Assembly (NCBI GenBank): GCA_017303395.1
Contig: JAFLBN010000002.1
Location: 124,001-188,000 of the forward strand
DNA from: Chitinophagales bacterium
GTDB taxonomy: Bacteria; Bacteroidota; Bacteroidia; Chitinophagales; Chitinophagaceae
Direction of reading: 5' to 3'
Length of the DNA stretch: 64,000 nt
Shown here: positions 1-64,000 of the stretch, in pieces
How positions within the stretch are numbered: position 1 is the stretch's first letter
Layout of the letters: the number at the start of each line of letters is the position of its first letter
Notes under the pieces: model-generated
Told to the model about the DNA's origin: nothing
Database searches by the model: none
What the model saw: the letters and a program-made list of their open reading frames with translations, nothing else
Made by a program: the position numbers and the translations under genes

Positions 1-281
1 CAGCAATACTAATGCGTTTGAACAAAGCATTGTTTATACTGGCAGCCAACATCAGCATATTTCCTTTCACTCCATTCATATGGATGGCTAGCCTGTTAAC
101 AGGCAAATGGCTGCTTGGTAATAAAGAATGGATTGTAGCATGGAAAGATTTTACACTGCAACGCTTTATGCAAGAAGGGCTTGCATTCTTTTTGGGTGGC
201 ACAGTATTAAGTGTAGCTGCAGGTATTATTGCATACCTGCTTACTTATATTTTATTACTTCTCTTTAGAGGTAAAAAGTAG
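1..281 (+). CDS. DUF2062 membrane protein, C-terminal fragment
   Basis: The reading frame is open from the window edge, so the true start lies upstream and the methionine at base 12 is probably internal. About 93 codons are visible. The stretch around ANISIFPFTPFIW followed by GKWLLG is characteristic of the DUF2062 family of small membrane proteins. Two hydrophobic segments are visible (roughly residues 15-30 and 58-85 counted from that methionine), and the protein ends in a basic RGKK tail. In Bacteroidota this domain is often fused behind a family 2 glycosyltransferase; whether that is so here cannot be seen. Its TAG stop directly abuts the stop of the convergent neighbour, with no spacer and no obvious terminator. 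Confidence 0.7.
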   Translation, partial: AILMRLNKALFILAANISIFPFTPFIWMASLLTGKWLLGNKEWIVAWKDFTLQRFMQEGLAFFLGGTVLSVAAGIIAYLLTYILLLLFRGKK

Positions 282-1715
282 CTATTTCTTTTTCTTTCCT
301 ACAGTTTTAGCTACAGGTGCTACTTTAACTTGTTTCGCTTCAGCAGACGGGAATTCGAATGCTTTGATAGCTTCAGAAAGCTTCAATAATAACGGACTGT
401 TACATAGATACATTATTATCAAAGGGAACATCTTGAATATACCACGCTTTGCTGTAGTGATATTGAACCATTTGGTGAAGTAGCTCATCAGCGGAAGTCC
501 GAAATATATGATAGCAATACCAACAAGCATAAAAACGGCCTCTTTGTTTATTTTCTTTCTATATACTATTATATCTGCCACAAACACTAAAATGAAGATG
601 TATATGATATAGCTGTATAATTGAAGGTTATCGCCACCAAATATCAATTCATTATTTATCCTGGCCATCCAATCAAAATACATTGAAACCGGACCCGGAT
701 TTAATTCACTTTCCAGATTGGTACCAACAGGCAGGTAGTATTTTACAAATATATTTACCCAAACAAAGTAGAAAACTAACGGAACAGCAAGCATTAATCC
801 TATTGAGTACCAGATACGTGACAGATCTACTTTATCTCTGTACAGGTAAACAAAAAGTAATGGTGTTGTTAGACCAATGAATATTAGAGTATCCAATCTT
901 ACATATGTTGCGAAACCTAGTAACAATACACCAAACAAGAAGAGATTATATTCTTTAGTACGCGTGTATTGAAACAAATAATAGTATCCGGCAAAAAAGA
1001 ATACCATGTTACTATAGTCCCAAAGCAGAACATAAGTATAGCCATACACTTCCGGAATAGTGAGGAATAACAGTGTAACCAGACCTGCTAGAACAGGGTG
1101 TAAGCGATCGCGTACAAGATTGTAAACCCAAATTAAAAATGCTATAGTCAAGATAGTAAGCCACAGCTGGCCAAACGGATGAACAAACATTTTATAAATG
1201 ATTTGCAAATCTGTTATATATGGTGGTTTCAATAGGTTGGGTGTACTTTCCAGCAGATTGACACTAAATACAGAGTTACTTATTTTGTGCTCTATCAAAG
1301 CATAGTGTGATAGTGCTTCAGGACCCGATAATACGTCTCTAGCATATGGAGGATAATAATAGCACCGCCATACACTCGGCACTAACAATGCTGCGTACAC
1401 AACTATAAATAGTATCTCGTACAAAGCAGGCATTTTTAAGGCCTCTGACTTTAACGAACTTATTTTATATCTCCTTATAACGAAAATGTTGGGAAGTAGG
1501 GTAGCAATTACAATAGATACCAACACATTAGTTTTGGTTATTGGCAACTTGAATAATTCCAGCAACATGGGTAACAGTGAAAAGACCGCAATGCCAACTA
1601 TACTGGAAATTGCAAAAAGAACAATTGCTTTTTCTTTTATCCTGAAAAGATGAAGTATACCCCTGCCAGTTAAAAATTGGGCTATAATTAATAATATTAA
1701 TCCTGCGGTGTTCAT
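282..1715 (-). CDS. Polytopic membrane protein, possible GT-C type glycosyltransferase
   Basis: Integral membrane protein of about 477 residues with ten or more hydrophobic segments and a short charged cytoplasmic tail ending KKKK. A loop after the third or fourth segment contains ARDVLSGPEAL, reminiscent of the first acidic loop of GT-C (PMT/ArnT-like) glycosyltransferases, but a clear catalytic DE pair was not identified, so the assignment is tentative. The frame extends one codon further to a TTG, but ATG at 1715 is the natural start. The stop of the upstream gene lies only seven bases before it, so the two are almost certainly co-transcribed. Confidence 0.65.
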   Translation of the reverse strand: MNTAGLILLIIAQFLTGRGILHLFRIKEKAIVLFAISSIVGIAVFSLLPMLLELFKLPITKTNVLVSIVIATLLPNIFVIRRYKISSLKSEALKMPALYEILFIVVYAALLVPSVWRCYYYPPYARDVLSGPEALSHYALIEHKISNSVFSVNLLESTPNLLKPPYITDLQIIYKMFVHPFGQLWLTILTIAFLIWVYNLVRDRLHPVLAGLVTLLFLTIPEVYGYTYVLLWDYSNMVFFFAGYYYLFQYTRTKEYNLFLFGVLLLGFATYVRLDTLIFIGLTTPLLFVYLYRDKVDLSRIWYSIGLMLAVPLVFYFVWVNIFVKYYLPVGTNLESELNPGPVSMYFDWMARINNELIFGGDNLQLYSYIIYIFILVFVADIIVYRKKINKEAVFMLVGIAIIYFGLPLMSYFTKWFNITTAKRGIFKMFPLIIMYLCNSPLLLKLSEAIKAFEFPSAEAKQVKVAPVAKTVGKKKK

Positions 1716-1722
1716 CAACTGG

Positions 1723-2193
1723 CTATTTTACAGATTTATATTCTTTGATAATGTTTGCTACAGCAGCACTATCTTCTAGTTTACTAAAGGACATACTGCC
1801 GTTAGCTGAAACAATACAATAGTTGGCCTTATATGCATCTTTAGCATCAATAGTAGTAGTATGTAAACCTGCATACAAATAACATACTACAGGCTCAGGC
1901 ATCACAACATTTTGTGTAAACTTCCCTGCATATGAGGCGGGAGGCATTAATACCAGCGCATTTTTAATCTTTTCCTTTTTCATATAATCATTAATAGAAG
2001 AACACGCTGCATATGCATTGCCCCATCTGATCATTTTTCTTTCATCCAGCTTCATATGTTCAAGATGATCATACAACTCATCGTTAAAAACCATGATACG
2101 CTCATTCAGCCATAGCTTATTATTTCCTATACTAAAGAACAAGACTATAGATATCAGGCTGATTACCAAAAGGGTTAATTTTCTTGAATTCAT
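1723..2193 (-). CDS. Hypothetical protein with N-terminal signal anchor
   Basis: 156-residue protein that I do not recognise. It begins with a short basic stretch and a hydrophobic segment (residues 5-22) that reads as a signal anchor or uncleaved signal peptide. The rest is predicted to be extracytoplasmic. Two cysteines (in AACSS and VVCYL) and a third (NYCIV) are present. Its partner immediately downstream is a polytopic membrane protein with which it forms a two-gene operon, so an accessory role to that protein is an inference from position only. Confidence 0.6.
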   Translation of the reverse strand: MNSRKLTLLVISLISIVLFFSIGNNKLWLNERIMVFNDELYDHLEHMKLDERKMIRWGNAYAACSSINDYMKKEKIKNALVLMPPASYAGKFTQNVVMPEPVVCYLYAGLHTTTIDAKDAYKANYCIVSANGSMSFSKLEDSAAVANIIKEYKSVK

Positions 2194-2319
2194 GCAAATA
2201 TTTGTCAGGAAAGATATAAACTATGACATTGCATTATTGAAAAGTGTTAGGGCTATTGATTACTTTTTTAAAATGCGCTGAGCATAGGTTTTGTTTTCGT
2301 ACATAATTATACAAAAAAT

Positions 2320-2350
2320 AAAAAGACCGCAATTGAATTGCAGTCTTTTT
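2320..2350 (-). terminator. Hairpin terminator after the RpoD paralogue
   Basis: Near-perfect inverted repeat: AAAAAGAC, GCAATT, then AATTGC and GTCTTTTT, with one mismatch pair. It is A-rich on one side and T-rich on the other, so it can work in both directions. It lies 22 bases beyond the stop of the sigma factor gene. Confidence 0.8.
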
Positions 2351-2371
2351 TAATCAAAATTTTATTCGTTA

Positions 2372-3229
2372 TTAACCGAGATATACTTTCAACGCATTGC
2401 TGTAACGTGCTTTTTGCAAACGCTTGATAGCACGTTCTTTTATCTGGCGGATACGCTCTTTTGTAAGGTCGTATTTTTCTCCAATCTCTTCGATTGTAGG
2501 ACCATCATCACCTTCAAGACCAAAGTATGCACCAAGAATTTCTGCTTCACGAACGCTCAGTGATTTCAGTATGCGTTTGATTTCAGCCCTTAAAGAGTCT
2601 TTCATAACATCATCATCTGTATCGCTGCTACCTTCCAGCAAATCACCCATAGCTACATCTTCAGCTTCATGCACAGGAGCATCCAGAGAAGTATGGCGGG
2701 TATTGCTGGTAAATATGTTTGTGATTTCTGTTTCACTCATATCCAGAATCTCTGCCAGTTCTTCAGTAGAAGGCTCACGCTCATTTTCCTGTTCGAAAGC
2801 TATGAATGCCTTATTAGCCTTATTGTAAGTGCCTATCTTGTTCTGTGGTAAACGTACCAGACGACCTTGCTCTGCCAATGCCTGCAAAATAGACTGACGA
2901 ATCCACCATACAGCGTATGATATGAATTTGAAACCTTTGGTTTCATCAAAACGCTGAGCTGCTTTTATCAAGCCCAGATTACCTTCATTGATAAGGTCAC
3001 TCAGAGACAAGCCCTGATGTTGGTATTGCTTTGCCACCGATACTACGAAACGAAGGTTAGCCTTTACCAGCTTCTCCAATGCGCGCTGATCGCCCATATG
3101 GATTTTCTGAGCAAGAGTAGTTTCCTCTTCCGGGGTAATCATTGATATTTTACTGATTTCCTGAAGGTACTTTTCTACTGCCTGAGAATCGCGATTGGTG
3201 ATCTGGGTGGCAATTTTTAACTGCCTCAT
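2372..3229 (-). CDS. RNA polymerase sigma-70 factor, RpoD/SigA-like paralogue
   Basis: 285-residue group 1/2 sigma factor that directs RNA polymerase to promoters. Region 1.2 (about residues 15-50), the strongly conserved region 2 with [13 protein letters not shown] and the -10 recognition helix [10 protein letters not shown] (about 80-145), region 3, and a region 4 helix-turn-helix with LTKERIRQIKERA near residue 255 are all visible. Region 1.1 is absent, as usual for this phylum. It resembles the second sigma gene at 36971-37840 throughout but differs more in regions 3 and 4 (LTKERIRQIK against [10 protein letters not shown]), so I regard this copy as the divergent paralogue rather than the housekeeping factor. 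Monocistronic, with its own terminator. Confidence 0.9.
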   Translation of the reverse strand: MRQLKIATQITNRDSQAVEKYLQEISKISMITPEEETTLAQKIHMGDQRALEKLVKANLRFVVSVAKQYQHQGLSLSDLINEGNLGLIKAAQRFDETKGFKFISYAVWWIRQSILQALAEQGRLVRLPQNKIGTYNKANKAFIAFEQENEREPSTEELAEILDMSETEITNIFTSNTRHTSLDAPVHEAEDVAMGDLLEGSSDTDDDVMKDSLRAEIKRILKSLSVREAEILGAYFGLEGDDGPTIEEIGEKYDLTKERIRQIKERAIKRLQKARYSNALKVYLG

Positions 3230-3560
3230 AATATATTAAGATTTAAATTTAACTGTTAAATATATTCCTTACTTGTTATATAGACGAATGAACTGACAAA
3301 AAAGTTTGTTAGAATGTTCAGTTTTCTATAATTTTATAAAGCCTCAAAATCTGTTCCGTTTTATCGACATTTTCTCATCACATTGTCATAAAACACAGAC
3401 ATAAACGCAAAATCCTCTGCCAGATTGTGTTTGCAGCTATATGGATTTATCCTATAGCGCAATAGTTTAACTTATACAGAGATATTTTAGTCAGATTTTA
3501 TGCAAAGCTATATCGCAACTGCCAAAAATGCTACCTTTGCGCCACTATTTAACATTTGAT
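3230..3560. other. 331-base divergent intergenic region
   Basis: AT-rich region between the leftward sigma factor gene and the rightward glutaryl-CoA dehydrogenase gene. It holds the TACCTTTG promoter element of the latter near its right end. No small ORF, RNA gene or repeat was recognised in the remainder. Confidence 0.6.
3532..3539 (+). promoter_or_regulatory. -7 box of glutaryl-CoA dehydrogenase gene
   Basis: TACCTTTG is an exact match to the Bacteroidota -7 consensus TAnnTTTG. It overlaps the upstream in-frame ATG at 3528, which therefore cannot be the translation start; ATG at 3561 is the first downstream of the expected transcription start. No good -33 TTTG was found at the usual distance. 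Confidence 0.65.
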
Positions 3561-4739
3561 ATGCAAAAAGACTTGTATCAACATCCCGATTATTACTTGG
3601 TAGATGAACTTTTGACAGACGAACACAAGCTTATCCGCGACGCGGTTCGTGCTTATGTAAAGAAAGAAATCAGCCCGATTATAGAAGAATATGCCCAAAA
3701 GGCAGCGTTTCCTAAGCAAATCATTAAAGGTCTGGGCGAGCTTGGTTGCTTCGGCCCGTTCATTCCTCAAAAATATGGCGGTCCTGGGTTGGACTACATA
3801 TCTTATGGTATCATGATGCAAGAGCTGGAGCGTGGCGATAGCGGCGTACGCTCTACAGCATCTGTACAAGGTTCTCTGGTTATGTTCCCTATCTACAAAT
3901 TTGGTAGCGAGGAACAAAAAATGAAATACCTGCCAAAATTAGCTACGGGTGAGTACATGGGCTGTTTTGGCCTTACAGAGCCTGACCATGGCTCTAACCC
4001 TGCAGGTATGCTCACTAACTTTAAAGACGCGGGAGACCATGTAATACTGAATGGTTCTAAAATGTGGATTTCTAATGCCCCGTTTGCAGATATCGCTGTA
4101 GTATGGGCTAAAGATGAGGCAGGTGAAATATATGGTCTGATAGTAGAGCGTGGAATGGAAGGCTTCAGCACACCTGAAACACATGGCAAATGGTCACTGC
4201 GTGCTTCTGCAACCGGTGAACTGGTTTTTGATAATGTTAAAGTACCTAAAGAAAATATATTGCCTGGCGTAAAAGGTCTGAAGGGACCATTAACTTGCTT
4301 ATCAAGCGCACGTTATGGTATAGCTTGGGGTGCATTGGGTTGTGCTATGGACTGCTATGATACTGCACTACGCTATACACAACAACGTGTTCAGTTCGAT
4401 CGTCCGATAGCAGGCTTTCAGCTTACACAAAAGAAACTGGCAGAGATGATTACAGAAATAACTAAGAGCCAATTACTTAACTGGCGTCTTGGTGTGTTGC
4501 GCGATCAGGACCGTGCAACACCTGCACAAATCTCTATGGCTAAACGCAATAGCTGCGATATAGCACTGAAAGTAGCACGTGAAGCAAGACAAATGCTGGG
4601 TGGTATGGGTATAACAGGCGAATTCAGCATCATGCGTCATATGATGAATTTGGAATCTGTTGTTACTTATGAAGGTACGCACGATATACACCTGCTTATA
4701 ACAGGTATGGATGTAACAGGGCTGAATGCCTTCAAATAG
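3561..4739 (+). CDS. gcdH: Glutaryl-CoA dehydrogenase (acyl-CoA dehydrogenase family)
   Basis: 392-residue flavoprotein expected to oxidise and decarboxylate glutaryl-CoA to crotonyl-CoA in lysine/tryptophan breakdown. It follows glutaryl-CoA rather than generic acyl-CoA dehydrogenases: the substrate-binding arginine in VRSTASVQ (residue 97), the FAD-contact loop GLTEPDHGS (about 137-145) and the catalytic glutamate in TYEGTHDIH (residue 371) are in the arrangement known for GCDH. The start at 3561 is chosen because a perfect -7 box overlaps the longer alternative. Monocistronic, closed by a bidirectional hairpin. A related short-chain dehydrogenase is the only serious alternative. Confidence 0.88.
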   Translation: MQKDLYQHPDYYLVDELLTDEHKLIRDAVRAYVKKEISPIIEEYAQKAAFPKQIIKGLGELGCFGPFIPQKYGGPGLDYISYGIMMQELERGDSGVRSTASVQGSLVMFPIYKFGSEEQKMKYLPKLATGEYMGCFGLTEPDHGSNPAGMLTNFKDAGDHVILNGSKMWISNAPFADIAVVWAKDEAGEIYGLIVERGMEGFSTPETHGKWSLRASATGELVFDNVKVPKENILPGVKGLKGPLTCLSSARYGIAWGALGCAMDCYDTALRYTQQRVQFDRPIAGFQLTQKKLAEMITEITKSQLLNWRLGVLRDQDRATPAQISMAKRNSCDIALKVAREARQMLGGMGITGEFSIMRHMMNLESVVTYEGTHDIHLLITGMDVTGLNAFK

Positions 4740-4760
4740 TTCAATACGATAATCATAAAT

Positions 4761-4791
4761 AAAAAAGCCAACTAAATTAGTTGGCTTTTTT
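4761..4791. terminator. Bidirectional hairpin terminator
   Basis: Near-perfect inverted repeat (AAAAAAGCCAACTAA and its complement) between two convergent genes, with a run of A on one side and T on the other, so it serves both. Confidence 0.85.
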
Positions 4792-5208
4792 ATTGTTATT
4801 TAACCATGTTTCCATTTGTTGTTTTTCGTTGACGGAAATAGCCATTTCTATTTCCCATTTCTTATTCTTTACAGCTTTCAGTATGTATTCATAGTCGCAA
4901 TTGTAAAGCAAGTCTTTATTACTGTTAAAATAGTTCCACCTAACTTTTACATGGGCTATATTTTCAGTAATCATGCGCTTGTTTCTTATCTCTGCTTCTG
5001 CCAGTGTAATACCAAATTGCTTATAAAAACCAATCCCTTGATTGAACATACCCTCCAGCTTACTGCTTTCATTAAAAGCAGTCGCTTTTTCGGCAGAAAG
5101 GAAAGTGCAAGGGATAGCAAAATGATGAGCCATACCTTTGGTATCGTAATTGGTAAGTGCAGCTGCGTATGTATCGAAATGTGTATTCAGTAATTGCTGT
5201 AGTTCCAT
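4777..5208 (-). CDS. NTF2-like (SnoaL-type) hypothetical protein
   Basis: 143-residue soluble protein without signal peptide. Its length, the initial amphipathic helix with FDTYAAALTNYD, and alternating strands ending in WEIEMAIS suggest an NTF2-like alpha+beta barrel of the SnoaL/DUF4440 kind, a scaffold used by small enzymes and binding proteins. No catalytic residues can be assigned. The frame ends inside the bidirectional terminator. A perfect -7 box (TAACTTTG, bases 5234-5241 on the reverse strand) precedes the start. Confidence 0.6.
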   Translation of the reverse strand: MELQQLLNTHFDTYAAALTNYDTKGMAHHFAIPCTFLSAEKATAFNESSKLEGMFNQGIGFYKQFGITLAEAEIRNKRMITENIAHVKVRWNYFNSNKDLLYNCDYEYILKAVKNKKWEIEMAISVNEKQQMETWLNNNKKAN

Positions 5209-5233
5209 TGCTCCGCTATATATGTAAGGGATG

Positions 5234-5241
5234 CAAAGTTA
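5234..5241 (-). promoter_or_regulatory. -7 box of the NTF2-like gene
   Basis: Reads TAACTTTG on the reverse strand, an exact TAnnTTTG match about 25 bases before the ATG. Confidence 0.6.
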
Positions 5242-5270
5242 CATTGTTGCAGCAATACGAATGGATATAA

Positions 5271-6533
5271 TTACTTCTTTTTATAACCGATTTTATGACC
5301 TGCCAGTGCAAAGAACAAGATATACAAATAGCAAGGAATCATAACCCAATAAGCAGCCCTGTTGCCCGAAATATCAACCATTTTACCATAAAGCAACGGG
5401 AGTATTGCACCGCCTGCAATACCCATTATCAGCAGGGCAGAACCAGTTTTTGTAAACTTACCCAAGCCTTTCAGCGACATAGGCCATATGGCAGGCCACA
5501 TAATGGCATGTGCAAAACCAAGCGATGCCAGGAAATAAACCGATGTTTTCCCTGTAGTTGTAAGAACACCAACTACTAGTACAAGCCCTAAAACTGTACA
5601 TATCCTCAAAAACAGTTCTTGCGATATGATGCGCGGCGTAAGGATGATTCCTGCAAAATAACCTGCAACCATACAACCGAGCGTGAACGAAGTAAACCAC
5701 TTAGCTTCCTCTATCGGAATACCCATAGAAGTACCATAGCTAATAATTGAATCACCTGCTATTACCTCAACACCTACATAAAAGAAAATCGCTAATGCGC
5801 CTAATATCAGATAAGTATGATGCCAGATTGTAGGATGGGTTGAGTCGTCAGTATCAGGGTTTTCTTCAGTATCATTAACATCAGGCAACGGTGATACACG
5901 TATCAACAGTGCTAAGACTACCAATACAATGGCTAATACTATATACGGATTGATGATGCGTTGTGCCAATTCACTAAGCAGTTGTTCTTTTTGTGCAATG
6001 TCTGTAGTAGCATTTACCTGTTCGTTAATGCCATCAACACCCGACAACAAAATGCCTGCCATGATAGCCGGCAATATCATACCTGCAGCTTTGTTGGCAA
6101 TCCCCATCATACTGATACGACTGGCAGCACTTTCGGCAGGGCCCAGAATTGTTACATACGGATTAACAGCTGTTTGCAATATGGCAAGGCCTAGACCTTC
6201 TGTAAACAAGCCTGTAAGAAACAACATATAGTTGCGTTGCATAGCAGCTGGTATAAACAATAATGCACCACCTGCCATTACCAACAACCCAAGACTCATA
6301 CCTTTCTTAAACCCTGTTTTATTTAATATAGCAGAAGACGGTAATGCCATCACGAAATAGGAAATAAAGAAGGCAAACGTTACAAAGTATGACTGAAAGT
6401 TATTCAACTGGCATACTGCTTTCAGGAAAGGTATCAGTGTACCATTGAGCCACGTAATGAACCCGAAAATAAAATATAGTAAACCTACCAGTATCAGCGA
6501 GGTAGTGTACGATTGCTTTTTATCTGTTTGCAT
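5271..6533 (-). CDS. Sugar MFS transporter, FucP/GluP type
   Basis: 420-residue major facilitator with twelve hydrophobic segments. The opening LILVGLLYFIFGFITWLNGTL and the segment GLGLAILQTAVNPY are hallmarks of the FHS family (fucose/glucose/galactose:proton symporters). A charged cytoplasmic loop rich in Asp/Glu (about residues 218-232) separates the two halves. It is divergently transcribed from a ROK glucokinase, so uptake of glucose or galactose followed by phosphorylation is a reasonable inference; exact sugar specificity cannot be read from sequence. Confidence 0.85.
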   Translation of the reverse strand: MQTDKKQSYTTSLILVGLLYFIFGFITWLNGTLIPFLKAVCQLNNFQSYFVTFAFFISYFVMALPSSAILNKTGFKKGMSLGLLVMAGGALLFIPAAMQRNYMLFLTGLFTEGLGLAILQTAVNPYVTILGPAESAASRISMMGIANKAAGMILPAIMAGILLSGVDGINEQVNATTDIAQKEQLLSELAQRIINPYIVLAIVLVVLALLIRVSPLPDVNDTEENPDTDDSTHPTIWHHTYLILGALAIFFYVGVEVIAGDSIISYGTSMGIPIEEAKWFTSFTLGCMVAGYFAGIILTPRIISQELFLRICTVLGLVLVVGVLTTTGKTSVYFLASLGFAHAIMWPAIWPMSLKGLGKFTKTGSALLIMGIAGGAILPLLYGKMVDISGNRAAYWVMIPCYLYILFFALAGHKIGYKKK

Positions 6534-6683
6534 AATGCCTTGTTGTAATGCTAAATATAGAACCCTTATAGCTTATTTTCTACATCTGCTACTGTTTTTT
6601 GGCGATAAGCTGTTGAAACAAAAAACTTTAGACCTATCGCTTTTGCAAATCTTGTTGTTTAATTTTATTGCGTAATTAACCAC

Positions 6684-7628
6684 ATGGAGCAACAACCACT
6701 TGCATTAGGTATAGATATCGGGGGGACAAATACCGCTTTCGGTATAGTAGACAGGCGTGGACAAATATTAGAACAGGGCAGTATGCCTACAAAAGGCTAT
6801 GCTACTGCTGCACAATATGTAAAAGCATTAGCCAAAGAAATTAATCCGCTGATTAAGAAGGTTAAACGGCAACATATTAAGGGTATAGGAGTAGGGGCAC
6901 CCAATGGCAATTTCTATACAGGCGAAATTGTAAATGCGGCCAATCTTGAATGGTATGGTATTATACCCATTGCCGAAATGTTCAGTGATGCTTTCGGATT
7001 GCCTGTAACGCTTACCAATGATGCAAACGCCGCTGCTATCGGCGAGATGCAATATGGTGTAGCACGCAACATGAAGGACTTTATCATGATAACACTGGGT
7101 ACTGGTGTTGGTAGTGGTATTGTTGCAAACGGACAACTGATTTACGGCCACGATGGTTTTGCAGGTGAAGTAGGGCATATGATAGCTGTGCGCGACGGAC
7201 GTGAATGTGGTTGTGGCAGAATGGGGTGCCTTGAAAAATATTGTTCATCTCCTGGTGTGGCAAGTACTGCCGAAAAATGGCTGGATGTGAGAACAGACAA
7301 AAGCCTGCTGCGAGATTTCAAAGGAAAGATTACATCTAAAACCGTTTACGATGTTGCCCTTACAGGTGATAAACTGGCACTGGATGTATTTGACTATACA
7401 GGCATGTTGCTTGGGCAAACTTTGGCAGATGTAGTAGCCATCACATCGCCGCAAGCTATCGTTTTCTTTGGCGGATTGGCAAAAGCCGGAGACTTGTTGT
7501 TGAAGCCAGTGAAAAAACATCTGGAAAACAATCTGTTGCATATATACAAAGGCAAGGTAGAATTACTGTTATCTGCGCTCCCTGATACAGACGCTGCCAT
7601 ACTTGGTGCCAGCGCATTGGTATGGTAA
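6684..7628 (+). CDS. ROK family glucokinase
   Basis: 314-residue cytoplasmic sugar kinase of the ROK family, expected to phosphorylate glucose or a related hexose with ATP. Seen: the phosphate loop DIGGTNT (residues 11-17), the catalytic aspartate in TNDANAAA (D113), and the ROK zinc site formed by H165 in GEVGH and cysteines 175, 177 and 182 of CGCGRMGC. There is no N-terminal winged helix, so this is an enzyme and not a NagC/XylR-type repressor. It is divergent from the sugar transporter, the likely metabolic partner. Fructokinase or N-acetylhexosamine kinase are alternatives. Confidence 0.88.
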   Translation: MEQQPLALGIDIGGTNTAFGIVDRRGQILEQGSMPTKGYATAAQYVKALAKEINPLIKKVKRQHIKGIGVGAPNGNFYTGEIVNAANLEWYGIIPIAEMFSDAFGLPVTLTNDANAAAIGEMQYGVARNMKDFIMITLGTGVGSGIVANGQLIYGHDGFAGEVGHMIAVRDGRECGCGRMGCLEKYCSSPGVASTAEKWLDVRTDKSLLRDFKGKITSKTVYDVALTGDKLALDVFDYTGMLLGQTLADVVAITSPQAIVFFGGLAKAGDLLLKPVKKHLENNLLHIYKGKVELLLSALPDTDAAILGASALVW

Positions 7629-7637
7629 AATATGAAA

Positions 7638-7656
7638 GGGCTCCCCGAAGGAGCCC
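7638..7656 (-). terminator. GC-rich hairpin terminator
   Basis: GGGCTCC and GGAGCCC enclose a five-base loop. Leftward transcription runs into a T-rich stretch, so it probably ends the DUF6600 gene; it may also slow rightward transcripts of the kinase gene. Confidence 0.65.
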
Positions 7657-7687
7657 CATTCACCATTAACCAACAAACCAACTATTT

Positions 7688-9061
7688 TTATCGGCCTCTG
7701 CCACCGCCACGGTCAAAACGTTCTGCCGGGGCGCTACGTTCTTCGCGTGCAGGTGCCTGTCTTTCAAAATTTCTTTGCTGTGGTTGTTCGGCACGTTGTG
7801 GCTGTTGTTCCCAACGTTGTTGCCTTTTCATTCTTTGTGGTTCACTACGTTCCATTCTTGCAGGCCTATCCATTTGCTGTTGCTCCATTCTAGGGCGTTC
7901 GGCTCTTGGCTGCTCCCATTGTTGTGGTCGCTCTGCACGTGGTTGTTCTGTCCTTTCCCAACGTTGCGGACGTTCTGCCCTTACAGGCTCCTGTTGTGCA
8001 GGAACGTTATCTCGCTGTGGGCGATTTTCCCATTGTTGTTGCCTGCGTCTTTCTATGTCCTGCTGCTGGCCACGTTGTGCTTCATAGCCACGAGGGTTTT
8101 CGTTTGTTGTCCACCTTTCTCTTTCAGCAGGACGGTTATTCTCCATACCACCTCTCATAGGGCGATTGTTTTGCTCTACATTTTCACGACCACGCATTTC
8201 ACCATTCCTGAAACCATTTTCCCTGCCACCACGAACTTCATTAGCATTTCCCATATTATTACCTCGTGGGTTTGCTGCTACAAATCGCTCAGGCCTTGCA
8301 TTAGCTCCGCGTGGGCTGTTTGTAACCTGCGGACGATATACATTTACCGTGTTGTTATTGATACTCATGCGTTGCGGACGATTCACATTATTGATATTAT
8401 ACGTTTGTACACGCTGACCTGTACGGCGTTGAAACTCACTATCACGCGGACCACACACATATGTACTCCTGTTATTGATATACGTATTATTAATTATAGT
8501 TGTATTGTTTATGATAGTAGTATTATACCTCGGACCACGATAGTAGCTTTGGAAGCGCGGACTATATATATGAGCACATGGTATAAATACCCACCAGTCG
8601 TTTGGTACATAATACCTCGGTCCGAATGATACATTTACGCTGATGCCCGGTGCCATTGGTGCCCAACCGTAATAACTGCTGTTATCTCTCCACGTTACCC
8701 ATGCCGGTCCCCATTCTGTATCAGGTATCCATATCCAGCCATAATAGTCATCATACGTCCAGCGACCATAGTGAAATGGTGCCCAACCCCAATCATAATC
8801 GGAAACCCAAGTATTACCATATTCCGTCATAGCCCAGCGACCACCTGTATAGTATGGGCGGAAATCGCCTCTTACATTAGGTCGCCATGCGTAACCATAA
8901 CTACCATAGTCCATCCATTGACCGTAAGGAGACAATTCATCATAGAATGTCTGAATTGAAACCGACACACCGGGTTGCGCTTTTGCCACCGTTGGCATTA
9001 CTGCAGGTATTGCCATACCCAGCAGCGCAACACTTATTATTGTAATCAACCCTTTTTTCAT
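7688..9061 (-). CDS. DUF6600-type secreted protein with Gln/Arg/Pro-rich tail
   Basis: 457-residue exported protein with a signal peptide (residues 1-28, ending AKAQ). The first third contains aromatic repeats with YGQWMDYG, WRPNV, YGRWTYDDYYGWIWIPDTEWGPAW and WAPM, which identify the DUF6600 family. A short run of Asn/Thr/Ile follows (about residues 180-215). From about residue 245 to the end the protein is low-complexity and dominated by Arg, Gln, Glu, Pro and Asn, including repeated PQRWE/RAERPQ units, and is probably disordered and strongly charged. Function unknown; an envelope or matrix role is inferred. Long ORFs on the opposite strand are compositional shadows of this tail. Confidence 0.75.
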   Translation of the reverse strand: MKKGLITIISVALLGMAIPAVMPTVAKAQPGVSVSIQTFYDELSPYGQWMDYGSYGYAWRPNVRGDFRPYYTGGRWAMTEYGNTWVSDYDWGWAPFHYGRWTYDDYYGWIWIPDTEWGPAWVTWRDNSSYYGWAPMAPGISVNVSFGPRYYVPNDWWVFIPCAHIYSPRFQSYYRGPRYNTTIINNTTIINNTYINNRSTYVCGPRDSEFQRRTGQRVQTYNINNVNRPQRMSINNNTVNVYRPQVTNSPRGANARPERFVAANPRGNNMGNANEVRGGRENGFRNGEMRGRENVEQNNRPMRGGMENNRPAERERWTTNENPRGYEAQRGQQQDIERRRQQQWENRPQRDNVPAQQEPVRAERPQRWERTEQPRAERPQQWEQPRAERPRMEQQQMDRPARMERSEPQRMKRQQRWEQQPQRAEQPQQRNFERQAPAREERSAPAERFDRGGGRGR

Positions 9062-9251
9062 CTTATTCGTTTTTTAGAGCGTTTGCCTATACCTATTCAA
9101 ACGAGATTCCTAATTCTCACAAGGAAATGTTAAGGTGTGCAAATAACTGTTAAAAGCCTATCAGTAGGGGTTTACAGGCTCTTTTTACGCAAGCAGACTT
9201 GTTAATCGGCTGTTAACCGGTTGCAAACCCGGGGTTAACAAGCCTCGATTT

Positions 9252-9284
9252 TTTGGCAATAGGCCCTTTCCCGATGCATCTTTG
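9252..9284 (+). promoter_or_regulatory. Promoter of the small secreted protein gene
   Basis: -33 element TTTG (9252-9255), 21-base spacer, and -7 element CATCTTTG (9277-9284), one base off TAnnTTTG. The 60 bases from 9285 to the start codon contain no G at all, giving an A/C-rich unstructured leader of the kind that favours very efficient translation in this phylum. Confidence 0.7.
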
Positions 9285-9344
9285 TATCACAATAACAAAC
9301 AAACACAAACATTAATCAAATAACTCAAACAAAACACATTTAAA

Positions 9345-9893
9345 ATGAAAAAAGTAATCGCAATCATCGCACTGGCAGTAACAGGTTTCGCAGCAAAAGC
9401 ACAAGTTGCTTCTACAGCTACTCAAACAGTTAACCTGAACCTGAGCAACGCAATCGAACTGACTTTCACAGGATCAGGAACTGCTACAGGTGCTGCTGTT
9501 AATCTGGCTTTCAACACTGTTAACGATTATGCAAACGGTGTTAGCTCTTCTAACCAGGAATTGAAAGTACGCTCTAACAAAAAATTCGGCGTAACAGTAA
9601 AAACTAACAATGCTAACTTCTCATACACAGGTACTACAACGCCTGCTCCTGTAATGCCTGTAGCGGGTGTTCTTGATCTGCGTGTTCCTGCAAACGCAAC
9701 CGGTGGTGCTATCGCTTCTCCGTTCAGCGCAACAGCATATGCTGACCTGGGTGCAACAGCACAAAACCTGTTGACAAACTGTAACAACGGTGGTAACCAA
9801 ACATTCAGCATCCAGTACAATGCTACACCTGGTTTCGCTTACCCTGCAGGTACTTACACTGTAGATGTAGTTTACACTGCTACTCAACTGTAA
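9345..9893 (+). CDS. Small secreted beta-rich protein, probably highly expressed
   Basis: 182-residue exported protein with a clean signal peptide (residues 1-19, ending AKAQ). The mature part is rich in Thr, Ala, Asn and Val, has only one cysteine and consists of predicted beta strands ending YTVDVVYTATQ, like small surface or fimbria-like beta-sandwich proteins (DUF4402/spore-coat-U-like). I cannot assign a family with certainty. Its codons look strongly biased (repeated GCT, AAC, GTT, CTG), the leader is G-free, the promoter is good and a 14-base-pair terminator follows: all point to an abundant product, perhaps a surface or fibre subunit. Confidence 0.6.
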   Translation: MKKVIAIIALAVTGFAAKAQVASTATQTVNLNLSNAIELTFTGSGTATGAAVNLAFNTVNDYANGVSSSNQELKVRSNKKFGVTVKTNNANFSYTGTTTPAPVMPVAGVLDLRVPANATGGAIASPFSATAYADLGATAQNLLTNCNNGGNQTFSIQYNATPGFAYPAGTYTVDVVYTATQL

Positions 9894-9924
9894 TTAATCT
9901 GTAAGATTTTCATAAGCATAATAA

Positions 9925-9958
9925 AAGATAAAGCGTCCCCGTAAGGACGCTTTATCTT
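9925..9958 (+). terminator. Strong hairpin terminator
   Basis: Perfect 14-base-pair stem (AAGATAAAGCGTCC with its complement) around a six-base loop, directly downstream of the small secreted protein gene. Confidence 0.85.
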
Positions 9959-10034
9959 ATTTGCAATTGAACCAAATATTCTCTTTCTCTGTTACTGAAA
10001 AGAGATATTTTTACTTTGAAAATCATTTAGCATA

Positions 10035-10442
10035 ATGAACTACTGGCTTGTAAAATCTGAACCATTCAAATATAGTTGGGAACAGTTTGTAAAAGATAAA
10101 AAAACACATTGGGATGGTGTACGCAACTATGCCGCACGCAATAACCTGAAAGCTATGGCTAAAGGTGATCATGTTTTGTTTTATCACAGCAACGAAGGCC
10201 TTGCAATAGTTGGTATTGCAGAAGTAGTAAAAACTGCTTATCAAGACCCGACAACAGAAGACCCGAACTGGGTGGTGGTAGATCTGAAACCTGTAAAAGC
10301 TATACCTAATCCTGTAACACTTGCAGATATTAAGGCAACACATACACTTAAAGATATGGACCTAGTAAGACTTTCGAGATTGAGTGTAGGAACAGTAAAA
10401 CCTGAAGAGTATAAAATTATAATGAAAATGGGAGGCTTATAA
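10035..10442 (+). CDS. EVE domain protein (PUA-like fold)
   Basis: 135-residue protein covering one EVE domain. The opening YWLVKSEP, the segment WDGVRNYAARNN with the following MAKGDHVLFYHS, and IVGIAEVV match the family typified by human THYN1, which is thought to recognise modified bases in nucleic acids. No fused restriction or methyltransferase domain is present, so this looks like the housekeeping form. The last codons form part of a terminator hairpin shared with the convergent hydroxylase gene; the TAA stop sits in the loop. Confidence 0.88.
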   Translation: MNYWLVKSEPFKYSWEQFVKDKKTHWDGVRNYAARNNLKAMAKGDHVLFYHSNEGLAIVGIAEVVKTAYQDPTTEDPNWVVVDLKPVKAIPNPVTLADIKATHTLKDMDLVRLSRLSVGTVKPEEYKIIMKMGGL

Positions 10443-10456
10443 TGCCTCCCGTTTTT
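10430..10456. terminator. Bidirectional terminator built from two coding ends
   Basis: GGGAGGC (10430-10436) and GCCTCCC (10444-10450) enclose a seven-base loop TTATAAT that is made up of the stop codons of both convergent genes. A GTTTTTC tract follows on the plus strand, and a weaker T-rich stretch on the minus strand. Confidence 0.8.
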
Positions 10457-11336
10457 CTTTCCATTCTTTTCTTAATTGCCTTGATGTTTTTCTGCTTCCA
10501 TCGTGGCTCCATCCCGGTGGTTGAAATAAGTAATTGAGCTTTGCTTTAAGTGATATTTTTTTCTTTAAATCCTGTACAATGTTTTGCCATTCATGCATCA
10601 CAATTTTAACAGGGTGGTGGGGTTTATCAATCGGAGTTGTCAATCCATAATGCGGTGGTTCTTCTTCCATCTCTTCTACAAAAGTGCCAAAAATCCTGTC
10701 CCATATTATCAGCACCATGCCCATATTCTTATCCAGATAAGGTGCGTTACTTGCATGGTGTACACGGTGGTGAGATGGCGTAACGAAAATGTACTCTACC
10801 CAACGAGGCAATTTCTTGATGGCTTGTGTATGCACCAAGATGCCATAAGTCTGTGTCAACGCATACATGAAGATGATATCGATAGGATCGAAACCAATAA
10901 TAGCCAGCGGTATGAAATACATAAACCGATAAAAGGGCATAAACACCGATGAACGGAAACCGGTGCTTAGGTTATATTCCTCACTACTATGGTGTGTAAT
11001 ATGCACAGCCCAGAAAAAGCGGCTGCTATGATCTACATAGTGTTCAACCCAGAAAAGAAAATCCTCCAGCAAGAATAACAGTCCCCAATAGGCAATAGCG
11101 TTCCAGTCCTTTATCTGCGCAAACTGTGAAAAGTAGATGAGTATTGCTAGTGCACCTGCGCGCAACAATAAATCTATACCTGCATTCAGCAAATTCAGGT
11201 ATACATTCATCATTGTTTCCTTCCACGAATAGTATTTACGATGCTGATAATTGCTAAGAAGTATCTCCAACGGTATCAAAATCGCATAGATAGGTATGGA
11301 AAAAAGCAGTAAGATTTTCTGTTGCCAATCGTGCAT
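10437..11336 (-). CDS. Sterol desaturase / fatty acid hydroxylase superfamily protein
   Basis: About 299 residues, membrane-bound di-iron oxygenase family. Four or five hydrophobic segments and the histidine boxes HYVDH, HITHHSSE, and SHHRVHHASN are visible; these bind the two irons and mark enzymes that hydroxylate or desaturate lipids. Substrate not predictable: sphingolipid or carotenoid-type lipids are possible. The frame runs back to 11378, but that start lies in the terminator hairpin of frr, so ATG at 11336 (MHDWQQ) is preferred. Its 3' end shares a terminator with the EVE gene. Confidence 0.82.
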   Translation of the reverse strand: MHDWQQKILLLFSIPIYAILIPLEILLSNYQHRKYYSWKETMMNVYLNLLNAGIDLLLRAGALAILIYFSQFAQIKDWNAIAYWGLLFLLEDFLFWVEHYVDHSSRFFWAVHITHHSSEEYNLSTGFRSSVFMPFYRFMYFIPLAIIGFDPIDIIFMYALTQTYGILVHTQAIKKLPRWVEYIFVTPSHHRVHHASNAPYLDKNMGMVLIIWDRIFGTFVEEMEEEPPHYGLTTPIDKPHHPVKIVMHEWQNIVQDLKKKISLKAKLNYLFQPPGWSHDGSRKTSRQLRKEWKEKREAL

Positions 11337-11344
11337 ACAACCAA

Positions 11345-11375
11345 TATTTAAAAACCCTGACAAGCGCCAGGGTTT
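11345..11375 (-). terminator. Terminator of frr
   Basis: AAACCCTG and CAGGGTTT form a stem around an eight-base loop, followed leftward by TTTTAAAT. It lies between frr and the hydroxylase gene and overlaps the discarded longer start of the latter. Confidence 0.75.
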
Positions 11376-11379
11376 CATA

Positions 11380-11943
11380 TTATACAGTCATTATTTCTTT
11401 TTCTTTGTCTTTGCAGTGCTGGTCTACCAAGGCAATGTTTTTATCTGTAAACCCTTGTATATAAGCCTCAGCATCTTTTGCTGCATCTTCACTCAGTCCG
11501 TCCTTTTGTAGTTTTTTGACAGCCTCAATAGCATCTCTGCGTATGCTGCGTACAGAAACTTTTGCTTGCTCACCTTCACCGTTTACACGTTTTACCAGTT
11601 CCTTACGGCGTTCTTCTGTAAGTGGCGGCAGGAAAAGACGGATAATATTACCATCGTTCTGAGGATTCAACCCAATATTGCTGGCAATAATTGCTTTTTC
11701 TATAGGCCCAAGCATGTTTTTCTCCCATGGTTGGATAGAAATGGTGCGCGCATCAGGCGTTGTAATATTAGCAACACCGGATAATGCCGTAGAAGCACCG
11801 TAGTATTCTACAAATACACCGTCCAGAATAGCAACGTTTGCCTTGCCGGCACGAATCCTGCTCAGTTCAGTTTCAAGGTGCAGAATAGCCTTTTTCATCT
11901 GGCTACTTGCATCATCAAATATTATATCTAAAGCCTCGCTCAT
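11380..11943 (-). CDS. frr: Ribosome recycling factor
   Basis: 187 residues, the usual length of RRF, which with EF-G splits the ribosome after termination. Recognisable family segments are LSRIRAGKANVAILDGV (about residues 28-44), YYGASTALSGVANI, and the C-terminal ELVKRVNGEGEQAKVSVRSIRRDA. Essential housekeeping gene. pyrH, its common neighbour, is not adjacent here; the gene appears to stand alone with its own terminator. Confidence 0.96.
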   Translation of the reverse strand: MSEALDIIFDDASSQMKKAILHLETELSRIRAGKANVAILDGVFVEYYGASTALSGVANITTPDARTISIQPWEKNMLGPIEKAIIASNIGLNPQNDGNIIRLFLPPLTEERRKELVKRVNGEGEQAKVSVRSIRRDAIEAVKKLQKDGLSEDAAKDAEAYIQGFTDKNIALVDQHCKDKEKEIMTV

Positions 11944-12053
11944 GCTAAGAATTTAATTATTGGATGGCAAATGTAAAAAATGTTCTTCAAGATACATTAT
12001 ACCATTTCTTTTCTATATATTTAGTTAATGTATCCGTTGTTAGCTAATCCTTA

Positions 12054-12085
12054 TTTGGATAGGGAAGAGGATGGTGGTAATTTTG
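12054..12085 (+). promoter_or_regulatory. Textbook Bacteroidota promoter
   Basis: TTTG (12054-12057), 20-base spacer, TAATTTTG (12078-12085): exact matches to the -33 and -7 elements at the standard distance. Serves the A-type Fe-S carrier gene, whose ATG is 17 bases further. Confidence 0.85.
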
Positions 12086-12101
12086 TATAAAATACATATT
12101 A

Positions 12102-12446
12102 ATGGAAACTACGTTGCAAAGCCCCGTAAGCCTGACTGAAGGGGCAATTGCTGAGATAAAAAGGCTGATGGATGAACCTGGTTTTGATGCAAGTCAAAGC
12201 CTGCGCATAGGTGTAAAGGGTGGTGGCTGCTCTGGCATGAGCTATGTACTTGGCTTTGATGCCAAAGAAGCAGACGACGAAATATATGAGATAGAAGGAA
12301 TACCCGTTTTAATGAAGAAGGCACATGGTATTTATCTGTTTGGCATGACGGTTGATTTTGAGGACGGATTGAATGCCCGTGGTTTTGTATTTAAAAACCC
12401 AAATGCAAGTAGTACCTGCGGTTGTGGCAGCTCATTTGCCGTATAA
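12102..12446 (+). CDS. A-type iron-sulfur carrier protein (IscA/SufA/ErpA family)
   Basis: 114 residues. The three ligand cysteines are in place: C43 in GGGCSGMSY and C106, C108 in TCGCGSSF. Such proteins receive [2Fe-2S] or [4Fe-4S] clusters from the assembly scaffold and pass them to target enzymes. No other isc or suf gene is adjacent. The following gene starts nine bases after the stop and may be co-transcribed. Confidence 0.92.
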   Translation: METTLQSPVSLTEGAIAEIKRLMDEPGFDASQSLRIGVKGGGCSGMSYVLGFDAKEADDEIYEIEGIPVLMKKAHGIYLFGMTVDFEDGLNARGFVFKNPNASSTCGCGSSFAV

Positions 12447-12455
12447 ATAAACTGA

Positions 12456-13106
12456 ATGACTTTAGTAAAGCCCATATTAAGCACATTGCTACTGGTTACG
12501 ACACTTAATGTTGGCGCACAGACAGTTAAGCAAGCTCCATCTTTACCTGCAGGAGATGTTAATAAAAAGGATAATAAAGGAAAACCTGATGGTATGTGGG
12601 TTCTTTCCGCTCCGCCAAGAATGGGAGAACCGGGCTTCACAGAATTTGGTCTTTACGATCACGGACATAAGGCGGGTGTATGGTACAAAATGGATGGTGC
12701 CGGACAGTTAACTTCTTCAGAAACATTCAGGAATAATGTACTTGACGGCGAGGCTAAGTATTATGAAAATGGCAGGCTAACCTGTATAGGATATTACAGA
12801 GGGCTTAATCCCCAATATCCGTTTGATACATTTTATGTGACGGATCCTGAAACACATAAAGAAATACGACGCATCATTCCTACAGAACGTAGCAGCCTGA
12901 AACATGGTACATGGCGCTTTTATGATGCAGACAACGGCAGGTTGATGCGCGAAGAAGATTATCAGGTAGATGAAATGGTATTCCATAAAGATTATCCATA
13001 CACCAAAGAAGATAGCCTGAAGTATGCCAAACGTGCCACACAGCTACCGCACAACAAAAAGAAAACCTACGTACCACCTGTAGTAAAGCAGGTGAGCTAT
13101 AACTAA
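12456..13106 (+). CDS. Secreted MORN-repeat-like protein
   Basis: 216 residues with a signal peptide (about residues 1-21, ending VGAQ). Units of the form G.W..y...G.l...e.f.ng.ldGe..yYenGrl, notably LDGEAKYYENGRLTCIGYY (about 89-107) and HGTWRFYDADNGRLMREE, resemble the MORN/YwqK-type repeats found in many exported Bacteroidota proteins. Specific role unknown. It lies nine bases after the Fe-S carrier gene, a spacing that suggests read-through rather than shared function. Ends at a bidirectional hairpin. Confidence 0.7.
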   Translation: MTLVKPILSTLLLVTTLNVGAQTVKQAPSLPAGDVNKKDNKGKPDGMWVLSAPPRMGEPGFTEFGLYDHGHKAGVWYKMDGAGQLTSSETFRNNVLDGEAKYYENGRLTCIGYYRGLNPQYPFDTFYVTDPETHKEIRRIIPTERSSLKHGTWRFYDADNGRLMREEDYQVDEMVFHKDYPYTKEDSLKYAKRATQLPHNKKKTYVPPVVKQVSYN

Positions 13107-13108
13107 AT

Positions 13109-13142
13109 AAAAAGAGCAAGGTATATGTACCTTGCTCTTTTG
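13109..13142. terminator. Bidirectional hairpin terminator
   Basis: AAAAGAGCAAGGTA and its complement with a short loop, A-run on the left and T-run on the right, between the convergent MORN-like and porin genes. Confidence 0.85.
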
Positions 13143-14510
13143 CTATAGCCTGAACAACAATGCCAATATTATCCTGTCTTCAGATTTCACAAGATCGGGT
13201 TTCCAGTTTGCCGGAACTGATGTTGTTGTATACCCTGTTGGAGAAGTGACACCACCACGCCCTGCAAAATATGGCACACTCGATTGACGATGTACATATT
13301 CCAATCTGAACGTTAGGCTCTGGTTAGGCATCCAATCTAAATTGGTTGAATAGTCCCAACCTTCAAATTTGTCACCGGGATTAGCGGTAAATGGATGTGT
13401 ACCTACTGTCTGTGTAGGATTGTTAGGATTTGGTAAAGCGCTTGCATCGCCGGTGGGCAGCAAAACAAGATATCTGCCAGGGTTGGTCATATAACCACCA
13501 CCAATAGTCCATGCAAATTTGTTACGATTGAACCAGATACGGTTGTATATCATACCACTAATAAAGTGTTGAGAAGGGGTAGTGCTATCTCCATTAAAAG
13601 CCCTCACACCACCGCCATTTTCAAAACCAAAATCACCTGTTGCGGAAAATGCCATACGGCTGATACCCTTTGATTTTGGCCTGTTGAAATATCTTATCAG
13701 TAAACTATTATCAGAGTGGAATCTTTTTCTGTCAGGTATGCCTGCAGCATCGGTGCCATAATAGTCGTTTGTGAGTATTTTAAACCATTCTTTTGGCATC
13801 CATGTTATGTTCATACCCAGGCCTGGCATACTATTAAACTTACCATAGCTCTGCCAACCGTTTATTATCCAAGGTTCAATTTTCAACTTAGAATTCGGAA
13901 ATATTTGCACACGCAAACCATTAAAAAACCACGGTGTATTATCTGATGTGAAAGATGCCTGATATTCCCAGTTTTCAACCTGATAGTATGAGTTAAGCCC
14001 GATATATGACATGAACATACCTGCATCTACATTAATACCATGCCACACATCGAAATGATAGCCTGCGTAAGCCTCACTTAGATAACGATATACATTTGCC
14101 AGGTCGTACTGTCCGCGATAAGGACTATAATCATTTCTGGGAACCACTGTGGATCGTGTACCGAATTGTGTCATGATTTTAGCTCTTGCATTTTGATAAT
14201 TAAACTCTGCACCTATACCGGCAAATGACACTTGCATCTCATTATGTCTGGCAAGAGCAGTAGAGCCAACAACAGTATTGTCTATAGGATTATTAAAGGA
14301 GAAGTTGTAGTTAGCATCCAGCATTACGCTACCTGTAACGTATTTTGATTGAAGCACTGAATGCGTCCGCCTGTCATTGCCATTTTGCCAAGTGAGGTCC
14401 ATACCGTCAAATGGTGTTTTCTCTTCTTTTTCTGTTTCACTTTTTTGTTGTGCATGTGTGCTAAGTATTGATAGTATAGCTACAGATGCGAAAATGAATA
14501 ATTGTTTCAT
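13143..14510 (-). CDS. Outer-membrane beta-barrel porin (BBP2/OmpL-like)
   Basis: 455 residues with a signal peptide (1-20, ending THAQ). The body alternates aromatic and small residues typical of amphipathic barrel strands and ends in a hydrophobic strand with a terminal leucine after phenylalanine and arginine (LLFRL). Overall it resembles the putative beta-barrel porin-2 family. Its ATG follows the stop of the potassium transporter gene by one base, so the two are translationally coupled; I infer that it provides an outer-membrane route for potassium. It closes the four-gene operon. Confidence 0.75.
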   Translation of the reverse strand: MKQLFIFASVAILSILSTHAQQKSETEKEEKTPFDGMDLTWQNGNDRRTHSVLQSKYVTGSVMLDANYNFSFNNPIDNTVVGSTALARHNEMQVSFAGIGAEFNYQNARAKIMTQFGTRSTVVPRNDYSPYRGQYDLANVYRYLSEAYAGYHFDVWHGINVDAGMFMSYIGLNSYYQVENWEYQASFTSDNTPWFFNGLRVQIFPNSKLKIEPWIINGWQSYGKFNSMPGLGMNITWMPKEWFKILTNDYYGTDAAGIPDRKRFHSDNSLLIRYFNRPKSKGISRMAFSATGDFGFENGGGVRAFNGDSTTPSQHFISGMIYNRIWFNRNKFAWTIGGGYMTNPGRYLVLLPTGDASALPNPNNPTQTVGTHPFTANPGDKFEGWDYSTNLDWMPNQSLTFRLEYVHRQSSVPYFAGRGGVTSPTGYTTTSVPANWKPDLVKSEDRIILALLFRL

Positions 14511-14511
14511 T

Positions 14512-16464
14512 TTATGATTGTTTTACTGTATTTCGTTTTAGTTCAAAGCTTTGTAATGGCTGATACACAAGTGGTATTTGTTCTGTAACTACATCGCTCT
14601 TATCGAGGCCAAAAGCTTTTTCGTCGCTTTGTCCTAATCTTTTCAAGAAGAAATAGCTGTTAAGTAGTATTCCGTCTTTCAATGCAAATTCATTTTCAAC
14701 AGAAAGGAATTTCTCAAGCACAACAAATTTGAAATCAGGCTCACAATTGTATTTGGTTGAGCCATCAGGGCGCACATGCAGATTCAATTCTTTATTTGCT
14801 ACCAAATCTTGTACAATCTTCTTGAAGTATAATTCAGTACGCAGAGAAACTCTGAAGCCAACATTCAGCGTAATTTTTATCAGTTTATCGTCTAGCAGTT
14901 CAGACACTTCATAGTTAAGCGTGTAAGGCTGCTCAGTTCTGTGTACATGTACAAACCAATAGACATCTGCGCGTTTAGGCTTTTTAGAGAAAATAGATTT
15001 GATGATTTTATCTTCTATCTCATTTCTGTTGTTTGCCTTTGATAAGTAAATAAGATGGGTAGAAAACTTAGGAATACTGTCATCTTCACTTAGTTCTTTC
15101 AGTTGTTGCACATATTTACCTATATCTGTAAAACGGGTAAACCTGTTATTGATTTTCCTGGCATAATACCACACATACATGGTTAGGAAGATGAACAATT
15201 CAAAGAACAGGAACATCCAACGTTCTTTAATCTTGGCAACATTTGTAATAAAGAATGACAACTCGATAACGCTGAACAACAGTAGTATACCTGCCACTGC
15301 AAACTTGTTCCATTTACGTTTATACACCAGATAATAGCCCAGCAGTATGGTTGTCATTATCATGGCTACGGTTATGGAAAAACCATAGGCAGCCTCCATA
15401 TGAGATGAGGTACGGAAATACAGTATCATCAACACGCAACCTATCCAAAGGATTGTATTTACACTTGGTATATAAATTTGTCCTTTCAAATCAGTTGGCT
15501 GACGAACACCAACGCGTGGCCAGAAATTGAGGTTCATGGCCTCGCTGATAAGTGTATACGAGCCACTGATAAGTGCCTGAGAAGCAATAATAGTTGCAGC
15601 TGTGGCGATAAGTATACCCGGTAAAAGAAACCATTCGGGCATCATGCCAAAAAAAGGATTTATCCCATCCAGCGTAGGAGCTTTTACATTCATTATCCAA
15701 GCAGCCTGGCCGAGATAACAGGTTACAAGGCTTATTTTTACAAACACCCACGTTATCCGAATATTCTTGATACCACAGTGCCCTAAGTCTGAATACAACG
15801 CTTCTGCACCTGTAGTACAAAGAAATACAGCACCTAATAGCCAGAAGCCGTGCGGATAGTTTGCAAGCAGATCATAAGCATAATATGGATTCAGTGCTTT
15901 TATTACTTCCTGATGCTTTGATATTTGGCTGATACCTACTGCAAATAACGTCCCAAACCAGATTGTCATAATCGGTCCGAAAGTCTTACCTATACTTTGT
16001 GTACCAAATCGCTGAAAGAAAAATAGACCAGATAGAATTACAATAACTATTGGTACAGTTGGTAAACCTGGAACTATCATATCCAACCCTTCAACTGCTG
16101 ATGCTACAGAAATAGGTGGGGTTATTATACCATCTGCAAGCAGGGTAGTAGCGCCCAGTATGGTAGGTATAGCTAAACGTTTCCCATATCTGCGTACAAG
16201 TGCATATAAAGAAAACACACCACCTTCACCTTGGTTATCAGCTTGGAGCGTTAGCCATATATACTTAACCGTTGTCTGAAAAACCAAAGTCCAGAATATA
16301 CAAGACACACCGCCATACACCAGTGTTTCACTAATTGCTCTGTCTCCAATAACTGCTCTGAGTGCATACAACGGGCTGGTGCCAATATCTCCGTAAATAA
16401 TACCTAGTGCCACCAACAAGCTGGCAATACTCACCCTGTTCGAATGTTTGCTATCCGAATTCAT
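14512..16464 (-). CDS. kup: KUP family potassium:proton symporter
   Basis: 650 residues, as usual for Kup. Twelve hydrophobic segments followed by a cytoplasmic C-terminal domain of about 200 residues. The family signature LGIIYGDIGTSPLYALRA lies at about residues 20-37, and DNQGEGGVFSLYALV at about 76-90. It imports potassium with the proton gradient. The gene lies 23 bases after a KdpE-like regulator and one base before a porin gene, an operon in which the regulators that normally serve the KdpFABC pump are attached to a symporter instead. Confidence 0.93.
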   Translation of the reverse strand: MNSDSKHSNRVSIASLLVALGIIYGDIGTSPLYALRAVIGDRAISETLVYGGVSCIFWTLVFQTTVKYIWLTLQADNQGEGGVFSLYALVRRYGKRLAIPTILGATTLLADGIITPPISVASAVEGLDMIVPGLPTVPIVIVILSGLFFFQRFGTQSIGKTFGPIMTIWFGTLFAVGISQISKHQEVIKALNPYYAYDLLANYPHGFWLLGAVFLCTTGAEALYSDLGHCGIKNIRITWVFVKISLVTCYLGQAAWIMNVKAPTLDGINPFFGMMPEWFLLPGILIATAATIIASQALISGSYTLISEAMNLNFWPRVGVRQPTDLKGQIYIPSVNTILWIGCVLMILYFRTSSHMEAAYGFSITVAMIMTTILLGYYLVYKRKWNKFAVAGILLLFSVIELSFFITNVAKIKERWMFLFFELFIFLTMYVWYYARKINNRFTRFTDIGKYVQQLKELSEDDSIPKFSTHLIYLSKANNRNEIEDKIIKSIFSKKPKRADVYWFVHVHRTEQPYTLNYEVSELLDDKLIKITLNVGFRVSLRTELYFKKIVQDLVANKELNLHVRPDGSTKYNCEPDFKFVVLEKFLSVENEFALKDGILLNSYFFLKRLGQSDEKAFGLDKSDVVTEQIPLVYQPLQSFELKRNTVKQS

Positions 16465-16487
16465 AAATTAACTGTTTAATATGTTGA

Positions 16488-17174
16488 TTACTCTTTGCCC
16501 GTAAAGCGATACCCAACGCCGGATTCGGTGATGATATACACAGGCTGATTAGGATTGTCTTCTATTTTCTTTCTTAGTTGCGCAACAAATACACGCAGAT
16601 ACTGGGTTTCGTTACTATAGGCATTTCCCCAAACTTCTTTTAGTATATACTGGTGTGTTAGTACACATCCAACATTCTTTGCAAATAATACAAGAAGTGA
16701 ATACTCGGTTGTTGTCAACTTTATGGGCACTCCATCTTTGTTGAGAGTTCTTGCGTTATAATCTATAGACAATCCACCAAACTGTGCTACAGGGGTATCA
16801 TCTTTTGAACTGTCTTTTCTTATGGCTGCTCTTATTCTTGCCAGCAACTCGCCAGTGCGAAATGGCTTTACCAGATAGTCATTAGCCCCATTGTCCAATG
16901 CGTTTACAATATCCTGCTCGCTGTTTTGTACAGATAATATTATTATCGGTTTAGTGTACCACTGTCTCAAATCCTTTAATACATCATGACCACTTTTATC
17001 GGGTAATCCTATGTCTAAAAGAATTACATCAGGAATATAACTGGCCGCCATATTTATACCTTGCCTAGCAGTATTTGCATAGTGTACGGCAAAGTCATTG
17101 GCTTTAAGTGTTATCTCCAACAACTTACCAATTTGTTCTTCATCATCTATTACCAATACTTTCGCACTATTCAT
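16488..17174 (-). CDS. OmpR-family response regulator, KdpE-like
   Basis: 228 residues: receiver domain (1-120) with acidic pocket D10/D11 and phospho-acceptor D54 in ILLDIGLPD, then a winged-helix DNA-binding domain (about 130-226) with LRVFVAQLRKKIEDNP. Closest in character to KdpE, which activates potassium uptake genes. Its start overlaps the end of the sensor kinase gene by eight bases, making the pair a unit. Likely target: the promoter of this same operon, since Kup and the porin lie immediately downstream. Confidence 0.88.
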   Translation of the reverse strand: MNSAKVLVIDDEEQIGKLLEITLKANDFAVHYANTARQGINMAASYIPDVILLDIGLPDKSGHDVLKDLRQWYTKPIIILSVQNSEQDIVNALDNGANDYLVKPFRTGELLARIRAAIRKDSSKDDTPVAQFGGLSIDYNARTLNKDGVPIKLTTTEYSLLVLFAKNVGCVLTHQYILKEVWGNAYSNETQYLRVFVAQLRKKIEDNPNQPVYIITESGVGYRFTGKE

Positions 17175-18243
17175 TTTTCAGGTTATTGATGTATGATATT
17201 TCAGCAGGTAGTGTAAGTGTAAACTCTGCACCACCAGAAGCATTATTTCTTAATACAATTGTTCCTCCCTGTGCTTCTGTAAATCCTTTTACAATAGACA
17301 AGCCTAATCCTGTTCCTCCAGCCTTTGCATTGTCAATTCTATAAAATTTCTCAAATACTTTTTCAAGCACATCATCGGGGAAGCCTATTCCATTGTCCGA
17401 AACTGTAATTACACAATTCTCATTCAGGCAAGCAACAGATAAATTAACTACCGTTCCCGCATGTGTATGAACAGATGCATTGTATATAAGATTATATATA
17501 ATCTCCGCCGTTAATCCGGTGTCAATTTTAAATAATGGAAGACTGTCAGGAATAGACACATGTACTTTATGACCTGTAAGATATGGTTCAAGCTTATGAA
17601 GTACCGTGTATATCAATTCACTAATATCGCTCCAGTCCTTTTTAGGTTTTATAAAACCGGACTCTAATCTTGAAATATTAAGCAGGTTCTCTACCTGTTG
17701 GTTCAAACGAAGGGACGCCGTAGATATCTGAGCCACTAATTCAGTCTTATCAGATTCAGTAAGTTTCTGTTCATTTTGCAAATTGTCTGTAGCTGCAATG
17801 ATTGTAGAAATTGGTGTTCTTAGTTCGTGAGAAAGAGAATTAAGGATTGTATTATATAATTTCAGAGATTTTTCCTGTTCCTCCTTGTCTCGTGCTTTTT
17901 GTTCAGCTTTGCGTATGCGGTTTATTAAAACTGCGTTTATAAGTGCTATTACAAAGTACATCAGCAATAGCAACATGTCTTCGGTCTTATCTACATGAAA
18001 TGTGAAGCGGGGAGGTATAAAGAAGAAATCCCATATCAAAGCACTTAGTAATGCTGCCAGCATCACCGCCCTGATACCTAAAAACATAGATAGCACAGAT
18101 ACGGCTACTAAAAGCAGAAATGCAACAACCCTGTAACCTACCAATCCACTGATAGTGTACCCAAGCAACGACACGGCTATTATTGTTGAAAAACTCAACA
18201 ATAACTGCTTGCTACGGCTTGTATGGTGGTTTATCATCTCCAT
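17167..18243 (-). CDS. Truncated-type KdpD-like sensor histidine kinase
   Basis: 358 residues. Four hydrophobic segments form a DUF4118 domain (about residues 14-110) with the typical IWDFFFIPPRFTFHV motif, followed by a HisKA domain with phospho-acceptor H139 in SLSHELRTP and a HATPase domain with DNGIGFPDD and GTGLGLSIVKG. These are the parts of KdpD behind the membrane. The roughly 370-residue N-terminal KdpD sensor and USP domains are missing; the short form is common in this phylum, where the soluble part is often a separate gene, but none is adjacent. The ATG follows a TACCTTTG box after only eight bases, so the transcript may be nearly leaderless. Confidence 0.87.
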   Translation of the reverse strand: MEMINHHTSRSKQLLLSFSTIIAVSLLGYTISGLVGYRVVAFLLLVAVSVLSMFLGIRAVMLAALLSALIWDFFFIPPRFTFHVDKTEDMLLLLMYFVIALINAVLINRIRKAEQKARDKEEQEKSLKLYNTILNSLSHELRTPISTIIAATDNLQNEQKLTESDKTELVAQISTASLRLNQQVENLLNISRLESGFIKPKKDWSDISELIYTVLHKLEPYLTGHKVHVSIPDSLPLFKIDTGLTAEIIYNLIYNASVHTHAGTVVNLSVACLNENCVITVSDNGIGFPDDVLEKVFEKFYRIDNAKAGGTGLGLSIVKGFTEAQGGTIVLRNNASGGAEFTLTLPAEISYINNLKNE

Positions 18244-18251
18244 TTACAACA

Positions 18252-18259
18252 CAAAGGTA
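18252..18259 (-). promoter_or_regulatory. -7 box of the potassium operon
   Basis: TACCTTTG on the reverse strand, an exact match to TAnnTTTG, eight bases before the ATG of the sensor kinase. Confidence 0.65.
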
Positions 18260-18346
18260 ATTTGGCGGATATTAATAAAGGATAAAGATATTTGTACCGA
18301 TATAAAGATTTTATAAAGATTGCTTAATCTGTATCTTGCACAGGCA

Positions 18347-19303
18347 ATGGAATACGATTTCTCTAAAAAACTGGAAATGTTTGAAAACCGCTTGCGGAAG
18401 GTGTATAAACACATCAGCAAGCTGGCTCGTAAACAAGAAATTGCCTGCTATCGTATCTATGACCATGACCTACCGGAATTCCCTTTTGCTATAGAGGTAT
18501 ATAAAGATGTAGTGCATGCTGCAGAATATAAACGCAAACATGGAATGGAAGATGAAGAGCATGAAGCTTGGCTGCAGGCATGCAAGGAAACAATTGCCAA
18601 AGTGTTAGAAATGCCGGTTGACAGCATTTTTATGAAAGTACGCCAACGCAAGGCAGGTAGGCAAGGGCAGTATGAAAAATTTGGAGAAGAAAAAGTTGAA
18701 AGAATTGTACCTGAGGGTGGACTCAACTTTATCATCAACCTGACTGACTACCTCGACACAGGCTTGTTTCTTGACCACCGCATAACACGCAATATGGTAC
18801 GCGAGGAATGTAAGGGAAAACGTGTACTGAATCTGTTTTGCTATACTGGTTCATTTAGTGTCTATGCTGCACACGGTGGTGCTGCAAGTGTTACATCCGT
18901 CGATTTGTCAAAAACATACATCAACTGGGCAAAGCGCAACATGCAGTTCAACAAGCTATACAACGATGAAAAACATGAGTTTGTAAACGCAGACGTAATG
19001 GAAATAATCCGAGAGCTCCCTGCAGACACTTTTGATATTATCGTCTGCGACCCTCCTACATTCTCTAATAGTAAAAGAATGGATGACACGTTTGACGTGC
19101 AGCGCGACCATGTTTCGCTGATAAAGCAATTGCTTAAGAGTTGCAGAGACGGCGGTAAAATATACTTCAGCAATAATTACAAAAACTTTGTACTGGATAA
19201 GGATAGCATACCTACACCATACATAAAAGACATTACTGCAGCCACAACGCCTTTTGATTTTCAGGGTAAACTGCATCGTTGTTGTTTCCTGATTGAAAAG
19301 TAA
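18347..19303 (+). CDS. Stand-alone RlmK-type 23S rRNA methyltransferase
   Basis: 318 residues corresponding to the C-terminal (RlmK) half of the E. coli fusion RlmKL, which makes m7G2069 in 23S rRNA. Diagnostic stretches are FENRLRKVYKH, CYRIYDHDLPE, INLTDYLDTGLFLDHR, the SAM loop NLFCYTGSFSVYA, and CDPPTFSNSKRM with FDVQRDH. The N-terminal THUMP/RlmL half is absent, so the m2G2445 activity would need another gene. The frame extends back to a TTG at 18320, but ATG at 18347 is preferred because a TATCTTG -7-like box lies between them. Confidence 0.85.
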   Translation: MEYDFSKKLEMFENRLRKVYKHISKLARKQEIACYRIYDHDLPEFPFAIEVYKDVVHAAEYKRKHGMEDEEHEAWLQACKETIAKVLEMPVDSIFMKVRQRKAGRQGQYEKFGEEKVERIVPEGGLNFIINLTDYLDTGLFLDHRITRNMVREECKGKRVLNLFCYTGSFSVYAAHGGAASVTSVDLSKTYINWAKRNMQFNKLYNDEKHEFVNADVMEIIRELPADTFDIIVCDPPTFSNSKRMDDTFDVQRDHVSLIKQLLKSCRDGGKIYFSNNYKNFVLDKDSIPTPYIKDITAATTPFDFQGKLHRCCFLIEK

Positions 19304-19326
19304 ATATTCGTCTTTAACTTGCAAAT

Positions 19327-20082
19327 ATGAGCATTATCAAAGTCAATAATCTGGTTAAGAAATACGGAGATTTCACCGCTGTGAAAGGCATCAGTTTTGA
19401 AGTGAAGGAAGGTGAGATATTTGGTTTACTCGGCCCAAATGGTGCAGGCAAAACTACTACGTTGGAGATTATTGAAACCCTCAGAGAAAAGACATCAGGC
19501 GAAGTATGGGTAAAAGGAATGAATCTTGATAAAGATGCCAATGAAATAAAAAAGGTAATTGGTGTACAGCTGCAGGCAGCGGGTTATTATCCCAACCTGA
19601 ATCTGATACAAATAATAGACTTGTTCGGTGGACTCTATAACAGGGACGTAGATGCGATGGCTTTGCTTGATACGGTTAATCTGAGGGACAAAGCGAAGAA
19701 CAAGTTCAAAGAACTATCAGGTGGACAGAAGCAACGCTTTTCTATCGCCACTACATTAATCAATGAACCTGCTATTATATTTCTTGATGAACCTACAACA
19801 GGTCTGGATCCGCAAGCACGTCGCAATCTTTGGGAGTTGATAAAACAAGTTCGCGAAAGAGGAACAACTGTTGTTATAACGACACACTATATGGACGAGG
19901 CAGAAGTACTGTGTGACAGGGTAGCTATAGTTGACAGTGGCACTATCATTGCACTAAATACACCTGATGAGCTGATTGATAATCTTATAGCCGCAGGCTT
20001 TAAACGTACCAAACAGGTAAAAGAAGCAAACCTTGAAGATGTATTTCTGAACCTTACTGGCAAGGAGTGGCGTGAAGAGTAA
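19327..20082 (+). CDS. ABC transporter ATP-binding protein (ABC-2 exporter type)
   Basis: 251-residue ATPase. Walker A GPNGAGKTT (36-44), signature LSGGQKQR (about 131-138), Walker B IIFLDEPTTGLD (about 151-162) and the switch histidine in TTHYMDEAE are all intact. Similar to CcmA/DrrA-type subunits of drug or polysaccharide exporters. No ABC-2 permease follows; instead a small exported protein overlaps its 3' end by 11 bases. The permease is either elsewhere or the overlapping gene reflects a lost one. Confidence 0.88.
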   Translation: MSIIKVNNLVKKYGDFTAVKGISFEVKEGEIFGLLGPNGAGKTTTLEIIETLREKTSGEVWVKGMNLDKDANEIKKVIGVQLQAAGYYPNLNLIQIIDLFGGLYNRDVDAMALLDTVNLRDKAKNKFKELSGGQKQRFSIATTLINEPAIIFLDEPTTGLDPQARRNLWELIKQVRERGTTVVITTHYMDEAEVLCDRVAIVDSGTIIALNTPDELIDNLIAAGFKRTKQVKEANLEDVFLNLTGKEWREE

Positions 20083-20431
20083 CCTTATAATATTTTCAAT
20101 GCTGTTATCACTATCTGCAACAGCACAAGACAATATTGCAAGTCTTGAAGACAGTGCTTATGCAATAATAGAGAACATACCCGAGATAGCTGCATTGATA
20201 AAAAATGATACAGACAAAGTGTGGCATTTCAGTATGCGGACAATCAAACGACCAACAAACGATTTTAAATACTATTGGATACAGGCTGGCAAGGTCAATG
20301 AAGTGCGCTTCTTTACACAATTCAACTTCTATGTAGATCCTAAGAGTTTTGAAGTCTTATATCTTGATACAAGAACCAACAAGACTATAACGCTTGACGA
20401 ATTAAGAAAATTAGAAAAGGCTTCTCATTAG
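20072..20431 (+). CDS. Small exported hypothetical protein, GTG start
   Basis: 119 residues starting at GTG within the end of the ABC ATPase gene (11-base overlap), which argues for translational coupling. A signal peptide (1-18, ending ATAQ) is followed by a compact domain with WHFSMRTIKRP, YYWIQAG and RFFTQFNFYVDP; it resembles small periplasmic Bacteroidota proteins of unknown function. Its last codons form one arm of a terminator hairpin, and its TAG shares bases with the stop of the convergent ATPase gene. Confidence 0.65.
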   Translation: MKSNLIIFSMLLSLSATAQDNIASLEDSAYAIIENIPEIAALIKNDTDKVWHFSMRTIKRPTNDFKYYWIQAGKVNEVRFFTQFNFYVDPKSFEVLYLDTRTNKTITLDELRKLEKASH

Positions 20432-20445
20432 AAGAAGCCTTTTTT
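20415..20445. terminator. Bidirectional terminator inside overlapping gene ends
   Basis: AAAAGGCTTC (20415-20424) and GAAGCCTTTT (20434-20443) form a 10-base-pair stem. The overlapping stop codons TTAG of two convergent genes lie in the loop. T-runs follow in both directions. Confidence 0.8.
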
Positions 20446-21990
20446 CTTTTTGCGAGATGTGGTACCACTCAACCCTAAAGAACCAAGTAAACCACGCACC
20501 AATATATTCCCCGCTGTCCGCATCATACTGCGTGCTATTGGATTTTCAGTAATGGTTTCTACAATACTTTTATCTTCCTCTTGCTTAGTCTTTGCCGATG
20601 CCTTTGTCTCTTTCTCTTCAATAGCTTCTTCCTTTGCCACTGTTATTTTTTTAGTGAGTATATCATAGGCACTCTCTCTGTCTTCAGCCTTGCTATATTT
20701 AGGTACAAGAGAAGATTTATTTACCAGATTGGTTATTTCCTGTTCAGATAATATATCCATACGGCTGCGTGGCGGGCACAACATAGTAGCCACCAATGGG
20801 GTAGGGATACCCTTTTCATTCAATAGCGTAATCAGTGCTTCGCCAATACCCAGTTGTGTTATCAGGTCTTCTGTTTGATAATATTTACTTTCTGGATAGT
20901 TAGCAGCAGTCAGTTTGATGTCTTTTCTATCGTTGGCAGTAAATGCACGCAATGCGTGTTGAATTTTCAAACCTAATTGTCCGAGCACAGCAGGCGCTAC
21001 GTCTTGCGGATTTTGTGTACAGAAGAATATACCAACACCTTTGGAACGTATCAGCTTAATGATAGTTTCAAGTTGGTTAATCAATACCTCATTTGCGTCA
21101 GAGAATATCAAGTGTGCCTCATCAATAAACATGACTAATTTAGGTTGATCAAGATCGCCAGCCTCAGGTAGCGTAGCATACAATTCAGACAATAGCTGCA
21201 ACATAAATGTAGAAAATAGCTTCGGCCTGTCCTGCAAATCTGTAACGCGCACTATACTTATCATACCACGTCCGTCATCACTGATACGCATCAGGTCATC
21301 TACATCAAAAGATTTTTCGCCAAAGAATATATCTGCACCTTGTTGTTGCAACTCAATTACTTTACGCATGATGGTACCAACCGATGCCGCAGAGATATTA
21401 CCATATGCATCGCTCAGTTCATCTTTACCTTCATTGGCAGCCCATTGCAATGTTTTTTGCAAGTCCTTCAAATCCAGCAACGGCATTTGGTGGTCGTCAC
21501 AATATTTAAATAGCATTGACATAATGCTTTCCTGTGTACTGTTCAGCCCCAGTATTTTAGATAATAATACAGGGCCAAACTCTGTAACCGTAGCACGCAG
21601 GCGTACTCCGGGCTCATTACTCAGCGATAACAACTCAACAGGGAAGCCTGTAGGGGTATATGTAATACCCATGTGTTGTACACGCTCATATATTTTGTCA
21701 TTTTGTACTCCTTGTGCAGCAATACCACTCAGGTCACCTTTTATATCCATTAGTAAGACAGGCACACTCGCATCACTCAGACTTTCTGCAAGCAGTTGCA
21801 GTGTTTTGGTTTTACCGGTACCTGTTGCTCCGCTTATCAGCCCATGACGATTCATCGTTTTGAGCGGTGCTGCAATAGTTGCATCAGCTACCAACTCACC
21901 ATCAAGTATTGCTTTACCTAGCAATATAGACGTCCCTTTAAAGCTGTAACCACTATTGATATCTGTAATAAATTGTTGTATGTCTGCCAT
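20428..21990 (-). CDS. HerA-like ATPase (DUF853/YjgR family)
   Basis: 520 residues. Walker A GATGTGKTKT (54-63), Walker B VMFIDEAHLIF (about 289-299), and the RecA-type core with FFCTQNPQDVAPAVLGQLG identify the helicase HerA-like C-terminal domain family to which E. coli YjgR belongs. The function of this family is not settled; a DNA or protein pumping motor is the usual guess. The C-terminal 80 residues are Lys/Glu-rich and end in a basic KKKKGFF tail. It lies 70 bases behind an acyl-CoA dehydrogenase gene, separated by a hairpin. Confidence 0.85.
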   Translation of the reverse strand: MADIQQFITDINSGYSFKGTSILLGKAILDGELVADATIAAPLKTMNRHGLISGATGTGKTKTLQLLAESLSDASVPVLLMDIKGDLSGIAAQGVQNDKIYERVQHMGITYTPTGFPVELLSLSNEPGVRLRATVTEFGPVLLSKILGLNSTQESIMSMLFKYCDDHQMPLLDLKDLQKTLQWAANEGKDELSDAYGNISAASVGTIMRKVIELQQQGADIFFGEKSFDVDDLMRISDDGRGMISIVRVTDLQDRPKLFSTFMLQLLSELYATLPEAGDLDQPKLVMFIDEAHLIFSDANEVLINQLETIIKLIRSKGVGIFFCTQNPQDVAPAVLGQLGLKIQHALRAFTANDRKDIKLTAANYPESKYYQTEDLITQLGIGEALITLLNEKGIPTPLVATMLCPPRSRMDILSEQEITNLVNKSSLVPKYSKAEDRESAYDILTKKITVAKEEAIEEKETKASAKTKQEEDKSIVETITENPIARSMMRTAGNILVRGLLGSLGLSGTTSRKKKKGFF

Positions 21991-22010
21991 AAGTCTTTTT
22001 ATAAATAATT

Positions 22011-22032
22011 AGTCCTGCAGTAACGCAGGACT
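22011..22032 (-). terminator. Hairpin between the dehydrogenase and HerA-like genes
   Basis: Perfect eight-base-pair stem AGTCCTGC/GCAGGACT with a six-base loop, followed leftward by AATTATTTAT. A weak T-tract suggests partial termination. Confidence 0.6.
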
Positions 22033-22060
22033 AATTTAAAACGATTTTTGATAGTATTAA

Positions 22061-23842
22061 TTAGAAGAAATATCGTTGCTTTTCCAGCATTTTTGCTGCT
22101 ATTCTGCGCCTTGCATCTTTTGTGTTAAAGCTGTTTGTTTTGGTAAAGCGTTTCAAGCCCAGCAACATCATACGCATTTCATCTCCGCTGGCAAATGCGT
22201 TGATAGCATTTTTGCCGGAGTGGTTCACTCTATCTGCTGTATCTGCAATCAATACATGAGCAGCATCTAATGCCAATCCAGCATTTTCGTGACCTGATGC
22301 ATCCATTTTCATAGCACGTATCAATGCGCTTTCTGCCAGGAAGGTATCAATCACCATGTCTGCCAGATACATCAGTATTTCCTGCTCCTGCTCAATTTTC
22401 ATCATCAGGTTTTGCACAGCTGCACCTGCACACATCAATCCGGCTTTTTTGAAGTTGGCGATTGCTTTCAACTCTGCTGCAAATGGCGCATCATCTTCAC
22501 CAAATTCAGGAATACCCATTAGCTCTTTCTGAATAGCCATAGCTGGTGCCATCAGGTTGATGCGCCCTTTCATGGCACGTTTCAGATACATATCCAGTGT
22601 CAACAAACGGTTTATCTCGTTCGTACCTTCAAATATCCTGTTGATACGACTATCTCTGTATGCACGGGAAATATTGTATTCATCAGAGAAGCCATTACCA
22701 CCATGTATCTGCACACCTTCATCTACGATATAGTCGAGCGTCTCAGAGCCTATCACTTTCAGCATAGCACACTCAATGGCATACTCTTCAGCTGCTCCAA
22801 GTAATGTTTCACTATCAGGTTTGCCACTTTCTGTCAATTCATGCTCTTTATCAGCTATCCATTTTGCTGTACGATACAATGCAGCATCAGTAGCAAAAGT
22901 TTTAATAGCCATCTCTGCAAGTTTGTGCTGAATGGCGCCAAACTGTGCAATAGGTGTTTTAAACTGTTCGCGCGTAGCAGCATATGTTAGCGATGTATTC
23001 ATAGCACGCTTAGCACCACCTAAAGCAGCAGCACAAAGCTTCAACCTACCTATATTCAGGATGTTGAAAGCAATAATATGTCCTCGGCCTATTTCACCAA
23101 GCAGGTTTTCTGCAGGTACTTTACAGTTCTCAAAAAATAACTGTCTTGTACTGGAGCCTTTGATGCCCATTTTATGTTCTTCTTCACCAAAACTCAAACC
23201 TTCAGTACCACGGTCTACTATAAAAGCGGAAAATTTATCGCCGTCTATCTTTGCAAACACTGTAAATACATCGGCAAAACCGGCATTGGTAATCCATATC
23301 TTCTGGCCATTTATCAGGTAGTGCTTGCCGTCAGGGGTAAGGGTTGCAGTAGTTCTTGCCCCTAATGCATCAGAACCTGAGTTGGGTTCAGTAAGCGCAT
23401 AGGCCCCTTTCATTTCACCCGTAGCCAGTTTGGGTATATATTTCTGCTTTTGTTCTTCTGTACCAAAATATAAAATGGGTAGTGAGCCTATACCATTGTG
23501 CGCTGCCATAGCTACGGCAAATGAGTGTCCGCCGCCGAGTGCTTCATTTATCAGTGTAGCAGTAACGAAGTCTTCACCTAGTCCGCCATATTTTTCAGGG
23601 AAAGCAGCACCAAGTAATCCCAATTCGCCTGCCTTATCCAGCAATGAAGGCATAATACCATCCTTTTGCTGATCTATTTCCACTAAATGAGGTATGACTT
23701 CCTTCTCCAGAAAATCACTACAGGTCTGTTCAATCAGCTTTTGTTCTTCGGTAAAATCTTCGGGAGTGTACGTATTGGCAGCATTAGAAGGTTGAATCAA
23801 AAATCCGCCGCCTATTAATGTACTTTTGGCTTGTGCTTCCAT
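22061..23842 (-). CDS. Acyl-CoA dehydrogenase, VLCAD-like
   Basis: 593 residues, longer than short/medium-chain enzymes because of a C-terminal helical extension of about 170 residues as in VLCAD and ACAD9. FAD/substrate loops YALTEPNSGSDA (about 151-162) and KIWITNAG are visible, as is the catalytic glutamate in IFEGTNEINRL (about residue 410). It catalyses the first step of fatty acid beta-oxidation, probably on long chains. Upstream of the HerA-like gene on the same strand but separated by a hairpin. Confidence 0.9.
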   Translation of the reverse strand: MEAQAKSTLIGGGFLIQPSNAANTYTPEDFTEEQKLIEQTCSDFLEKEVIPHLVEIDQQKDGIMPSLLDKAGELGLLGAAFPEKYGGLGEDFVTATLINEALGGGHSFAVAMAAHNGIGSLPILYFGTEEQKQKYIPKLATGEMKGAYALTEPNSGSDALGARTTATLTPDGKHYLINGQKIWITNAGFADVFTVFAKIDGDKFSAFIVDRGTEGLSFGEEEHKMGIKGSSTRQLFFENCKVPAENLLGEIGRGHIIAFNILNIGRLKLCAAALGGAKRAMNTSLTYAATREQFKTPIAQFGAIQHKLAEMAIKTFATDAALYRTAKWIADKEHELTESGKPDSETLLGAAEEYAIECAMLKVIGSETLDYIVDEGVQIHGGNGFSDEYNISRAYRDSRINRIFEGTNEINRLLTLDMYLKRAMKGRINLMAPAMAIQKELMGIPEFGEDDAPFAAELKAIANFKKAGLMCAGAAVQNLMMKIEQEQEILMYLADMVIDTFLAESALIRAMKMDASGHENAGLALDAAHVLIADTADRVNHSGKNAINAFASGDEMRMMLLGLKRFTKTNSFNTKDARRRIAAKMLEKQRYFF

Positions 23843-23924
23843 AACATCATCGTTTCTATAAATTTACTAAATAATATCAGCAGAAGCCATCAAAATACTA
23901 TGTTAAATAAGTGTTTCCATTGGT

Positions 23925-23932
23925 TAATTTTG
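23925..23932 (+). promoter_or_regulatory. -7 box of the hydrolase/glycosyltransferase operon
   Basis: TAATTTTG, an exact TAnnTTTG match. It lies between an upstream GTG (23911) and the ATG at 23947 and therefore decides for the latter. Confidence 0.65.
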
Positions 23933-23946
23933 GTGATTACAAGCAA

Positions 23947-24765
23947 ATGACCACGGGCAATTCCGAACATATCAATCTTGGCAAAGAAAAGCTACATTGT
24001 CTGTACACAGGCACGGGCAAGAAGCTATTGGTGGCATTTCATGGATATGGGAACAATGCAGCTATGTTTCTGCCATTTGCCGAACATCTCACTGACTATA
24101 CAATTGTAAGTATAGACCTTCCGCATCATGGCAACAGTTCATGGCCAGATAACCTGCATCTTACAGAGCAACACCTGACAGATTTAGTACAACAACTACT
24201 TGCTCACTACAATTGCCAAAGCATATCGCTAATGGGCTATAGTATGGGGGGTAGGGTATGCCTGAAGATTGCAGAGCTGATGCCTGAAAAAGTAGAAAAG
24301 ATAATTCTGTTAGCATCAGATGGATTGACATTTAATACTTTCTATTATTTCGTAACACGAACTACTCCAGGCAGATACCTGTTCCGCAGTTTCTTATCAT
24401 CGCCAAAACGATACATGCCTGTTATTAACTGGGCAAGGAAACGAAATGTGATAGATGCATCCAGACATAAGTTTGCAATGCAATATCTAAATGAGGCACA
24501 AGAACGCCATTTCTTATTGAAAGTATGGCCTTGTATGTCTTTACTCATACCTGATTATAAAAAACTCGGTACAAAGCTAACACAACACAACATTCATGTT
24601 TGTGTATATATGGGCAAATACGATAAAGTAATACCTGTTAATCTTGCCGAACGATTTAAGGGAGCATTAAGCAATGCGAATATTGAACTGCACATACTAA
24701 ACAAAGGCCATCGATTGATTGATGAAGATACTTTGCCTATCATTGCGAAATCTTTACACACATAG
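23947..24765 (+). CDS. Alpha/beta-fold hydrolase
   Basis: 272 residues. Oxyanion motif FHGYGNN (31-37), nucleophile S99 in GYSMGGR, an acidic residue in MGKYDKVIP and the catalytic histidine in NKGHRLIDED form a complete triad. Resembles MhpC/MenH-like esterases; substrate unknown. The glycosyltransferase gene begins on the very next base after its stop, so the two are co-translated, perhaps in a shared lipid or envelope pathway (inference). The longer GTG start overlaps the promoter and is rejected. Confidence 0.85.
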   Translation: MTTGNSEHINLGKEKLHCLYTGTGKKLLVAFHGYGNNAAMFLPFAEHLTDYTIVSIDLPHHGNSSWPDNLHLTEQHLTDLVQQLLAHYNCQSISLMGYSMGGRVCLKIAELMPEKVEKIILLASDGLTFNTFYYFVTRTTPGRYLFRSFLSSPKRYMPVINWARKRNVIDASRHKFAMQYLNEAQERHFLLKVWPCMSLLIPDYKKLGTKLTQHNIHVCVYMGKYDKVIPVNLAERFKGALSNANIELHILNKGHRLIDEDTLPIIAKSLHT

Positions 24766-25905
24766 ATGATAGTATTTACTGTTATATCAACACTTTTCAC
24801 GCTGCTATATGCTGTGTTGATGATGGTATACAGAAAAGGGTGGAAGGCACAACCGATATTTACAACAAAACAAAACAAGCCTTCTACAAAGATCAGCATC
24901 ATCATCCCTGCAAGAAATGAAGAACATAACATTGGTGTATGTCTTGATGCTATCATAAAGCAAGATTATCCGAAAGAATTGTTTGAAGTGATTGTGATAG
25001 ACGATCACTCTACCGATAATACAGTTGAGATAGTCAACAGATATAAAAGTGCTAACGTGCGTTGTATCAGGCTGTCAAACCATCCATCTGATAATACTAT
25101 TGCATACAAGAAGAAAGCACTTTCTATCGGCATTGCTGCAAGTACAGGCGAGTTAATAGTTACTACAGATGCTGATTGTTTTGCAGGACCACATTGGTTA
25201 CAAAACATAGCAGCCATATACGAACAGGAAAACCCTGTAATGATAGTTGCACCTGTAGACTTCACAAACAACGGCAGCGTAGTTCAGCTATTCCAGTCGC
25301 TCGACTTTATGAGTATGCAGGGCATTACTGCTGCATCTCACAAATTGAAACTGGGCAATATGAGCAATGGTGCTAACCTTGCATTTTCAAGAGAAGCTTA
25401 CAATGCTGTTGACGGATATAAAGGCATAGACCATTTAGCATCTGGTGATGATTATCTCCTTATGATGAAAATGCAACATGCTTATCCTGACAGAATCAGC
25501 TATTTGAAAAATACGGATGCTATTGTAAAAACTGCCCCGCAACCCGATTGGAACAGCTTTATACAGCAACGTATTCGTTGGGCATCAAAGTCTGGTAAGT
25601 ATGACGATAAAAAGCTGACATCGATATTGGCTTTTGTTTATCTCTACAATGTCTTGATATTTATCAGTGCCTTCGTGTCATTTGTACACTTGAATACAAT
25701 ATGTAGTTATTCATTTTTCGCGCTAATGTTTATAAAGACCGTTGTAGAATTAATCTATCTGGCACCTGTTGCCAGATTCTTTAACAAGCGTCAGGAATTA
25801 CTATACTTTCCATTGCTGCAACCCTTGCATGTACTATATATAGTAAGTGCAGGCCTCTTAGGCTTCATTGGTGTGTACAAATGGAAGGGCAGAAAGGTAA
25901 AGTAA
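24766..25905 (+). CDS. Membrane family 2 glycosyltransferase
   Basis: 379 residues. One N-terminal membrane segment (1-20), then a GT-A domain with SIIIPARNEEHNIG (about 43-56), VIDDHSTDN, the metal-binding TTDADC (about 131-136), and QRIRWASK, the Q..RW motif of processive-type enzymes. Three C-terminal membrane segments follow. Probably transfers a sugar from a nucleotide donor to a lipid or polysaccharide acceptor on the cytoplasmic face. Immediately follows the hydrolase gene. Confidence 0.88.
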   Translation: MIVFTVISTLFTLLYAVLMMVYRKGWKAQPIFTTKQNKPSTKISIIIPARNEEHNIGVCLDAIIKQDYPKELFEVIVIDDHSTDNTVEIVNRYKSANVRCIRLSNHPSDNTIAYKKKALSIGIAASTGELIVTTDADCFAGPHWLQNIAAIYEQENPVMIVAPVDFTNNGSVVQLFQSLDFMSMQGITAASHKLKLGNMSNGANLAFSREAYNAVDGYKGIDHLASGDDYLLMMKMQHAYPDRISYLKNTDAIVKTAPQPDWNSFIQQRIRWASKSGKYDDKKLTSILAFVYLYNVLIFISAFVSFVHLNTICSYSFFALMFIKTVVELIYLAPVARFFNKRQELLYFPLLQPLHVLYIVSAGLLGFIGVYKWKGRKVK

Positions 25906-25957
25906 ATATCATTTTACTTAACAGGTGTTTTTACTAACTTTATTGTAAATCAGGGCT

Positions 25958-26359
25958 ATGCGCAAGGTTACCTTCATTTCTATATTAGTCATTCTGTTAT
26001 TAGTAACAGGTTATACCTATTGGTTTTACTACAATCCATATAGCGAAGGTAGCCGTGAGGGTGTGCTGCAAAAATTCTCCAGAAAAGGCAATGTTTTCAA
26101 AACCTATGAGGGTGAAATGATACAACTTGGCTTTGGTCAGCGTGGCGCTGCTATCAATTCTCAGTATTACTACTTTAGCGTAGCAGACGAAAAACTAGCA
26201 GATAGCCTTGAAGAGTGCCTTGGCAAGATAGTTCGTCTGCATTATGTACAGTATCGAAAAAACCTACCTTGGCGTGGCGAAAACTACAACAAGCAAAATG
26301 CCGAAGGTGGACAGTATGTAGTAGACCGTATCGAGAAAGTAGAGAACGCTACTTACTAA
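25958..26359 (+). CDS. Membrane-anchored hypothetical protein
   Basis: 133 residues. A hydrophobic N-terminal anchor (residues 5-26) precedes a small extracytoplasmic domain with GVLQKFSRKGNVFKTYEGEM and RLHYVQYRKNLPWRGE, a pattern I have seen in conserved Bacteroidota proteins without known function. It begins 52 bases after the glycosyltransferase gene and may be the third gene of that operon. Its TAA shares three bases with the stop of the convergent methylase gene (CTAA). Confidence 0.65.
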   Translation: MRKVTFISILVILLLVTGYTYWFYYNPYSEGSREGVLQKFSRKGNVFKTYEGEMIQLGFGQRGAAINSQYYYFSVADEKLADSLEECLGKIVRLHYVQYRKNLPWRGENYNKQNAEGGQYVVDRIEKVENATY

Positions 26360-27057
26360 GCCAGTAACAAAAACACTGCAGGTGCTTTGGGCAATTCAGG
26401 CTTTTGTTGTTTCCACTCGTTTATAGTTTTTGTTTTGATGTAGCTGTCTTCTGCAGACACATTAACTGCTATACACAGTCTGGTATTACCTTGACATTGT
26501 TTTAGCAACTCATCAAGAAACTGGTTGTTTCTATAAGGTGTTTCGATGAAAATCTGTGTCTGGTTTTCTTTCTTGGAATGAGCCTCCAATGCTTTCAGTT
26601 TTTGCGTGCGTGCAGGGTCTTTTATTGGTAAATAGCCATTGAAAGCAAAAGACTGTCCATTAAGGCCTGAAGCCATCAACGACAAAATAATAGATGACGG
26701 TCCTGTTAACGGCACTACTGTAGCTCCAATACTATGTGCAATACCAGCTAGTTCTGCACCGGGATCTGCTATGCCCGGGCACCCTGCCTCGCTCATCACA
26801 CCTACCTGTTTCCCTTCATTCAGCCATTTTTTGAGCAATGCTATATCTGCACCGTTATGCTTATCTATCTCCGAAAAATGCATTTCATCTATCACCAGTT
26901 CTTTGTGCAAAGACTTTAGGAAACGTCTTGCAGTACGCACGTTCTCTACAAAATAGTATTGCAGCGTGGTAGTATGTGTATACACTTCTGCAGGAAGCGT
27001 ATGCAGTGCATTCTCAGCAATTGTAATTGGTACCAGATATAATGTTCCCTTGCTCAT
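26356..27057 (-). CDS. Tetrapyrrole-methylase family SAM methyltransferase, RsmI-like
   Basis: 233 residues. GTLYLVPITI at the start, GVMSEAGCPGIADPG (about 95-110), PLTGPSSIILSLMASGL (about 126-142) and IFIETPYRN identify the RsmI branch of the tetrapyrrole methylase superfamily, which 2'-O-methylates C1402 of 16S rRNA. It is shorter than canonical RsmI (about 285 residues) because the C-terminal part is reduced, so it may be the second, divergent paralogue commonly seen in Bacteroidota. A -7 box lies only seven bases before the ATG. Confidence 0.82.
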   Translation of the reverse strand: MSKGTLYLVPITIAENALHTLPAEVYTHTTTLQYYFVENVRTARRFLKSLHKELVIDEMHFSEIDKHNGADIALLKKWLNEGKQVGVMSEAGCPGIADPGAELAGIAHSIGATVVPLTGPSSIILSLMASGLNGQSFAFNGYLPIKDPARTQKLKALEAHSKKENQTQIFIETPYRNNQFLDELLKQCQGNTRLCIAVNVSAEDSYIKTKTINEWKQQKPELPKAPAVFLLLA

Positions 27058-27064
27058 CTGGTAT

Positions 27065-27072
27065 CAAAAATA
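27065..27072 (-). promoter_or_regulatory. -7 box of the RsmI-like gene
   Basis: TATTTTTG on the reverse strand, exact TAnnTTTG match. The ATG begins seven bases downstream, so transcripts would be leaderless or nearly so. Confidence 0.6.
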
Positions 27073-27108
27073 AGGTAATGTTGTATAATCTTTATCTTTA
27101 TAAAACAT

Positions 27109-27453
27109 ATGAACAGTTTAGTTCAAACAATAATAAAACAGCTAGATAGTCTTAACAGTGCTAGGGTAGATGATTTATATTTTTATTTAGACGGTAATAT
27201 ATTCTCAGTTGCGTTTAATACACGATGGTTATACTACGAGCGTATAACTCGTTCTGAATTTTTATCTGAAATAGATGAATTAAAAAAACTATTTGATAGA
27301 TTTCTAAATGTTTATCCTGAGTTTAAGTTATATCTAAATGACAAGCAAATTATTTATAAACTGTGGTACACAGAAGACAAGAGCTATTCCTTCACAATAT
27401 GTGAGGAAAAAAATGATACTATTTATTGGAGTCCTAATATAAAAGAATTATAA
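27109..27453 (+). CDS. Small hypothetical protein, AT-rich
   Basis: 114 residues that I do not recognise. No signal peptide or membrane segment. Rich in Tyr, Phe, Leu, Asp and Lys, with alternating helices and strands (FYLDGNIFSVAF, RWLYYERIT, FKLYLNDKQIIYKLWY). Its codons are more AT-biased than those of the neighbours (many AAA, TTA, TTT), which hints at a foreign or fast-evolving gene. It ends four bases before the glycosylase gene. Confidence 0.6.
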   Translation: MNSLVQTIIKQLDSLNSARVDDLYFYLDGNIFSVAFNTRWLYYERITRSEFLSEIDELKKLFDRFLNVYPEFKLYLNDKQIIYKLWYTEDKSYSFTICEEKNDTIYWSPNIKEL

Positions 27454-27457
27454 TAAC

Positions 27458-28048
27458 TTGATACTGTCACCGTCATTTTACATGAATGAAGATGTGGTAC
27501 AGGTTGCTAAAGACCTGTTGGGCAAAGTGATTGTTACTAAGATAGATGGTATTACCACATCTGGCATTATAACAGAAACGGAGGCTTATGCGGGTATTAC
27601 AGACAAAGCCTCTCATGCTTATGGTGGCAGGCGTACTAACAGAACGGAAATAATGTACGCAAGGGGTGGAGTGGCATATGTATATCTGTGTTACGGCATT
27701 CATCATTTATTCAATGTCGTTACCAACGTACAGGATATACCTCATGCAGTTTTGATACGTGCTATAGAACCTGTTAAAGGCATTGATGCAATGCTGCAAA
27801 GGCGGAAGAAAACAAAACTGCAACCACAACTAACGTCAGGACCGGGAGCAATGAGCATGGCATTGGGGATACATACTTCACATACAGGCCTATCATTGGC
27901 AAAAGGCATCATTACCATACACGATGAGGGCTTGAGTGTTGAAGATATTATTGCCACTACACGCATTGGTGTAGACTATGCTAAAGAAGATGCGTTATTA
28001 CCTTATCGTTTCTACATTGAAGGCAATAAGTTCATCAGCAAACCATAA
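27458..28048 (+). CDS. DNA-3-methyladenine glycosylase (AAG/MPG type), TTG start
   Basis: 196 residues. VAKDLLGKVIV (about 17-27), the catalytic ITETEAYAG with the base-flipping neighbourhood DKASHAYGGRRTNRTEIMY, and YVYLCYGIHHLFNVVT are diagnostic of alkyladenine DNA glycosylase, which removes 3-methyladenine and hypoxanthine from DNA. The conserved SPSFY before the first ATG (27482) belongs to the family N-terminus, and no ATG lies between it and an in-frame stop at 27440, so TTG at 27458 is the best start. A hairpin terminator follows. Confidence 0.9.
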   Translation: MILSPSFYMNEDVVQVAKDLLGKVIVTKIDGITTSGIITETEAYAGITDKASHAYGGRRTNRTEIMYARGGVAYVYLCYGIHHLFNVVTNVQDIPHAVLIRAIEPVKGIDAMLQRRKKTKLQPQLTSGPGAMSMALGIHTSHTGLSLAKGIITIHDEGLSVEDIIATTRIGVDYAKEDALLPYRFYIEGNKFISKP

Positions 28049-28053
28049 AAAAA

Positions 28054-28072
28054 GCACCTCAATGTGAGGTGC
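28054..28072. terminator. Hairpin terminator between convergent genes
   Basis: Perfect GCACCTCA/TGAGGTGC stem with a three-base loop and an A-run to the left, so it is best suited to the leftward E1 gene and also able to stop the glycosylase transcript. Confidence 0.75.
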
Positions 28073-28103
28073 AATTTCTTATTTATTGAAATTATAGGTT
28101 GCA

Positions 28104-30500
28104 CTATTCATTCATCATTTCTTCTATCACTGCAGCTATGTCTTCTGCATTTGGTTTAGAGAAATAATCACCATCTGTAGCATAAGCCGGACGGTGTGCC
28201 TGTGCTGTTATAGTACGCGGAGCAACATCCAACCACCTGTAGCCACCTTGTTTTTCCATCACTTGCTGGAACATGTATGCACTAGCACCACCCGGAACGT
28301 CTTCATCAACAAACACAATACGATTTGTTTTCTTCAGCGATTCCAGAATCATGTTATTGATATCGAAAGGCAGCAGCGTACGTACGTCAACCACCTCACA
28401 ACTAATACCTGTTGGTTCCAGATAGTTTACAATTGCTTCTTCAATCACACGCAATGTAGAACCGTAAGAAACAATTGTGATATCCGTACCCTGACGTATT
28501 ACTTCAGGTACACCAAATGGTACAGTGTATGTAGAAAGATTGGCAGGTACGTTTTCTTTTAATCGATACCCATTCAAACATTCTATTACAATACCAGGCT
28601 CATCACTTTGCAACAGCGTATTATACATACCTGCAGCCTGCGTCATATTGCGTGGCACACACAGATACATACCGCGTATGCTATTAATGATCATACCTAT
28701 CGGCGAACCACTATGCCAGATACCTTCCAGACGGTGGCCCCGTGTACGCACTATCAACGGGCATTTCTGACCACCTTTGGTACGATACAGCATTGTCGCC
28801 ACATCATCGCTCAATGGCTGCAGACCGTACAACAGATAGTCGAGATACTGTATTTCAGCTATCGGGCGCAGGCCACGCATAGCCATACCAAGACCTTGAC
28901 CTATGATTGTTGCCTCACGAATACCTACGTCAAAAATCCTGCCTTCACCATATTTTTCCTGCAATCCCGCAAAGCCCTGATTCACGTCACCAATCTTACC
29001 CAAATCTTCACCAAATGCCACAACAGCAGGGTTGTTGGCAAATGTATGGTCAAAGAACTTGTTTAATATTTCATAACCGTTCAACTGTTGTCCGTCCGGC
29101 ATAAATACCGCTGGCACTTCAGTTACCTTCATTGCACTATGACGACTTGCACTATGCAGGTGAGAAGAGAATTTATCTCTGTTATCCTGCAACAGATAGT
29201 CGTAGAAATTGCGCAAACCACGTACAGCTTCGCTGTTACCACTGCAAAGTGTCAATACACGACGAACGGTCTGCATTACGTCTTTACGAATAGGTTCGCG
29301 AATACTGTTCAGCTTAGTTATCATTTCAGCAATGGTAGCAGCATTAGGGCCACCTTCATACACTACCTGATTGCACAGGTGTGTTGCTTGCTGTATTTGT
29401 TCTTTTATCGGGTTGATGAAATTATCCCAAGCACGTTGTTTTGCATCGCGTGCTTGTTGTTTTGCATCATCTTCAATACGCAGTAGTTCTTCTTCCGCAG
29501 CTATTTCATTTGACAGGATAAACTCACGCAGTTTAGTAATACAATCCCATTCTTTTTCCCATTCCAACCTTTCTTTGCTCTTATAACGCTCATGGCTGCC
29601 CGAAGTAGAGTGGCCTTGCGGCTGTGTTACTTCCTGTACGTGGAAGATAGCAGGGATATGTGTTTCGCGTACACGGGCTATACCTTTCTGTATGGTTTCC
29701 AGCATGCCTGCATAGTCCCAACCTTTAACCTTGTATATATTCAACCCACCTGTAGCATCATCCCACTGCATACCTGCAAGTGCTTCAGAGATGGAGTTTT
29801 TTGTTGTCTGATATTTACGTGGTACAGATATACCATAGCCATCATCCCACACAAATACTGCCATAGGCACACGTAGCACACCGGCAGCATTCACAGTTTC
29901 CCAGAAAAGCCCTTCAGAAGTAGATGCGTCGCCAATAGTACAGAATATCACTTCATTACCATTGCGGGTGAATTTCTCAAAACCTTGCTGCAACTCCTGA
30001 ATATTGCGATAGCACTTAGAAGCCAATGCCAAACCTAACGCACGCACCATTTGGCCTGCTGTAGGAGATATATCACTTGAAGAATGTACATCTTGTGTCA
30101 GGTCTATCCAATCACCGTTAGCATCCAGCCAACGTGTACCATAGTGGCCGTTCATCATACGGCCTGCTGTAGATGGTTCGTTAGTCAAATCAGGATTGGC
30201 ATATAGCTGAGAGAAGAACTTCTCAATATCACTCATGCCAGTAGCAAACATCAGAGTCTGATCGCGATAGTAACCACTGCGAATATCACCTGGCTGCATA
30301 CACTTAGATACAGCTATCTGAGCCAGTTCCTTACCATCGCCGAAAATGCCGAATTTAGCCTTACCAGTCAGCACCTCGCGACGCCCGATAAGACTAGCCT
30401 CGCGGCTGGCAACGGCCAGATGATAATCTTCCAATACTCCAAGCTTGAACTCGTCAAATGACAATCTTTCTGTTTGTGTAGATGTAGCTTCCTGCAGCAT
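28104..30500 (-). CDS. 2-oxoacid dehydrogenase E1, fused alpha and beta subunits
   Basis: 798-residue fusion. The first half is an E1-alpha with the thiamine diphosphate/Mg motif IGDASTSEGLFWETVNAAG (about residues 193-211); the second half is E1-beta with FGEDLG, GIREATIIGQGLGMA and FVDEDVPGGASAYM. Such fusions in Bacteroidota usually serve the branched-chain 2-oxoacid dehydrogenase complex, giving acyl-CoA primers for iso-branched fatty acids; pyruvate is a possible alternative substrate. E2 and E3 are not adjacent. An extra linker of about 100 charged residues (around 330-430) joins the halves. A TACCTTTG box precedes the start. Confidence 0.9.
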   Translation of the reverse strand: MLQEATSTQTERLSFDEFKLGVLEDYHLAVASREASLIGRREVLTGKAKFGIFGDGKELAQIAVSKCMQPGDIRSGYYRDQTLMFATGMSDIEKFFSQLYANPDLTNEPSTAGRMMNGHYGTRWLDANGDWIDLTQDVHSSSDISPTAGQMVRALGLALASKCYRNIQELQQGFEKFTRNGNEVIFCTIGDASTSEGLFWETVNAAGVLRVPMAVFVWDDGYGISVPRKYQTTKNSISEALAGMQWDDATGGLNIYKVKGWDYAGMLETIQKGIARVRETHIPAIFHVQEVTQPQGHSTSGSHERYKSKERLEWEKEWDCITKLREFILSNEIAAEEELLRIEDDAKQQARDAKQRAWDNFINPIKEQIQQATHLCNQVVYEGGPNAATIAEMITKLNSIREPIRKDVMQTVRRVLTLCSGNSEAVRGLRNFYDYLLQDNRDKFSSHLHSASRHSAMKVTEVPAVFMPDGQQLNGYEILNKFFDHTFANNPAVVAFGEDLGKIGDVNQGFAGLQEKYGEGRIFDVGIREATIIGQGLGMAMRGLRPIAEIQYLDYLLYGLQPLSDDVATMLYRTKGGQKCPLIVRTRGHRLEGIWHSGSPIGMIINSIRGMYLCVPRNMTQAAGMYNTLLQSDEPGIVIECLNGYRLKENVPANLSTYTVPFGVPEVIRQGTDITIVSYGSTLRVIEEAIVNYLEPTGISCEVVDVRTLLPFDINNMILESLKKTNRIVFVDEDVPGGASAYMFQQVMEKQGGYRWLDVAPRTITAQAHRPAYATDGDYFSKPNAEDIAAVIEEMMNE

Positions 30501-30528
30501 ATACTGAATTACAATGTTTCTGTGAACA

Positions 30529-30536
30529 CAAAGGTA
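30529..30536 (-). promoter_or_regulatory. -7 box of the fused E1 gene
   Basis: TACCTTTG on the reverse strand, exact TAnnTTTG match, about 28 bases before the ATG. Confidence 0.65.
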
Positions 30537-30709
30537 ATCTCTAAACTACTAAAGTTCTAGGAATTATATCTTATTAAAATATAATAATATCTATAACGTA
30601 TCAGACAAAAGAAAGATAAATATTTACAGATGCATTTTAATTCATAATGCTTTAAATAGATTTGAGAATATTCATTGAAATATCCCGTCGATAATTACTT
30701 AACACTGCC

Positions 30710-31816
30710 ATGACAGCACCAAACAGGCAAACACTACACGGCCTTAATGCTTTGAGGTCATTTGCCATACTATATGTATTTATATTTCACTACACCATAC
30801 TCAGTAAACAACAACCGGAGTGGCTCACAAATATTTCGTCAATGGGCTGGACAGGCGTTGACTTATTCTTTGTGCTAAGTGGGTTTCTGATATCTTGTCA
30901 TTTGTTTGATGAAATAAAAGAGACTCAAAGCATCAATCTCAAACGTTTCTTTACCAAACGGTTTTTCAGAATTATACCAGCATTTCTGGTTATAGTAGGC
31001 CTGTATTTTCTTTTCCCTTTTTTCAGAGAAAAAGAAGCCCTGCCACCATTATGGAAATTCCTGACGTTCACGCAGAATATAGGGCTGAATATCAAAGACA
31101 ATGGTACATTTTCGCATGCATGGTCTTTATGTGTGGAAGAGCATTTTTACCTGCTATTACCCATAATATTTCTGGTGTCACTACGAATCGGTGCTTTTAA
31201 AAGGCTATCATGGTTATTAGTAATATTATTTCTGGCAGGATTAATAATAAGAATATACTCATACAATAGCCTATACTTGCCTCATTCAAATGCAGATGAT
31301 TCGTGGATGTATTGGTACCGTTATGTTTATTATCCTACATATACAAGGCTCGATGGTTTGCTGGTAGGTGTAGCAATAGCGGCACTATATAAGTTCCGTC
31401 CGGCTACTTGGCAAAAGCTATCGCGTTGGGGAAATCTCTGGATATTAATCGGAGCATGTATACTTGCAATAGCATTTAATGCTTGGGAAGATATAATGGA
31501 GTATCAGGCTTCGGTATACGGCTTTCCGTTGGTAGATATAGGCTTGGGCCTTATTGTAGCTGGAGCTGTTTCTGAAAATAGTTTTCTATATCGGCTCAAG
31601 TCAAAAATCATTAACCATATAGCCGCAATATCATACGGAATGTACCTTACACATAAAGGCATCATTCATATTACACATAGTCTACTACCTGCAGAGATCA
31701 ATCAAAGTCTGTTATTTCTTGTGAGTGCAATTACTTGCATACTGGCAGCTACAATATTGTATTGGGTAGTAGAAAAGCCTTTTATGCAAGTACGCAGAAA
31801 GCTAGTCAAAGAATAA
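30710..31816 (+). CDS. Acyltransferase family 3 (OafA/YrhL) membrane protein
   Basis: 368 residues with about ten hydrophobic segments. The family hallmarks are the N-terminal LNALRSFAILYVFIFHY with the catalytic histidine of the R...H pair, DLFFVLSGFLIS, and SHAWSLCVEEHFYLLLP. These enzymes move acetyl or other acyl groups across the membrane onto sugars of O-antigen, capsule or lipids. The C-terminal SGNH domain of long OafA forms is absent. No polysaccharide cluster surrounds it. Confidence 0.88.
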   Translation: MTAPNRQTLHGLNALRSFAILYVFIFHYTILSKQQPEWLTNISSMGWTGVDLFFVLSGFLISCHLFDEIKETQSINLKRFFTKRFFRIIPAFLVIVGLYFLFPFFREKEALPPLWKFLTFTQNIGLNIKDNGTFSHAWSLCVEEHFYLLLPIIFLVSLRIGAFKRLSWLLVILFLAGLIIRIYSYNSLYLPHSNADDSWMYWYRYVYYPTYTRLDGLLVGVAIAALYKFRPATWQKLSRWGNLWILIGACILAIAFNAWEDIMEYQASVYGFPLVDIGLGLIVAGAVSENSFLYRLKSKIINHIAAISYGMYLTHKGIIHITHSLLPAEINQSLLFLVSAITCILAATILYWVVEKPFMQVRRKLVKE

Positions 31817-31817
31817 A

Positions 31818-32174
31818 CTAATTCAATGAAACAGGTGGTATAGAAGTGGTGATGTGTGGAGTCATGCGCTGTTCTTCAATAGCAGCCTCCCAGCTTTCAC
31901 AGTTTATTACAGTAAATCTTGCAACTTCGTATTGCAGGTAGTTTATGGCTAGAATATTGTGGTCAACAAACTGGCTCTCATGCCCAAGTCTGTTGATGGT
32001 ATCCAAGTCTATATCTATTTCAGGATTTTCATTTCCGTTGCAGATAAATAGGAGACGTTTACTGCTCAATATCAACCGTCCGTTGCAGCGTTTATTGGCT
32101 GCTGTTATCATAGATGCAGGTTCACTTTTGGCTATCACTTCAATTTCCAGCAATTGCTCCAGGTACTTATTCAT
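31818..32174 (-). CDS. Small PH/GRAM-like hypothetical protein
   Basis: 118 residues, cytoplasmic. The central GRLILSSKRLLFICNG with IDIDLDTINRLG resembles a bacterial PH/GRAM-like beta-barrel, followed by a helix with CESWEAAIEEQ; function unknown. Lies 31 bases after the EamA exporter gene on the same strand and probably shares its transcript. One base separates its stop from that of the convergent acyltransferase gene. Confidence 0.55.
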   Translation of the reverse strand: MNKYLEQLLEIEVIAKSEPASMITAANKRCNGRLILSSKRLLFICNGNENPEIDIDLDTINRLGHESQFVDHNILAINYLQYEVARFTVINCESWEAAIEEQRMTPHITTSIPPVSLN

Positions 32175-32205
32175 AAAAACAGATTTTTGTTATGATAAAA
32201 ATCCG

Positions 32206-33114
32206 CTAGTCAATACCTCCTTTTTCCTCAACATATCCGCTTGCGGTAGTCCCTTGCTTCAACAATCTTAACGTTTGTAAAATTACGGAAAGTAATATTA
32301 AACCCATCCCAATATAAAAACCATAATCAAGGTCTTTATTCTCGTGATAAAAGAAAAAAGCCAGCAAAATACCATAAACAGGTTCCAGATTTACACTAAG
32401 TGTAGCCGTAAAGCTGCTAATATGCTTCAGCGCATTCAATGCCAATGACTGTGCCCACACCGTACAGCAAAGGCTAAGGACTACCAACCACAATAAGTCT
32501 GTAGATGTTGGTACAACTTTGGTATCGGGGAAATAGATTAGCTGTAATGGCATCAGCAGGGTTATGAAAATCCAGCCTGTGCCCATTTCATAGAAAACCA
32601 TCGTCCTGGAAGGATATTTTCCAGCCATTCGCTTGTTGAGAACCGTAAATACCGAGCTGAGAATAGCCGCAATAACCCCAAAAACAATCCCTAATCCGTA
32701 CAATTGCTGAAAACGATATATAAAATACACACCCGCAAGCGCCAAAGCACCTATAAAAAGTTCTACGGGATCGTGCTTGGTTTTGTTAACCAACGGGTCC
32801 AGCAGAGAAGTAAAAATACTGGCTGTTGACAGGCACACAAGTGCTATTGATGCGTTGGCAAACTTAATAGAGCCGTAAAAACCCACCCAGTGCAGACCCA
32901 TTAATATACCTATAAGGGCAAGGCTGCGTATATCTTTGGCTGGTATTTTAACCCATTGTTTGCGGTAAAACAGTATGCAGGCCATAAACAATGCCGTGAG
33001 CAGCATACGGTACCATACCAGTACAGGCGCTGTCATATCTATAGCCCTGCCCAAGACACCAGTAAAGCCCCAAAGCAGCACTGCCAGGTGCATTTGTATT
33101 AATGCTTTCTTCAT
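32206..33114 (-). CDS. EamA family (DMT) transporter
   Basis: 302 residues with ten hydrophobic segments arranged as two EamA repeats of five. LAVLLWGFTGVLGRAI in the first segment and the SVNLEPVYGILLAF motif in the ninth are typical of metabolite exporters of the drug/metabolite superfamily. Substrate unknown. The longer start at 33138 lies inside a TATGTTTG -7 box, so ATG at 33114 (MKKALIQ) is preferred. Confidence 0.85.
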   Translation of the reverse strand: MKKALIQMHLAVLLWGFTGVLGRAIDMTAPVLVWYRMLLTALFMACILFYRKQWVKIPAKDIRSLALIGILMGLHWVGFYGSIKFANASIALVCLSTASIFTSLLDPLVNKTKHDPVELFIGALALAGVYFIYRFQQLYGLGIVFGVIAAILSSVFTVLNKRMAGKYPSRTMVFYEMGTGWIFITLLMPLQLIYFPDTKVVPTSTDLLWLVVLSLCCTVWAQSLALNALKHISSFTATLSVNLEPVYGILLAFFFYHENKDLDYGFYIGMGLILLSVILQTLRLLKQGTTASGYVEEKGGID

Positions 33115-33131
33115 TTGTTGGAAAAGATGTG

Positions 33132-33139
33132 CAAACATA
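33132..33139 (-). promoter_or_regulatory. -7 box of the EamA gene
   Basis: TATGTTTG on the reverse strand, exact TAnnTTTG match, 17 bases before the chosen ATG; it overlaps the rejected upstream ATG. Confidence 0.6.
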
Positions 33140-33217
33140 CGTATTTGCCAGTGGGGGAGCCTTAAAAAATATGTTTAGAATCATTAAAAAAAATGGCTCT
33201 ACATTTTAGCAATTAGT

Positions 33218-33225
33218 TACTTTTG
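33218..33225 (+). promoter_or_regulatory. -7 box of the arginine decarboxylase gene
   Basis: TACTTTTG, exact TAnnTTTG match, leaving a leader of about 50 bases before the ATG. Confidence 0.55.
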
Positions 33226-33282
33226 TTATCCAAAATAAACAGTAGTATTTTAAACAGGCAATCCGCATTATCAGTAAGATAA

Positions 33283-34695
33283 ATGAACAATACTTACACG
33301 GACCTCGTCCATCAGACTTTTGACTTCCCACAGGAAGGTTTTGAAGTAAAAGATAATCACCTGCATTTTAATGGCCTTGACATCAAAAAGCTTATCGATA
33401 AATACGGTACGCCTTTCAAGCTCACATATCTGCCCAAAATTGGCATGCAGATAAACAAGGCCAAAAAGATGTTTAACGATGCTATTAAAAAGCATAAATA
33501 TGATGGTAGCTATTTCTACTGTTATTGTACCAAAAGCTCTCACTTTTCTTTTATAGTAGAGGAGACCTTGAAACACGGTGTACACCTTGAAACATCTTTC
33601 GCTTATGATATCGAAATCATCAAGCAACTGTACAAGCGCCGTAAAATCAATAAAGAAACCTATATCATCTGCAATGGCTTTAAAACCAAAGCCTATACTC
33701 GCAATATTGCACGCCTTATCAACGACGGCTTCAAAAACGTTGTTCCTATCCTGGATAACAAAAATGAGTTTGAAGATTATAAACGTCTTATACGCTCAAA
33801 AGATCCCGTTAATATAGGTCTACGTATTGCCAGCGAAGAAGAGCCTACTTTTGATTTCTATACATCGCGCCTCGGTATCCGCAGCAGAGATGTACTGGAG
33901 TTTTATGTAGATAAAATTAAAGGCAACGAGAAGTTTCAGCTGAAAATGCTGCACTTCTTTATGAATAAAGGCATCAAGGACGATATATACTATTGGAGCG
34001 AACTGAACAAGGTTGTAAACCTGTATTGTCAGCTTAAGAAGATATGTCCTGAACTGGATGGCCTGAATATTGGTGGTGGTTTCCCTATTAAACACTCACT
34101 TGGTTTCGATTACGATTACAACTACATGGTAAATGAGATTGTATCGAACATCAAAAAAGTATGTAAAAAGAACAAAGTTGATGTACCGAACATATATACC
34201 GAGTTTGGCTCATTTACAGTAGGTGAGAGTGGGGCAGTTATCTACAGCGTACTTGACGATAAGCAACAAAACGACCGTGAGATATGGTACATGATAGATA
34301 GCTCTTTCATTACCACATTGCCTGACACATGGGGTATAGGTGAAAAATTCCTGATGCTGCCAATCAATAAATGGGATAAAGAGTATCAGGAAGTACATCT
34401 GGGTGGCCTCACCTGCGATAGTCATGACTTCTATACTTCTGAAGAGCATATCAACGCCGTATTCCTTCCCAAAACAGATAAGGATAAGGGTTCAGACCCT
34501 CTGTATATAGGTTTCTTCCATACAGGTGCTTATCAAGACCAATTGGCGGGTTACGGAGGCATAAAACACTGTATGATACCATCGCCTAAGCACGTAGTAG
34601 TAGAATACAACAAAAATGGCGAACTGGAAGACTGGCTGTATGCTAAAGAACAGTCAGCACAAAGCATGCTGAAAATTTTAGGTTACATCAGATAA
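33283..34695 (+). CDS. speA: Fold-III PLP decarboxylase, probable arginine decarboxylase
   Basis: 470 residues of the alanine-racemase-fold (fold III) decarboxylases. K84 in YCTKSSH is placed where the PLP Schiff-base lysine lies; NIGGGFP (about residue 265) binds the cofactor phosphate, and C378 in TCDSHDF matches the active-site cysteine segment. The length is that of the short form in Bacteroidota annotated as biosynthetic arginine decarboxylase, against about 630 in E. coli SpeA: the helical insertion and C-terminal domain are missing. Likely first step of spermidine synthesis via agmatine. Diaminopimelate or carboxynorspermidine decarboxylase are less likely alternatives. Confidence 0.7.
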   Translation: MNNTYTDLVHQTFDFPQEGFEVKDNHLHFNGLDIKKLIDKYGTPFKLTYLPKIGMQINKAKKMFNDAIKKHKYDGSYFYCYCTKSSHFSFIVEETLKHGVHLETSFAYDIEIIKQLYKRRKINKETYIICNGFKTKAYTRNIARLINDGFKNVVPILDNKNEFEDYKRLIRSKDPVNIGLRIASEEEPTFDFYTSRLGIRSRDVLEFYVDKIKGNEKFQLKMLHFFMNKGIKDDIYYWSELNKVVNLYCQLKKICPELDGLNIGGGFPIKHSLGFDYDYNYMVNEIVSNIKKVCKKNKVDVPNIYTEFGSFTVGESGAVIYSVLDDKQQNDREIWYMIDSSFITTLPDTWGIGEKFLMLPINKWDKEYQEVHLGGLTCDSHDFYTSEEHINAVFLPKTDKDKGSDPLYIGFFHTGAYQDQLAGYGGIKHCMIPSPKHVVVEYNKNGELEDWLYAKEQSAQSMLKILGYIR

Positions 34696-34715
34696 TCTTA
34701 AAATATATCAATTTA

Positions 34716-34747
34716 AAAGGGCTTCATAATGAAGCCCTTTACTTTTT
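34716..34747 (+). terminator. Terminator of the decarboxylase gene
   Basis: AAAGGGCTTC and GAAGCCCTTT form a perfect 10-base-pair stem with a five-base loop, followed by ACTTTTTTT. Confidence 0.85.
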
Positions 34748-34834
34748 TTGATACTACAGTAACGTAGTAATTTAATATATTTATCAGCCGTTTATACTTA
34801 CTGACTCCTGTCTTAATAATACCTGATAGGAATA

Positions 34835-36310
34835 ATGCTTAGAAAACTATTACTACCGATACTGCTATGTATCACTACGCTTTTGTGCCATAACACCTAT
34901 GCACAAAAACAAGTTCTTCCAGAAGATCTTGTACTGGACGAGCGTTTCAATTACGATAAGTATACTGCATACGTAGTACCCGCTGTAAACTGGCTGCAGA
35001 CTACCCCCATAGATAGTGATAAGGTTCAACGTCGCAGGTTGAACAATTTCATAATGATATGGCTGCAAAAAAACAATCAGGTAGTTGTAAACATGCCTGA
35101 ATACCTGATACGCTTTCAAAACGCCAATAACGATTTATACTTTCTTTATGCAGGTGGATGGATGAAGTATGCTTTGGAGACAAAAGATACTGTACAACGC
35201 AACTGTTATATAGCTGCAGTAAAGAGTGTACTGGATTTCTATGCAGCCAATCAGTCTATCAAGCGTACAGACTTTGTTGACAATGTACAAGAGGTTTACA
35301 AACAAGGAAAGCTGGAAACACTTTTTAATAGTGGTTCTGCACCTGCAACAACCTACTTAAGGCTGGTCACTCCGGCAAAACAAAATTTTGCCCCTGAGGA
35401 AAACTATTTCCATTTCAGATACAATGCTGCTAATCTCTCAGATTTCAAATCAATAAGGTATAGGTATAAGCTGACAGGCTACTATGATAAATGGATTGAA
35501 ACAAATGAAGAGTCCGCTACATTTCCTAGCCTCCCGGCAGGCAATTATACATTTGTTGTACAGACAAGCTTAAAACCCGATTTCAGTAACCCAGTTGAAA
35601 AATCATACCATTTTACCGTTGGTGCACCATTTTACAAGCAACTATGGTTTATATTGCTTGTTGCAGTAGTATTAATTGCTATTGCATATTTTATTGTGCG
35701 ATACAGAGAAGCAAACCTGAAGAAAATGGCTCTGCTGGAACAAGAGCGTATCGTATTTGAATACGAGCATCTTCGCAGTCAGGTAAATCCACATTTTCTG
35801 TTCAATAGCCTCAACACCCTTACCAACTTGATAGAGGAAGACCCCAAAACCGCAGTACAATACTCCGAGCGTCTATCAGACTTATATCGGAACATGCAAG
35901 TACATAGCAGCCGCAATTTGGTATCATTGCAGGAAGAACTGGATATTCTGGATAATTATATACACATTCAGAAAAGCCGTTTTGGTGATGCGCTGCATAT
36001 ACATATTGATGTTTCGGAAACATTAAAGCAAACTCGTAAAGTAATACCCCTTGCGCTGCAAATGCTGGTTGAAAATGCCATTAAACATAGCGTAGTCTCA
36101 AAAACACAACCATTGCACGTCTATATATCAGCCGATGGCGCAGAGCTGATTGTGCGTAATAAAATACAGGAAAAACATAGCAAGGATAAAAGCAGCGGTT
36201 TAGGACTTGCAAACATCAGCAAACGCTATGCATTAGCTACTAGCAAGGCAGTACATTACGGTATTGAAAATGGCGAGTATGTAGTGCACTTGCCGCTTTT
36301 GCAGTACTAA
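34835..36310 (+). CDS. LytS-type sensor histidine kinase with unusual periplasmic part
   Basis: 491 residues. Signal peptide (1-24); a periplasmic alpha-helical domain (about 28-165) with TTPIDSDKVQRRRLNNF, LYAGGWMKYALE and LDFYAANQS; a Y_Y_Y-like beta-sandwich (about 190-262); one membrane segment (269-288); then a His_kinase (PF06580) domain with phospho-acceptor H320 in NPHFLFNSLNT and an ATP-binding domain with VENAIKH and SGLGLANISKRY. The usual beta-propeller in front of Y_Y_Y is replaced by the helical domain, which resembles small stand-alone periplasmic Bacteroidota proteins. No LytTR response regulator is adjacent. Its stop overlaps that of the convergent DUF1684 gene (CTAA). Confidence 0.82.
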   Translation: MLRKLLLPILLCITTLLCHNTYAQKQVLPEDLVLDERFNYDKYTAYVVPAVNWLQTTPIDSDKVQRRRLNNFIMIWLQKNNQVVVNMPEYLIRFQNANNDLYFLYAGGWMKYALETKDTVQRNCYIAAVKSVLDFYAANQSIKRTDFVDNVQEVYKQGKLETLFNSGSAPATTYLRLVTPAKQNFAPEENYFHFRYNAANLSDFKSIRYRYKLTGYYDKWIETNEESATFPSLPAGNYTFVVQTSLKPDFSNPVEKSYHFTVGAPFYKQLWFILLVAVVLIAIAYFIVRYREANLKKMALLEQERIVFEYEHLRSQVNPHFLFNSLNTLTNLIEEDPKTAVQYSERLSDLYRNMQVHSSRNLVSLQEELDILDNYIHIQKSRFGDALHIHIDVSETLKQTRKVIPLALQMLVENAIKHSVVSKTQPLHVYISADGAELIVRNKIQEKHSKDKSSGLGLANISKRYALATSKAVHYGIENGEYVVHLPLLQY

Positions 36311-36915
36311 TCCTTATGCTTACCGCCAAATAGTTTTTCACCTGCTTTTATAGCAATACTCATTCTATTCTCTATTGGTGGAATAGGGCAGTTGTACCCT
36401 GTTGCGTATGCACAATAAGGATTGTAGGCTTTATTAAAGTCTATAACCAACTTGTCGCCTTTTATGTCCTTTACTTCAAGGTCTATATACCTACCGCCTG
36501 CATATGTTTCTGTGTATGATGTACCATCTGTAAATGGAATAAACAGATGATCTTTATGCTTTTTATCTTCCAGCAGTTTTATGTTTTGGTAAATACACAG
36601 TGTAACAACAGTATCATTCAACACAAACATGGCAGTACCATACTGTTTAAAAGTCTTTGTCTTCCCGCTATAGGTGGGCATTTCAAAAGGCTGACTATCA
36701 GGCGTAGCATGAAATTTAGCTGTTATTTTATACTTCTCATCCGTTTCAAAAAAACGTAAAGATGCCGTATCATTTGCCTTCAACGGGCTACGCTCTTCTT
36801 TTACAAAAGCTTCCTTGTACTCTTTTCTCCACTTTACAATTTCAGCTTTATAGTTTTGTGCTATAAGGCCTGTAAAGGGAGCAACTGCCAATAATACCAG
36901 TACTATATACTTCAT
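36307..36915 (-). CDS. DUF1684 secreted protein
   Basis: About 202 residues with a signal peptide (1-18, ending GLIAQ). The W-R...Y segment near the start, FHATPDSQPFEMPTYSG, GRYIDLE, DFNKAYNPYCAYATGYNCPIPP and ENRM are the conserved blocks of DUF1684, a family with an invariant NPYCAY..NCP..P..N motif whose biochemical role is unknown. The frame extends to 36981, but that part contains the terminator of the sigma factor gene, so ATG at 36915 is chosen. Confidence 0.85.
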   Translation of the reverse strand: MKYIVLVLLAVAPFTGLIAQNYKAEIVKWRKEYKEAFVKEERSPLKANDTASLRFFETDEKYKITAKFHATPDSQPFEMPTYSGKTKTFKQYGTAMFVLNDTVVTLCIYQNIKLLEDKKHKDHLFIPFTDGTSYTETYAGGRYIDLEVKDIKGDKLVIDFNKAYNPYCAYATGYNCPIPPIENRMSIAIKAGEKLFGGKHKD

Positions 36916-36921
36916 AATAAA

Positions 36922-36946
36922 ACAGCCTTGCATATTGCAAGGCTGT
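36922..36946 (-). terminator. Terminator of rpoD
   Basis: ACAGCCTTGCA and TGCAAGGCTGT form an 11-base-pair stem between the sigma factor gene and the DUF1684 gene; leftward transcripts run into TTTTATTATG. Confidence 0.8.
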
Positions 36947-36970
36947 AAATATATAAAAGATGTACTTTTC

Positions 36971-37840
36971 TTAGTTGCCAAGATAAGATTTCAGCAACTG
37001 GCAGCGTGTAGCGGTGCGCAGTTTTGTGATAGCTTTATCTTTAATCTGACGAACACGCTCGCGAGTCAGCGAGAATTTCTCACCTATATCTTCCAGGCTC
37101 ATTGGATGCTCTACGCCGATACCGAAGTACAGCTTAATCACATCGCGCTGACGGTCTGTAAGTGTGCTCAGAGAGCGCTCTATTTCACAACGCAGTGAAT
37201 CATAGTGTTCAAGTTCAGAATCAGCAGAGTCTGAATTCGGATTCTCCAATACATCAAGCAGGGTATTATCCTCGCTATCCACAAACGGAGCATCAACAGA
37301 TACGTGGCGAGCAGCTACACCAAGTGTTGTTTCTATTTCCTCTGTGCCTATGTCCAAAAGTTCTGCTAATTCTTCTGTAGATGGTTCACGCTCATATTCC
37401 TGTTCAAGCTGAGAATATGCTTTGCTTATTTTGTTCGAAAGACCCACTTTGTTCAGTGGCAGGCGAACGATACGTGATTGTTCTGCCAAAGCCTGCAGGA
37501 TAGATTGACGAATCCACCATACTGCATAAGAGATGAATTTGAAACCACGTGTTTCATCAAAGCGTTGTGCTGCCTTGATGAGGCCCAGGTTACCTTCATT
37601 AATCAAATCACTAAGCGATAAACCCTGATTTTGGTATTGTTTTGCTACCGATACTACGAAACGGAGGTTGGCTTTTGTAAGTTTCTCCAGTGCGCGTTGG
37701 TCACCTTGTTTTATTTTGATGGCAAGCTGCACTTCTTCTTCAGGGGTAATCAAATCTACTTTACCGATTTCCTGGAGGTATTTTTCCAGAGATTGGCTCT
37801 CACGATTAGTAATGGATTTCGTGATTTTGAGCTGACGCAT
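36971..37840 (-). CDS. rpoD: Primary sigma factor RpoD/SigA
   Basis: 289 residues. Begins [15 protein letters not shown] as other Bacteroidota RpoD do, then region 1.2 ([12 protein letters not shown]), region 2 with [17 protein letters not shown] and [17 protein letters not shown], region 3, and region 4 with [25 protein letters not shown]. Region 1.1 is absent, as usual in the phylum. This copy is closer to the canonical housekeeping factor than the paralogue at 2372-3229. The frame extends to a TTG at 37852 and an ATG at 37846; the start at 37840 is chosen by comparison with the paralogue. Confidence 0.93.
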
Positions 37841-38105
37841 TGACATAGGCAAATCAATTTTTTAATCGTTAGAGAATAGAAGAATAAACGTAAGTAATGG
37901 TCTTGATTTTTACATTGTTATGGCAAATCTAACGTTCTGAGTAATTCAACCCAAATAAAAATTAAGAAATTCTTAACAGCAAAAATCAAACCAATTTTTC
38001 AAGTCAGGCTGGTATTTATAAATATTTCTTTCAGAAAGATTTTGATTGTTCATTCCTTTTTTTATTATTGCACCAGTGTTTACCTCAAGAGCTTAAAATC
38101 ATTAG

Positions 38106-38489
38106 ATGAGTAAGAAAAAGACAATGTACACGCTCGAGTTTCCCATTAGGTGCTCTCCATCGATACTTTTCGAGTTTTTATCGACACCGGTTGGGCTGCA
38201 AGAGTGGTTCGCAGACAAAGTTGACCAAAGAGATCATACTTTCTATTTCAGCTGGAACGGTAGCACAGACGTGGCCGACATGGTAGAAGGATTGGAAAAT
38301 GAATACGTAAGATACAGATGGGATTATTACAACCCTGAAGAATTCTTTGAATTCAGAATTGAACAAAGTCCTATTACAAACGAAACCATTCTGAAAATAA
38401 CTGACTTTGCCGACAAAATAGACCTGAAAGACCAGGAACGTTTATGGCATACGCAGGTTGCAGACCTGAAGCATCGTATAGGTAGTTAA
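38106..38489 (+). CDS. START-like (SRPBCC/AHSA1-type) domain protein
   Basis: 127 residues. YTLEFPIRCSPSILFEFLSTPVGLQEWFAD at the start, a central beta sheet and a long C-terminal helix (DQERLWHTQVADLKHRI) form a START-like fold, a hydrophobic-pocket scaffold. The short, acidic Bacteroidota version is universally conserved in the phylum but uncharacterised. Monocistronic with its own terminator. Confidence 0.85.
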   Translation: MSKKKTMYTLEFPIRCSPSILFEFLSTPVGLQEWFADKVDQRDHTFYFSWNGSTDVADMVEGLENEYVRYRWDYYNPEEFFEFRIEQSPITNETILKITDFADKIDLKDQERLWHTQVADLKHRIGS

Positions 38490-38501
38490 CATCATTCCTA
38501 C

Positions 38502-38534
38502 AAAAGCCTGCAGTACTATATTGCAGGCTTTTTT
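38502..38534 (+). terminator. Hairpin terminator
   Basis: AAAAGCCTGCA and TGCAGGCTTTT with a loop of about eight bases and a run of T, ending the START-like gene. Confidence 0.85.
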
Positions 38535-38606
38535 GTAGCTGCTTTTCAAAACGTTAAATAGTGGCTTATTCTTTACAATACAATAGCCATTGCAGCCGTT
38601 TTTGTG

Positions 38607-38614
38607 TAGGTTTG
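38607..38614 (+). promoter_or_regulatory. -7 box of the LptF/G operon
   Basis: TAGGTTTG, exact TAnnTTTG match. The TTG start codon lies 19 bases further, and no ATG intervenes. Confidence 0.65.
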
Positions 38615-38633
38615 CACAAATTCTGAAATACTA

Positions 38634-40085
38634 TTGCTTAAGAAGCTCGACATACTTATTCTGCGGAGTTTTATAGGGCCGTTTATAGTTACTTTTTTCA
38701 TTACACTGTTCGTACTGGTAATGCAGTTTTTCTGGCTGTATATGGACGAACTGATAGGTAAGGGACTGGGTATCTGGATGATTGTGCAGTTGTTATTCTT
38801 CATGTCTACAACCATGGTTCCGCTTGCATTACCATTGGGTATTTTGTTAGCGTCTATCATGACATTTGGCAGCATGGGCGAGAACTTTGAGTTGGTAGCC
38901 ATAAAATCTGCCGGCATATCACTTCTGCGATTCATGCGTCCTCTGCTTTTCTTCATTATGTTTATTGGCGGATTGGCCTTCCTGTTCAACAATAACGTGA
39001 TTCCATATGCTAATCTCAAGGCGCTTTCACTACTATATGACCTAAGAAATTCTAAACCTACATTCAACATCCGTGCAGGGCAGTTCAATAAAGACATTGA
39101 TGGTTTCTCTATACGCGTAGGCGAAAAAGACAAGGATGGCAAGACAATCAGGAACATTATAATTTACGACCATACCTCGGGGCTTGGCAATGACAGGGTA
39201 GTTATTGCCAAACAAGGCGAAATGATACCTAGTGCAGATAAGCACTACCTTATTTTCAGGCTGAAGGACGGTTGGCGCTATGAGGAGACTGTAAATACCA
39301 AAGATGGGGTAAATAGCTATCAGCAATACAGGATGTACTTCAAAAAATGGGATAAGGTGTTCGACCTTTCTTCATTTAAACTCACCCGTACCAGTGAAGA
39401 TCTGTTTAAAGATGCTTATCAGATGATGGATGTTGTGCAGCTGAATGAACGTATTGATAGTTTTGGCAGATATGAGAAAAACCTTGCTAAAAATCTTGGC
39501 ATATACCTGAGCCCAAATATTGAGGCAATGGGTAACGATAGTCAGATGACTGTACTTACCAAACAAGTTATTGCTGCTAAAAAAACAGTAACCTACAAAT
39601 CTTCATTTATCGATTATATACCTGATTCTCTGAAAGGCAGGGTAGTGGCTAGTTCTATTAATACCGTACGCAATAGTAAAGGGATGATAGATATATCCTC
39701 AAACGATAAAACACTGCATCACGAAAACTTTTTGCAGTTCAATGTAGAATGGCATCGAAAGTTCACATTATCATTTGCATGCGTATTGCTGTTCCTGATA
39801 GGTGCACCACTTGGTGCTATTATACGTAAGGGTGGTTTAGGTATGCCTATGGTTATAGCAGTTGCTTTCTTTGTGGTATTCCACATCATGTCTATAACAG
39901 GCGAGAAACTGGCTAAAACAGGCTCTCTACCCGCATGGCTTGGCATGTGGATGGCTACTGGCATGTTGTTGCCTATTGCATTCATTCTGATAAATCAGGC
40001 ACGCAACGACTCTCAGATATTCACCAAAGAATGGTATATGCGTGTTTGGTCTAAAGCAATTTCGACTTTCAAAAAATCAAAATAG
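38634..40085 (+). CDS. LptF/LptG family LPS permease, TTG start
   Basis: 483 residues with six membrane segments, three at each end, around a periplasmic beta-jellyroll. LDILILRSFIGPFIVTF (about 4-20), VPLALPLGILLASIMTFG (about 62-79), and the C-terminal HRKFTLSFACVLLFLIGAPLGAIIRKGG are family hallmarks. With LptB it extracts lipopolysaccharide from the inner membrane. The conserved N-terminus begins right at TTG 38634; the next methionine is at about residue 30, so a non-AUG start is required. The PAP2 gene begins on the base after its stop. Confidence 0.9.
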   Translation: MLKKLDILILRSFIGPFIVTFFITLFVLVMQFFWLYMDELIGKGLGIWMIVQLLFFMSTTMVPLALPLGILLASIMTFGSMGENFELVAIKSAGISLLRFMRPLLFFIMFIGGLAFLFNNNVIPYANLKALSLLYDLRNSKPTFNIRAGQFNKDIDGFSIRVGEKDKDGKTIRNIIIYDHTSGLGNDRVVIAKQGEMIPSADKHYLIFRLKDGWRYEETVNTKDGVNSYQQYRMYFKKWDKVFDLSSFKLTRTSEDLFKDAYQMMDVVQLNERIDSFGRYEKNLAKNLGIYLSPNIEAMGNDSQMTVLTKQVIAAKKTVTYKSSFIDYIPDSLKGRVVASSINTVRNSKGMIDISSNDKTLHHENFLQFNVEWHRKFTLSFACVLLFLIGAPLGAIIRKGGLGMPMVIAVAFFVVFHIMSITGEKLAKTGSLPAWLGMWMATGMLLPIAFILINQARNDSQIFTKEWYMRVWSKAISTFKKSK

Positions 40086-40742
40086 ATGGCACAGAAACCA
40101 TACACTTCATACAATGTATATTTTCTGCTGCCATTTGCCATTTGGGTAGTTGGTGGTGGCATAGCATTAGCCGTGAGCGATAAAGAAACACTGTTCAAAA
40201 CATTCAACACCAACCATACCCCTTTTCTGGATAGTATTATGCTGGGTGTCACTACACTCGGAGAGGGTTGGTTTATTACTGTAGCATTGCTAGTACTATT
40301 TGGCTACTCATCCTTCCGAAATTGGTGGTATTTCATCACAGCTGCCGCTGCTACAACATTACCATCTATTTTCACCCAAATACTGAAAAGTCACTTTGGT
40401 GCAGCAAGGCCGCTCAAATACTTTAACGAGGCTGCATGGATACATACATTGCCTGAATGGCCCAGACTCATGGAACGAAGCTTCCCTTCAGGACACTCAT
40501 GCGGTGCATTCAGCCTTTATACTTTGCTATCTATGTTACTATTACCACGCTACAAGTGGTTGGGTAGTATATTATTTATCTTTGCAATAAGCACTGCTTA
40601 TTCCAGAATGTACCTTGCAGCACATTTTTTCGAAGATGTGTATGCTGGTAGTATTATAGGTACATGTATAGCAACGATAGTTGTTATCATAATGAATGGA
40701 TTGGCACCATATTTCTTTAAACGACCAAAGACTTTACGATAA
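40086..40742 (+). CDS. PAP2 family lipid-phosphate phosphatase
   Basis: 218 residues with about six membrane segments. The three PAP2 motifs are complete: K101 to R108-P109 in KSHFGAARP, S135-G-H137 in PSGHS, and R174, H180, D184 in SRMYLAAHFFED. It removes phosphates from lipids such as lipid A (LpxE/LpxF) or undecaprenyl pyrophosphate. Sitting between an LPS permease gene and an ArnT-like gene, a lipid A phosphatase is the most attractive reading, by inference. It overlaps the next gene by one base (TAATG). Confidence 0.87.
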   Translation: MAQKPYTSYNVYFLLPFAIWVVGGGIALAVSDKETLFKTFNTNHTPFLDSIMLGVTTLGEGWFITVALLVLFGYSSFRNWWYFITAAAATTLPSIFTQILKSHFGAARPLKYFNEAAWIHTLPEWPRLMERSFPSGHSCGAFSLYTLLSMLLLPRYKWLGSILFIFAISTAYSRMYLAAHFFEDVYAGSIIGTCIATIVVIIMNGLAPYFFKRPKTLR

Positions 40743-42361
40743 TGACAATGCCTAATGTATTACGATACATCACAATCTTCCTGATAGGAACTTTGTTGTT
40801 TGTACCGTTTCTGGGGCAGGTTCACCTGTTCGACTGGGACGAAATAAACTTTGCGGAGTGTGCAAGGGAAATGATTGTATCTAAAGATTACCTGCGGATG
40901 CAAATCAATTACAGACCATTCTGGGAAAAGCCGCCGTTGTTTATATGGTTGCAGGTACTTAGTATGAAAACATTTGGCATCAACGAATTTGCAGCCAGAT
41001 TCCCGAATGCATTGGCAGGAGTTATTACACTGATAGCTTTATATTACACAGGCAAACGCATAGTAAATGAGCGACTGGCTATATGGTGGGTAATACTGTA
41101 TGCCGCTACGTGGCTACCACATTTCTATTTTAAATCGGGCATTATAGACCCCATATTTAACCTGTTTATATTCCTTGCATTTGTGCAGGTATACTTTATC
41201 AAGTACGGGCAAAACAAATATTTGCATGCTTTATTATCAGGAGTATTCCTGGGGCTTGCAGTAATGACAAAAGGACCTGTAGCTATACTTGTAGCAGGCC
41301 TGTCTTTTACAACTTACCTTATTGTAAACAAGGGCTTTACAGGCTATAAATTGCTGCATTTATTTACAATTGCATTCGCCACACTGCTTACTACTGCATT
41401 GTGGTTTGGTGTAGAGGTACTACAGCATGGTTTCTGGTTTGTAAATGAATTTATTACTTACCAGATAAGACTTTTCAAAACAGAAGACGCTGGCCATGGA
41501 GGTCCATTTTTTTACCACTTCATTGTTCTATTAATCGGCTGTTTCCCTGCAGCACCTTTTCTATTTCAGTACTTCAAAAAACAACGTGCTGAAAACACAC
41601 AACAGGCAGATTTCATAAAGTGGATGTGGATTATGTTTTGGGTAGTGCTACTGCTGTTTTCAATTGTTAAAACGAAAATTGTACACTATTCATCGCTTTG
41701 TTATTTTCCGCTTACTTTTTTGGCAGCAATGCAATTGTATAGAATAGCGGAAGGTAAAGTGTCACTGCTTAAGCCTGTCAAAATACTACTTACTGTTATT
41801 GGTGTGGTTTTAGCAATAGCTATTACATGCCTGCCATTAGTAGGGCTTAATAAAGACATATTGATACCTCTGATTGATGATCCTTTTGCCGTAGGAAACC
41901 TGCAGGCTAATGTGCACTGGAGTATTGCAGAAATAAGTTGGGGGCTCATTTATCTAGCTGGTATTATTACGGCTGTTGTGTTGATGAGAAAGGAATTTAG
42001 GAAAGGGGTGTTGGTCTTATGTGCAGTACAGGTAATAACCATACAAGTAACGGTATTACACTTCACCCCTAAAATAGAAGCCATTTCCCAAAGAGCCGCA
42101 ATCGAATACTTTCAAAGCTTCATTGGCAAAGATGTATATGTTCATGTTCTGGGATACAAAAGTTACGCACATCTTTTTTATACCCAAAAGCAGCCACAAA
42201 CCAACAATAACTACGACAACGAAGAATGGTTACTGACAGGTAACATTGATAAACCTGCTTACTTTATTTGTAAAGTGATGGAAGCAGACAAATACAGAGC
42301 AATGCCACAACTGGAAGAAACGGGTAGTAAAAATGGGTTTGTATTCTTTAAAAGGAAATAA
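40742..42361 (+). CDS. ArnT-like family 39 glycosyltransferase
   Basis: 539 residues, GT-C fold with about twelve membrane segments. The first periplasmic loop carries the catalytic acidic pair D33-E34 in FDWDEINFAECAREM, followed by YRPFWEKPPLFIWLQ and NEFAARFPNALAG, the classic ArnT/PMT pattern. It would transfer a sugar such as aminoarabinose from undecaprenyl phosphate to lipid A or another acceptor. Last gene of the LptF/G-PAP2-GT39 operon, closed by a hairpin. Confidence 0.88.
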   Translation: MTMPNVLRYITIFLIGTLLFVPFLGQVHLFDWDEINFAECAREMIVSKDYLRMQINYRPFWEKPPLFIWLQVLSMKTFGINEFAARFPNALAGVITLIALYYTGKRIVNERLAIWWVILYAATWLPHFYFKSGIIDPIFNLFIFLAFVQVYFIKYGQNKYLHALLSGVFLGLAVMTKGPVAILVAGLSFTTYLIVNKGFTGYKLLHLFTIAFATLLTTALWFGVEVLQHGFWFVNEFITYQIRLFKTEDAGHGGPFFYHFIVLLIGCFPAAPFLFQYFKKQRAENTQQADFIKWMWIMFWVVLLLFSIVKTKIVHYSSLCYFPLTFLAAMQLYRIAEGKVSLLKPVKILLTVIGVVLAIAITCLPLVGLNKDILIPLIDDPFAVGNLQANVHWSIAEISWGLIYLAGIITAVVLMRKEFRKGVLVLCAVQVITIQVTVLHFTPKIEAISQRAAIEYFQSFIGKDVYVHVLGYKSYAHLFYTQKQPQTNNNYDNEEWLLTGNIDKPAYFICKVMEADKYRAMPQLEETGSKNGFVFFKRK

Positions 42362-42383
42362 GAAGCAATTTGATTTATAATAT

Positions 42384-42418
42384 AAAGTCCATCTATAATT
42401 GATGGGCTTTTTTTATTG
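42384..42418 (+). terminator. Terminator of the LptF/G-PAP2-GT39 operon
   Basis: AAAGTCCATC and GATGGGCTTT pair (one T-G wobble) around a seven-base loop, followed by a run of T. Confidence 0.8.
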
Positions 42419-42552
42419 TTAATCCTGAAAATGAGATGCAAGATGTGATGTTTAGCATCATACCCACATAATGGCTATAGAATATATAGATTTTAGAATG
42501 AGTATTAATTAACAATATACAGTTTCTTAATACTCCACATTTCAGACAAAAT

Positions 42553-42580
42553 AAAAACACCCCGATTTCGGGGTGTTTTT
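42553..42580 (-). terminator. Terminator of the T9SS type B gene
   Basis: AAAAACACCCCG and CGGGGTGTTTTT form a perfect 12-base-pair stem with an ATTT loop, 28 bases beyond the stop. Confidence 0.9.
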
Positions 42581-42607
42581 ATTTAATTATCAGAAGAGCG
42601 GGATTGA

Positions 42608-45100
42608 CTATCGAACCAGTACAACCTCACCTTTATTTTCCATCATCTTACCATCGCATTTGTATGCTACGTAGTAGAAGTAGGTACCTAAATCAGCAGG
42701 CTTACCATTGAAAGTACCATCCCAACCTCTCAGTTCATTTACTGTTTCAAATACTACCTGACCGTAACGGTTTACTACTTTGATAGTGCGAACATCTATC
42801 TGGCGTTGTACACCCGGAGCATTTGGAACTATACGGAAGACATCGTTCCTACCATCACCATTTGGTGAGAATGCACTTGGAAGATTCACATTACAACATG
42901 CTTTTGTTGTTACTTTAATACTATCGCTATTGAAGCAACCATATTGGTCTGTAACATCTAAACGCAGGTATGAAGTAAAATCAACCCTTGCATATGTACT
43001 AGACCTATCGCTATATTCATCAAAGAAGCGAGTAGGAGACCATGAGTATTTGCTATCTGCATTCAGCGTATTAGCTGTAACCCTCATACTATCACTGTTA
43101 CAATATACTTTAGTTGCATCAAAGTCTGCAATCTTAAAGCTTGCATCAGGCTTAGCATGTACATAAGTAGAATCTACAACTGTATTTGAACACAGTTTAT
43201 TTACCATACGAAGTGTAATATACTTCTTACCTGATGTATGCCATGTTACGCCATTAGGACCTTGATCTGTTGCACCATAAGATAAACGACCACCATCCCA
43301 AGTCCATGTAAAAGTATCCGTAGTTAATGTATATGAATTCAGAGATACCATTTCTGTCTGACCAAGACATATGTCAGGGCGAACAGAGATATCAGCTGTT
43401 GGCAATGTATCAACGCGGATAATATTACCATAAACATCGCTATAACAACCATCGTGACCTACCTGCAACTTTATTTCGCGAAGACCAGCACTATCCATAG
43501 CAACTTTTATAGAACGAGAGAAGTTAGGATCAGCAGACAGTACAGTTGCACCAGTTGGGAATGTCCAATTGAAACCTGAGCTATCATAAGCACTACCGTA
43601 GTAAGTCAGTGTCAATGTATCGCGTTCACAAAGCTTTTGTTTAGTTGAGAGAATCAAACCATTAGGCTTGAATGTAACTATAGCCTTGATTAATGAGCGA
43701 TTACTTTCGCAACCACGATTAGACTGACTTACGTAATAGTTAAAAGTATCTTTTGCAGTAGTATTAGGCGTAGGAGGAACAATTGAAGGAATACCTCCTA
43801 TTGGTTCATAATACCATTTTAATTGATTACCAGTAGCAGTCAAAGGCTGTGCTTCATCATTTTCACAAAAATAAAGTGGAGTAGTAACCAATGGTGGTGC
43901 AGGTTTTGCAGATGCACGATATACAACCATTGTTCTCTCTTTGCTCAAGCAACCATTCAATAACTGTGCAACATAGAAAGTATCTTGTGTAACAGATGTA
44001 GTATTGAATGGAGGAGTGAATGGTAATGGAGAACCACCCGTTGCAGTATAATACCACCTTGCAGTACCTGTACCTTCTATACCTACAGGCATAAATGGTT
44101 CATTCAAACAGAAGTCTGTTTTACCCTTAATTTTGGGTGCCGGAGGAGCATCAACATTCATAAATACTGTTGATGGAAGAGAAGCATTACCACTGCAATT
44201 ATTATCTGTTACAGTAACACTGTATAAACCGGCATCTGCGAGCGTAACAGATGGTATAGTGTACGTATTACTTGTACCTGTCTGAAGAACACTACCGCTA
44301 GGGCCTCTGAATGTATAAATTGCGTTAGATATATATGCTGGAGATGATGCAGTAATAGTAAATGGCGTTCCTAAACAAACTTTAGGGCCATTGTGAACTA
44401 TAGTTGGAGGCGCAGGAGCTGCAGTACCCGGATCTGTAAACCTGATAGCACCAGAAAAAGCAGGAATACCTGTTACGTTACCTGTTGGAGTGCTAACAGT
44501 GTAAGAATTACCTCCCGGGCCGGGCATCGCACCATAGTATGTAATACCGGCACCTGTATTAAGAGTTACACCGTTAGTAACAAAACTTGTTGGCAAAACA
44601 TTATAAAATACAATAATTGAATCGTCAGATGCTATAGCAAATCGTATAGTAGTAGCTGGCGGTATTGTGATATTCAATCCTTTAAAAATATTGATGATAG
44701 CACCTGGAGAAGTACCATTATTTATCGGACCACTTTTAACTTCAGGAATCCAACCTGTATTAGCTGCAATATTAGGTGCTCCACCAATAGCTGGTTGTTG
44801 ACGCCAGAGTGTATATGAAGCTCCATTATTACTGAAATTGATTGCAGTAGGTCCTGTACCAAGTGTTTGGAGACCTACGTGAAACATATCTAACTCCGTC
44901 ATAGTTACCGGACAACTATTACTGTTTGTCACATTGAACGTAATAAACTGGGGCATTCCAATACCGTTGCCAACGAATGCACCGGGCGTATTGGTAAATG
45001 CAGTAGTAATAGTAGATGTTGTCTGCGCTTGTGTAGCAAACATACAACCTGCAATTACAGAAGCTGTCGATAAAAACCTTTTGAATAACTGTTTTACCAT
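42608..45100 (-). CDS. Large secreted Ig-like protein with T9SS type B sorting domain
   Basis: 830 residues, signal peptide (about 1-25, ending ATQAQ). The middle contains several Ig-like/PKD-type and HYR-like beta domains with regularly spaced cysteines (CPVT, CLGTPFTI, CSGN, CLNEPF, CENDEAQP, CERDTL, CLGQ). The last 90 residues, with LPSAFSPNGDGRNDVFRI, KVVNRYGQVVFE, GWDGTFNGKPADLGTYFYYV, are the gliding-motility-associated C-terminal domain (CHU_C) that directs secretion by the type IX system and surface anchoring. Probable adhesin or motility-associated surface protein. Confidence 0.9.
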   Translation of the reverse strand: MVKQLFKRFLSTASVIAGCMFATQAQTTSTITTAFTNTPGAFVGNGIGMPQFITFNVTNSNSCPVTMTELDMFHVGLQTLGTGPTAINFSNNGASYTLWRQQPAIGGAPNIAANTGWIPEVKSGPINNGTSPGAIINIFKGLNITIPPATTIRFAIASDDSIIVFYNVLPTSFVTNGVTLNTGAGITYYGAMPGPGGNSYTVSTPTGNVTGIPAFSGAIRFTDPGTAAPAPPTIVHNGPKVCLGTPFTITASSPAYISNAIYTFRGPSGSVLQTGTSNTYTIPSVTLADAGLYSVTVTDNNCSGNASLPSTVFMNVDAPPAPKIKGKTDFCLNEPFMPVGIEGTGTARWYYTATGGSPLPFTPPFNTTSVTQDTFYVAQLLNGCLSKERTMVVYRASAKPAPPLVTTPLYFCENDEAQPLTATGNQLKWYYEPIGGIPSIVPPTPNTTAKDTFNYYVSQSNRGCESNRSLIKAIVTFKPNGLILSTKQKLCERDTLTLTYYGSAYDSSGFNWTFPTGATVLSADPNFSRSIKVAMDSAGLREIKLQVGHDGCYSDVYGNIIRVDTLPTADISVRPDICLGQTEMVSLNSYTLTTDTFTWTWDGGRLSYGATDQGPNGVTWHTSGKKYITLRMVNKLCSNTVVDSTYVHAKPDASFKIADFDATKVYCNSDSMRVTANTLNADSKYSWSPTRFFDEYSDRSSTYARVDFTSYLRLDVTDQYGCFNSDSIKVTTKACCNVNLPSAFSPNGDGRNDVFRIVPNAPGVQRQIDVRTIKVVNRYGQVVFETVNELRGWDGTFNGKPADLGTYFYYVAYKCDGKMMENKGEVVLVR

Positions 45101-45383
45101 GGGTTACTATTTCTGATAATTAATTTTTATTCTGCAAGTATTTTTTAAAATACTGTAGCTAACCATAATATATAGACATGTATACCAACATATTGGTTGG
45201 TTTACAATCGTCATACTATTGTAAGCACAGCATAATCAGACGTAAAATAAGTATAATTCTTTGCTTTGCAAACCCTTTGTTAAAAAATAATGGCTTGAAA
45301 AACCGCATATTTCCATACATAATATGAAGATATGTTTTAATGATATTTTAATGCCTTATTTTTACCAATACAGGATGTAGAAC

Positions 45384-45704
45384 ATGTACATAAAAAATCA
45401 ACAATTTAAGGATACAGATACGCTGATGGAGGTCTTATTCGACTTCGAAATCGGTGACCCATCTGCTAAGATGCAGGCAATTATTACAGAAGTAGAGAAT
45501 GCACAAGCTGAAAATGAAGAATTGAAGGCACAGGCAGCTACTATGGATGAAGAAGATGCTTTGGAACTTTTAGATGACTGGAAAAGAGAGCGCACAATAC
45601 ATATTTTATTGAATAACTATTCGTCTTTTAAGGTGCATGATGCCAAACTATATGGCAAGAATGATTCATCTGAAGATTTGCTGTATAGTATCGATCTGAT
45701 TTAA
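45384..45704 (+). CDS. Small acidic hypothetical protein with coiled coil
   Basis: 106 residues that I do not recognise. It has no signal peptide or membrane segment. The middle (about 30-65: TEVENAQAENEELKAQAATMDEE) is a strongly predicted coiled coil; the rest is acidic with SSFKVHDAKLYGKN near the end. Possibly a dimeric adaptor protein. Monocistronic between two secreted-protein genes. Confidence 0.55.
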   Translation: MYIKNQQFKDTDTLMEVLFDFEIGDPSAKMQAIITEVENAQAENEELKAQAATMDEEDALELLDDWKRERTIHILLNNYSSFKVHDAKLYGKNDSSEDLLYSIDLI

Positions 45705-45785
45705 TATCACCTTATTTTTCACTTCAAGGTTTTTATACCTTTTGCCATCCGAATAGTATATTGCAATTCGCATTAATATCATATA

Positions 45786-46967
45786 ATGAAAAAATCGACT
45801 ATCATTCTTTCGATGCTTCTGCCTTTCATGGCAAATGCACAAGACGATCTTGTAAAAAAACTGGAAACGAACAAAAGTGACAGTTCAAAAAAGAAGTTTG
45901 TCTTCACTAACAAAATAAATCTGGAAAACAGTTCTGTAAAGAACCAAGGCAGTTCAGGTACATGCTGGAGTTATAGCACCAACTCTTTCCTGGAAAGCGA
46001 GATGGCTAGAATGGGCAAAAAGCCAATAGATATTGCCGAAATATATACTGCGCGTTGTGTATATATAGATAAAGCCGATGCTTATGTTCGTATGCATGGT
46101 GCTGTTAGCTGGGGCGATGGCGGTTCTTGCCATGATGTTATAAATATGTATGCTAAATATGGTGTGGTGCCACAAAGTGTATATACAGGCCTCAACTATG
46201 GTACTACCAAAAACAAGTTTGGCGAAATGCAGGCTATACTGAAAGGTATGCTCGATGCCATCGTTCGTAACCCGAATGGCAAACTGACACCAAACTGGAA
46301 AACTGCATTTCAGAGGGTATTAGATACTTATCTGGGCGAATATCCTGAAACATTCCAATGGGAAGGAAAGGAGTACACCCCAAAAACATTTGCGCAGAAA
46401 TATGTTGGCATAGATCCTAAAGACTATGTAGAGTTGTCTTCTTTCTCAGACAAACCATACTACGAGCAAACCATCCTGATGGTACCAGACAACTGGAGTT
46501 GGGATAAAGTGTACAATGTAAAAATGAACGACATCACCGATGCGATAGACTATGCACTGGACAATGGCTATACTGTTGCATGGGCTACAGACGTAAGCGA
46601 AAAATACTTTAGCTGGAAAAACGGTGTAGCATTCGTTCCTGAAAAAGAATGGGAAGACATGGAAGAAGACGAACAGAAAGCACTTTTCAACGGTCCTAAA
46701 CCTGAAAGAAAGATAACTGCAAAAATGAGGCAGGAAGCTTTTGACAACTACAGCACTACAGACGACCACGGTATGCACATTGTTGGTTCTGCAACAGACC
46801 AGTCAGGCCGTGAATACTATATGGTTAAAAACTCTTGGGGAGAAAAGAACGATTATAAAGGCTATATCTACGTAACAAAGGCATATGTAAAATATAAGAC
46901 TACAGCCTTCCTGGTACACAAAAACGGCCTACCGAAAGAATTGAAAAATAAGCTGGGCTTGCGCTAA
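45786..46967 (+). CDS. Exported C1-family cysteine peptidase (bleomycin hydrolase-like)
   Basis: 393 residues with a signal peptide (1-19, ending ANAQ). Catalytic residues are C60 in QGSSGTCWSY, H331 in DDHGMHIVG and N349 in VKNSWG, with the oxyanion glutamine in KNQG. The pattern and spacing are those of aminopeptidase C/bleomycin hydrolase. Those enzymes are normally cytoplasmic; a secreted version is a known Bacteroidota variation. No propeptide is apparent. Confidence 0.87.
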   Translation: MKKSTIILSMLLPFMANAQDDLVKKLETNKSDSSKKKFVFTNKINLENSSVKNQGSSGTCWSYSTNSFLESEMARMGKKPIDIAEIYTARCVYIDKADAYVRMHGAVSWGDGGSCHDVINMYAKYGVVPQSVYTGLNYGTTKNKFGEMQAILKGMLDAIVRNPNGKLTPNWKTAFQRVLDTYLGEYPETFQWEGKEYTPKTFAQKYVGIDPKDYVELSSFSDKPYYEQTILMVPDNWSWDKVYNVKMNDITDAIDYALDNGYTVAWATDVSEKYFSWKNGVAFVPEKEWEDMEEDEQKALFNGPKPERKITAKMRQEAFDNYSTTDDHGMHIVGSATDQSGREYYMVKNSWGEKNDYKGYIYVTKAYVKYKTTAFLVHKNGLPKELKNKLGLR

Positions 46968-46987
46968 TCTGCAACCTGCATAAAATA

Positions 46988-47015
46988 ATAAAGCCCGATG
47001 ATTATCGGGCTTTAT
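46988..47015. terminator. Bidirectional hairpin terminator
   Basis: ATAAAGCCCGAT and ATCGGGCTTTAT form a perfect stem with a four-base loop between the convergent peptidase and DUF4920 genes. Confidence 0.85.
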
Positions 47016-47034
47016 TTATGTACTTAGTTTAAGA

Positions 47035-47493
47035 TTATTGCTGAATAAGAATACCTGTAGCGTCTATCCTTATTTCGTCTTTAGGTTCTGTTATTTTAGC
47101 TATTTCTTCGGCGCTTTTACCTGCATCTTCTGCAAAATGACGTTGGTCTGCAACAGATACAGATTTCTTACTTGCAGTACCACATACTACAGCAGATGCA
47201 CCTGCAAGATCCATAGGGATTGTAAAGTGGTCTTTGAACTTTACAAACACATCTTCACCATTAGGGTTTTGCAGCCTTACCCAGCAACCAGCAGATTGGC
47301 AAACCTGCGACAATGTTCCCCTAACACGGATATTTGCCAGCTTGTCTGTGCTTTTCATAGCATCGCTAAACTGTGCAACATCCATCGTACGGCCGTTTTC
47401 AAACTTCTTACCATAGTAGGTTTGTTTGCCTTCCTGTGCCTGTGCAGTAGTAGCTACCAAAGCGATAGCCAGTATAGATAATAGCTTCTTCAT
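47035..47493 (-). CDS. DUF4920 secreted protein
   Basis: 152 residues with a signal peptide (1-19, ending TAQAQ). GTLSQVCQSAGCWVRLQ (about 60-76), with a conserved CxxxxC pair, and VKFKDHFTIPMDLAG are hallmarks of DUF4920, an OB-like fold that may bind a metal or small ligand through its cysteines and histidine; function unknown. Lies 16 bases after hldD on the same strand and is probably co-transcribed with it. Confidence 0.83.
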   Translation of the reverse strand: MKKLLSILAIALVATTAQAQEGKQTYYGKKFENGRTMDVAQFSDAMKSTDKLANIRVRGTLSQVCQSAGCWVRLQNPNGEDVFVKFKDHFTIPMDLAGASAVVCGTASKKSVSVADQRHFAEDAGKSAEEIAKITEPKDEIRIDATGILIQQ

Positions 47494-47509
47494 TCGTTGA
47501 ATTGTTTAT

Positions 47510-48490
47510 TTAAAAATAAGATGAATTTATGAGATAGTCTTTTACATATTCACTTACACCTTCTTCCAATGTATAAGATGGGGTAGTGTAGCCCGCACTG
47601 ATAATCTTGTGCATATCAGCCTCTGTAAAATACTGGTACTTGTCTCTGATATCTGCAGGTGTGTCAACAAACTCTATATTAACTGGAAGGTTCAGTGTAG
47701 TGAATATTGCCGTAACAAGGTCTTTAAATGTTCTTGCCTTGCCTGTACCAATATTGTACAAACCATCAGCGGGTTTGTTTTGCATCAACCAAGCACACAT
47801 ACTCACTACATCCTTCACATACACAAAGTCGCGTATCTGCTCACCGTCTTTATAGTTCGGGTTATGAGAGCGGAACAGTTTCACTTTTCCTGTAGCCTGT
47901 ATCTGGTTGTAGGCATGCATTATAACAGATGCCATCCTGCCTTTGTGGTATTCATTAGGCCCATATACATTGAAAAACTTAACACCTGCCCAGAATGGTG
48001 GTTGTGTTGTTTCTTTCAGTGCCCAGATGTCAAATTCATTCTTAGAAACCCCGTACGGATTCAACGGATGCAGCTGCTCTACAATATCATGTCTGTCAAC
48101 ATATCCATGCTCACCATTGCCGTATGTAGCGGCTGAAGAAGCATAGAGTAGGGGTATTTGCTGCGTTGTACAAACACGCCATACTTCCTTGCTATAATCA
48201 AGGTTCAGCACTTTATGTACTTGATAGTCCATTTCTGTGGTGTCTGTTCTGGCACCTAAATGGAATATTGCATTAAGTTTCCCTTTATTGCCATCGCACC
48301 ATTGTATAAAGTCGTTGCGATGTATTTGTTGCAGGTATTGCTTACCCTTCAGGTTGGGCAGCTTTTGTTCTTTAGAGAAGTCGTCAACCAGTATCAGGTT
48401 GTAAAAACCCAGATGATTGAGATAGCCTGTAAGGTAGCTGCCGATGAAACCGGCAGCACCTGTAATGGCTATAATATCGTTTGTATTCAT
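47510..48490 (-). CDS. hldD: ADP-glyceromanno-heptose 6-epimerase
   Basis: 326-residue extended short-chain dehydrogenase. NAD(P)-binding GAAGFIG (11-17), HLGARTDTTE (78-87), the catalytic S118-S119/Y146/K150 of ASSAATYGN and NPYGVSK, and KFFNVYGPNEYHKGRMAS, which is specific to HldD. It makes the L-glycero-D-manno-heptose donor for the inner core of lipopolysaccharide. A TACCTTTG box (48521-48528, reverse strand) precedes the start. The other heptose genes are not adjacent. Confidence 0.93.
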   Translation of the reverse strand: MNTNDIIAITGAAGFIGSYLTGYLNHLGFYNLILVDDFSKEQKLPNLKGKQYLQQIHRNDFIQWCDGNKGKLNAIFHLGARTDTTEMDYQVHKVLNLDYSKEVWRVCTTQQIPLLYASSAATYGNGEHGYVDRHDIVEQLHPLNPYGVSKNEFDIWALKETTQPPFWAGVKFFNVYGPNEYHKGRMASVIMHAYNQIQATGKVKLFRSHNPNYKDGEQIRDFVYVKDVVSMCAWLMQNKPADGLYNIGTGKARTFKDLVTAIFTTLNLPVNIEFVDTPADIRDKYQYFTEADMHKIISAGYTTPSYTLEEGVSEYVKDYLINSSYF

Positions 48491-48520
48491 TCAGAAATTT
48501 GCCTTGGAGAAATAATAAGG

Positions 48521-48528
48521 CAAAGGTA
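48521..48528 (-). promoter_or_regulatory. -7 box of hldD
   Basis: TACCTTTG on the reverse strand, exact TAnnTTTG match, 30 bases before the ATG. Confidence 0.6.
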
Positions 48529-48532
48529 ATGA

Positions 48533-48841
48533 TTAGTGTGCAGCTTCTGCGGCATGCGCAGCAGTATCAGCAGCATGGCCTTCTGCAGGTGCAGCAGCTT
48601 CATGCGTTGCTTCTTCGTGTGTAGCTTCATGACCGCTAGCCTCGTGTCCTGCGGCAGTAGCTTCTGTGTGATGTTCGCCATGGCCTGCCTCTTCATCATG
48701 GCTCATAACGCTTACAAAGTTTACTGCAGCTACAAATAATAATACGAGAACTATAGCAAACCAGTATGCAGAACGGAATGATGTTGTCGGGTTGCTAGCA
48801 TCGGTATTTGCGTGATTGTCGTGATGTGCTTCGTGTGCCAT
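48533..48841 (-). CDS. Histidine-rich single-pass membrane protein
   Basis: 102 residues. A short His-rich N-terminus (HEAHHDNH), one membrane segment (25-46), then a 55-residue tail made almost only of His, Glu, Ala, Thr and Gly in imperfect repeats (GHEASGHEATHEEATHEA). Fifteen of the 102 residues are histidine, including the last one. No family recognised. Metal binding (Zn, Cu, Ni) is a reasonable guess, as is an accessory role in a respiratory complex, but neither is shown. Own -7 box (TACTTTTG, 48869-48876). Confidence 0.6.
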   Translation of the reverse strand: MAHEAHHDNHANTDASNPTTSFRSAYWFAIVLVLLFVAAVNFVSVMSHDEEAGHGEHHTEATAAGHEASGHEATHEEATHEAAAPAEGHAADTAAHAAEAAH

Positions 48842-48868
48842 GTATTTGTTTTAGTTTTATGACAGGGG

Positions 48869-48876
48869 CAAAAGTA
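48869..48876 (-). promoter_or_regulatory. -7 box of the His-rich protein gene
   Basis: TACTTTTG on the reverse strand, exact TAnnTTTG match, 27 bases before the ATG. Confidence 0.55.
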
Positions 48877-48921
48877 ACAGTTTGAATCCATTTATTAAAT
48901 AGTACAAACGGGTATTTTCAT

Positions 48922-48946
48922 AAAAAAACGCCCCATTAAGAGGCGT
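48922..48946 (-). terminator. Terminator of the HAO gene
   Basis: Short GC stem (ACGCC/GGCGT) followed leftward by seven T, 14 bases after the stop of the dioxygenase gene. Confidence 0.75.
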
Positions 48947-48959
48947 CATATATTCAAAA

Positions 48960-49487
48960 TTACTTTTTAGGTGCAGGTGGTTCCATAACAGTACCACATT
49001 TTTTGCAGGTACGCTTTTCTACATCACCATAAAAACGCTGCATCAATGGTGGTAGTTGGCTCACAATATCTGTCAGTTCAAAATATTCTTCATACAACTT
49101 CTCATGGCAGTTTTCGCAAAACCACAGGAAACCATCAATTTCAGGTGTAACACGTTTTTTCTCTATCACCAAGCCTATGGTATTTTCACCCCTTTGCGGT
49201 GAGTGAGGTGTCTTGCCAGGCAGCAAAAACATTTCACCTTCCTTTATTTCTATATCTACAATCTTGCCATCTTCAGGTATACGTACCACTACATCGCCCT
49301 GCAGCTGATAGAACAATTCTTCGCTTTCATTATAGTGAAAATCTTTACGGCTGTTAGGTCCACCTACTATCATTACGATATAGTCACCCGACTCTTTATA
49401 CAATTGCTGATTGCCAACAGGTGGTTTCAGCAAATGACGGTTTTCTTCTATCCACTGGTTCAAATTAAAAGGACGTGCAACAGCCAT
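48960..49487 (-). CDS. 3-hydroxyanthranilate 3,4-dioxygenase
   Basis: 175 residues. The iron ligands H51, E57 and H95, the substrate arginine R47, and the rubredoxin-like second iron site with cysteines 124, 127, 161 and 164 occupy the positions known for the bacterial enzyme. It opens the ring of 3-hydroxyanthranilate in the kynurenine pathway, leading to quinolinate and NAD. Other kynurenine genes are not adjacent. It follows the CNNM/CorC gene by 27 bases and may be read through from it. Confidence 0.94.
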   Translation of the reverse strand: MAVARPFNLNQWIEENRHLLKPPVGNQQLYKESGDYIVMIVGGPNSRKDFHYNESEELFYQLQGDVVVRIPEDGKIVDIEIKEGEMFLLPGKTPHSPQRGENTIGLVIEKKRVTPEIDGFLWFCENCHEKLYEEYFELTDIVSQLPPLMQRFYGDVEKRTCKKCGTVMEPPAPKK

Positions 49488-49514
49488 ATCTATATCGTTT
49501 TGTGTAGTACTAAT

Positions 49515-50780
49515 TTACTTCAATATTTTCATTTTCACAGTCTGGATACGTGTATCATTCGCCAGCAGTATATCAAACTCATTACGGTCTATGATAATCC
49601 TGTCTTTGAGCTTAGGTATTGTTTCGTGATTGGCAATGATGTAACCTGAAAGTGTTTCAGACTCATCTGTAGGGAAGTCAAACCCATATTTCTCATTCAG
49701 GTAGTCCAATTCAAGACGGCCAGAGAATATGTACTCGTTTTCAGCTATCTGCTTTTCAACGTGCTCCTGCTCATCATACTCATCATTAATATCACCGAAT
49801 ATTTCTTCCAGTACGTCTTCCATAGTTACAATACCTGCCGTACCGCCAAACTCATCTATTACCCATGCAATACTTTTGCGTTCTTTGGTAAAACGGTTCA
49901 TCAGATCTACTGCACTCATTGTTTCAGGCACGGCAGATATACTATGCAGTATGTCTTTAATCTTTGCAGGCTTGCGGTTCAGGTCCAGATGGTGAACATA
50001 ACCAACAATATTATCAATAGCGTTTTCGTAAATGATGATTTTTGAAAGCTTTGTGTCAATAAACTTCTTCCTCACATCAGCAATTGGTGTATTTACCTCA
50101 ATAGCTTCCACTTCATTACGCGGCACCATACACTTGCGGATTTTTACATTCACCAAGTACAGGGCATTTTCAAACAGCTCTGTATTTACTTCATTATTAT
50201 CCGTTTCGTGTCCGTGCAGGCTTTGTTTTACAAACACCTCCAGATCTACACGATTGAAAACCTGTTGGTCTTCTTTGATGCGTACATTAAACAGATGCTT
50301 TAATATAAACTCAGATATTGCAACGAAAACTTTAGCAATCGGGAACAGCAAATAGTACATCAACAACATCGGGATGCTGAAAATAGCCAATACCTGATCT
50401 GCCTTAGCCCGAAATATAGCTTTGGGTAAAAACTCTGCAAAGAACAGAATGATTACAGTTGCAATAAGCGTGTCTAATAACAGTTGAAAGTATTCTGAAT
50501 TGAACGGAGAGGGTAACTGGCTCAGGATAGGCTCTGTAAGCTGTGTCATCAGCAAACCATATATAACCAGCAATACATTTACCCCTACAAGACTGGTACC
50601 AATGAATTCTGAAGGATTCTCCATAAACCTTGCCAGTATCTTGCCGGAGATGGTGCCTTGTTTCTTGCGGAGCTCTATATTCAGTTTATTGGCAGATATG
50701 AATGCTATCTCTGTACCTGCAAAAAAGCCTATCAGTACAATGCAGCCTAAGATGTATAGTATTAAATGGGTGACGTCCAT
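49515..50780 (-). CDS. CNNM/CorC-type hemolysin-family protein
   Basis: 421 residues: a CNNM membrane domain with four hydrophobic segments (about 1-185, GFFAGTEIAFISANKLNIELR), two CBS domains (about 205-325, with MVPRNEVEAIEV and GTAGIVTMEDVLEEIFGDI), and a C-terminal CorC_HlyC domain (about 340-420). Such proteins are linked to magnesium/cobalt homeostasis; in Bacteroidota GldE belongs to the same family. The frame extends three codons to a TTG at 50789, but ATG at 50780 is used. A TATCTTTG box lies six bases upstream, so the transcript may be leaderless. Confidence 0.88.
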   Translation of the reverse strand: MDVTHLILYILGCIVLIGFFAGTEIAFISANKLNIELRKKQGTISGKILARFMENPSEFIGTSLVGVNVLLVIYGLLMTQLTEPILSQLPSPFNSEYFQLLLDTLIATVIILFFAEFLPKAIFRAKADQVLAIFSIPMLLMYYLLFPIAKVFVAISEFILKHLFNVRIKEDQQVFNRVDLEVFVKQSLHGHETDNNEVNTELFENALYLVNVKIRKCMVPRNEVEAIEVNTPIADVRKKFIDTKLSKIIIYENAIDNIVGYVHHLDLNRKPAKIKDILHSISAVPETMSAVDLMNRFTKERKSIAWVIDEFGGTAGIVTMEDVLEEIFGDINDEYDEQEHVEKQIAENEYIFSGRLELDYLNEKYGFDFPTDESETLSGYIIANHETIPKLKDRIIIDRNEFDILLANDTRIQTVKMKILK

Positions 50781-50786
50781 ATTTTT

Positions 50787-50794
50787 CAAAGATA
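50787..50794 (-). promoter_or_regulatory. -7 box of the CNNM/CorC gene
   Basis: TATCTTTG on the reverse strand, exact TAnnTTTG match, six bases before the ATG at 50780; it overlaps the rejected TTG start. Confidence 0.5.
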
Positions 50795-50921
50795 GTAAAG
50801 ATGCTATAAATAGTTGTTAAGTAACAGATACACAACTTTGCCTATACAATATTAGCTATAAACCATTATCTTGTAATTTGTTAGATAGGATAGAGGCTAA
50901 GGGGTAAAACACGCAATTTAA

Positions 50922-52685
50922 ATGCTGAGAACGCTGATACTATGCTGGGTGATGATGCAGTTGTCCTACACATCATTTGCCCGATACGAATACCTGCTGC
51001 ATAAGCCCTATGCAGAAAGGCATAAAGTATTAGATTCTGTCTTTTACTACAATTATCCGCTGAGAGACAACCCCCAAGCCTTTCTGAATGCCATCAACAC
51101 ACTTGCCAAAGAAGCTAAGGACGAGGAAGATATTGAACTGGAGTGTGAAGCAACCTTATTAAATATAGCTTACAATGGCGCCATCAACTACAACGAAAAG
51201 GCCGACGTAGAAGCACTGGCCAAGCAGTTGATAGACCGTGCTGCCAAAAATGACCTTACACAAATAGAAGTGCGCGCCCGCCAGTTCCTCGGCAGGTATT
51301 ATATGGAGAAAAAAGGGAAGTACCTGGAAGCGATAGACCAGTTTCTGTCTTCCTACTACCTGATGCAGCAACTAACTGTAGAAGATTTCCCTACCAAAAA
51401 AGAACACCTGTACCATGTAGCCCATGCCTACTACAATTTTGGCGACTTTGCCAATGCACAGAAATATATGATGGAAGCAGACAAAACCGACGTACCTGAC
51501 GGTGAGTCTATGCTGTATAATAAAAACAAAGTATCTACCTACATCAACCTGCAAAACACGCTGGGACTTATATACAGGAATGATAGCAAATACGACTCTG
51601 CCCTCTATTACTTCAATAAAGTACACAAACTGGCTACTTCGCTCAACGACTCTGTATGGATGGGTATCATAACAGGTAATATCGGCATTACCCACTACCT
51701 GCAAAAGCAATATGATATTGCCATACCTATGCTGAAGGAAGACATCAGGCTAAGCCTGAAATCGGGGGAAACAGATAACGGGGTGAATTCGCTGATAAAA
51801 CTTACCGATATATACCTGCAACGTAAAGACTGGACTACTGTAAAAACACTGATGGACAGCACACGCCGAATGGTGAACTACACACACGAGCCACAGCAAC
51901 ACATGCAGCACCTGTCTTACATTATGGCACAATACTACAATGCTACAGGCAACCCTGCACTTGCATACAGGTATATGGACTCAGCCAGAATTGCCAAAGA
52001 TGTAATGGATATGCGTAAAAACACAAAAGCGCTCGCCATTCAGGAACAGAAACTGCAATTGCAACAATATAGGGCAGAGCTGCAAAAAGCAGATGATGAA
52101 AAGCGCCTGCAACTACTGAAACGAAATGCATTACTGGTTATCATTGTACTTGCTTCATCATTGATTATTGTATTCATAAACGGGCAAAAAAGGGTATATA
52201 GACAAAAGACACAACTGGCCGAAACTGAAAAACTACATGCTCAGCAGGAATTAGAAAATGCAGCAAAACAGCTCGCAAACTTTACCCGTAGTATACACGA
52301 GAAAAATGAACTGATTGAGAAAATAAGTGCTGATATAGAACAATACCAAAACCAGACTGCAAGTACAGTAGTAGTGCCCAATACAGAGGTGTTGTCTCAG
52401 TTGCAAAACTCAATACTGCTGACAGAAGACCAGTGGGAGCAGTTTAAATTCAACTTCGATAAAGTACACATCGGGTACCTGAACAGGCTGAAAGACAAAC
52501 TGCCTGACCTGACACCTGCCGAAACCCGCTTTATGGTATTGGCAAAGCTGAAGCTATCTAACAAAGAGATGGCAGGCATGCTGGGTGTAAGTATGCAGGG
52601 TGTACGCAATTACAAATACAGGCTCAGGAAAAAACTAAACCTGCCTGAAGATGGCGATATAGACAGCCTTGTAGATATTATCTAA
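50922..52685 (+). CDS. TPR sensor-like protein with membrane segment and C-terminal HTH
   Basis: 587 residues. Signal peptide (about 1-19), then about seven TPR units (roughly 70-365), one membrane segment (about 403-422), a coiled coil (about 425-475) and a LuxR-like helix-turn-helix at the end (about 530-575: LTPAETRFMVLAKLKLSNKEMAGMLGVS). This TPR-TM-HTH layout is a Bacteroidota one-component regulator class: periplasmic TPRs sense a partner and the cytoplasmic HTH binds DNA. Target unknown. Codons are somewhat richer in GC and the text more repetitive than in the neighbours. Stop overlaps that of gmk (CTAA). Confidence 0.8.
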   Translation: MLRTLILCWVMMQLSYTSFARYEYLLHKPYAERHKVLDSVFYYNYPLRDNPQAFLNAINTLAKEAKDEEDIELECEATLLNIAYNGAINYNEKADVEALAKQLIDRAAKNDLTQIEVRARQFLGRYYMEKKGKYLEAIDQFLSSYYLMQQLTVEDFPTKKEHLYHVAHAYYNFGDFANAQKYMMEADKTDVPDGESMLYNKNKVSTYINLQNTLGLIYRNDSKYDSALYYFNKVHKLATSLNDSVWMGIITGNIGITHYLQKQYDIAIPMLKEDIRLSLKSGETDNGVNSLIKLTDIYLQRKDWTTVKTLMDSTRRMVNYTHEPQQHMQHLSYIMAQYYNATGNPALAYRYMDSARIAKDVMDMRKNTKALAIQEQKLQLQQYRAELQKADDEKRLQLLKRNALLVIIVLASSLIIVFINGQKRVYRQKTQLAETEKLHAQQELENAAKQLANFTRSIHEKNELIEKISADIEQYQNQTASTVVVPNTEVLSQLQNSILLTEDQWEQFKFNFDKVHIGYLNRLKDKLPDLTPAETRFMVLAKLKLSNKEMAGMLGVSMQGVRNYKYRLRKKLNLPEDGDIDSLVDII

Positions 52686-53248
52686 ACCAGAAAGCTATTT
52701 ACCGTAGCTACCAGTTCATCTGTAGCAACCTCAAGGTCGTCGTTTACAATTATCTTATTGAATTGTGGTGCAAACGTCAGCTCGTATTCAGCCTTAGCAA
52801 TACGTTCTTCCAATGTTTCAGGAGTTTCAGTGCCACGCTTTATAAGCCTTGTCCTCAGTTCTTCTATAGATGGCGCTTTGATGAATATACTGATGGAATT
52901 ATCCGGGTATTTCTCTTGTATGGCTATGGCGCCCATCACATCAATATCTACCAGTGGCGCGTTGCCTTCGTTCCAGATGCGTTGTACTTCGGTTTTCATC
53001 GTACCGTAATATTTGCCTGTGTACACCATTTCCCATTCCACAAAAGCATCCTGTTCTATCAATTGTTTAAATTCCTGTTCTGTATAGAAGTGATAATCTT
53101 TACCGTTCACCTCGCCCGGGCGTGGGTTGCGTGTACATGCTGATATTGAAAATGCCAGTTGAGGGCATCTTTGCAGCAAACGCTTTACCAATGTAGTTTT
53201 TCCAGAACCCGAAGGGGCAGTGATGATGACTATTTTACCCTGTTTCAA
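52682..53248 (-). CDS. gmk: Guanylate kinase, TTG start
   Basis: 188 residues. P-loop APSGSGKTTLV (11-21), the GMP-binding FSISACTRNPRPGEVNGKDYHF (about 33-54), EWEMVYTGKYYGT and the ADR-like DIDVMGA are typical of guanylate kinase, which makes GDP from GMP. The frame opens at TTG 53248 (KQGKIVIITAPSG follows); the in-frame codons back to TAA at 53258 contain no ATG, and the next methionine lies beyond the P-loop, so a non-AUG start is unavoidable. TATCTTTG (53266-53273) precedes it. Confidence 0.94.
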   Translation of the reverse strand: MKQGKIVIITAPSGSGKTTLVKRLLQRCPQLAFSISACTRNPRPGEVNGKDYHFYTEQEFKQLIEQDAFVEWEMVYTGKYYGTMKTEVQRIWNEGNAPLVDIDVMGAIAIQEKYPDNSISIFIKAPSIEELRTRLIKRGTETPETLEERIAKAEYELTFAPQFNKIIVNDDLEVATDELVATVNSFLV

Positions 53249-53265
53249 AACAAAAAATTAGGCAA

Positions 53266-53273
53266 CAAAGATA
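53266..53273 (-). promoter_or_regulatory. -7 box of gmk
   Basis: TATCTTTG on the reverse strand, exact TAnnTTTG match, 17 bases before the TTG start. Confidence 0.65.
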
Positions 53274-53280
53274 TAAAAGA

Positions 53281-53308
53281 AAACGGGCACAGTAGCCTGC
53301 ACCCGTTT
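53281..53308 (-). terminator. Terminator of the bacilliredoxin gene
   Basis: AAACGGG and CCCGTTT enclose a loop of about 14 bases, itself partly paired, downstream of the stop. Moderate T content follows. Confidence 0.6.
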
Positions 53309-53331
53309 GTACTTTATATGTTCTGTTTGAA

Positions 53332-53745
53332 TTAGCAGTATTGTTCGAAAGCCTGCAGCAAGTTTTGCGCTATCATTTGCGCAGGGCGGCCTTCAATCAT
53401 GTGGCGTTCTATCATGTGTACCACCTGTCCGTCTTTCAGCAATGCAATGCATGGAGAAGATGGAGGGTAAGGTAGCAGATAGTTGCGTGCCTGTTTTACA
53501 GCGTCAACATCATAACCTGCAAAGGTTGTCAGTATCTGGTCTGGTTTTTTTGTAGCATTGTTTACAGCCATTATAACACCCGGACGCGCAGTACCGGCAG
53601 AACAACCGCAAACAGAGTTGATGAACAACAGGGCAGTACCACTTTGTTTCAGTGCAGCATCAGCATCGGCAGGAGTCAACAATTCTTTAAAACCCTGGTT
53701 TGTCACTTCGGCCTTCATCGGGGCCACTATTTCTGTAGGATACAT
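53332..53745 (-). CDS. BrxA/BrxB family bacilliredoxin
   Basis: 137 residues, thioredoxin-like DUF1094 family. The redox motif C46-G-C48 in NSVCGCSAGTARPG and YPPSSPCIALLKDGQVVHMIERH are diagnostic. In Bacillus such proteins remove bacillithiol from oxidised proteins; whether this host makes bacillithiol is not visible here. A perfect -7 box (TAATTTTG, 53767-53774) precedes it. Confidence 0.92.
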   Translation of the reverse strand: MYPTEIVAPMKAEVTNQGFKELLTPADADAALKQSGTALLFINSVCGCSAGTARPGVIMAVNNATKKPDQILTTFAGYDVDAVKQARNYLLPYPPSSPCIALLKDGQVVHMIERHMIEGRPAQMIAQNLLQAFEQYC

Positions 53746-53766
53746 TTATTATTTAATATTTACAGG

Positions 53767-53774
53767 CAAAATTA
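53767..53774 (-). promoter_or_regulatory. -7 box of the bacilliredoxin gene
   Basis: TAATTTTG on the reverse strand, exact TAnnTTTG match, 21 bases before the ATG. Confidence 0.65.
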
Positions 53775-53839
53775 CGACTTATCTGTGTGATGGACTACAA
53801 TTGCGCATAACGAATATTAATAGGCATATTGCATGTTCA

Positions 53840-53870
53840 CTGTTCTGTTCATGTTCATGAACATGAACGC
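53840..53870 (-). repeat. Left arm of 31-base inverted repeat with perfect 22-base palindrome
   Basis: The core 53847-53868 reads GTTCATGTTCA followed by its exact reverse complement. With the flanking CTGTTCT and GC it is repeated in inverted orientation at 54306-54336. Followed by AAAAACGCGTTTTTTACAAC at 53881-53900. Confidence 0.85.
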
Positions 53871-53934
53871 TTTTCTTTTTAAAAACGCGTTTTTTACAAC
53901 AACAGAGATTATTAGCAGACATATTAAGGCAAAC

Positions 53935-53956
53935 CGTTCATGAACGTTCATGAACG
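53935..53956. repeat. Tandem GTTCATGAAC palindrome
   Basis: Two adjacent copies of the 10-base palindrome GTTCATGAAC, together a 22-base perfect palindrome with flanking C and G. Followed by AAAACACGTTTTTTACAAC at 53968-53986, which matches the sequence behind the previous palindrome. Confidence 0.85.
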
Positions 53957-54243
53957 CTGAACACTTTAAAACACGTTTTTTACAACCTCTGTATGATTAT
54001 AACTTATTTACAAATTATTACAAAACAATAAATTAAATATGTTGGTTTTAAGAGCATAGTGGTAATAGCTGGTAGTAGTATGTACAATGCTGATATAACA
54101 CTTGCTCTATACTGCATGACAAACGATTAAGCTAATTGATAGTACCCATATCTAATCCTGCTTTTGCTGAAAAAGAGATTGTAATGATATAGAATCTTAC
54201 ATGTTAATGGTACAACTATGCAAATGTGCAGTTTAAAGGTGTC

Positions 54244-54261
54244 CACCGTCCATGAACGGTG
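54244..54261 (-). repeat. Degenerate CACCGTCCATGAACGGTG palindrome
   Basis: Imperfect 18-base palindrome centred on CATG. Read on the reverse strand it is followed by GACACCTTTAAACTGC, similar to the bases after the second palindrome (AACACTTTAAAACACG), so it is a diverged inverted copy of the same unit. Confidence 0.6.
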
Positions 54262-54305
54262 TAACAGAAACCGCCAAGACAAAATGCGCATTTTAAAAAC
54301 ACAGG

Positions 54306-54347
54306 GCGTTCATGTTCATGAACATGAACAGAACAGAACAGAACAGC
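54306..54347 (+). repeat. Right arm of inverted repeat plus GAACA pentanucleotide repeat
   Basis: Holds the same 22-base perfect palindrome (54308-54329) as the left arm in inverted context. Its edge runs into four tandem GAACA units (54326-54346); the left arm has only two such units (as TGTTC). Confidence 0.85.
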
Positions 54348-54360
54348 AATAAAAGAATAC

Positions 54361-54386
54361 TGCTCGGTGCTCGGAAATCCGAGCGG
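54361..54386 (+). repeat. 26-base CTCGG hairpin element, copy 1
   Basis: GCTCGG-AAAT-CCGAGC hairpin inside a 26-base element that recurs in inverted orientation at 55132-55157. It lies downstream of the lipoprotein gene and may end its transcript. Confidence 0.75.
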
Positions 54387-54488
54387 CCTCTCTTTACAAA
54401 CTTTCATAACTTATTGATAATCAATAAACATGAAAAAGTCCGTCATTCAGGATATAGAACAACGGACTATAAAGTATATAAGAATCAT

Positions 54489-55070
54489 CTAATCTCTGCG
54501 GGTAACCCTGAAGTTGAATTCACCACCTGTGAATTCTTTCTTATCACTGCTGTTGTAATTGTACATGGTAGATGCACAGTTACCCGATATTGCATAGATG
54601 GTAACAGGTGCACCCAGTAACGTATCTTTTCTTACCGTGGTTATTTTATCAATCTTCACATATCCTTTTGCACCTGCTGTATGTATAGAATACCAATACA
54701 CATCCGGTTCACTTTTAGAAAAGCTGATTTCTGCATTGATATTCGTATCTGCACAACTGATTGTTTTGCCCACTAGTGCCATCAACTCGGCATCAGTTAC
54801 TTTATGTCCATTTGGCCATGTAAGCCTTATACCTGCAGAAGGATAAACATCAATAACACTACCTACCTGATAACCACCAACTTCATTTTCACTGAAATAC
54901 ATGTATTGTTCATTATCTGCATTCAGGTTATACTTCTCTCCATCAAAGCTGAAGTTGAAATAATAAGGAAATGGTGCAGGTGTATTGTTATTGGCAGGTG
55001 CGGTTGTCTTGTCTTTTGAACATGAGTCCATTAATACTGCTAGCAAAAGTAGGTTTGTAAGTTTTTTCAT
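54489..55070 (-). CDS. Hypothetical lipoprotein
   Basis: 193 residues. Lipoprotein signal (1-18) with a lipobox-like LMDSC before the cysteine, then a Thr/Pro/Asn-rich linker (KDKTTAPANNNTPAPFP) and a beta-rich domain with two further cysteines (SCADTN, GNCAST), resembling small Bacteroidota lipoproteins of unknown function. The frame runs back to 55151, but the extra part includes the hairpin element, so the start at 55070 (MKKLTNLL) is chosen. It is bracketed by inverted copies of a 26-base palindromic element, which suggests a gene inserted or moved as a unit. Confidence 0.65.
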   Translation of the reverse strand: MKKLTNLLLLAVLMDSCSKDKTTAPANNNTPAPFPYYFNFSFDGEKYNLNADNEQYMYFSENEVGGYQVGSVIDVYPSAGIRLTWPNGHKVTDAELMALVGKTISCADTNINAEISFSKSEPDVYWYSIHTAGAKGYVKIDKITTVRKDTLLGAPVTIYAISGNCASTMYNYNSSDKKEFTGGEFNFRVTRRD

Positions 55071-55126
55071 AAAGTGGATTGAATACACAATATATATGCT
55101 GCAATATGAAAATGCAAAAATAAAAT

Positions 55127-55157
55127 GCTCGCCGCTCGGAAATCCGAGCACCGAGCA
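55127..55157 (-). repeat. 26-base CTCGG hairpin element, copy 2, in an extended stem
   Basis: Inverted copy (55132-55157) of the element at 54361, with the loop again AAAT on the plus strand. With GCTCG at 55127-55131 it forms a 13-base-pair stem with two mismatches. Leftward it is followed by ATTTTATTTTT, so it probably terminates the FTCD transcript. Confidence 0.75.
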
Positions 55158-55180
55158 CTTGGTATAAAATCTGTAATATA

Positions 55181-56869
55181 TTACTTCATCTTACTCATCA
55201 CCACATCCCATACTTCTTTCTCTTTGGCATCTGCAGATGTATTCATTTCTGCTGCTTTTTCTACCAGTGGTTTTACTTCAGGATGTTCCTTCAGGTCTTG
55301 CGCGTTGATGATAACATTCAGGTAAGCACCTTTTACCGCAGCACGTGCACACAGTGCACCAACGCCCGCATCACTTACGCTATTAGGGTTGCCTATCTCT
55401 GCCATACTCTTTGCAAGGTTGAAGGACTCAAACGCCAGTTCCATAGTACGGTATGGCACTTTTATGGCATTGATGGTTGCAGCATCAATAGCCGCTTTAC
55501 GTGCAGCTTTTTCTTCGTCAGTTCCCTTTGGCAAGCCAAACGCAGCCATTATCTGGTTGAAGGCATTGGTATCTTCATCTACAAGGTTCAGCATATCTGT
55601 CATCAGTTGCTGGCCTTTCTCTGCATAGTTGCTGAACTCTTCCCAACGTGCGTCCCAACCTTTTTTGTGAGAAGACAAGTTGGCAACCATTGTACCTAAT
55701 GCCGCACCCAATGCACCACAATAAGCAGCTATAGAACCACCACCGGGGGCAGGGCTCTCGCTCGCTGTTTCTTCTGCAAACTTCGTCAGCGTCATACCTA
55801 TCAGCTTTTTGCTGCTCAGGTCGCGCAGGCGGTATTCTATTATTTTCTTCTCAGGGTCGAATGGAGCCAGTTCATCTAGTCCCAATGATTTTACAGCAAT
55901 CTTTATCAGTTCACTTTCGCTAACACCAACACTGCGCTGTTGCTTGCGCAGGAAGAATTTACCAGCCTCCAGTATAGCCTGCAGTGGTACAAGGCCTACC
56001 AGTTCGCTACCCGTTACACGCAGGCCACGCACCTGTGCACGCTCGCACGCAGTATCAAATACCACATGCAGCGGGGTAGTGTTCATATTCGTCAGGTTGA
56101 TAGATATCTGCGCAACACCATACTCTTCAATAAACCAACCAATCGCTTTTACATTCTTCAACAAACCCGGTACCCAAATTGCTTCGCCATTAGCGTCTTT
56201 TACTACTTTACCTTTCTCGTCTGTCTTCTGGCGGCCTTTTTCACGAATATCAAATGCTACCGCATTTGCCCTACGGGTAGATGTTGTGTTGAGGTTTACG
56301 TTGTATGCTATCAGGAAATCGCGTGCACCTATTACAGTTGCACCGCTCTTCTCATTAAATACTGCCTGTCCGTAATCAGGTTTCCACTCAGGTTTTGTGA
56401 TTTTTGCTGCAAAGCCTTCGTATTCGCCACTGCGTATATCTGCCAGGTTGCGGCGATAGTCTGCACTTGCTGCATATTCATACAGATAGGTTGGTATGTT
56501 CAGTTCTTCACCCACACGCTTTGCCAGCATTTTAGCAAACTCTACCGTTTCTTCCATCGTTATGCCACTGATAGGTATCAACGGGCATACGTCTGTTGCG
56601 CCCATACGCGGGTGTTCGCCCGTGTGGTTGCGCATATCTATTACTTCTCCTGCTTTCTTTATAGCCTGAAATGCCGCTTCTATCACTGCATGCGGATTGC
56701 CCACCAGCGTTACTACCGTACGGTTGGTAGCCTTGCCCGGGTCTACATCCAGCAGGCTTACGCCTTCTACTTTCTCTATCTCGTCCGTTATTTGTTTGAT
56801 GATACTCATATCGCGGCCCTCGCTGAAGTTGGGCACGCACTCTATAATTGCATTTTTGAAGTCTTTCAT
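55181..56869 (-). CDS. ftcD: Bifunctional glutamate formimidoyltransferase / formimidoyl-THF cyclodeaminase
   Basis: 562 residues. N-terminal formiminotransferase domains (about 1-300) with IIECVPNFSEGRD at the start, HTGEHPRMGATDVCPLIPI with the catalytic histidine, and DFLIAYNVNLNT; C-terminal cyclodeaminase domain (about 355-562) with ASESPAPGGGSIAAYCGALGAALG. Together they move the formimino group of histidine-derived formiminoglutamate to tetrahydrofolate and release ammonia. The fusion is the animal-like form, frequent in Bacteroidota. No other hut gene is adjacent. A TTG at 56890 extends the frame, but ATG at 56869 follows a perfect -7 box. Confidence 0.94.
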   Translation of the reverse strand: MKDFKNAIIECVPNFSEGRDMSIIKQITDEIEKVEGVSLLDVDPGKATNRTVVTLVGNPHAVIEAAFQAIKKAGEVIDMRNHTGEHPRMGATDVCPLIPISGITMEETVEFAKMLAKRVGEELNIPTYLYEYAASADYRRNLADIRSGEYEGFAAKITKPEWKPDYGQAVFNEKSGATVIGARDFLIAYNVNLNTTSTRRANAVAFDIREKGRQKTDEKGKVVKDANGEAIWVPGLLKNVKAIGWFIEEYGVAQISINLTNMNTTPLHVVFDTACERAQVRGLRVTGSELVGLVPLQAILEAGKFFLRKQQRSVGVSESELIKIAVKSLGLDELAPFDPEKKIIEYRLRDLSSKKLIGMTLTKFAEETASESPAPGGGSIAAYCGALGAALGTMVANLSSHKKGWDARWEEFSNYAEKGQQLMTDMLNLVDEDTNAFNQIMAAFGLPKGTDEEKAARKAAIDAATINAIKVPYRTMELAFESFNLAKSMAEIGNPNSVSDAGVGALCARAAVKGAYLNVIINAQDLKEHPEVKPLVEKAAEMNTSADAKEKEVWDVVMSKMK

Positions 56870-56887
56870 TATTGGTAGTTGAGAGCG

Positions 56888-56895
56888 CAAAAATA
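56888..56895 (-). promoter_or_regulatory. -7 box of ftcD
   Basis: TATTTTTG on the reverse strand, exact TAnnTTTG match, 18 bases before the ATG at 56869; it overlaps the rejected TTG start. Confidence 0.65.
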
Positions 56896-57026
56896 GCTAA
56901 ATGCACCAAGTAAAGAAGAAAGAAATCTCGTATGCCTTTCTTAGGGATTATTCAAAAACGGCCCTTTCTTTAACCACCGAATAACAAATGATATAGAAGT
57001 ATTATAATACTTTTACAGTCCTCTAT

Positions 57027-57854
57027 ATGTATACATTGAAGCGCATATTATCGGTGATAGCCATTGGCTTGTGTGCTGCACATGCCGATGCTCAATACAC
57101 ACCAGCCATACGCTCTGTTAGGCCAGGTGTTACCATAGGCCCCAACACGGTGGGCAAGGGTGTATTGCAGTTTCATCTGGCAGGCTACAAAGCATGGGAT
57201 GGCCGCAGAGACGATACTTCTGTTTATTATAACAATGCTACCTATGCCAATGCGCTGATATGCTATGGCATTACCAACAAGCTGGAACTGAACCTGCTTG
57301 CCGAAACACGCAACGATAAAATAGATATCAATAATATAAAAATGCCTGCATCTGGCGTAAGTCTTACTGCAATAGGAGTGAGATATACCATTGCCGAAGG
57401 CGATGCGCGCACACCTTCTGTAGGTTTGCAAGGGTTGTTGAAGCTGAAAGGACAGGCTGCCGATTATCAGCCACGTAATATGGCTACACGAGCTTTATTG
57501 TTGCTGGGCTATGAACCTACATATATTGTATCAATGTCTGCCAATCTGGGAGTGGACTATAGTGGTAATAATACAGGCGCTACAGGTTTATACTCGTTCA
57601 AAACCAATGTGAGGCTTTCTCCGCAACTGGGCAGCTACATAGAAACATTCGGCAACTACCGCAACAGGTATTTGTACAATAATATAGGTATTGGCTTATA
57701 TTACTTCATTACCAACGATTGGCAGATAGACCTGAGCACAGGCTTCGGCATCCGCAAAGACCAGTACAATGGTTTTGTAAGTTTGGGGCTTGCTTTCCGA
57801 ATACCTACATTGGGCATACCACAGCAAATGCAGACTGCAGACTATTACGAATAG
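57027..57854 (+). CDS. Outer-membrane beta-barrel protein (phenol_MetA_deg-like)
   Basis: 275 residues with a signal peptide (about 1-22, ending ADAQ). The remainder alternates barrel strands with short turns: LQFHLAGYKAW, YGITNKLELNLLAET, AIGVRYTIAEGD, SMSANLGVDYSG, and FRIPTLG near the end. It resembles the transporter family PF13557 (MetA-pathway of phenol degradation), likely an outer-membrane channel. Substrate unknown. Stop three bases from that of the convergent peptidase gene. Confidence 0.7.
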   Translation: MYTLKRILSVIAIGLCAAHADAQYTPAIRSVRPGVTIGPNTVGKGVLQFHLAGYKAWDGRRDDTSVYYNNATYANALICYGITNKLELNLLAETRNDKIDINNIKMPASGVSLTAIGVRYTIAEGDARTPSVGLQGLLKLKGQAADYQPRNMATRALLLLGYEPTYIVSMSANLGVDYSGNNTGATGLYSFKTNVRLSPQLGSYIETFGNYRNRYLYNNIGIGLYYFITNDWQIDLSTGFGIRKDQYNGFVSLGLAFRIPTLGIPQQMQTADYYE

Positions 57855-57857
57855 TGC

Positions 57858-58715
57858 TTACAATTCTGCTGCATTAAAAGTATCTCCCTGCTCTACATCG
57901 CCTGTTTCATATCCTTTTTTGAACCAACGCATACGCTGTGCAGATGTACCATGCGTAAAGGCATCGGGCACTACACGGCCTGTAGCTTGTTTTTGCAGGC
58001 GGTCATCGCCAATGGCATTGGCGGCATTCAGTGCTTCTTCAATATCACCCGGTTCAATAATGCCTTTTGTTTGTGTATAGTGCGCCCAAACACCTGCCAG
58101 AAAATCGGCTTGCAGTTCCAGCTTTACAGATAGTTTGTTAAACTCTGCTTCGCTAAGCCTGCTGCGCATTGCATGTACTTTATCGCTGATGCCCAATAGA
58201 TGTTGTATATGATGGCCAACCTCGTGTGCTATTACATAAGCCATTGTAAAATCGCCGGGGGCATTCAATTTGTTATGCAAATCGTCATAGAAGGAAAGAT
58301 CTATGTACACCATATTGTCTCCGGGACAATAAAAAGGCCCCATACTGCTGCTGGCACCACCGCAGCCCGATTGTGTTTCTCCAGAAAATATTCTCAGCTT
58401 AGGCTCTTCGTAGTTTTTACCAAACTGTTGCGGGAACTGTTTATTCCATACATCCTCTGTTTCCGCAAGTATGGTAGCAATAAACTCTCTCCCTTCTTTT
58501 TCCTGTGCCGATTCCTGATAAGGCGCTGAAGATGTTTGCTGCTGAGGAACACTGCCTGCCTGCTGCAGTACCTGCGATGGGTCACCACCCAAAAAGTAGA
58601 TGATAACGGCAATAACAAGAGTGCCAATGCCACCACCTATTACCTTGCCGCCCATACCACCGCCACCGCGCACATCTTCCACATTATCGCTTTGTCTGCG
58701 TCCTTTCCAGAGCAT
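57858..58715 (-). CDS. Neutral zinc metallopeptidase, YpfJ type
   Basis: 285 residues. Short basic, Gly-rich cytoplasmic N-terminus, one membrane segment (28-44), a Gln/Ser-rich linker, then the peptidase domain with GCGGASSSMGPFYCPGD (about 117-133) and the zinc motif H164-EVGH168. The layout is that of the putative neutral zinc metallopeptidase family PF04228 (E. coli YpfJ), whose physiological substrate is unknown. Probably faces the periplasm. Confidence 0.9.
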   Translation of the reverse strand: MLWKGRRQSDNVEDVRGGGGMGGKVIGGGIGTLVIAVIIYFLGGDPSQVLQQAGSVPQQQTSSAPYQESAQEKEGREFIATILAETEDVWNKQFPQQFGKNYEEPKLRIFSGETQSGCGGASSSMGPFYCPGDNMVYIDLSFYDDLHNKLNAPGDFTMAYVIAHEVGHHIQHLLGISDKVHAMRSRLSEAEFNKLSVKLELQADFLAGVWAHYTQTKGIIEPGDIEEALNAANAIGDDRLQKQATGRVVPDAFTHGTSAQRMRWFKKGYETGDVEQGDTFNAAEL

Positions 58716-58779
58716 AGTATATAGTTTGGGTTAAAAATACCCGTTTATTACGGAATGTAAAAACCCGATAGTGTGTAGC

Positions 58780-59316
58780 CTATTTTCTTCTACAATAGTG
58801 TAGCTGCACCAGTCCGCTCGGGTAAGATGTGCTTTTCAGCAGTTCAAGGTCTGTTTGTTGTTTGCCGCCGGCTACAAACAATGGGATACCATCGCCCAGC
58901 AGTGTAGGTATAATGGAAATGATATACTCATCTATCAGGTTTTCCTTCATAAAAGAATGGATAACCTGACCGCCACCGTCTAAGTGAATGTCTTTGCCTT
59001 CTTTACTGCGCAAATCCTTCAGTAAATCTGCAACATTACCATTGTAGAAATGCAGGTTATTTTCGGGTGCTTTGGGTGTACTTGTTATCACATAGGTCTG
59101 CCTGTCATCGTGCGGAAAGGGCATACCGAATGTCAGCACTTTTTCATACGTCTTACGCCCCAGAATGAAAGTATCGGTCTGTTTTACGATATCACTATAT
59201 CCGTAGTCTTGCCCTTCGGCAGCTACCATATCCAACCAACCGAGGCCGCCATCTTTATCGGCAATAAAACCATCCAGACTACAAGCAATAAAAAGAATCA
59301 ATTTTCTATGGTGCAT
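58780..59316 (-). CDS. Dihydrofolate reductase-like (RibD C-terminal) protein
   Basis: 178 residues. LILFIACSLDGFIADKDGGLGWLD (5-28), FILGRKTYEKVLTFG and IHLDGGGQVIHSFMKENLIDEYIISIIPTLLGDGIPLF are the blocks of the YyaP/RibD_C family, NADPH-binding reductases distantly related to DHFR; substrate unknown. The frame extends to 59361, but a perfect -7 box (59347-59354) and a terminator lie there, so ATG at 59316 is chosen. Confidence 0.88.
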   Translation of the reverse strand: MHHRKLILFIACSLDGFIADKDGGLGWLDMVAAEGQDYGYSDIVKQTDTFILGRKTYEKVLTFGMPFPHDDRQTYVITSTPKAPENNLHFYNGNVADLLKDLRSKEGKDIHLDGGGQVIHSFMKENLIDEYIISIIPTLLGDGIPLFVAGGKQQTDLELLKSTSYPSGLVQLHYCRRK

Positions 59317-59321
59317 AAAAA

Positions 59322-59347
59322 AGCTCCCCTTGTTTTGAGAGAGGAGC
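59322..59347 (-). terminator. Terminator of the DUF4199 gene
   Basis: GCTCC and GGAGC stem with an extended, partly paired loop, followed leftward by six T. It lies in the leader of the next gene, downstream of that gene's -7 box, so it could also act as an attenuator. Confidence 0.65.
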
Positions 59348-59354
59348 AAATATA
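59347..59354 (-). promoter_or_regulatory. -7 box of the DHFR-like gene
   Basis: TATATTTG on the reverse strand, exact TAnnTTTG match, about 30 bases before the chosen ATG. Confidence 0.6.
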
Positions 59355-59366
59355 TAGACATATACC

Positions 59367-59906
59367 TTACGCAACAGACGGGGTTTGTTTCTTTCTTGTA
59401 AAAAGTATCAATGATGCAATGATACTAATGATTACGCCTACAAATAGTGGTTCCATGAATGTCATCCCGAAACGATAGAATGCATTGTTTTTATACAAAG
59501 TCATATTAGCAGTAATCTCTTCTACTTGTTGTGCTTTTTCAGCAGCGGATAGTTTTGTTGATGCATTGATACTTTTCACCATCACATCTGCATACTTATC
59601 TCCAAAGTCTGGGGCAAAGTTGCTATATATAACCATCCATGCACATGCATACATAAAACAACCTATCAATGTGATAAGCGAACCTATAATAAGCCCTTGC
59701 TTGATGCTAACCGTTCCGTTATTTTTCTTAAAACTGGCAATGGCAAAATATATCATACTGAAGCCTAATATCATGGATGAGAATCCATATATCATGCCTT
59801 TCTCCATATAATCATTACCATCTTTCAGCAATGGGATGAACATGGCCAACACACCACCAAGAATAATACCCGAAATGATACCGTAAGTAAGAACAACTTT
59901 TTTCAT
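59367..59906 (-). CDS. DUF4199 membrane protein
   Basis: 179 residues with four membrane segments (about 5-25, 38-58, 73-95 and 146-168). TYGIISGIILGG at the start, IKQGLIIGSLITLIGCFMYACAWM and FMEPLFVGVIISIIASLIL are typical of DUF4199, a Bacteroidota family without known function. It is the second gene behind a membrane-anchored LuxR-type regulator on the same strand, a pairing that suggests that the regulator controls or senses it (inference). Confidence 0.83.
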   Translation of the reverse strand: MKKVVLTYGIISGIILGGVLAMFIPLLKDGNDYMEKGMIYGFSSMILGFSMIYFAIASFKKNNGTVSIKQGLIIGSLITLIGCFMYACAWMVIYSNFAPDFGDKYADVMVKSINASTKLSAAEKAQQVEEITANMTLYKNNAFYRFGMTFMEPLFVGVIISIIASLILFTRKKQTPSVA

Positions 59907-60020
59907 AATACTTGTTTTTAGATTTTGATGCGAATTAAGCCCTGTAGCCTCATTACATCGTCATACTTTAGGGTGATTTTGGTATTTACAGCATGTTTTT
60001 CATGCTTTTGCAGGGTAGTA

Positions 60021-60476
60021 TCAGGGTAAAAGGCTCAGCTCTCTGGCTTTCTGGATAGCCTGTGCTCTTCGTTTAGCATCCAACTTCAATAACAAATTAG
60101 ACACATGTGTTTTTACTGTATTAATAGATACAAAAGTCTTATCGGCAATTTCCTGATTGCTGAGCCCCTGCGCTATTAATAATAATATCTCATGCTCTCG
60201 CTTACTGATATTCAATTTTTCAAGCACTTGTTCGTTTACAGCAAATGGGGCTGATTGATTTACTGCAACCGGCACCAGTTTTTCTATAACAACTTCTTTG
60301 GGGGTCGTCAGTTTCCTACCCATCACAATACCCAAAACCACAAAAACCACTGCCACAATTCCTGCATACAATTCAGCAGAGTGTTCCAATATGATGAAGC
60401 GATACTGTGCAACCTGCAGCACCAACATCAGTACAGCAAGCATTACCCCGAACAATATCAGCCGCTTGTTAATCAT
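60021..60476 (-). CDS. Membrane-anchored LuxR-type transcriptional regulator
   Basis: 151 residues. Two N-terminal membrane segments (about 6-23 and 36-53), a short linker and a C-terminal LuxR (GerE) helix-turn-helix (about 86-148) with ISKREHEILLLIAQGLSNQEIADKTFVSINTVKTHVSNLL. There is no receiver domain, so regulation must come through the membrane part. It is followed by the DUF4199 gene after 114 bases. Confidence 0.85.
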   Translation of the reverse strand: MINKRLILFGVMLAVLMLVLQVAQYRFIILEHSAELYAGIVAVVFVVLGIVMGRKLTTPKEVVIEKLVPVAVNQSAPFAVNEQVLEKLNISKREHEILLLIAQGLSNQEIADKTFVSINTVKTHVSNLLLKLDAKRRAQAIQKARELSLLP

Positions 60477-60569
60477 ACTGCCAAAATACTACTTTTCTCA
60501 TTTAGCCAATTGTTAATAACATTGTTACATTCTTTAATATTCGATAGTATTGTATAACAACTTTATAAA

Positions 60570-61652
60570 ATGAAAAAAGTCTACTTGTCTATATTTTCAA
60601 TTCTGCTTGCAGCTACTGCCATTGCACAGATACAAATCACCGCAACGGATATGCCCGTTGTAGGCGACACGCTGCGTAGCAGTGCTACTGCTGCAACCTC
60701 TTCGGGCATTGTATTAAGTAATACAGGAACAAATTATGCCTGGGACTATAGCAGCCTTACGCCTGTATCTCAATCTGTAGCTAACTATCAGTTGGCAGCT
60801 ACTGTCAATATCGCTTTTGCAGTTGTGATATCGCCAACCGCCTATGGTTATAAAGTTGCAGACAGTTTTCCTACACCTGCGGGATTGCCAATCAGCTTGC
60901 CGGTATCTATCAAAAACATGTACACATTCTATAATAAGAAAACCTCTCCGTCCCGTTTCGTTGCAGAAGGCTTTGGTGCTACCATCAGTGGCATACCAAC
61001 CCCTGCAGCTTATCAGGACGAAGATGAGATTTATAAATTCCCGTTAGACTATGGTGTAACAAACGACAGCACTACCTTCGATTTGAAATTCAGTCTTGCT
61101 TCGCTTGGTAGTGTAAGGCAGAAGGGCTACCGTAAAACCACGGTAGATGGTTGGGGTACTATTAAAACACCATTTTTTACCACTGCTGTAAATTGTATTC
61201 GCGTACGTTCAGAAATTCGTGAAATTGACAGCTTCACAATCAGCCCGCTACCTGCTATGGGAATACCAAGAAATACGGTAGAGTATAAATGGCTGGCAGC
61301 AGGCGAGCATTATCCTGTATTATGGGTAACGGCAAACATTACTGGCAGCACAGAAACTATTACAAGTGTACGCTACCGCGACCAGTATCGACCAGGTTTG
61401 CTGAATGTAGAACAAGCACCTGCATTGCAAGTACTGAAAGCATATCCAAATCCTGCTAACAATACAGTTAATATAGATGTACCTGCTACATGGCAAAACT
61501 ATACTGTTGCTATTTACGACATGCAGGGCAGGGTTGTTGCAAACTACAACAATACATCAAAACTGAATGTTTCGAACCTTGCTAAAGGGAACTATCTGGC
61601 AGTATTGCAACACGAAAATGAACGTGCTGCTGCAGCCATTATCAAAGACTAA
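60570..61652 (+). CDS. Secreted protein with T9SS type A sorting domain
   Basis: 360 residues with a signal peptide (1-19, ending AIAQ). The body has no recognised enzyme motif; it is beta-rich with NYAWDYSSLTP and YTFYNKKTSPSRFVAEGFG. The last 75 residues (about 285-360), with AYPNPANNTVNIDVP, YDMQGRVV and SNLAKGNYLAVLQ, form a Por_Secre_tail (TIGR04183) domain recognised by the type IX secretion system. Stop overlaps that of recQ (CTAA). Confidence 0.86.
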   Translation: MKKVYLSIFSILLAATAIAQIQITATDMPVVGDTLRSSATAATSSGIVLSNTGTNYAWDYSSLTPVSQSVANYQLAATVNIAFAVVISPTAYGYKVADSFPTPAGLPISLPVSIKNMYTFYNKKTSPSRFVAEGFGATISGIPTPAAYQDEDEIYKFPLDYGVTNDSTTFDLKFSLASLGSVRQKGYRKTTVDGWGTIKTPFFTTAVNCIRVRSEIREIDSFTISPLPAMGIPRNTVEYKWLAAGEHYPVLWVTANITGSTETITSVRYRDQYRPGLLNVEQAPALQVLKAYPNPANNTVNIDVPATWQNYTVAIYDMQGRVVANYNNTSKLNVSNLAKGNYLAVLQHENERAAAAIIKD

Positions 61653-63541
61653 AGCTTGCGGATAAAGCCATTGGCTTCTATCAATATTATCTTCTCATCA
61701 GCCATACTTCGTATGGCTGATATTATTTTATCCCTGCTATAGTCGGGTAGTGAAGCGATAATTGCAGTGCTGTGTTTAGGTTCACTCAACAAGCTTAACA
61801 CATCATCTACTATCGACTGATTATCAGATGCTTTTGATTGATTATTTAAACACACATCACAATGCCCGCAAGCTTGTATCAGCTCTTCATCAAAATAAGC
61901 CAACATGATTTTTGAGCGGCATATCCTATCGTTTTCCAGATAGTTTATCATAGCAAGCGTACGTTCTTCGTGCCGTTTCTTGAGCTTGTTAATTCTGTTG
62001 GTATCTATGATAAGGTGCTTACTATCTACCCTGTAATGATGGAAGAACATTTGCGGACCGTCTTTCTGTTTAGCGTATTCTATGATACCCATTGCATCCA
62101 GACGATTAAGTAGTTTTTCTGCGTCATCCATCTTGCATTTCATTTGCCTTGCTATAGCAAACAACCTGATTGCAGTAGGGTACTGAAACAAACTGCCATA
62201 CAACCGTAGTAGCGTAGTAATGGTATAACCGAGTTCGGGGTAAGTATTGATTACATCATCCAGTTCGGTACGGCTTACATTTATAAATATAGTCGGTGGG
62301 CTGAATACTGCATCTGTCAATGTCCACAAGCCTTCCTGTTCCAACAATTTCAAAGCACTGGAAGCAACAGACGCATCCAACTTGAACTTTTCGCAGAAGT
62401 CTTTCAGCTCAAAATCATAATACCTGTATGGCTCTGTACCTATCGCAATGTGCAGGTACTCTGCTACACATTGATATACATGCCGCAGGTATTCTGCAGT
62501 TGGAAACAATATATCTGTACTGCGCTGCAGCCTGTTGATGTCTGTGTTATTATATAGAATAACAGATTTTGACGCTTGCCCGTTTCTGCCTGCACGTCCT
62601 GCCTCCTGATAGTATGCTTCGAGATGTTCGGGAGCATCATAATTCACTACCAGCTCCACATCAGGTTTATCTATCCCCATGCCAAATGCAGTTGTAGCGA
62701 CAATGGTTGGCACGGCATTTCGCATCCATGCTTCTTGTGCGGCATTGCGTTTATCTTTTGCCATACCTGCATGATAGGCTACTGCCGGCAACTGTTCCTG
62801 TGCCAGATACTTTACCAACACTTCGGTTTGTCTTCGGCTGCGACAATATATAATATTTGACGACCCGCTGTTTTGCAACAAGTGCAGCAATGCAGGGTTC
62901 TTGTTTTCACTATAGCTTACAACGTATTCTATGTTCTTCCGTTCAAAGCTTTGGGTATAGAGTAGTGGTTGCCTTAGTTGCAGCTGTATAGCAATATCGT
63001 TTTGTACAGACGTAGTGGCCGTTGCAGTCAACGCCAATATAGGTACATCTCTAAATACTTCTCTTAGTGATGCTATTTTCAGATAATCGGGACGGAAGTC
63101 GTGCCCCCATTGCGATACACAATGTGCTTCGTCTACAGCTATAAAGCTGATATCAAGCTCGGGCAGGAACTCATTAAACTGATCCGATTGCAACCTTTCA
63201 GGAGAAACATACAAGAGTTTATATGCACCATGCATGGCGTTCTGCAGCAAATGCTTCACCGCATTGTAAGACATGCCCGCGTGTATACATGCAGCCCCGA
63301 TACCAATTCCTTTCAGCCTTGCTACCTGGTCTTGCATTAGTGCTACAAGTGGAGAAACCACCAGACACATACCATCCATCGCAATAGCAGGTACCTGATA
63401 GCAGACAGACTTACCACCACCCGTAGGCATCAGTGCAAGGATATCCTTTCCGTCCAGTACATCATTAATTATAGATTCCTGATTTCCCCGAAAAGCATCA
63501 TACCCCCAATACTGCTTTAATATGTCTTTTGCAGTTGCCAA
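61649..63541 (-). CDS. recQ: ATP-dependent DNA helicase RecQ, TTG start
   Basis: 630 residues of superfamily 2. Walker A PTGGGKS (about 39-45), DEAHC box, ALTATA, QEAGRAGRNG motif VI, and the RecQ C-terminal zinc-binding region with four cysteines (CRSKIM...CGHCDVC). No HRDC domain at the end; instead a small winged-helix-like tail. RecQ unwinds DNA in recombination and fork repair. The frame opens at TTG 63541, two bases after the stop of the upstream gene; no ATG precedes the conserved ILKQYWGYDAFRG, so TTG is used and translation is probably coupled. Confidence 0.94.
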   Translation of the reverse strand: MATAKDILKQYWGYDAFRGNQESIINDVLDGKDILALMPTGGGKSVCYQVPAIAMDGMCLVVSPLVALMQDQVARLKGIGIGAACIHAGMSYNAVKHLLQNAMHGAYKLLYVSPERLQSDQFNEFLPELDISFIAVDEAHCVSQWGHDFRPDYLKIASLREVFRDVPILALTATATTSVQNDIAIQLQLRQPLLYTQSFERKNIEYVVSYSENKNPALLHLLQNSGSSNIIYCRSRRQTEVLVKYLAQEQLPAVAYHAGMAKDKRNAAQEAWMRNAVPTIVATTAFGMGIDKPDVELVVNYDAPEHLEAYYQEAGRAGRNGQASKSVILYNNTDINRLQRSTDILFPTAEYLRHVYQCVAEYLHIAIGTEPYRYYDFELKDFCEKFKLDASVASSALKLLEQEGLWTLTDAVFSPPTIFINVSRTELDDVINTYPELGYTITTLLRLYGSLFQYPTAIRLFAIARQMKCKMDDAEKLLNRLDAMGIIEYAKQKDGPQMFFHHYRVDSKHLIIDTNRINKLKKRHEERTLAMINYLENDRICRSKIMLAYFDEELIQACGHCDVCLNNQSKASDNQSIVDDVLSLLSEPKHSTAIIASLPDYSRDKIISAIRSMADEKIILIEANGFIRKL

Positions 63542-63543
63542 GC

Positions 63544-64000
63544 TTATATATCGCCGTAGGTTTTATCTACAAACACAGGTTTCAGGCCATCTACCCACAG
63601 TTGCTTTTTGGTATCAGGGTGTTTTTCCATTTCTGCAATAGAGATAGATGGCACCCAGATAGCCCCATCAAACTTGTTAGGGTAGTACAGGCTGAACATA
63701 GCAGATACACCCAATTGCTGCGGAAACACACCAAAGAGCAATACAGCCTTAGGGTTCAATTTATCCCTGAATTGATGCCAGGCTATTGGTTGCTGCAGCT
63801 GATGTATATAATGGTCTGCCTGATCAAGCTTGCATGCCTGCAGTATCTTTTGCAATTGTGTCTCTTCGACACTGCCTGCTGCATAGGGTTGTGTTACCAC
63901 CAATGCCCTCACTGCAGATGTGGGAAGCTCGTCGGAGAGCGTAGCCCAATACGCATCTATATTTGTGTTAACTATATCAGACTGAATTATATCGGGTATT
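63544..64000 (-). CDS. Hypothetical protein, N-terminus beyond the window
   Basis: The frame is open from the window edge; the GTG at 63912 is not a likely start, since about 29 further coding codons (IDAYWATLSDELP among them) precede it. About 152 residues are visible. Segments such as VRALVVTQPYAAGS, AVLLFGVFPQQLG and WVPSISIAEMEKHPDTKKQLW suggest an alpha/beta Rossmann-like domain. I do not recognise the family with confidence; a faint likeness to uracil-DNA-glycosylase-fold proteins such as polymerase III psi is an impression only. Coupled to recQ by two-base spacing, which hints at a DNA-metabolism role. Confidence 0.6.
   Translation of the reverse strand, partial: IPDIIQSDIVNTNIDAYWATLSDELPTSAVRALVVTQPYAAGSVEETQLQKILQACKLDQADHYIHQLQQPIAWHQFRDKLNPKAVLLFGVFPQQLGVSAMFSLYYPNKFDGAIWVPSISIAEMEKHPDTKKQLWVDGLKPVFVDKTYGDI

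Follow-up and report, generated by a model that had tools for sequence, protein, structure and literature searches.

The palindrome cluster and its setting

The window, a 64,000-nucleotide stretch from a Chitinophagaceae genome (G000; 3.76 Mb in 44 contigs), contains a cluster of palindromes at 53840-54336, between a bacilliredoxin-type gene and a lipoprotein-like ORF (Table 1). Two identical 22-bp palindromes, GTTCATGTTCATGAACATGAAC, lie 461 bp apart within 56-nt inverted arms that are 84% complementary; a tandem 20-bp palindrome, GTTCATGAACGTTCATGAAC, sits about 86 bp inside the left 22-mer, and a degenerate one lies on the right side. Next to each palindrome is an A/T box (TTTAAAAAC[AG]C at P1 and P4, variants of it at P2 and P3); palindrome and box together are here called a module. 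Left and right modules face opposite ways on either side of an AT-rich core, and the interval between them is free of genes. The preliminary description had recognized two inverted 22-mers about 460 bases apart, a tandem and a degenerate palindrome between them, and a gene-free setting, all of which is confirmed: no gene-sized ORF covers the core, where mechanical ORFs of 44, 54 and 63 aa overlap the right part. It had also described similar tails, which is true of the AAAAC[AG][CT]GTTTT tail that follows both left palindromes, at 53882 and 53968, but not of TACAAC, found only on the left, after both copies, and replaced by AAAATGCGCATTTT in the right copy.

Table 1. Features of the palindrome cluster and its neighbours, by position in the window.
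Feature	Position	Strand	Description
Left neighbour	53332..53745	-	Bacilliredoxin-type protein (PF06491); outside the element
Left module 1 (P1)	53840..53900	+	Palindrome 53847-53868, spacer, TTTAAAAACGCGTTTTTT box, TACAAC
Left module 2 (P2)	53933..53986	+	Tandem GTTCATGAAC palindrome 53936-53955, tail GAACACTTTAAAACACGTTTTTTACAAC; tail like the DUF3987 5' leaders of C6, G004 and G006
AT-rich non-coding core	53987..54225	.	28.9% GC (40.4% in the window); 96 nt (54016-54111) 79% conserved in G008; right part not alignable by BLAST
Degenerate right module (P3)	54226..54261	-	Palindrome CACCGTCCATGAACGGTG 54244-54261; not recognised in G008; tail like leaders, not 3' side
Right module (P4)	54275..54336	-	Box GCATTTTAAAAACAC and palindrome 54308-54329; matches DUF3987 3' end/stop region on C6, 87% over 60 nt, E 2e-12
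Right neighbour	54489..55070	-	Lipoprotein-like ORF, no Pfam match; outside the element

No equivalent of the lipoprotein-like ORF was seen upstream of ftcD in the relative G002. Inverted repeats of the GTGCTCGGAAATCCGAGC type flank this gene (54360-54388 and 55126-55159) and recur near ftcD in G002 and G008. Most other palindromes in the window resemble ordinary terminators with A...T flanks. The cluster palindromes were considered as intrinsic terminators (a stem-loop with a T-run or A...T flanks) and set aside: by eye they show neither a T-run nor terminator-type flanks, and they differ in their flanks from the other window palindromes and from the usual terminators of this genome.

Zero-loop palindromes scoring at least 10 number only seven in 464 kb of the genome, sampled as the window plus twenty 20-kb stretches, and three of the seven belong to this cluster. 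Taken as a whole, the gap is strongly but not uniquely self-complementary, ranking second among the 48 gaps of 300-1000 bp in the same sample (z 10.4; the top gap reaches 11.6). By itself GTTCATGAAC is not special: it occurs at ten places genome-wide against five for the reversed control, with four of the ten in the cluster and two at the C6 cassette described below. The box TTTAAAAAC[AG]C was found three times in 509 kb of this genome (1.6 expected), in P1, in P4 and in the C6 helicase leader. The three occurrences of AAAACRYGTTTT in 501 kb (0.4 expected) are in P1, in P2 and directly after the stop of the DUF3987 gene of the C43 cassette, beside an unrelated palindrome; the motif was not found in the C6 region or in the other scanned cassette regions.

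Modules around a putative helicase gene

A DNA search of 59 genomes, this one included, gave matches in seven. The informative ones are contig C6 of this genome, with two places 1.47 kb apart, G004, also with two places (1.46 kb apart), G006, with a single one, and the orthologous locus in G008. On C6 and in G004, the two palindromes bracket a single gene, DUF3987 (PF13148, E 2e-54 on C6), with one palindrome in the leader of this putative helicase gene and one right after its stop codon, before a primase gene. The gene that follows DUF3987 on C6 has BT4734_N and PriCT_2 domains, and its G004 counterpart is 63% identical. A structural model of the DUF3987 protein (pLDDT 81) has 43 Foldseek matches at E <= 0.001, all to MCM-containing structures (MCM/CMG) at low query-normalised TM-scores of 0.33-0.44, and its fold is predicted to be MCM helicase-like. 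The best two matches of the primase model (pLDDT 72) are to RSF1010 RepB', one of them bound to initiator DNA, and are weak (E 0.015 and 0.087). A sequence search of solved structures returned no convincing match. DUF3987 domains found with other primases have been predicted to be helicases of mobile elements, and BT4734-like is listed as a primase family (PMC5862659).

In 20 of the 195 family genomes searched there are DUF3987 proteins at E 1e-60 or better. Plasmid and phage copies are only distant ones, below 30% identity (five records each). The cassettes lie near anti-phage genes: G004 has a type II restriction-modification pair, C43 a HigB-like toxin gene that scores as PD-Lambda-2_A, C10 a SIR2/ThsA-like gene and G011 a type IIG enzyme. 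A tyrosine integrase gene lies near DUF3987 at the loci L127 and L128; among the part of the ORFs scanned near C6, C43 and G004, no integrase was seen by eye. In related genomes the sequences that flank the C6 cassette enclose different content: G008 has HamA and a DEAD-box helicase gene there, G012 a fragment of BT4734, and G002 other genes again. By this comparison the C6 site is a hotspot. The cassette is presumably mobile. The Hachiman-like HamA and DEAD-box helicase genes occupy 2008-5081 of L232 (G008:C30), at the site of the C6 cassette of G000. Beside the cassette itself, at 3713-4929 of L134 (G000:C6), are ORFs of 205 and 186 aa with no Pfam or PADLOC match, which could be cargo of unknown type.

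The palindromes differ between cassettes, yet they come back in the same position. Among the 19 short DUF3987 genes at the 33 loci examined, 12 have a palindrome scoring at least 10 that starts no more than 30 nt from the stop, compared with 58 of 342 control genes (Fisher 2e-5), although this and the following tests overstate independence, because orthologues (C10, G002, G008) and palindromes that are nearly identical (G006, G014) enter the count more than once, and draw all their controls from G000. All 12 cases come from this genus or from G172. An order-wide set, with a looser limit for the short form (frame below 640 aa), has such a palindrome in 1 of 10, and pooling (13 of 29) weakens the contrast (Fisher 9e-4); a palindrome after the DUF3987 stop is not universal. 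Where BT4734 lies within about 120 nt of DUF3987, a palindrome scoring at least 10 follows the stop in 6/6 pairs, against 7/77 co-directional control pairs (Fisher 4.5e-6). Self-complementarity reaches a z of at least 6 in seven of nine helicase-primase gaps and in 10 of 122 control gaps, with modest values in G010 (4.4) and G436 (3.2); G514 was left out of this statistic because its two genes leave no gap.

Within each of the cassettes C6, C43 and G004, the palindromes on both helicase flanks have a common core, and outside the two flanks of its own cassette the C43 palindrome was not found in the 15 genus genomes. The central spacer is 0 to 7 nt long, depending on the cassette. In G010, CGCATTTTAAAAACAC stands as in P4 next to a short palindrome with 6-bp arms, between a DUF3987 3' fragment and BT4734. 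The DUF3987-BT4734 gap of G436 (L178), from another family, contains four tandem GTTCCATTTCCCGAAAATGGAAC palindromes with 9-10-bp arms and similar tails, an origin-like array; the match of the G436 gene is interrupted by a stop.

Tails were compared over the 32 nt beyond each palindrome, with 2000 shuffles of single bases as the reference. The tails of P2 and of the G008 counterpart of P1 match the DUF3987 leaders of C6, G004 and G006, with 0-2 of 2000 shuffles reaching the score, and that of P1 matches them more weakly. The P4 tail has its best match on the C6 3' side (score 18, 0/2000 shuffles). The P3 tail resembles leaders and not the 3' side, and for the right tail in G008 the 3' side of DUF3987 gives no match (shuffle fractions 0.17 and 0.83), so a reading with both ends in order rests on P2, G008-P1 and P4. 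BLAST also aligns the C6 leader palindrome to the right window palindrome (E 3.5e-6), because the palindromes are self-complementary. Since left tails resemble the helicase leader and the P4 tail its 3' side, P2 and P4 may be interpreted as the two ends of a gutted cassette that has lost its gene. Among the blastn and tblastx matches listed for the core, nothing convincing points to DUF3987 (best tblastx E 0.085); the core was rejected as a DUF3987 remnant, and an internal deletion is therefore not directly readable.

Distribution among related genomes

Among the 15 genomes of the genus set, the exact 16-mer core of the 22-bp palindrome occurs only in the window, on C6 and in G008, and the tandem form is present in 3 of 294 family genomes, all three from this genus. 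The 22-bp form was searched in the genus, in viral contigs and in the 59-genome DNA search. The 16-mer is present in 44 IMG/VR stretches, which contain neither the 22-mer nor, within the sequence covered, genes for DUF3987 or BT4734; these are taken as chance matches. Having so few loci, the cluster was rejected as a chromosomal segregation or macrodomain site, and the segregation locus proposed in the preliminary description is not supported. Dispersal in hundreds of copies, which that description had named as an argument against a specific local function, is not seen in a genome-wide search, and dispersed repeats were rejected. REP/BIME repeats have a high copy number and a GTAG or CGTC tag (PMC3733652), and identity with them was ruled out with only two loci in the genome. 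Absence from close relatives, named as a second such argument, holds for G002 but not for G008.

Both 22-mers are nearly unchanged in G008, agreeing at 43 of 44 positions, whereas identity is 75% in the aligned left part and 87-88% in neighbouring DNA. This agreement has a binomial probability of 5e-5 against a 75% background but is only mildly unusual (0.025) against 88%, and either left palindrome of G000 might be the orthologue. G000 has two modules per strand and G008 one; G000 carries an extra left module. G008, a 91% complete genome, has only a 41% DUF3987 homologue; no C6-type cassette and no BT4734 were found in it. G002 lacks the stretch between the palindromes, the missing part running roughly from palindrome to palindrome. 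Its bacilliredoxin DNA is closer to that of G000 (94.4%) than that of G008 is (90.6%), and loss in G002 appears the simpler reading, judged from one gene and its flanks rather than from a tree. A deletion at the base of the long inverted repeat would also explain the state of G002. Regions upstream of bacilliredoxin were compared at 9 of 13 loci. In G006 (L053), this region contains an ORF with a GKS P-loop, RepA-like by eye, which begins some 330 nt before the bacilliredoxin start. The genomes G002, G008 and G012 seem to have many scattered copies of a short CGTCATTGCGAGGA-type repeat.

Candidate roles and comparison with known systems

We favor, at a probability of roughly 0.4, the view that the cluster reproduces, without the genes, the cis-acting modules of a small and presumably mobile helicase-primase cassette, and so is an orphaned origin-like site. 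The locus probably served such a cassette as a start or control site and is now orphaned. Because its modules resemble those of the helicase-primase cassette elsewhere in the genome, two proposals of the preliminary description, a replication-like locus and the relic of a small mobile element, gain support together. The cassette would encode an MCM-like helicase (DUF3987) and a primase of archaeo-eukaryotic type (BT4734_N with PriCT_2). Its modules may form hairpins or bind these two proteins, and would be the replication-initiation (priming) site of the pair: helicase and primase would be loaded there and would melt the AT-rich core, with priming at the hairpins. The window locus could still be recognised in trans by a cassette that is resident or newly arriving.

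An operator array, which the preliminary description had also proposed as a multi-site operator, is the main rival, since the leader modules lie near a promoter-like box. The palindromes would bind a cassette- or host-encoded repressor of the helicase operon, leaving the window copy as an orphan operator cluster. In the intact leaders of C6, G004 and G006 the palindrome starts 8-13 nt downstream of a TACATTTG box, which we take to fit the Bacteroidota -7 consensus, close to the expected transcription start, and several palindromes have zero loop. The commonest palindrome site, however, is after the helicase stop and not at a promoter, the variable central spacing suits hairpins better than a dimer of fixed geometry, and the window modules have neither a TACATTTG box nor a gene to control; we regard the operator as doubtful. 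Position between two co-directional genes would also suit RNA hairpins, that is, intercistronic stem-loops that tune the helicase and primase mRNA through attenuation or stability, with the window copy as a transcribed remnant. Predicted stems (single-strand DNA parameters; the C6 stretch used did not include the C6 palindrome) have z-scores of -2.2 to -2.7 for the window modules, -4.6 for G004 and -9.0 for C43. No T-run follows the palindromes by eye, the window copies lie on both strands outside any operon, and the cluster has no Rfam match at the gathering threshold, on which ground a known RNA family was rejected; we consider RNA hairpins improbable.

A third reading, also rather unlikely in our estimation, takes the palindromes as termini of a transposable DUF3987 unit, of which the window copy would be an inert relic, dead or resembling a miniature inverted-repeat element (MITE). 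The similarity between window and C6 does stop near the palindromes on both sides, the G002 gap has roughly the same limits, and the P2 and P4 tails suit a gutted unit. MITEs have many copies and terminal inverted repeats with target duplication. The window holds the single gene-less copy in this genome, with one more in G008, and neither a target duplication nor a clean empty site was seen by eye; MITE identity was rejected. The part of C6 common to G012 begins beyond the promoter-like box, which contradicts the palindromes as exact cassette ends there, and the near-identity of the 22-mers between G000 and G008, despite the divergence of the aligned left part, is unlike dead sequence. That near-identity, where no matching cassette was found, would be explained if the site were a live orphan origin kept by the host lineage, whose opposed hairpin priming sites recruit or titrate the helicase-primase of defence-carrying satellites as a decoy or trigger, a proposal to which we assign little likelihood.

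Under the favored reading of an orphaned origin-like site, the palindrome-plus-box modules are a concrete candidate cis-acting site for DUF3987 cassettes. In a limited part of the DUF3987/BT4734 literature we found no such site described, and the palindrome-cassette arrangement was not recognised in the titles and abstracts of the literature searched. Palindromes specific to each element predict cassette-specific recognition, the replication of a group of defence-carrying islands becomes directly testable, and orphan origin-like sites can be spotted in gene-free DNA.

The closest parallel may be the crenarchaeal plasmid pRN1, a primase-helicase replicon whose putative origin is a stem-loop on the 3' side of the replication gene; its structure is conserved while its sequence is not, and it is functional when moved (PMC4234260). 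The same paper states that it has no direct evidence of origin function. The cassettes carry a predicted archaeo-eukaryotic primase and a predicted helicase, genes that the window locus lacks, and a putative stem-loop lies close behind the stop of the replication gene in all of the cassettes with a close primase gene, the palindromes being mostly different. Unlike pRN1, they encode helicase and primase as separate genes, their stems are 10-22 bp, the window copy is gene-less, and the origin role is here inferred; a mechanism comparable to that of the pRN1 origin is suggested by analogy. The IncQ plasmid RSF1010, whose RepB' gave the weak structural matches above, has the priming sites ssiA and ssiB, used with the RepB' primase, and provides a model for priming at hairpins (PMC4434180). 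The window cluster likewise has hairpin and 3' tail units on both strands in opposite orientation; it differs in that the GTG start triplet occurs in one of its four tails, that of P4. PICMI phage satellites carry a DUF3987 primase together with an integrase, AlpA and Fis in one island (PMC10803314). None of these genes was seen at the window locus; the loci with a tyrosine integrase gene near DUF3987 (L127, L128) are similar, although the host here belongs to Chitinophagaceae. IncQ satellite plasmids lose replication genes (PMC6925257), and the window copy resembles them as a gene-less derivative that keeps cis-acting sites, with the difference that it is chromosomal and also present in G008.
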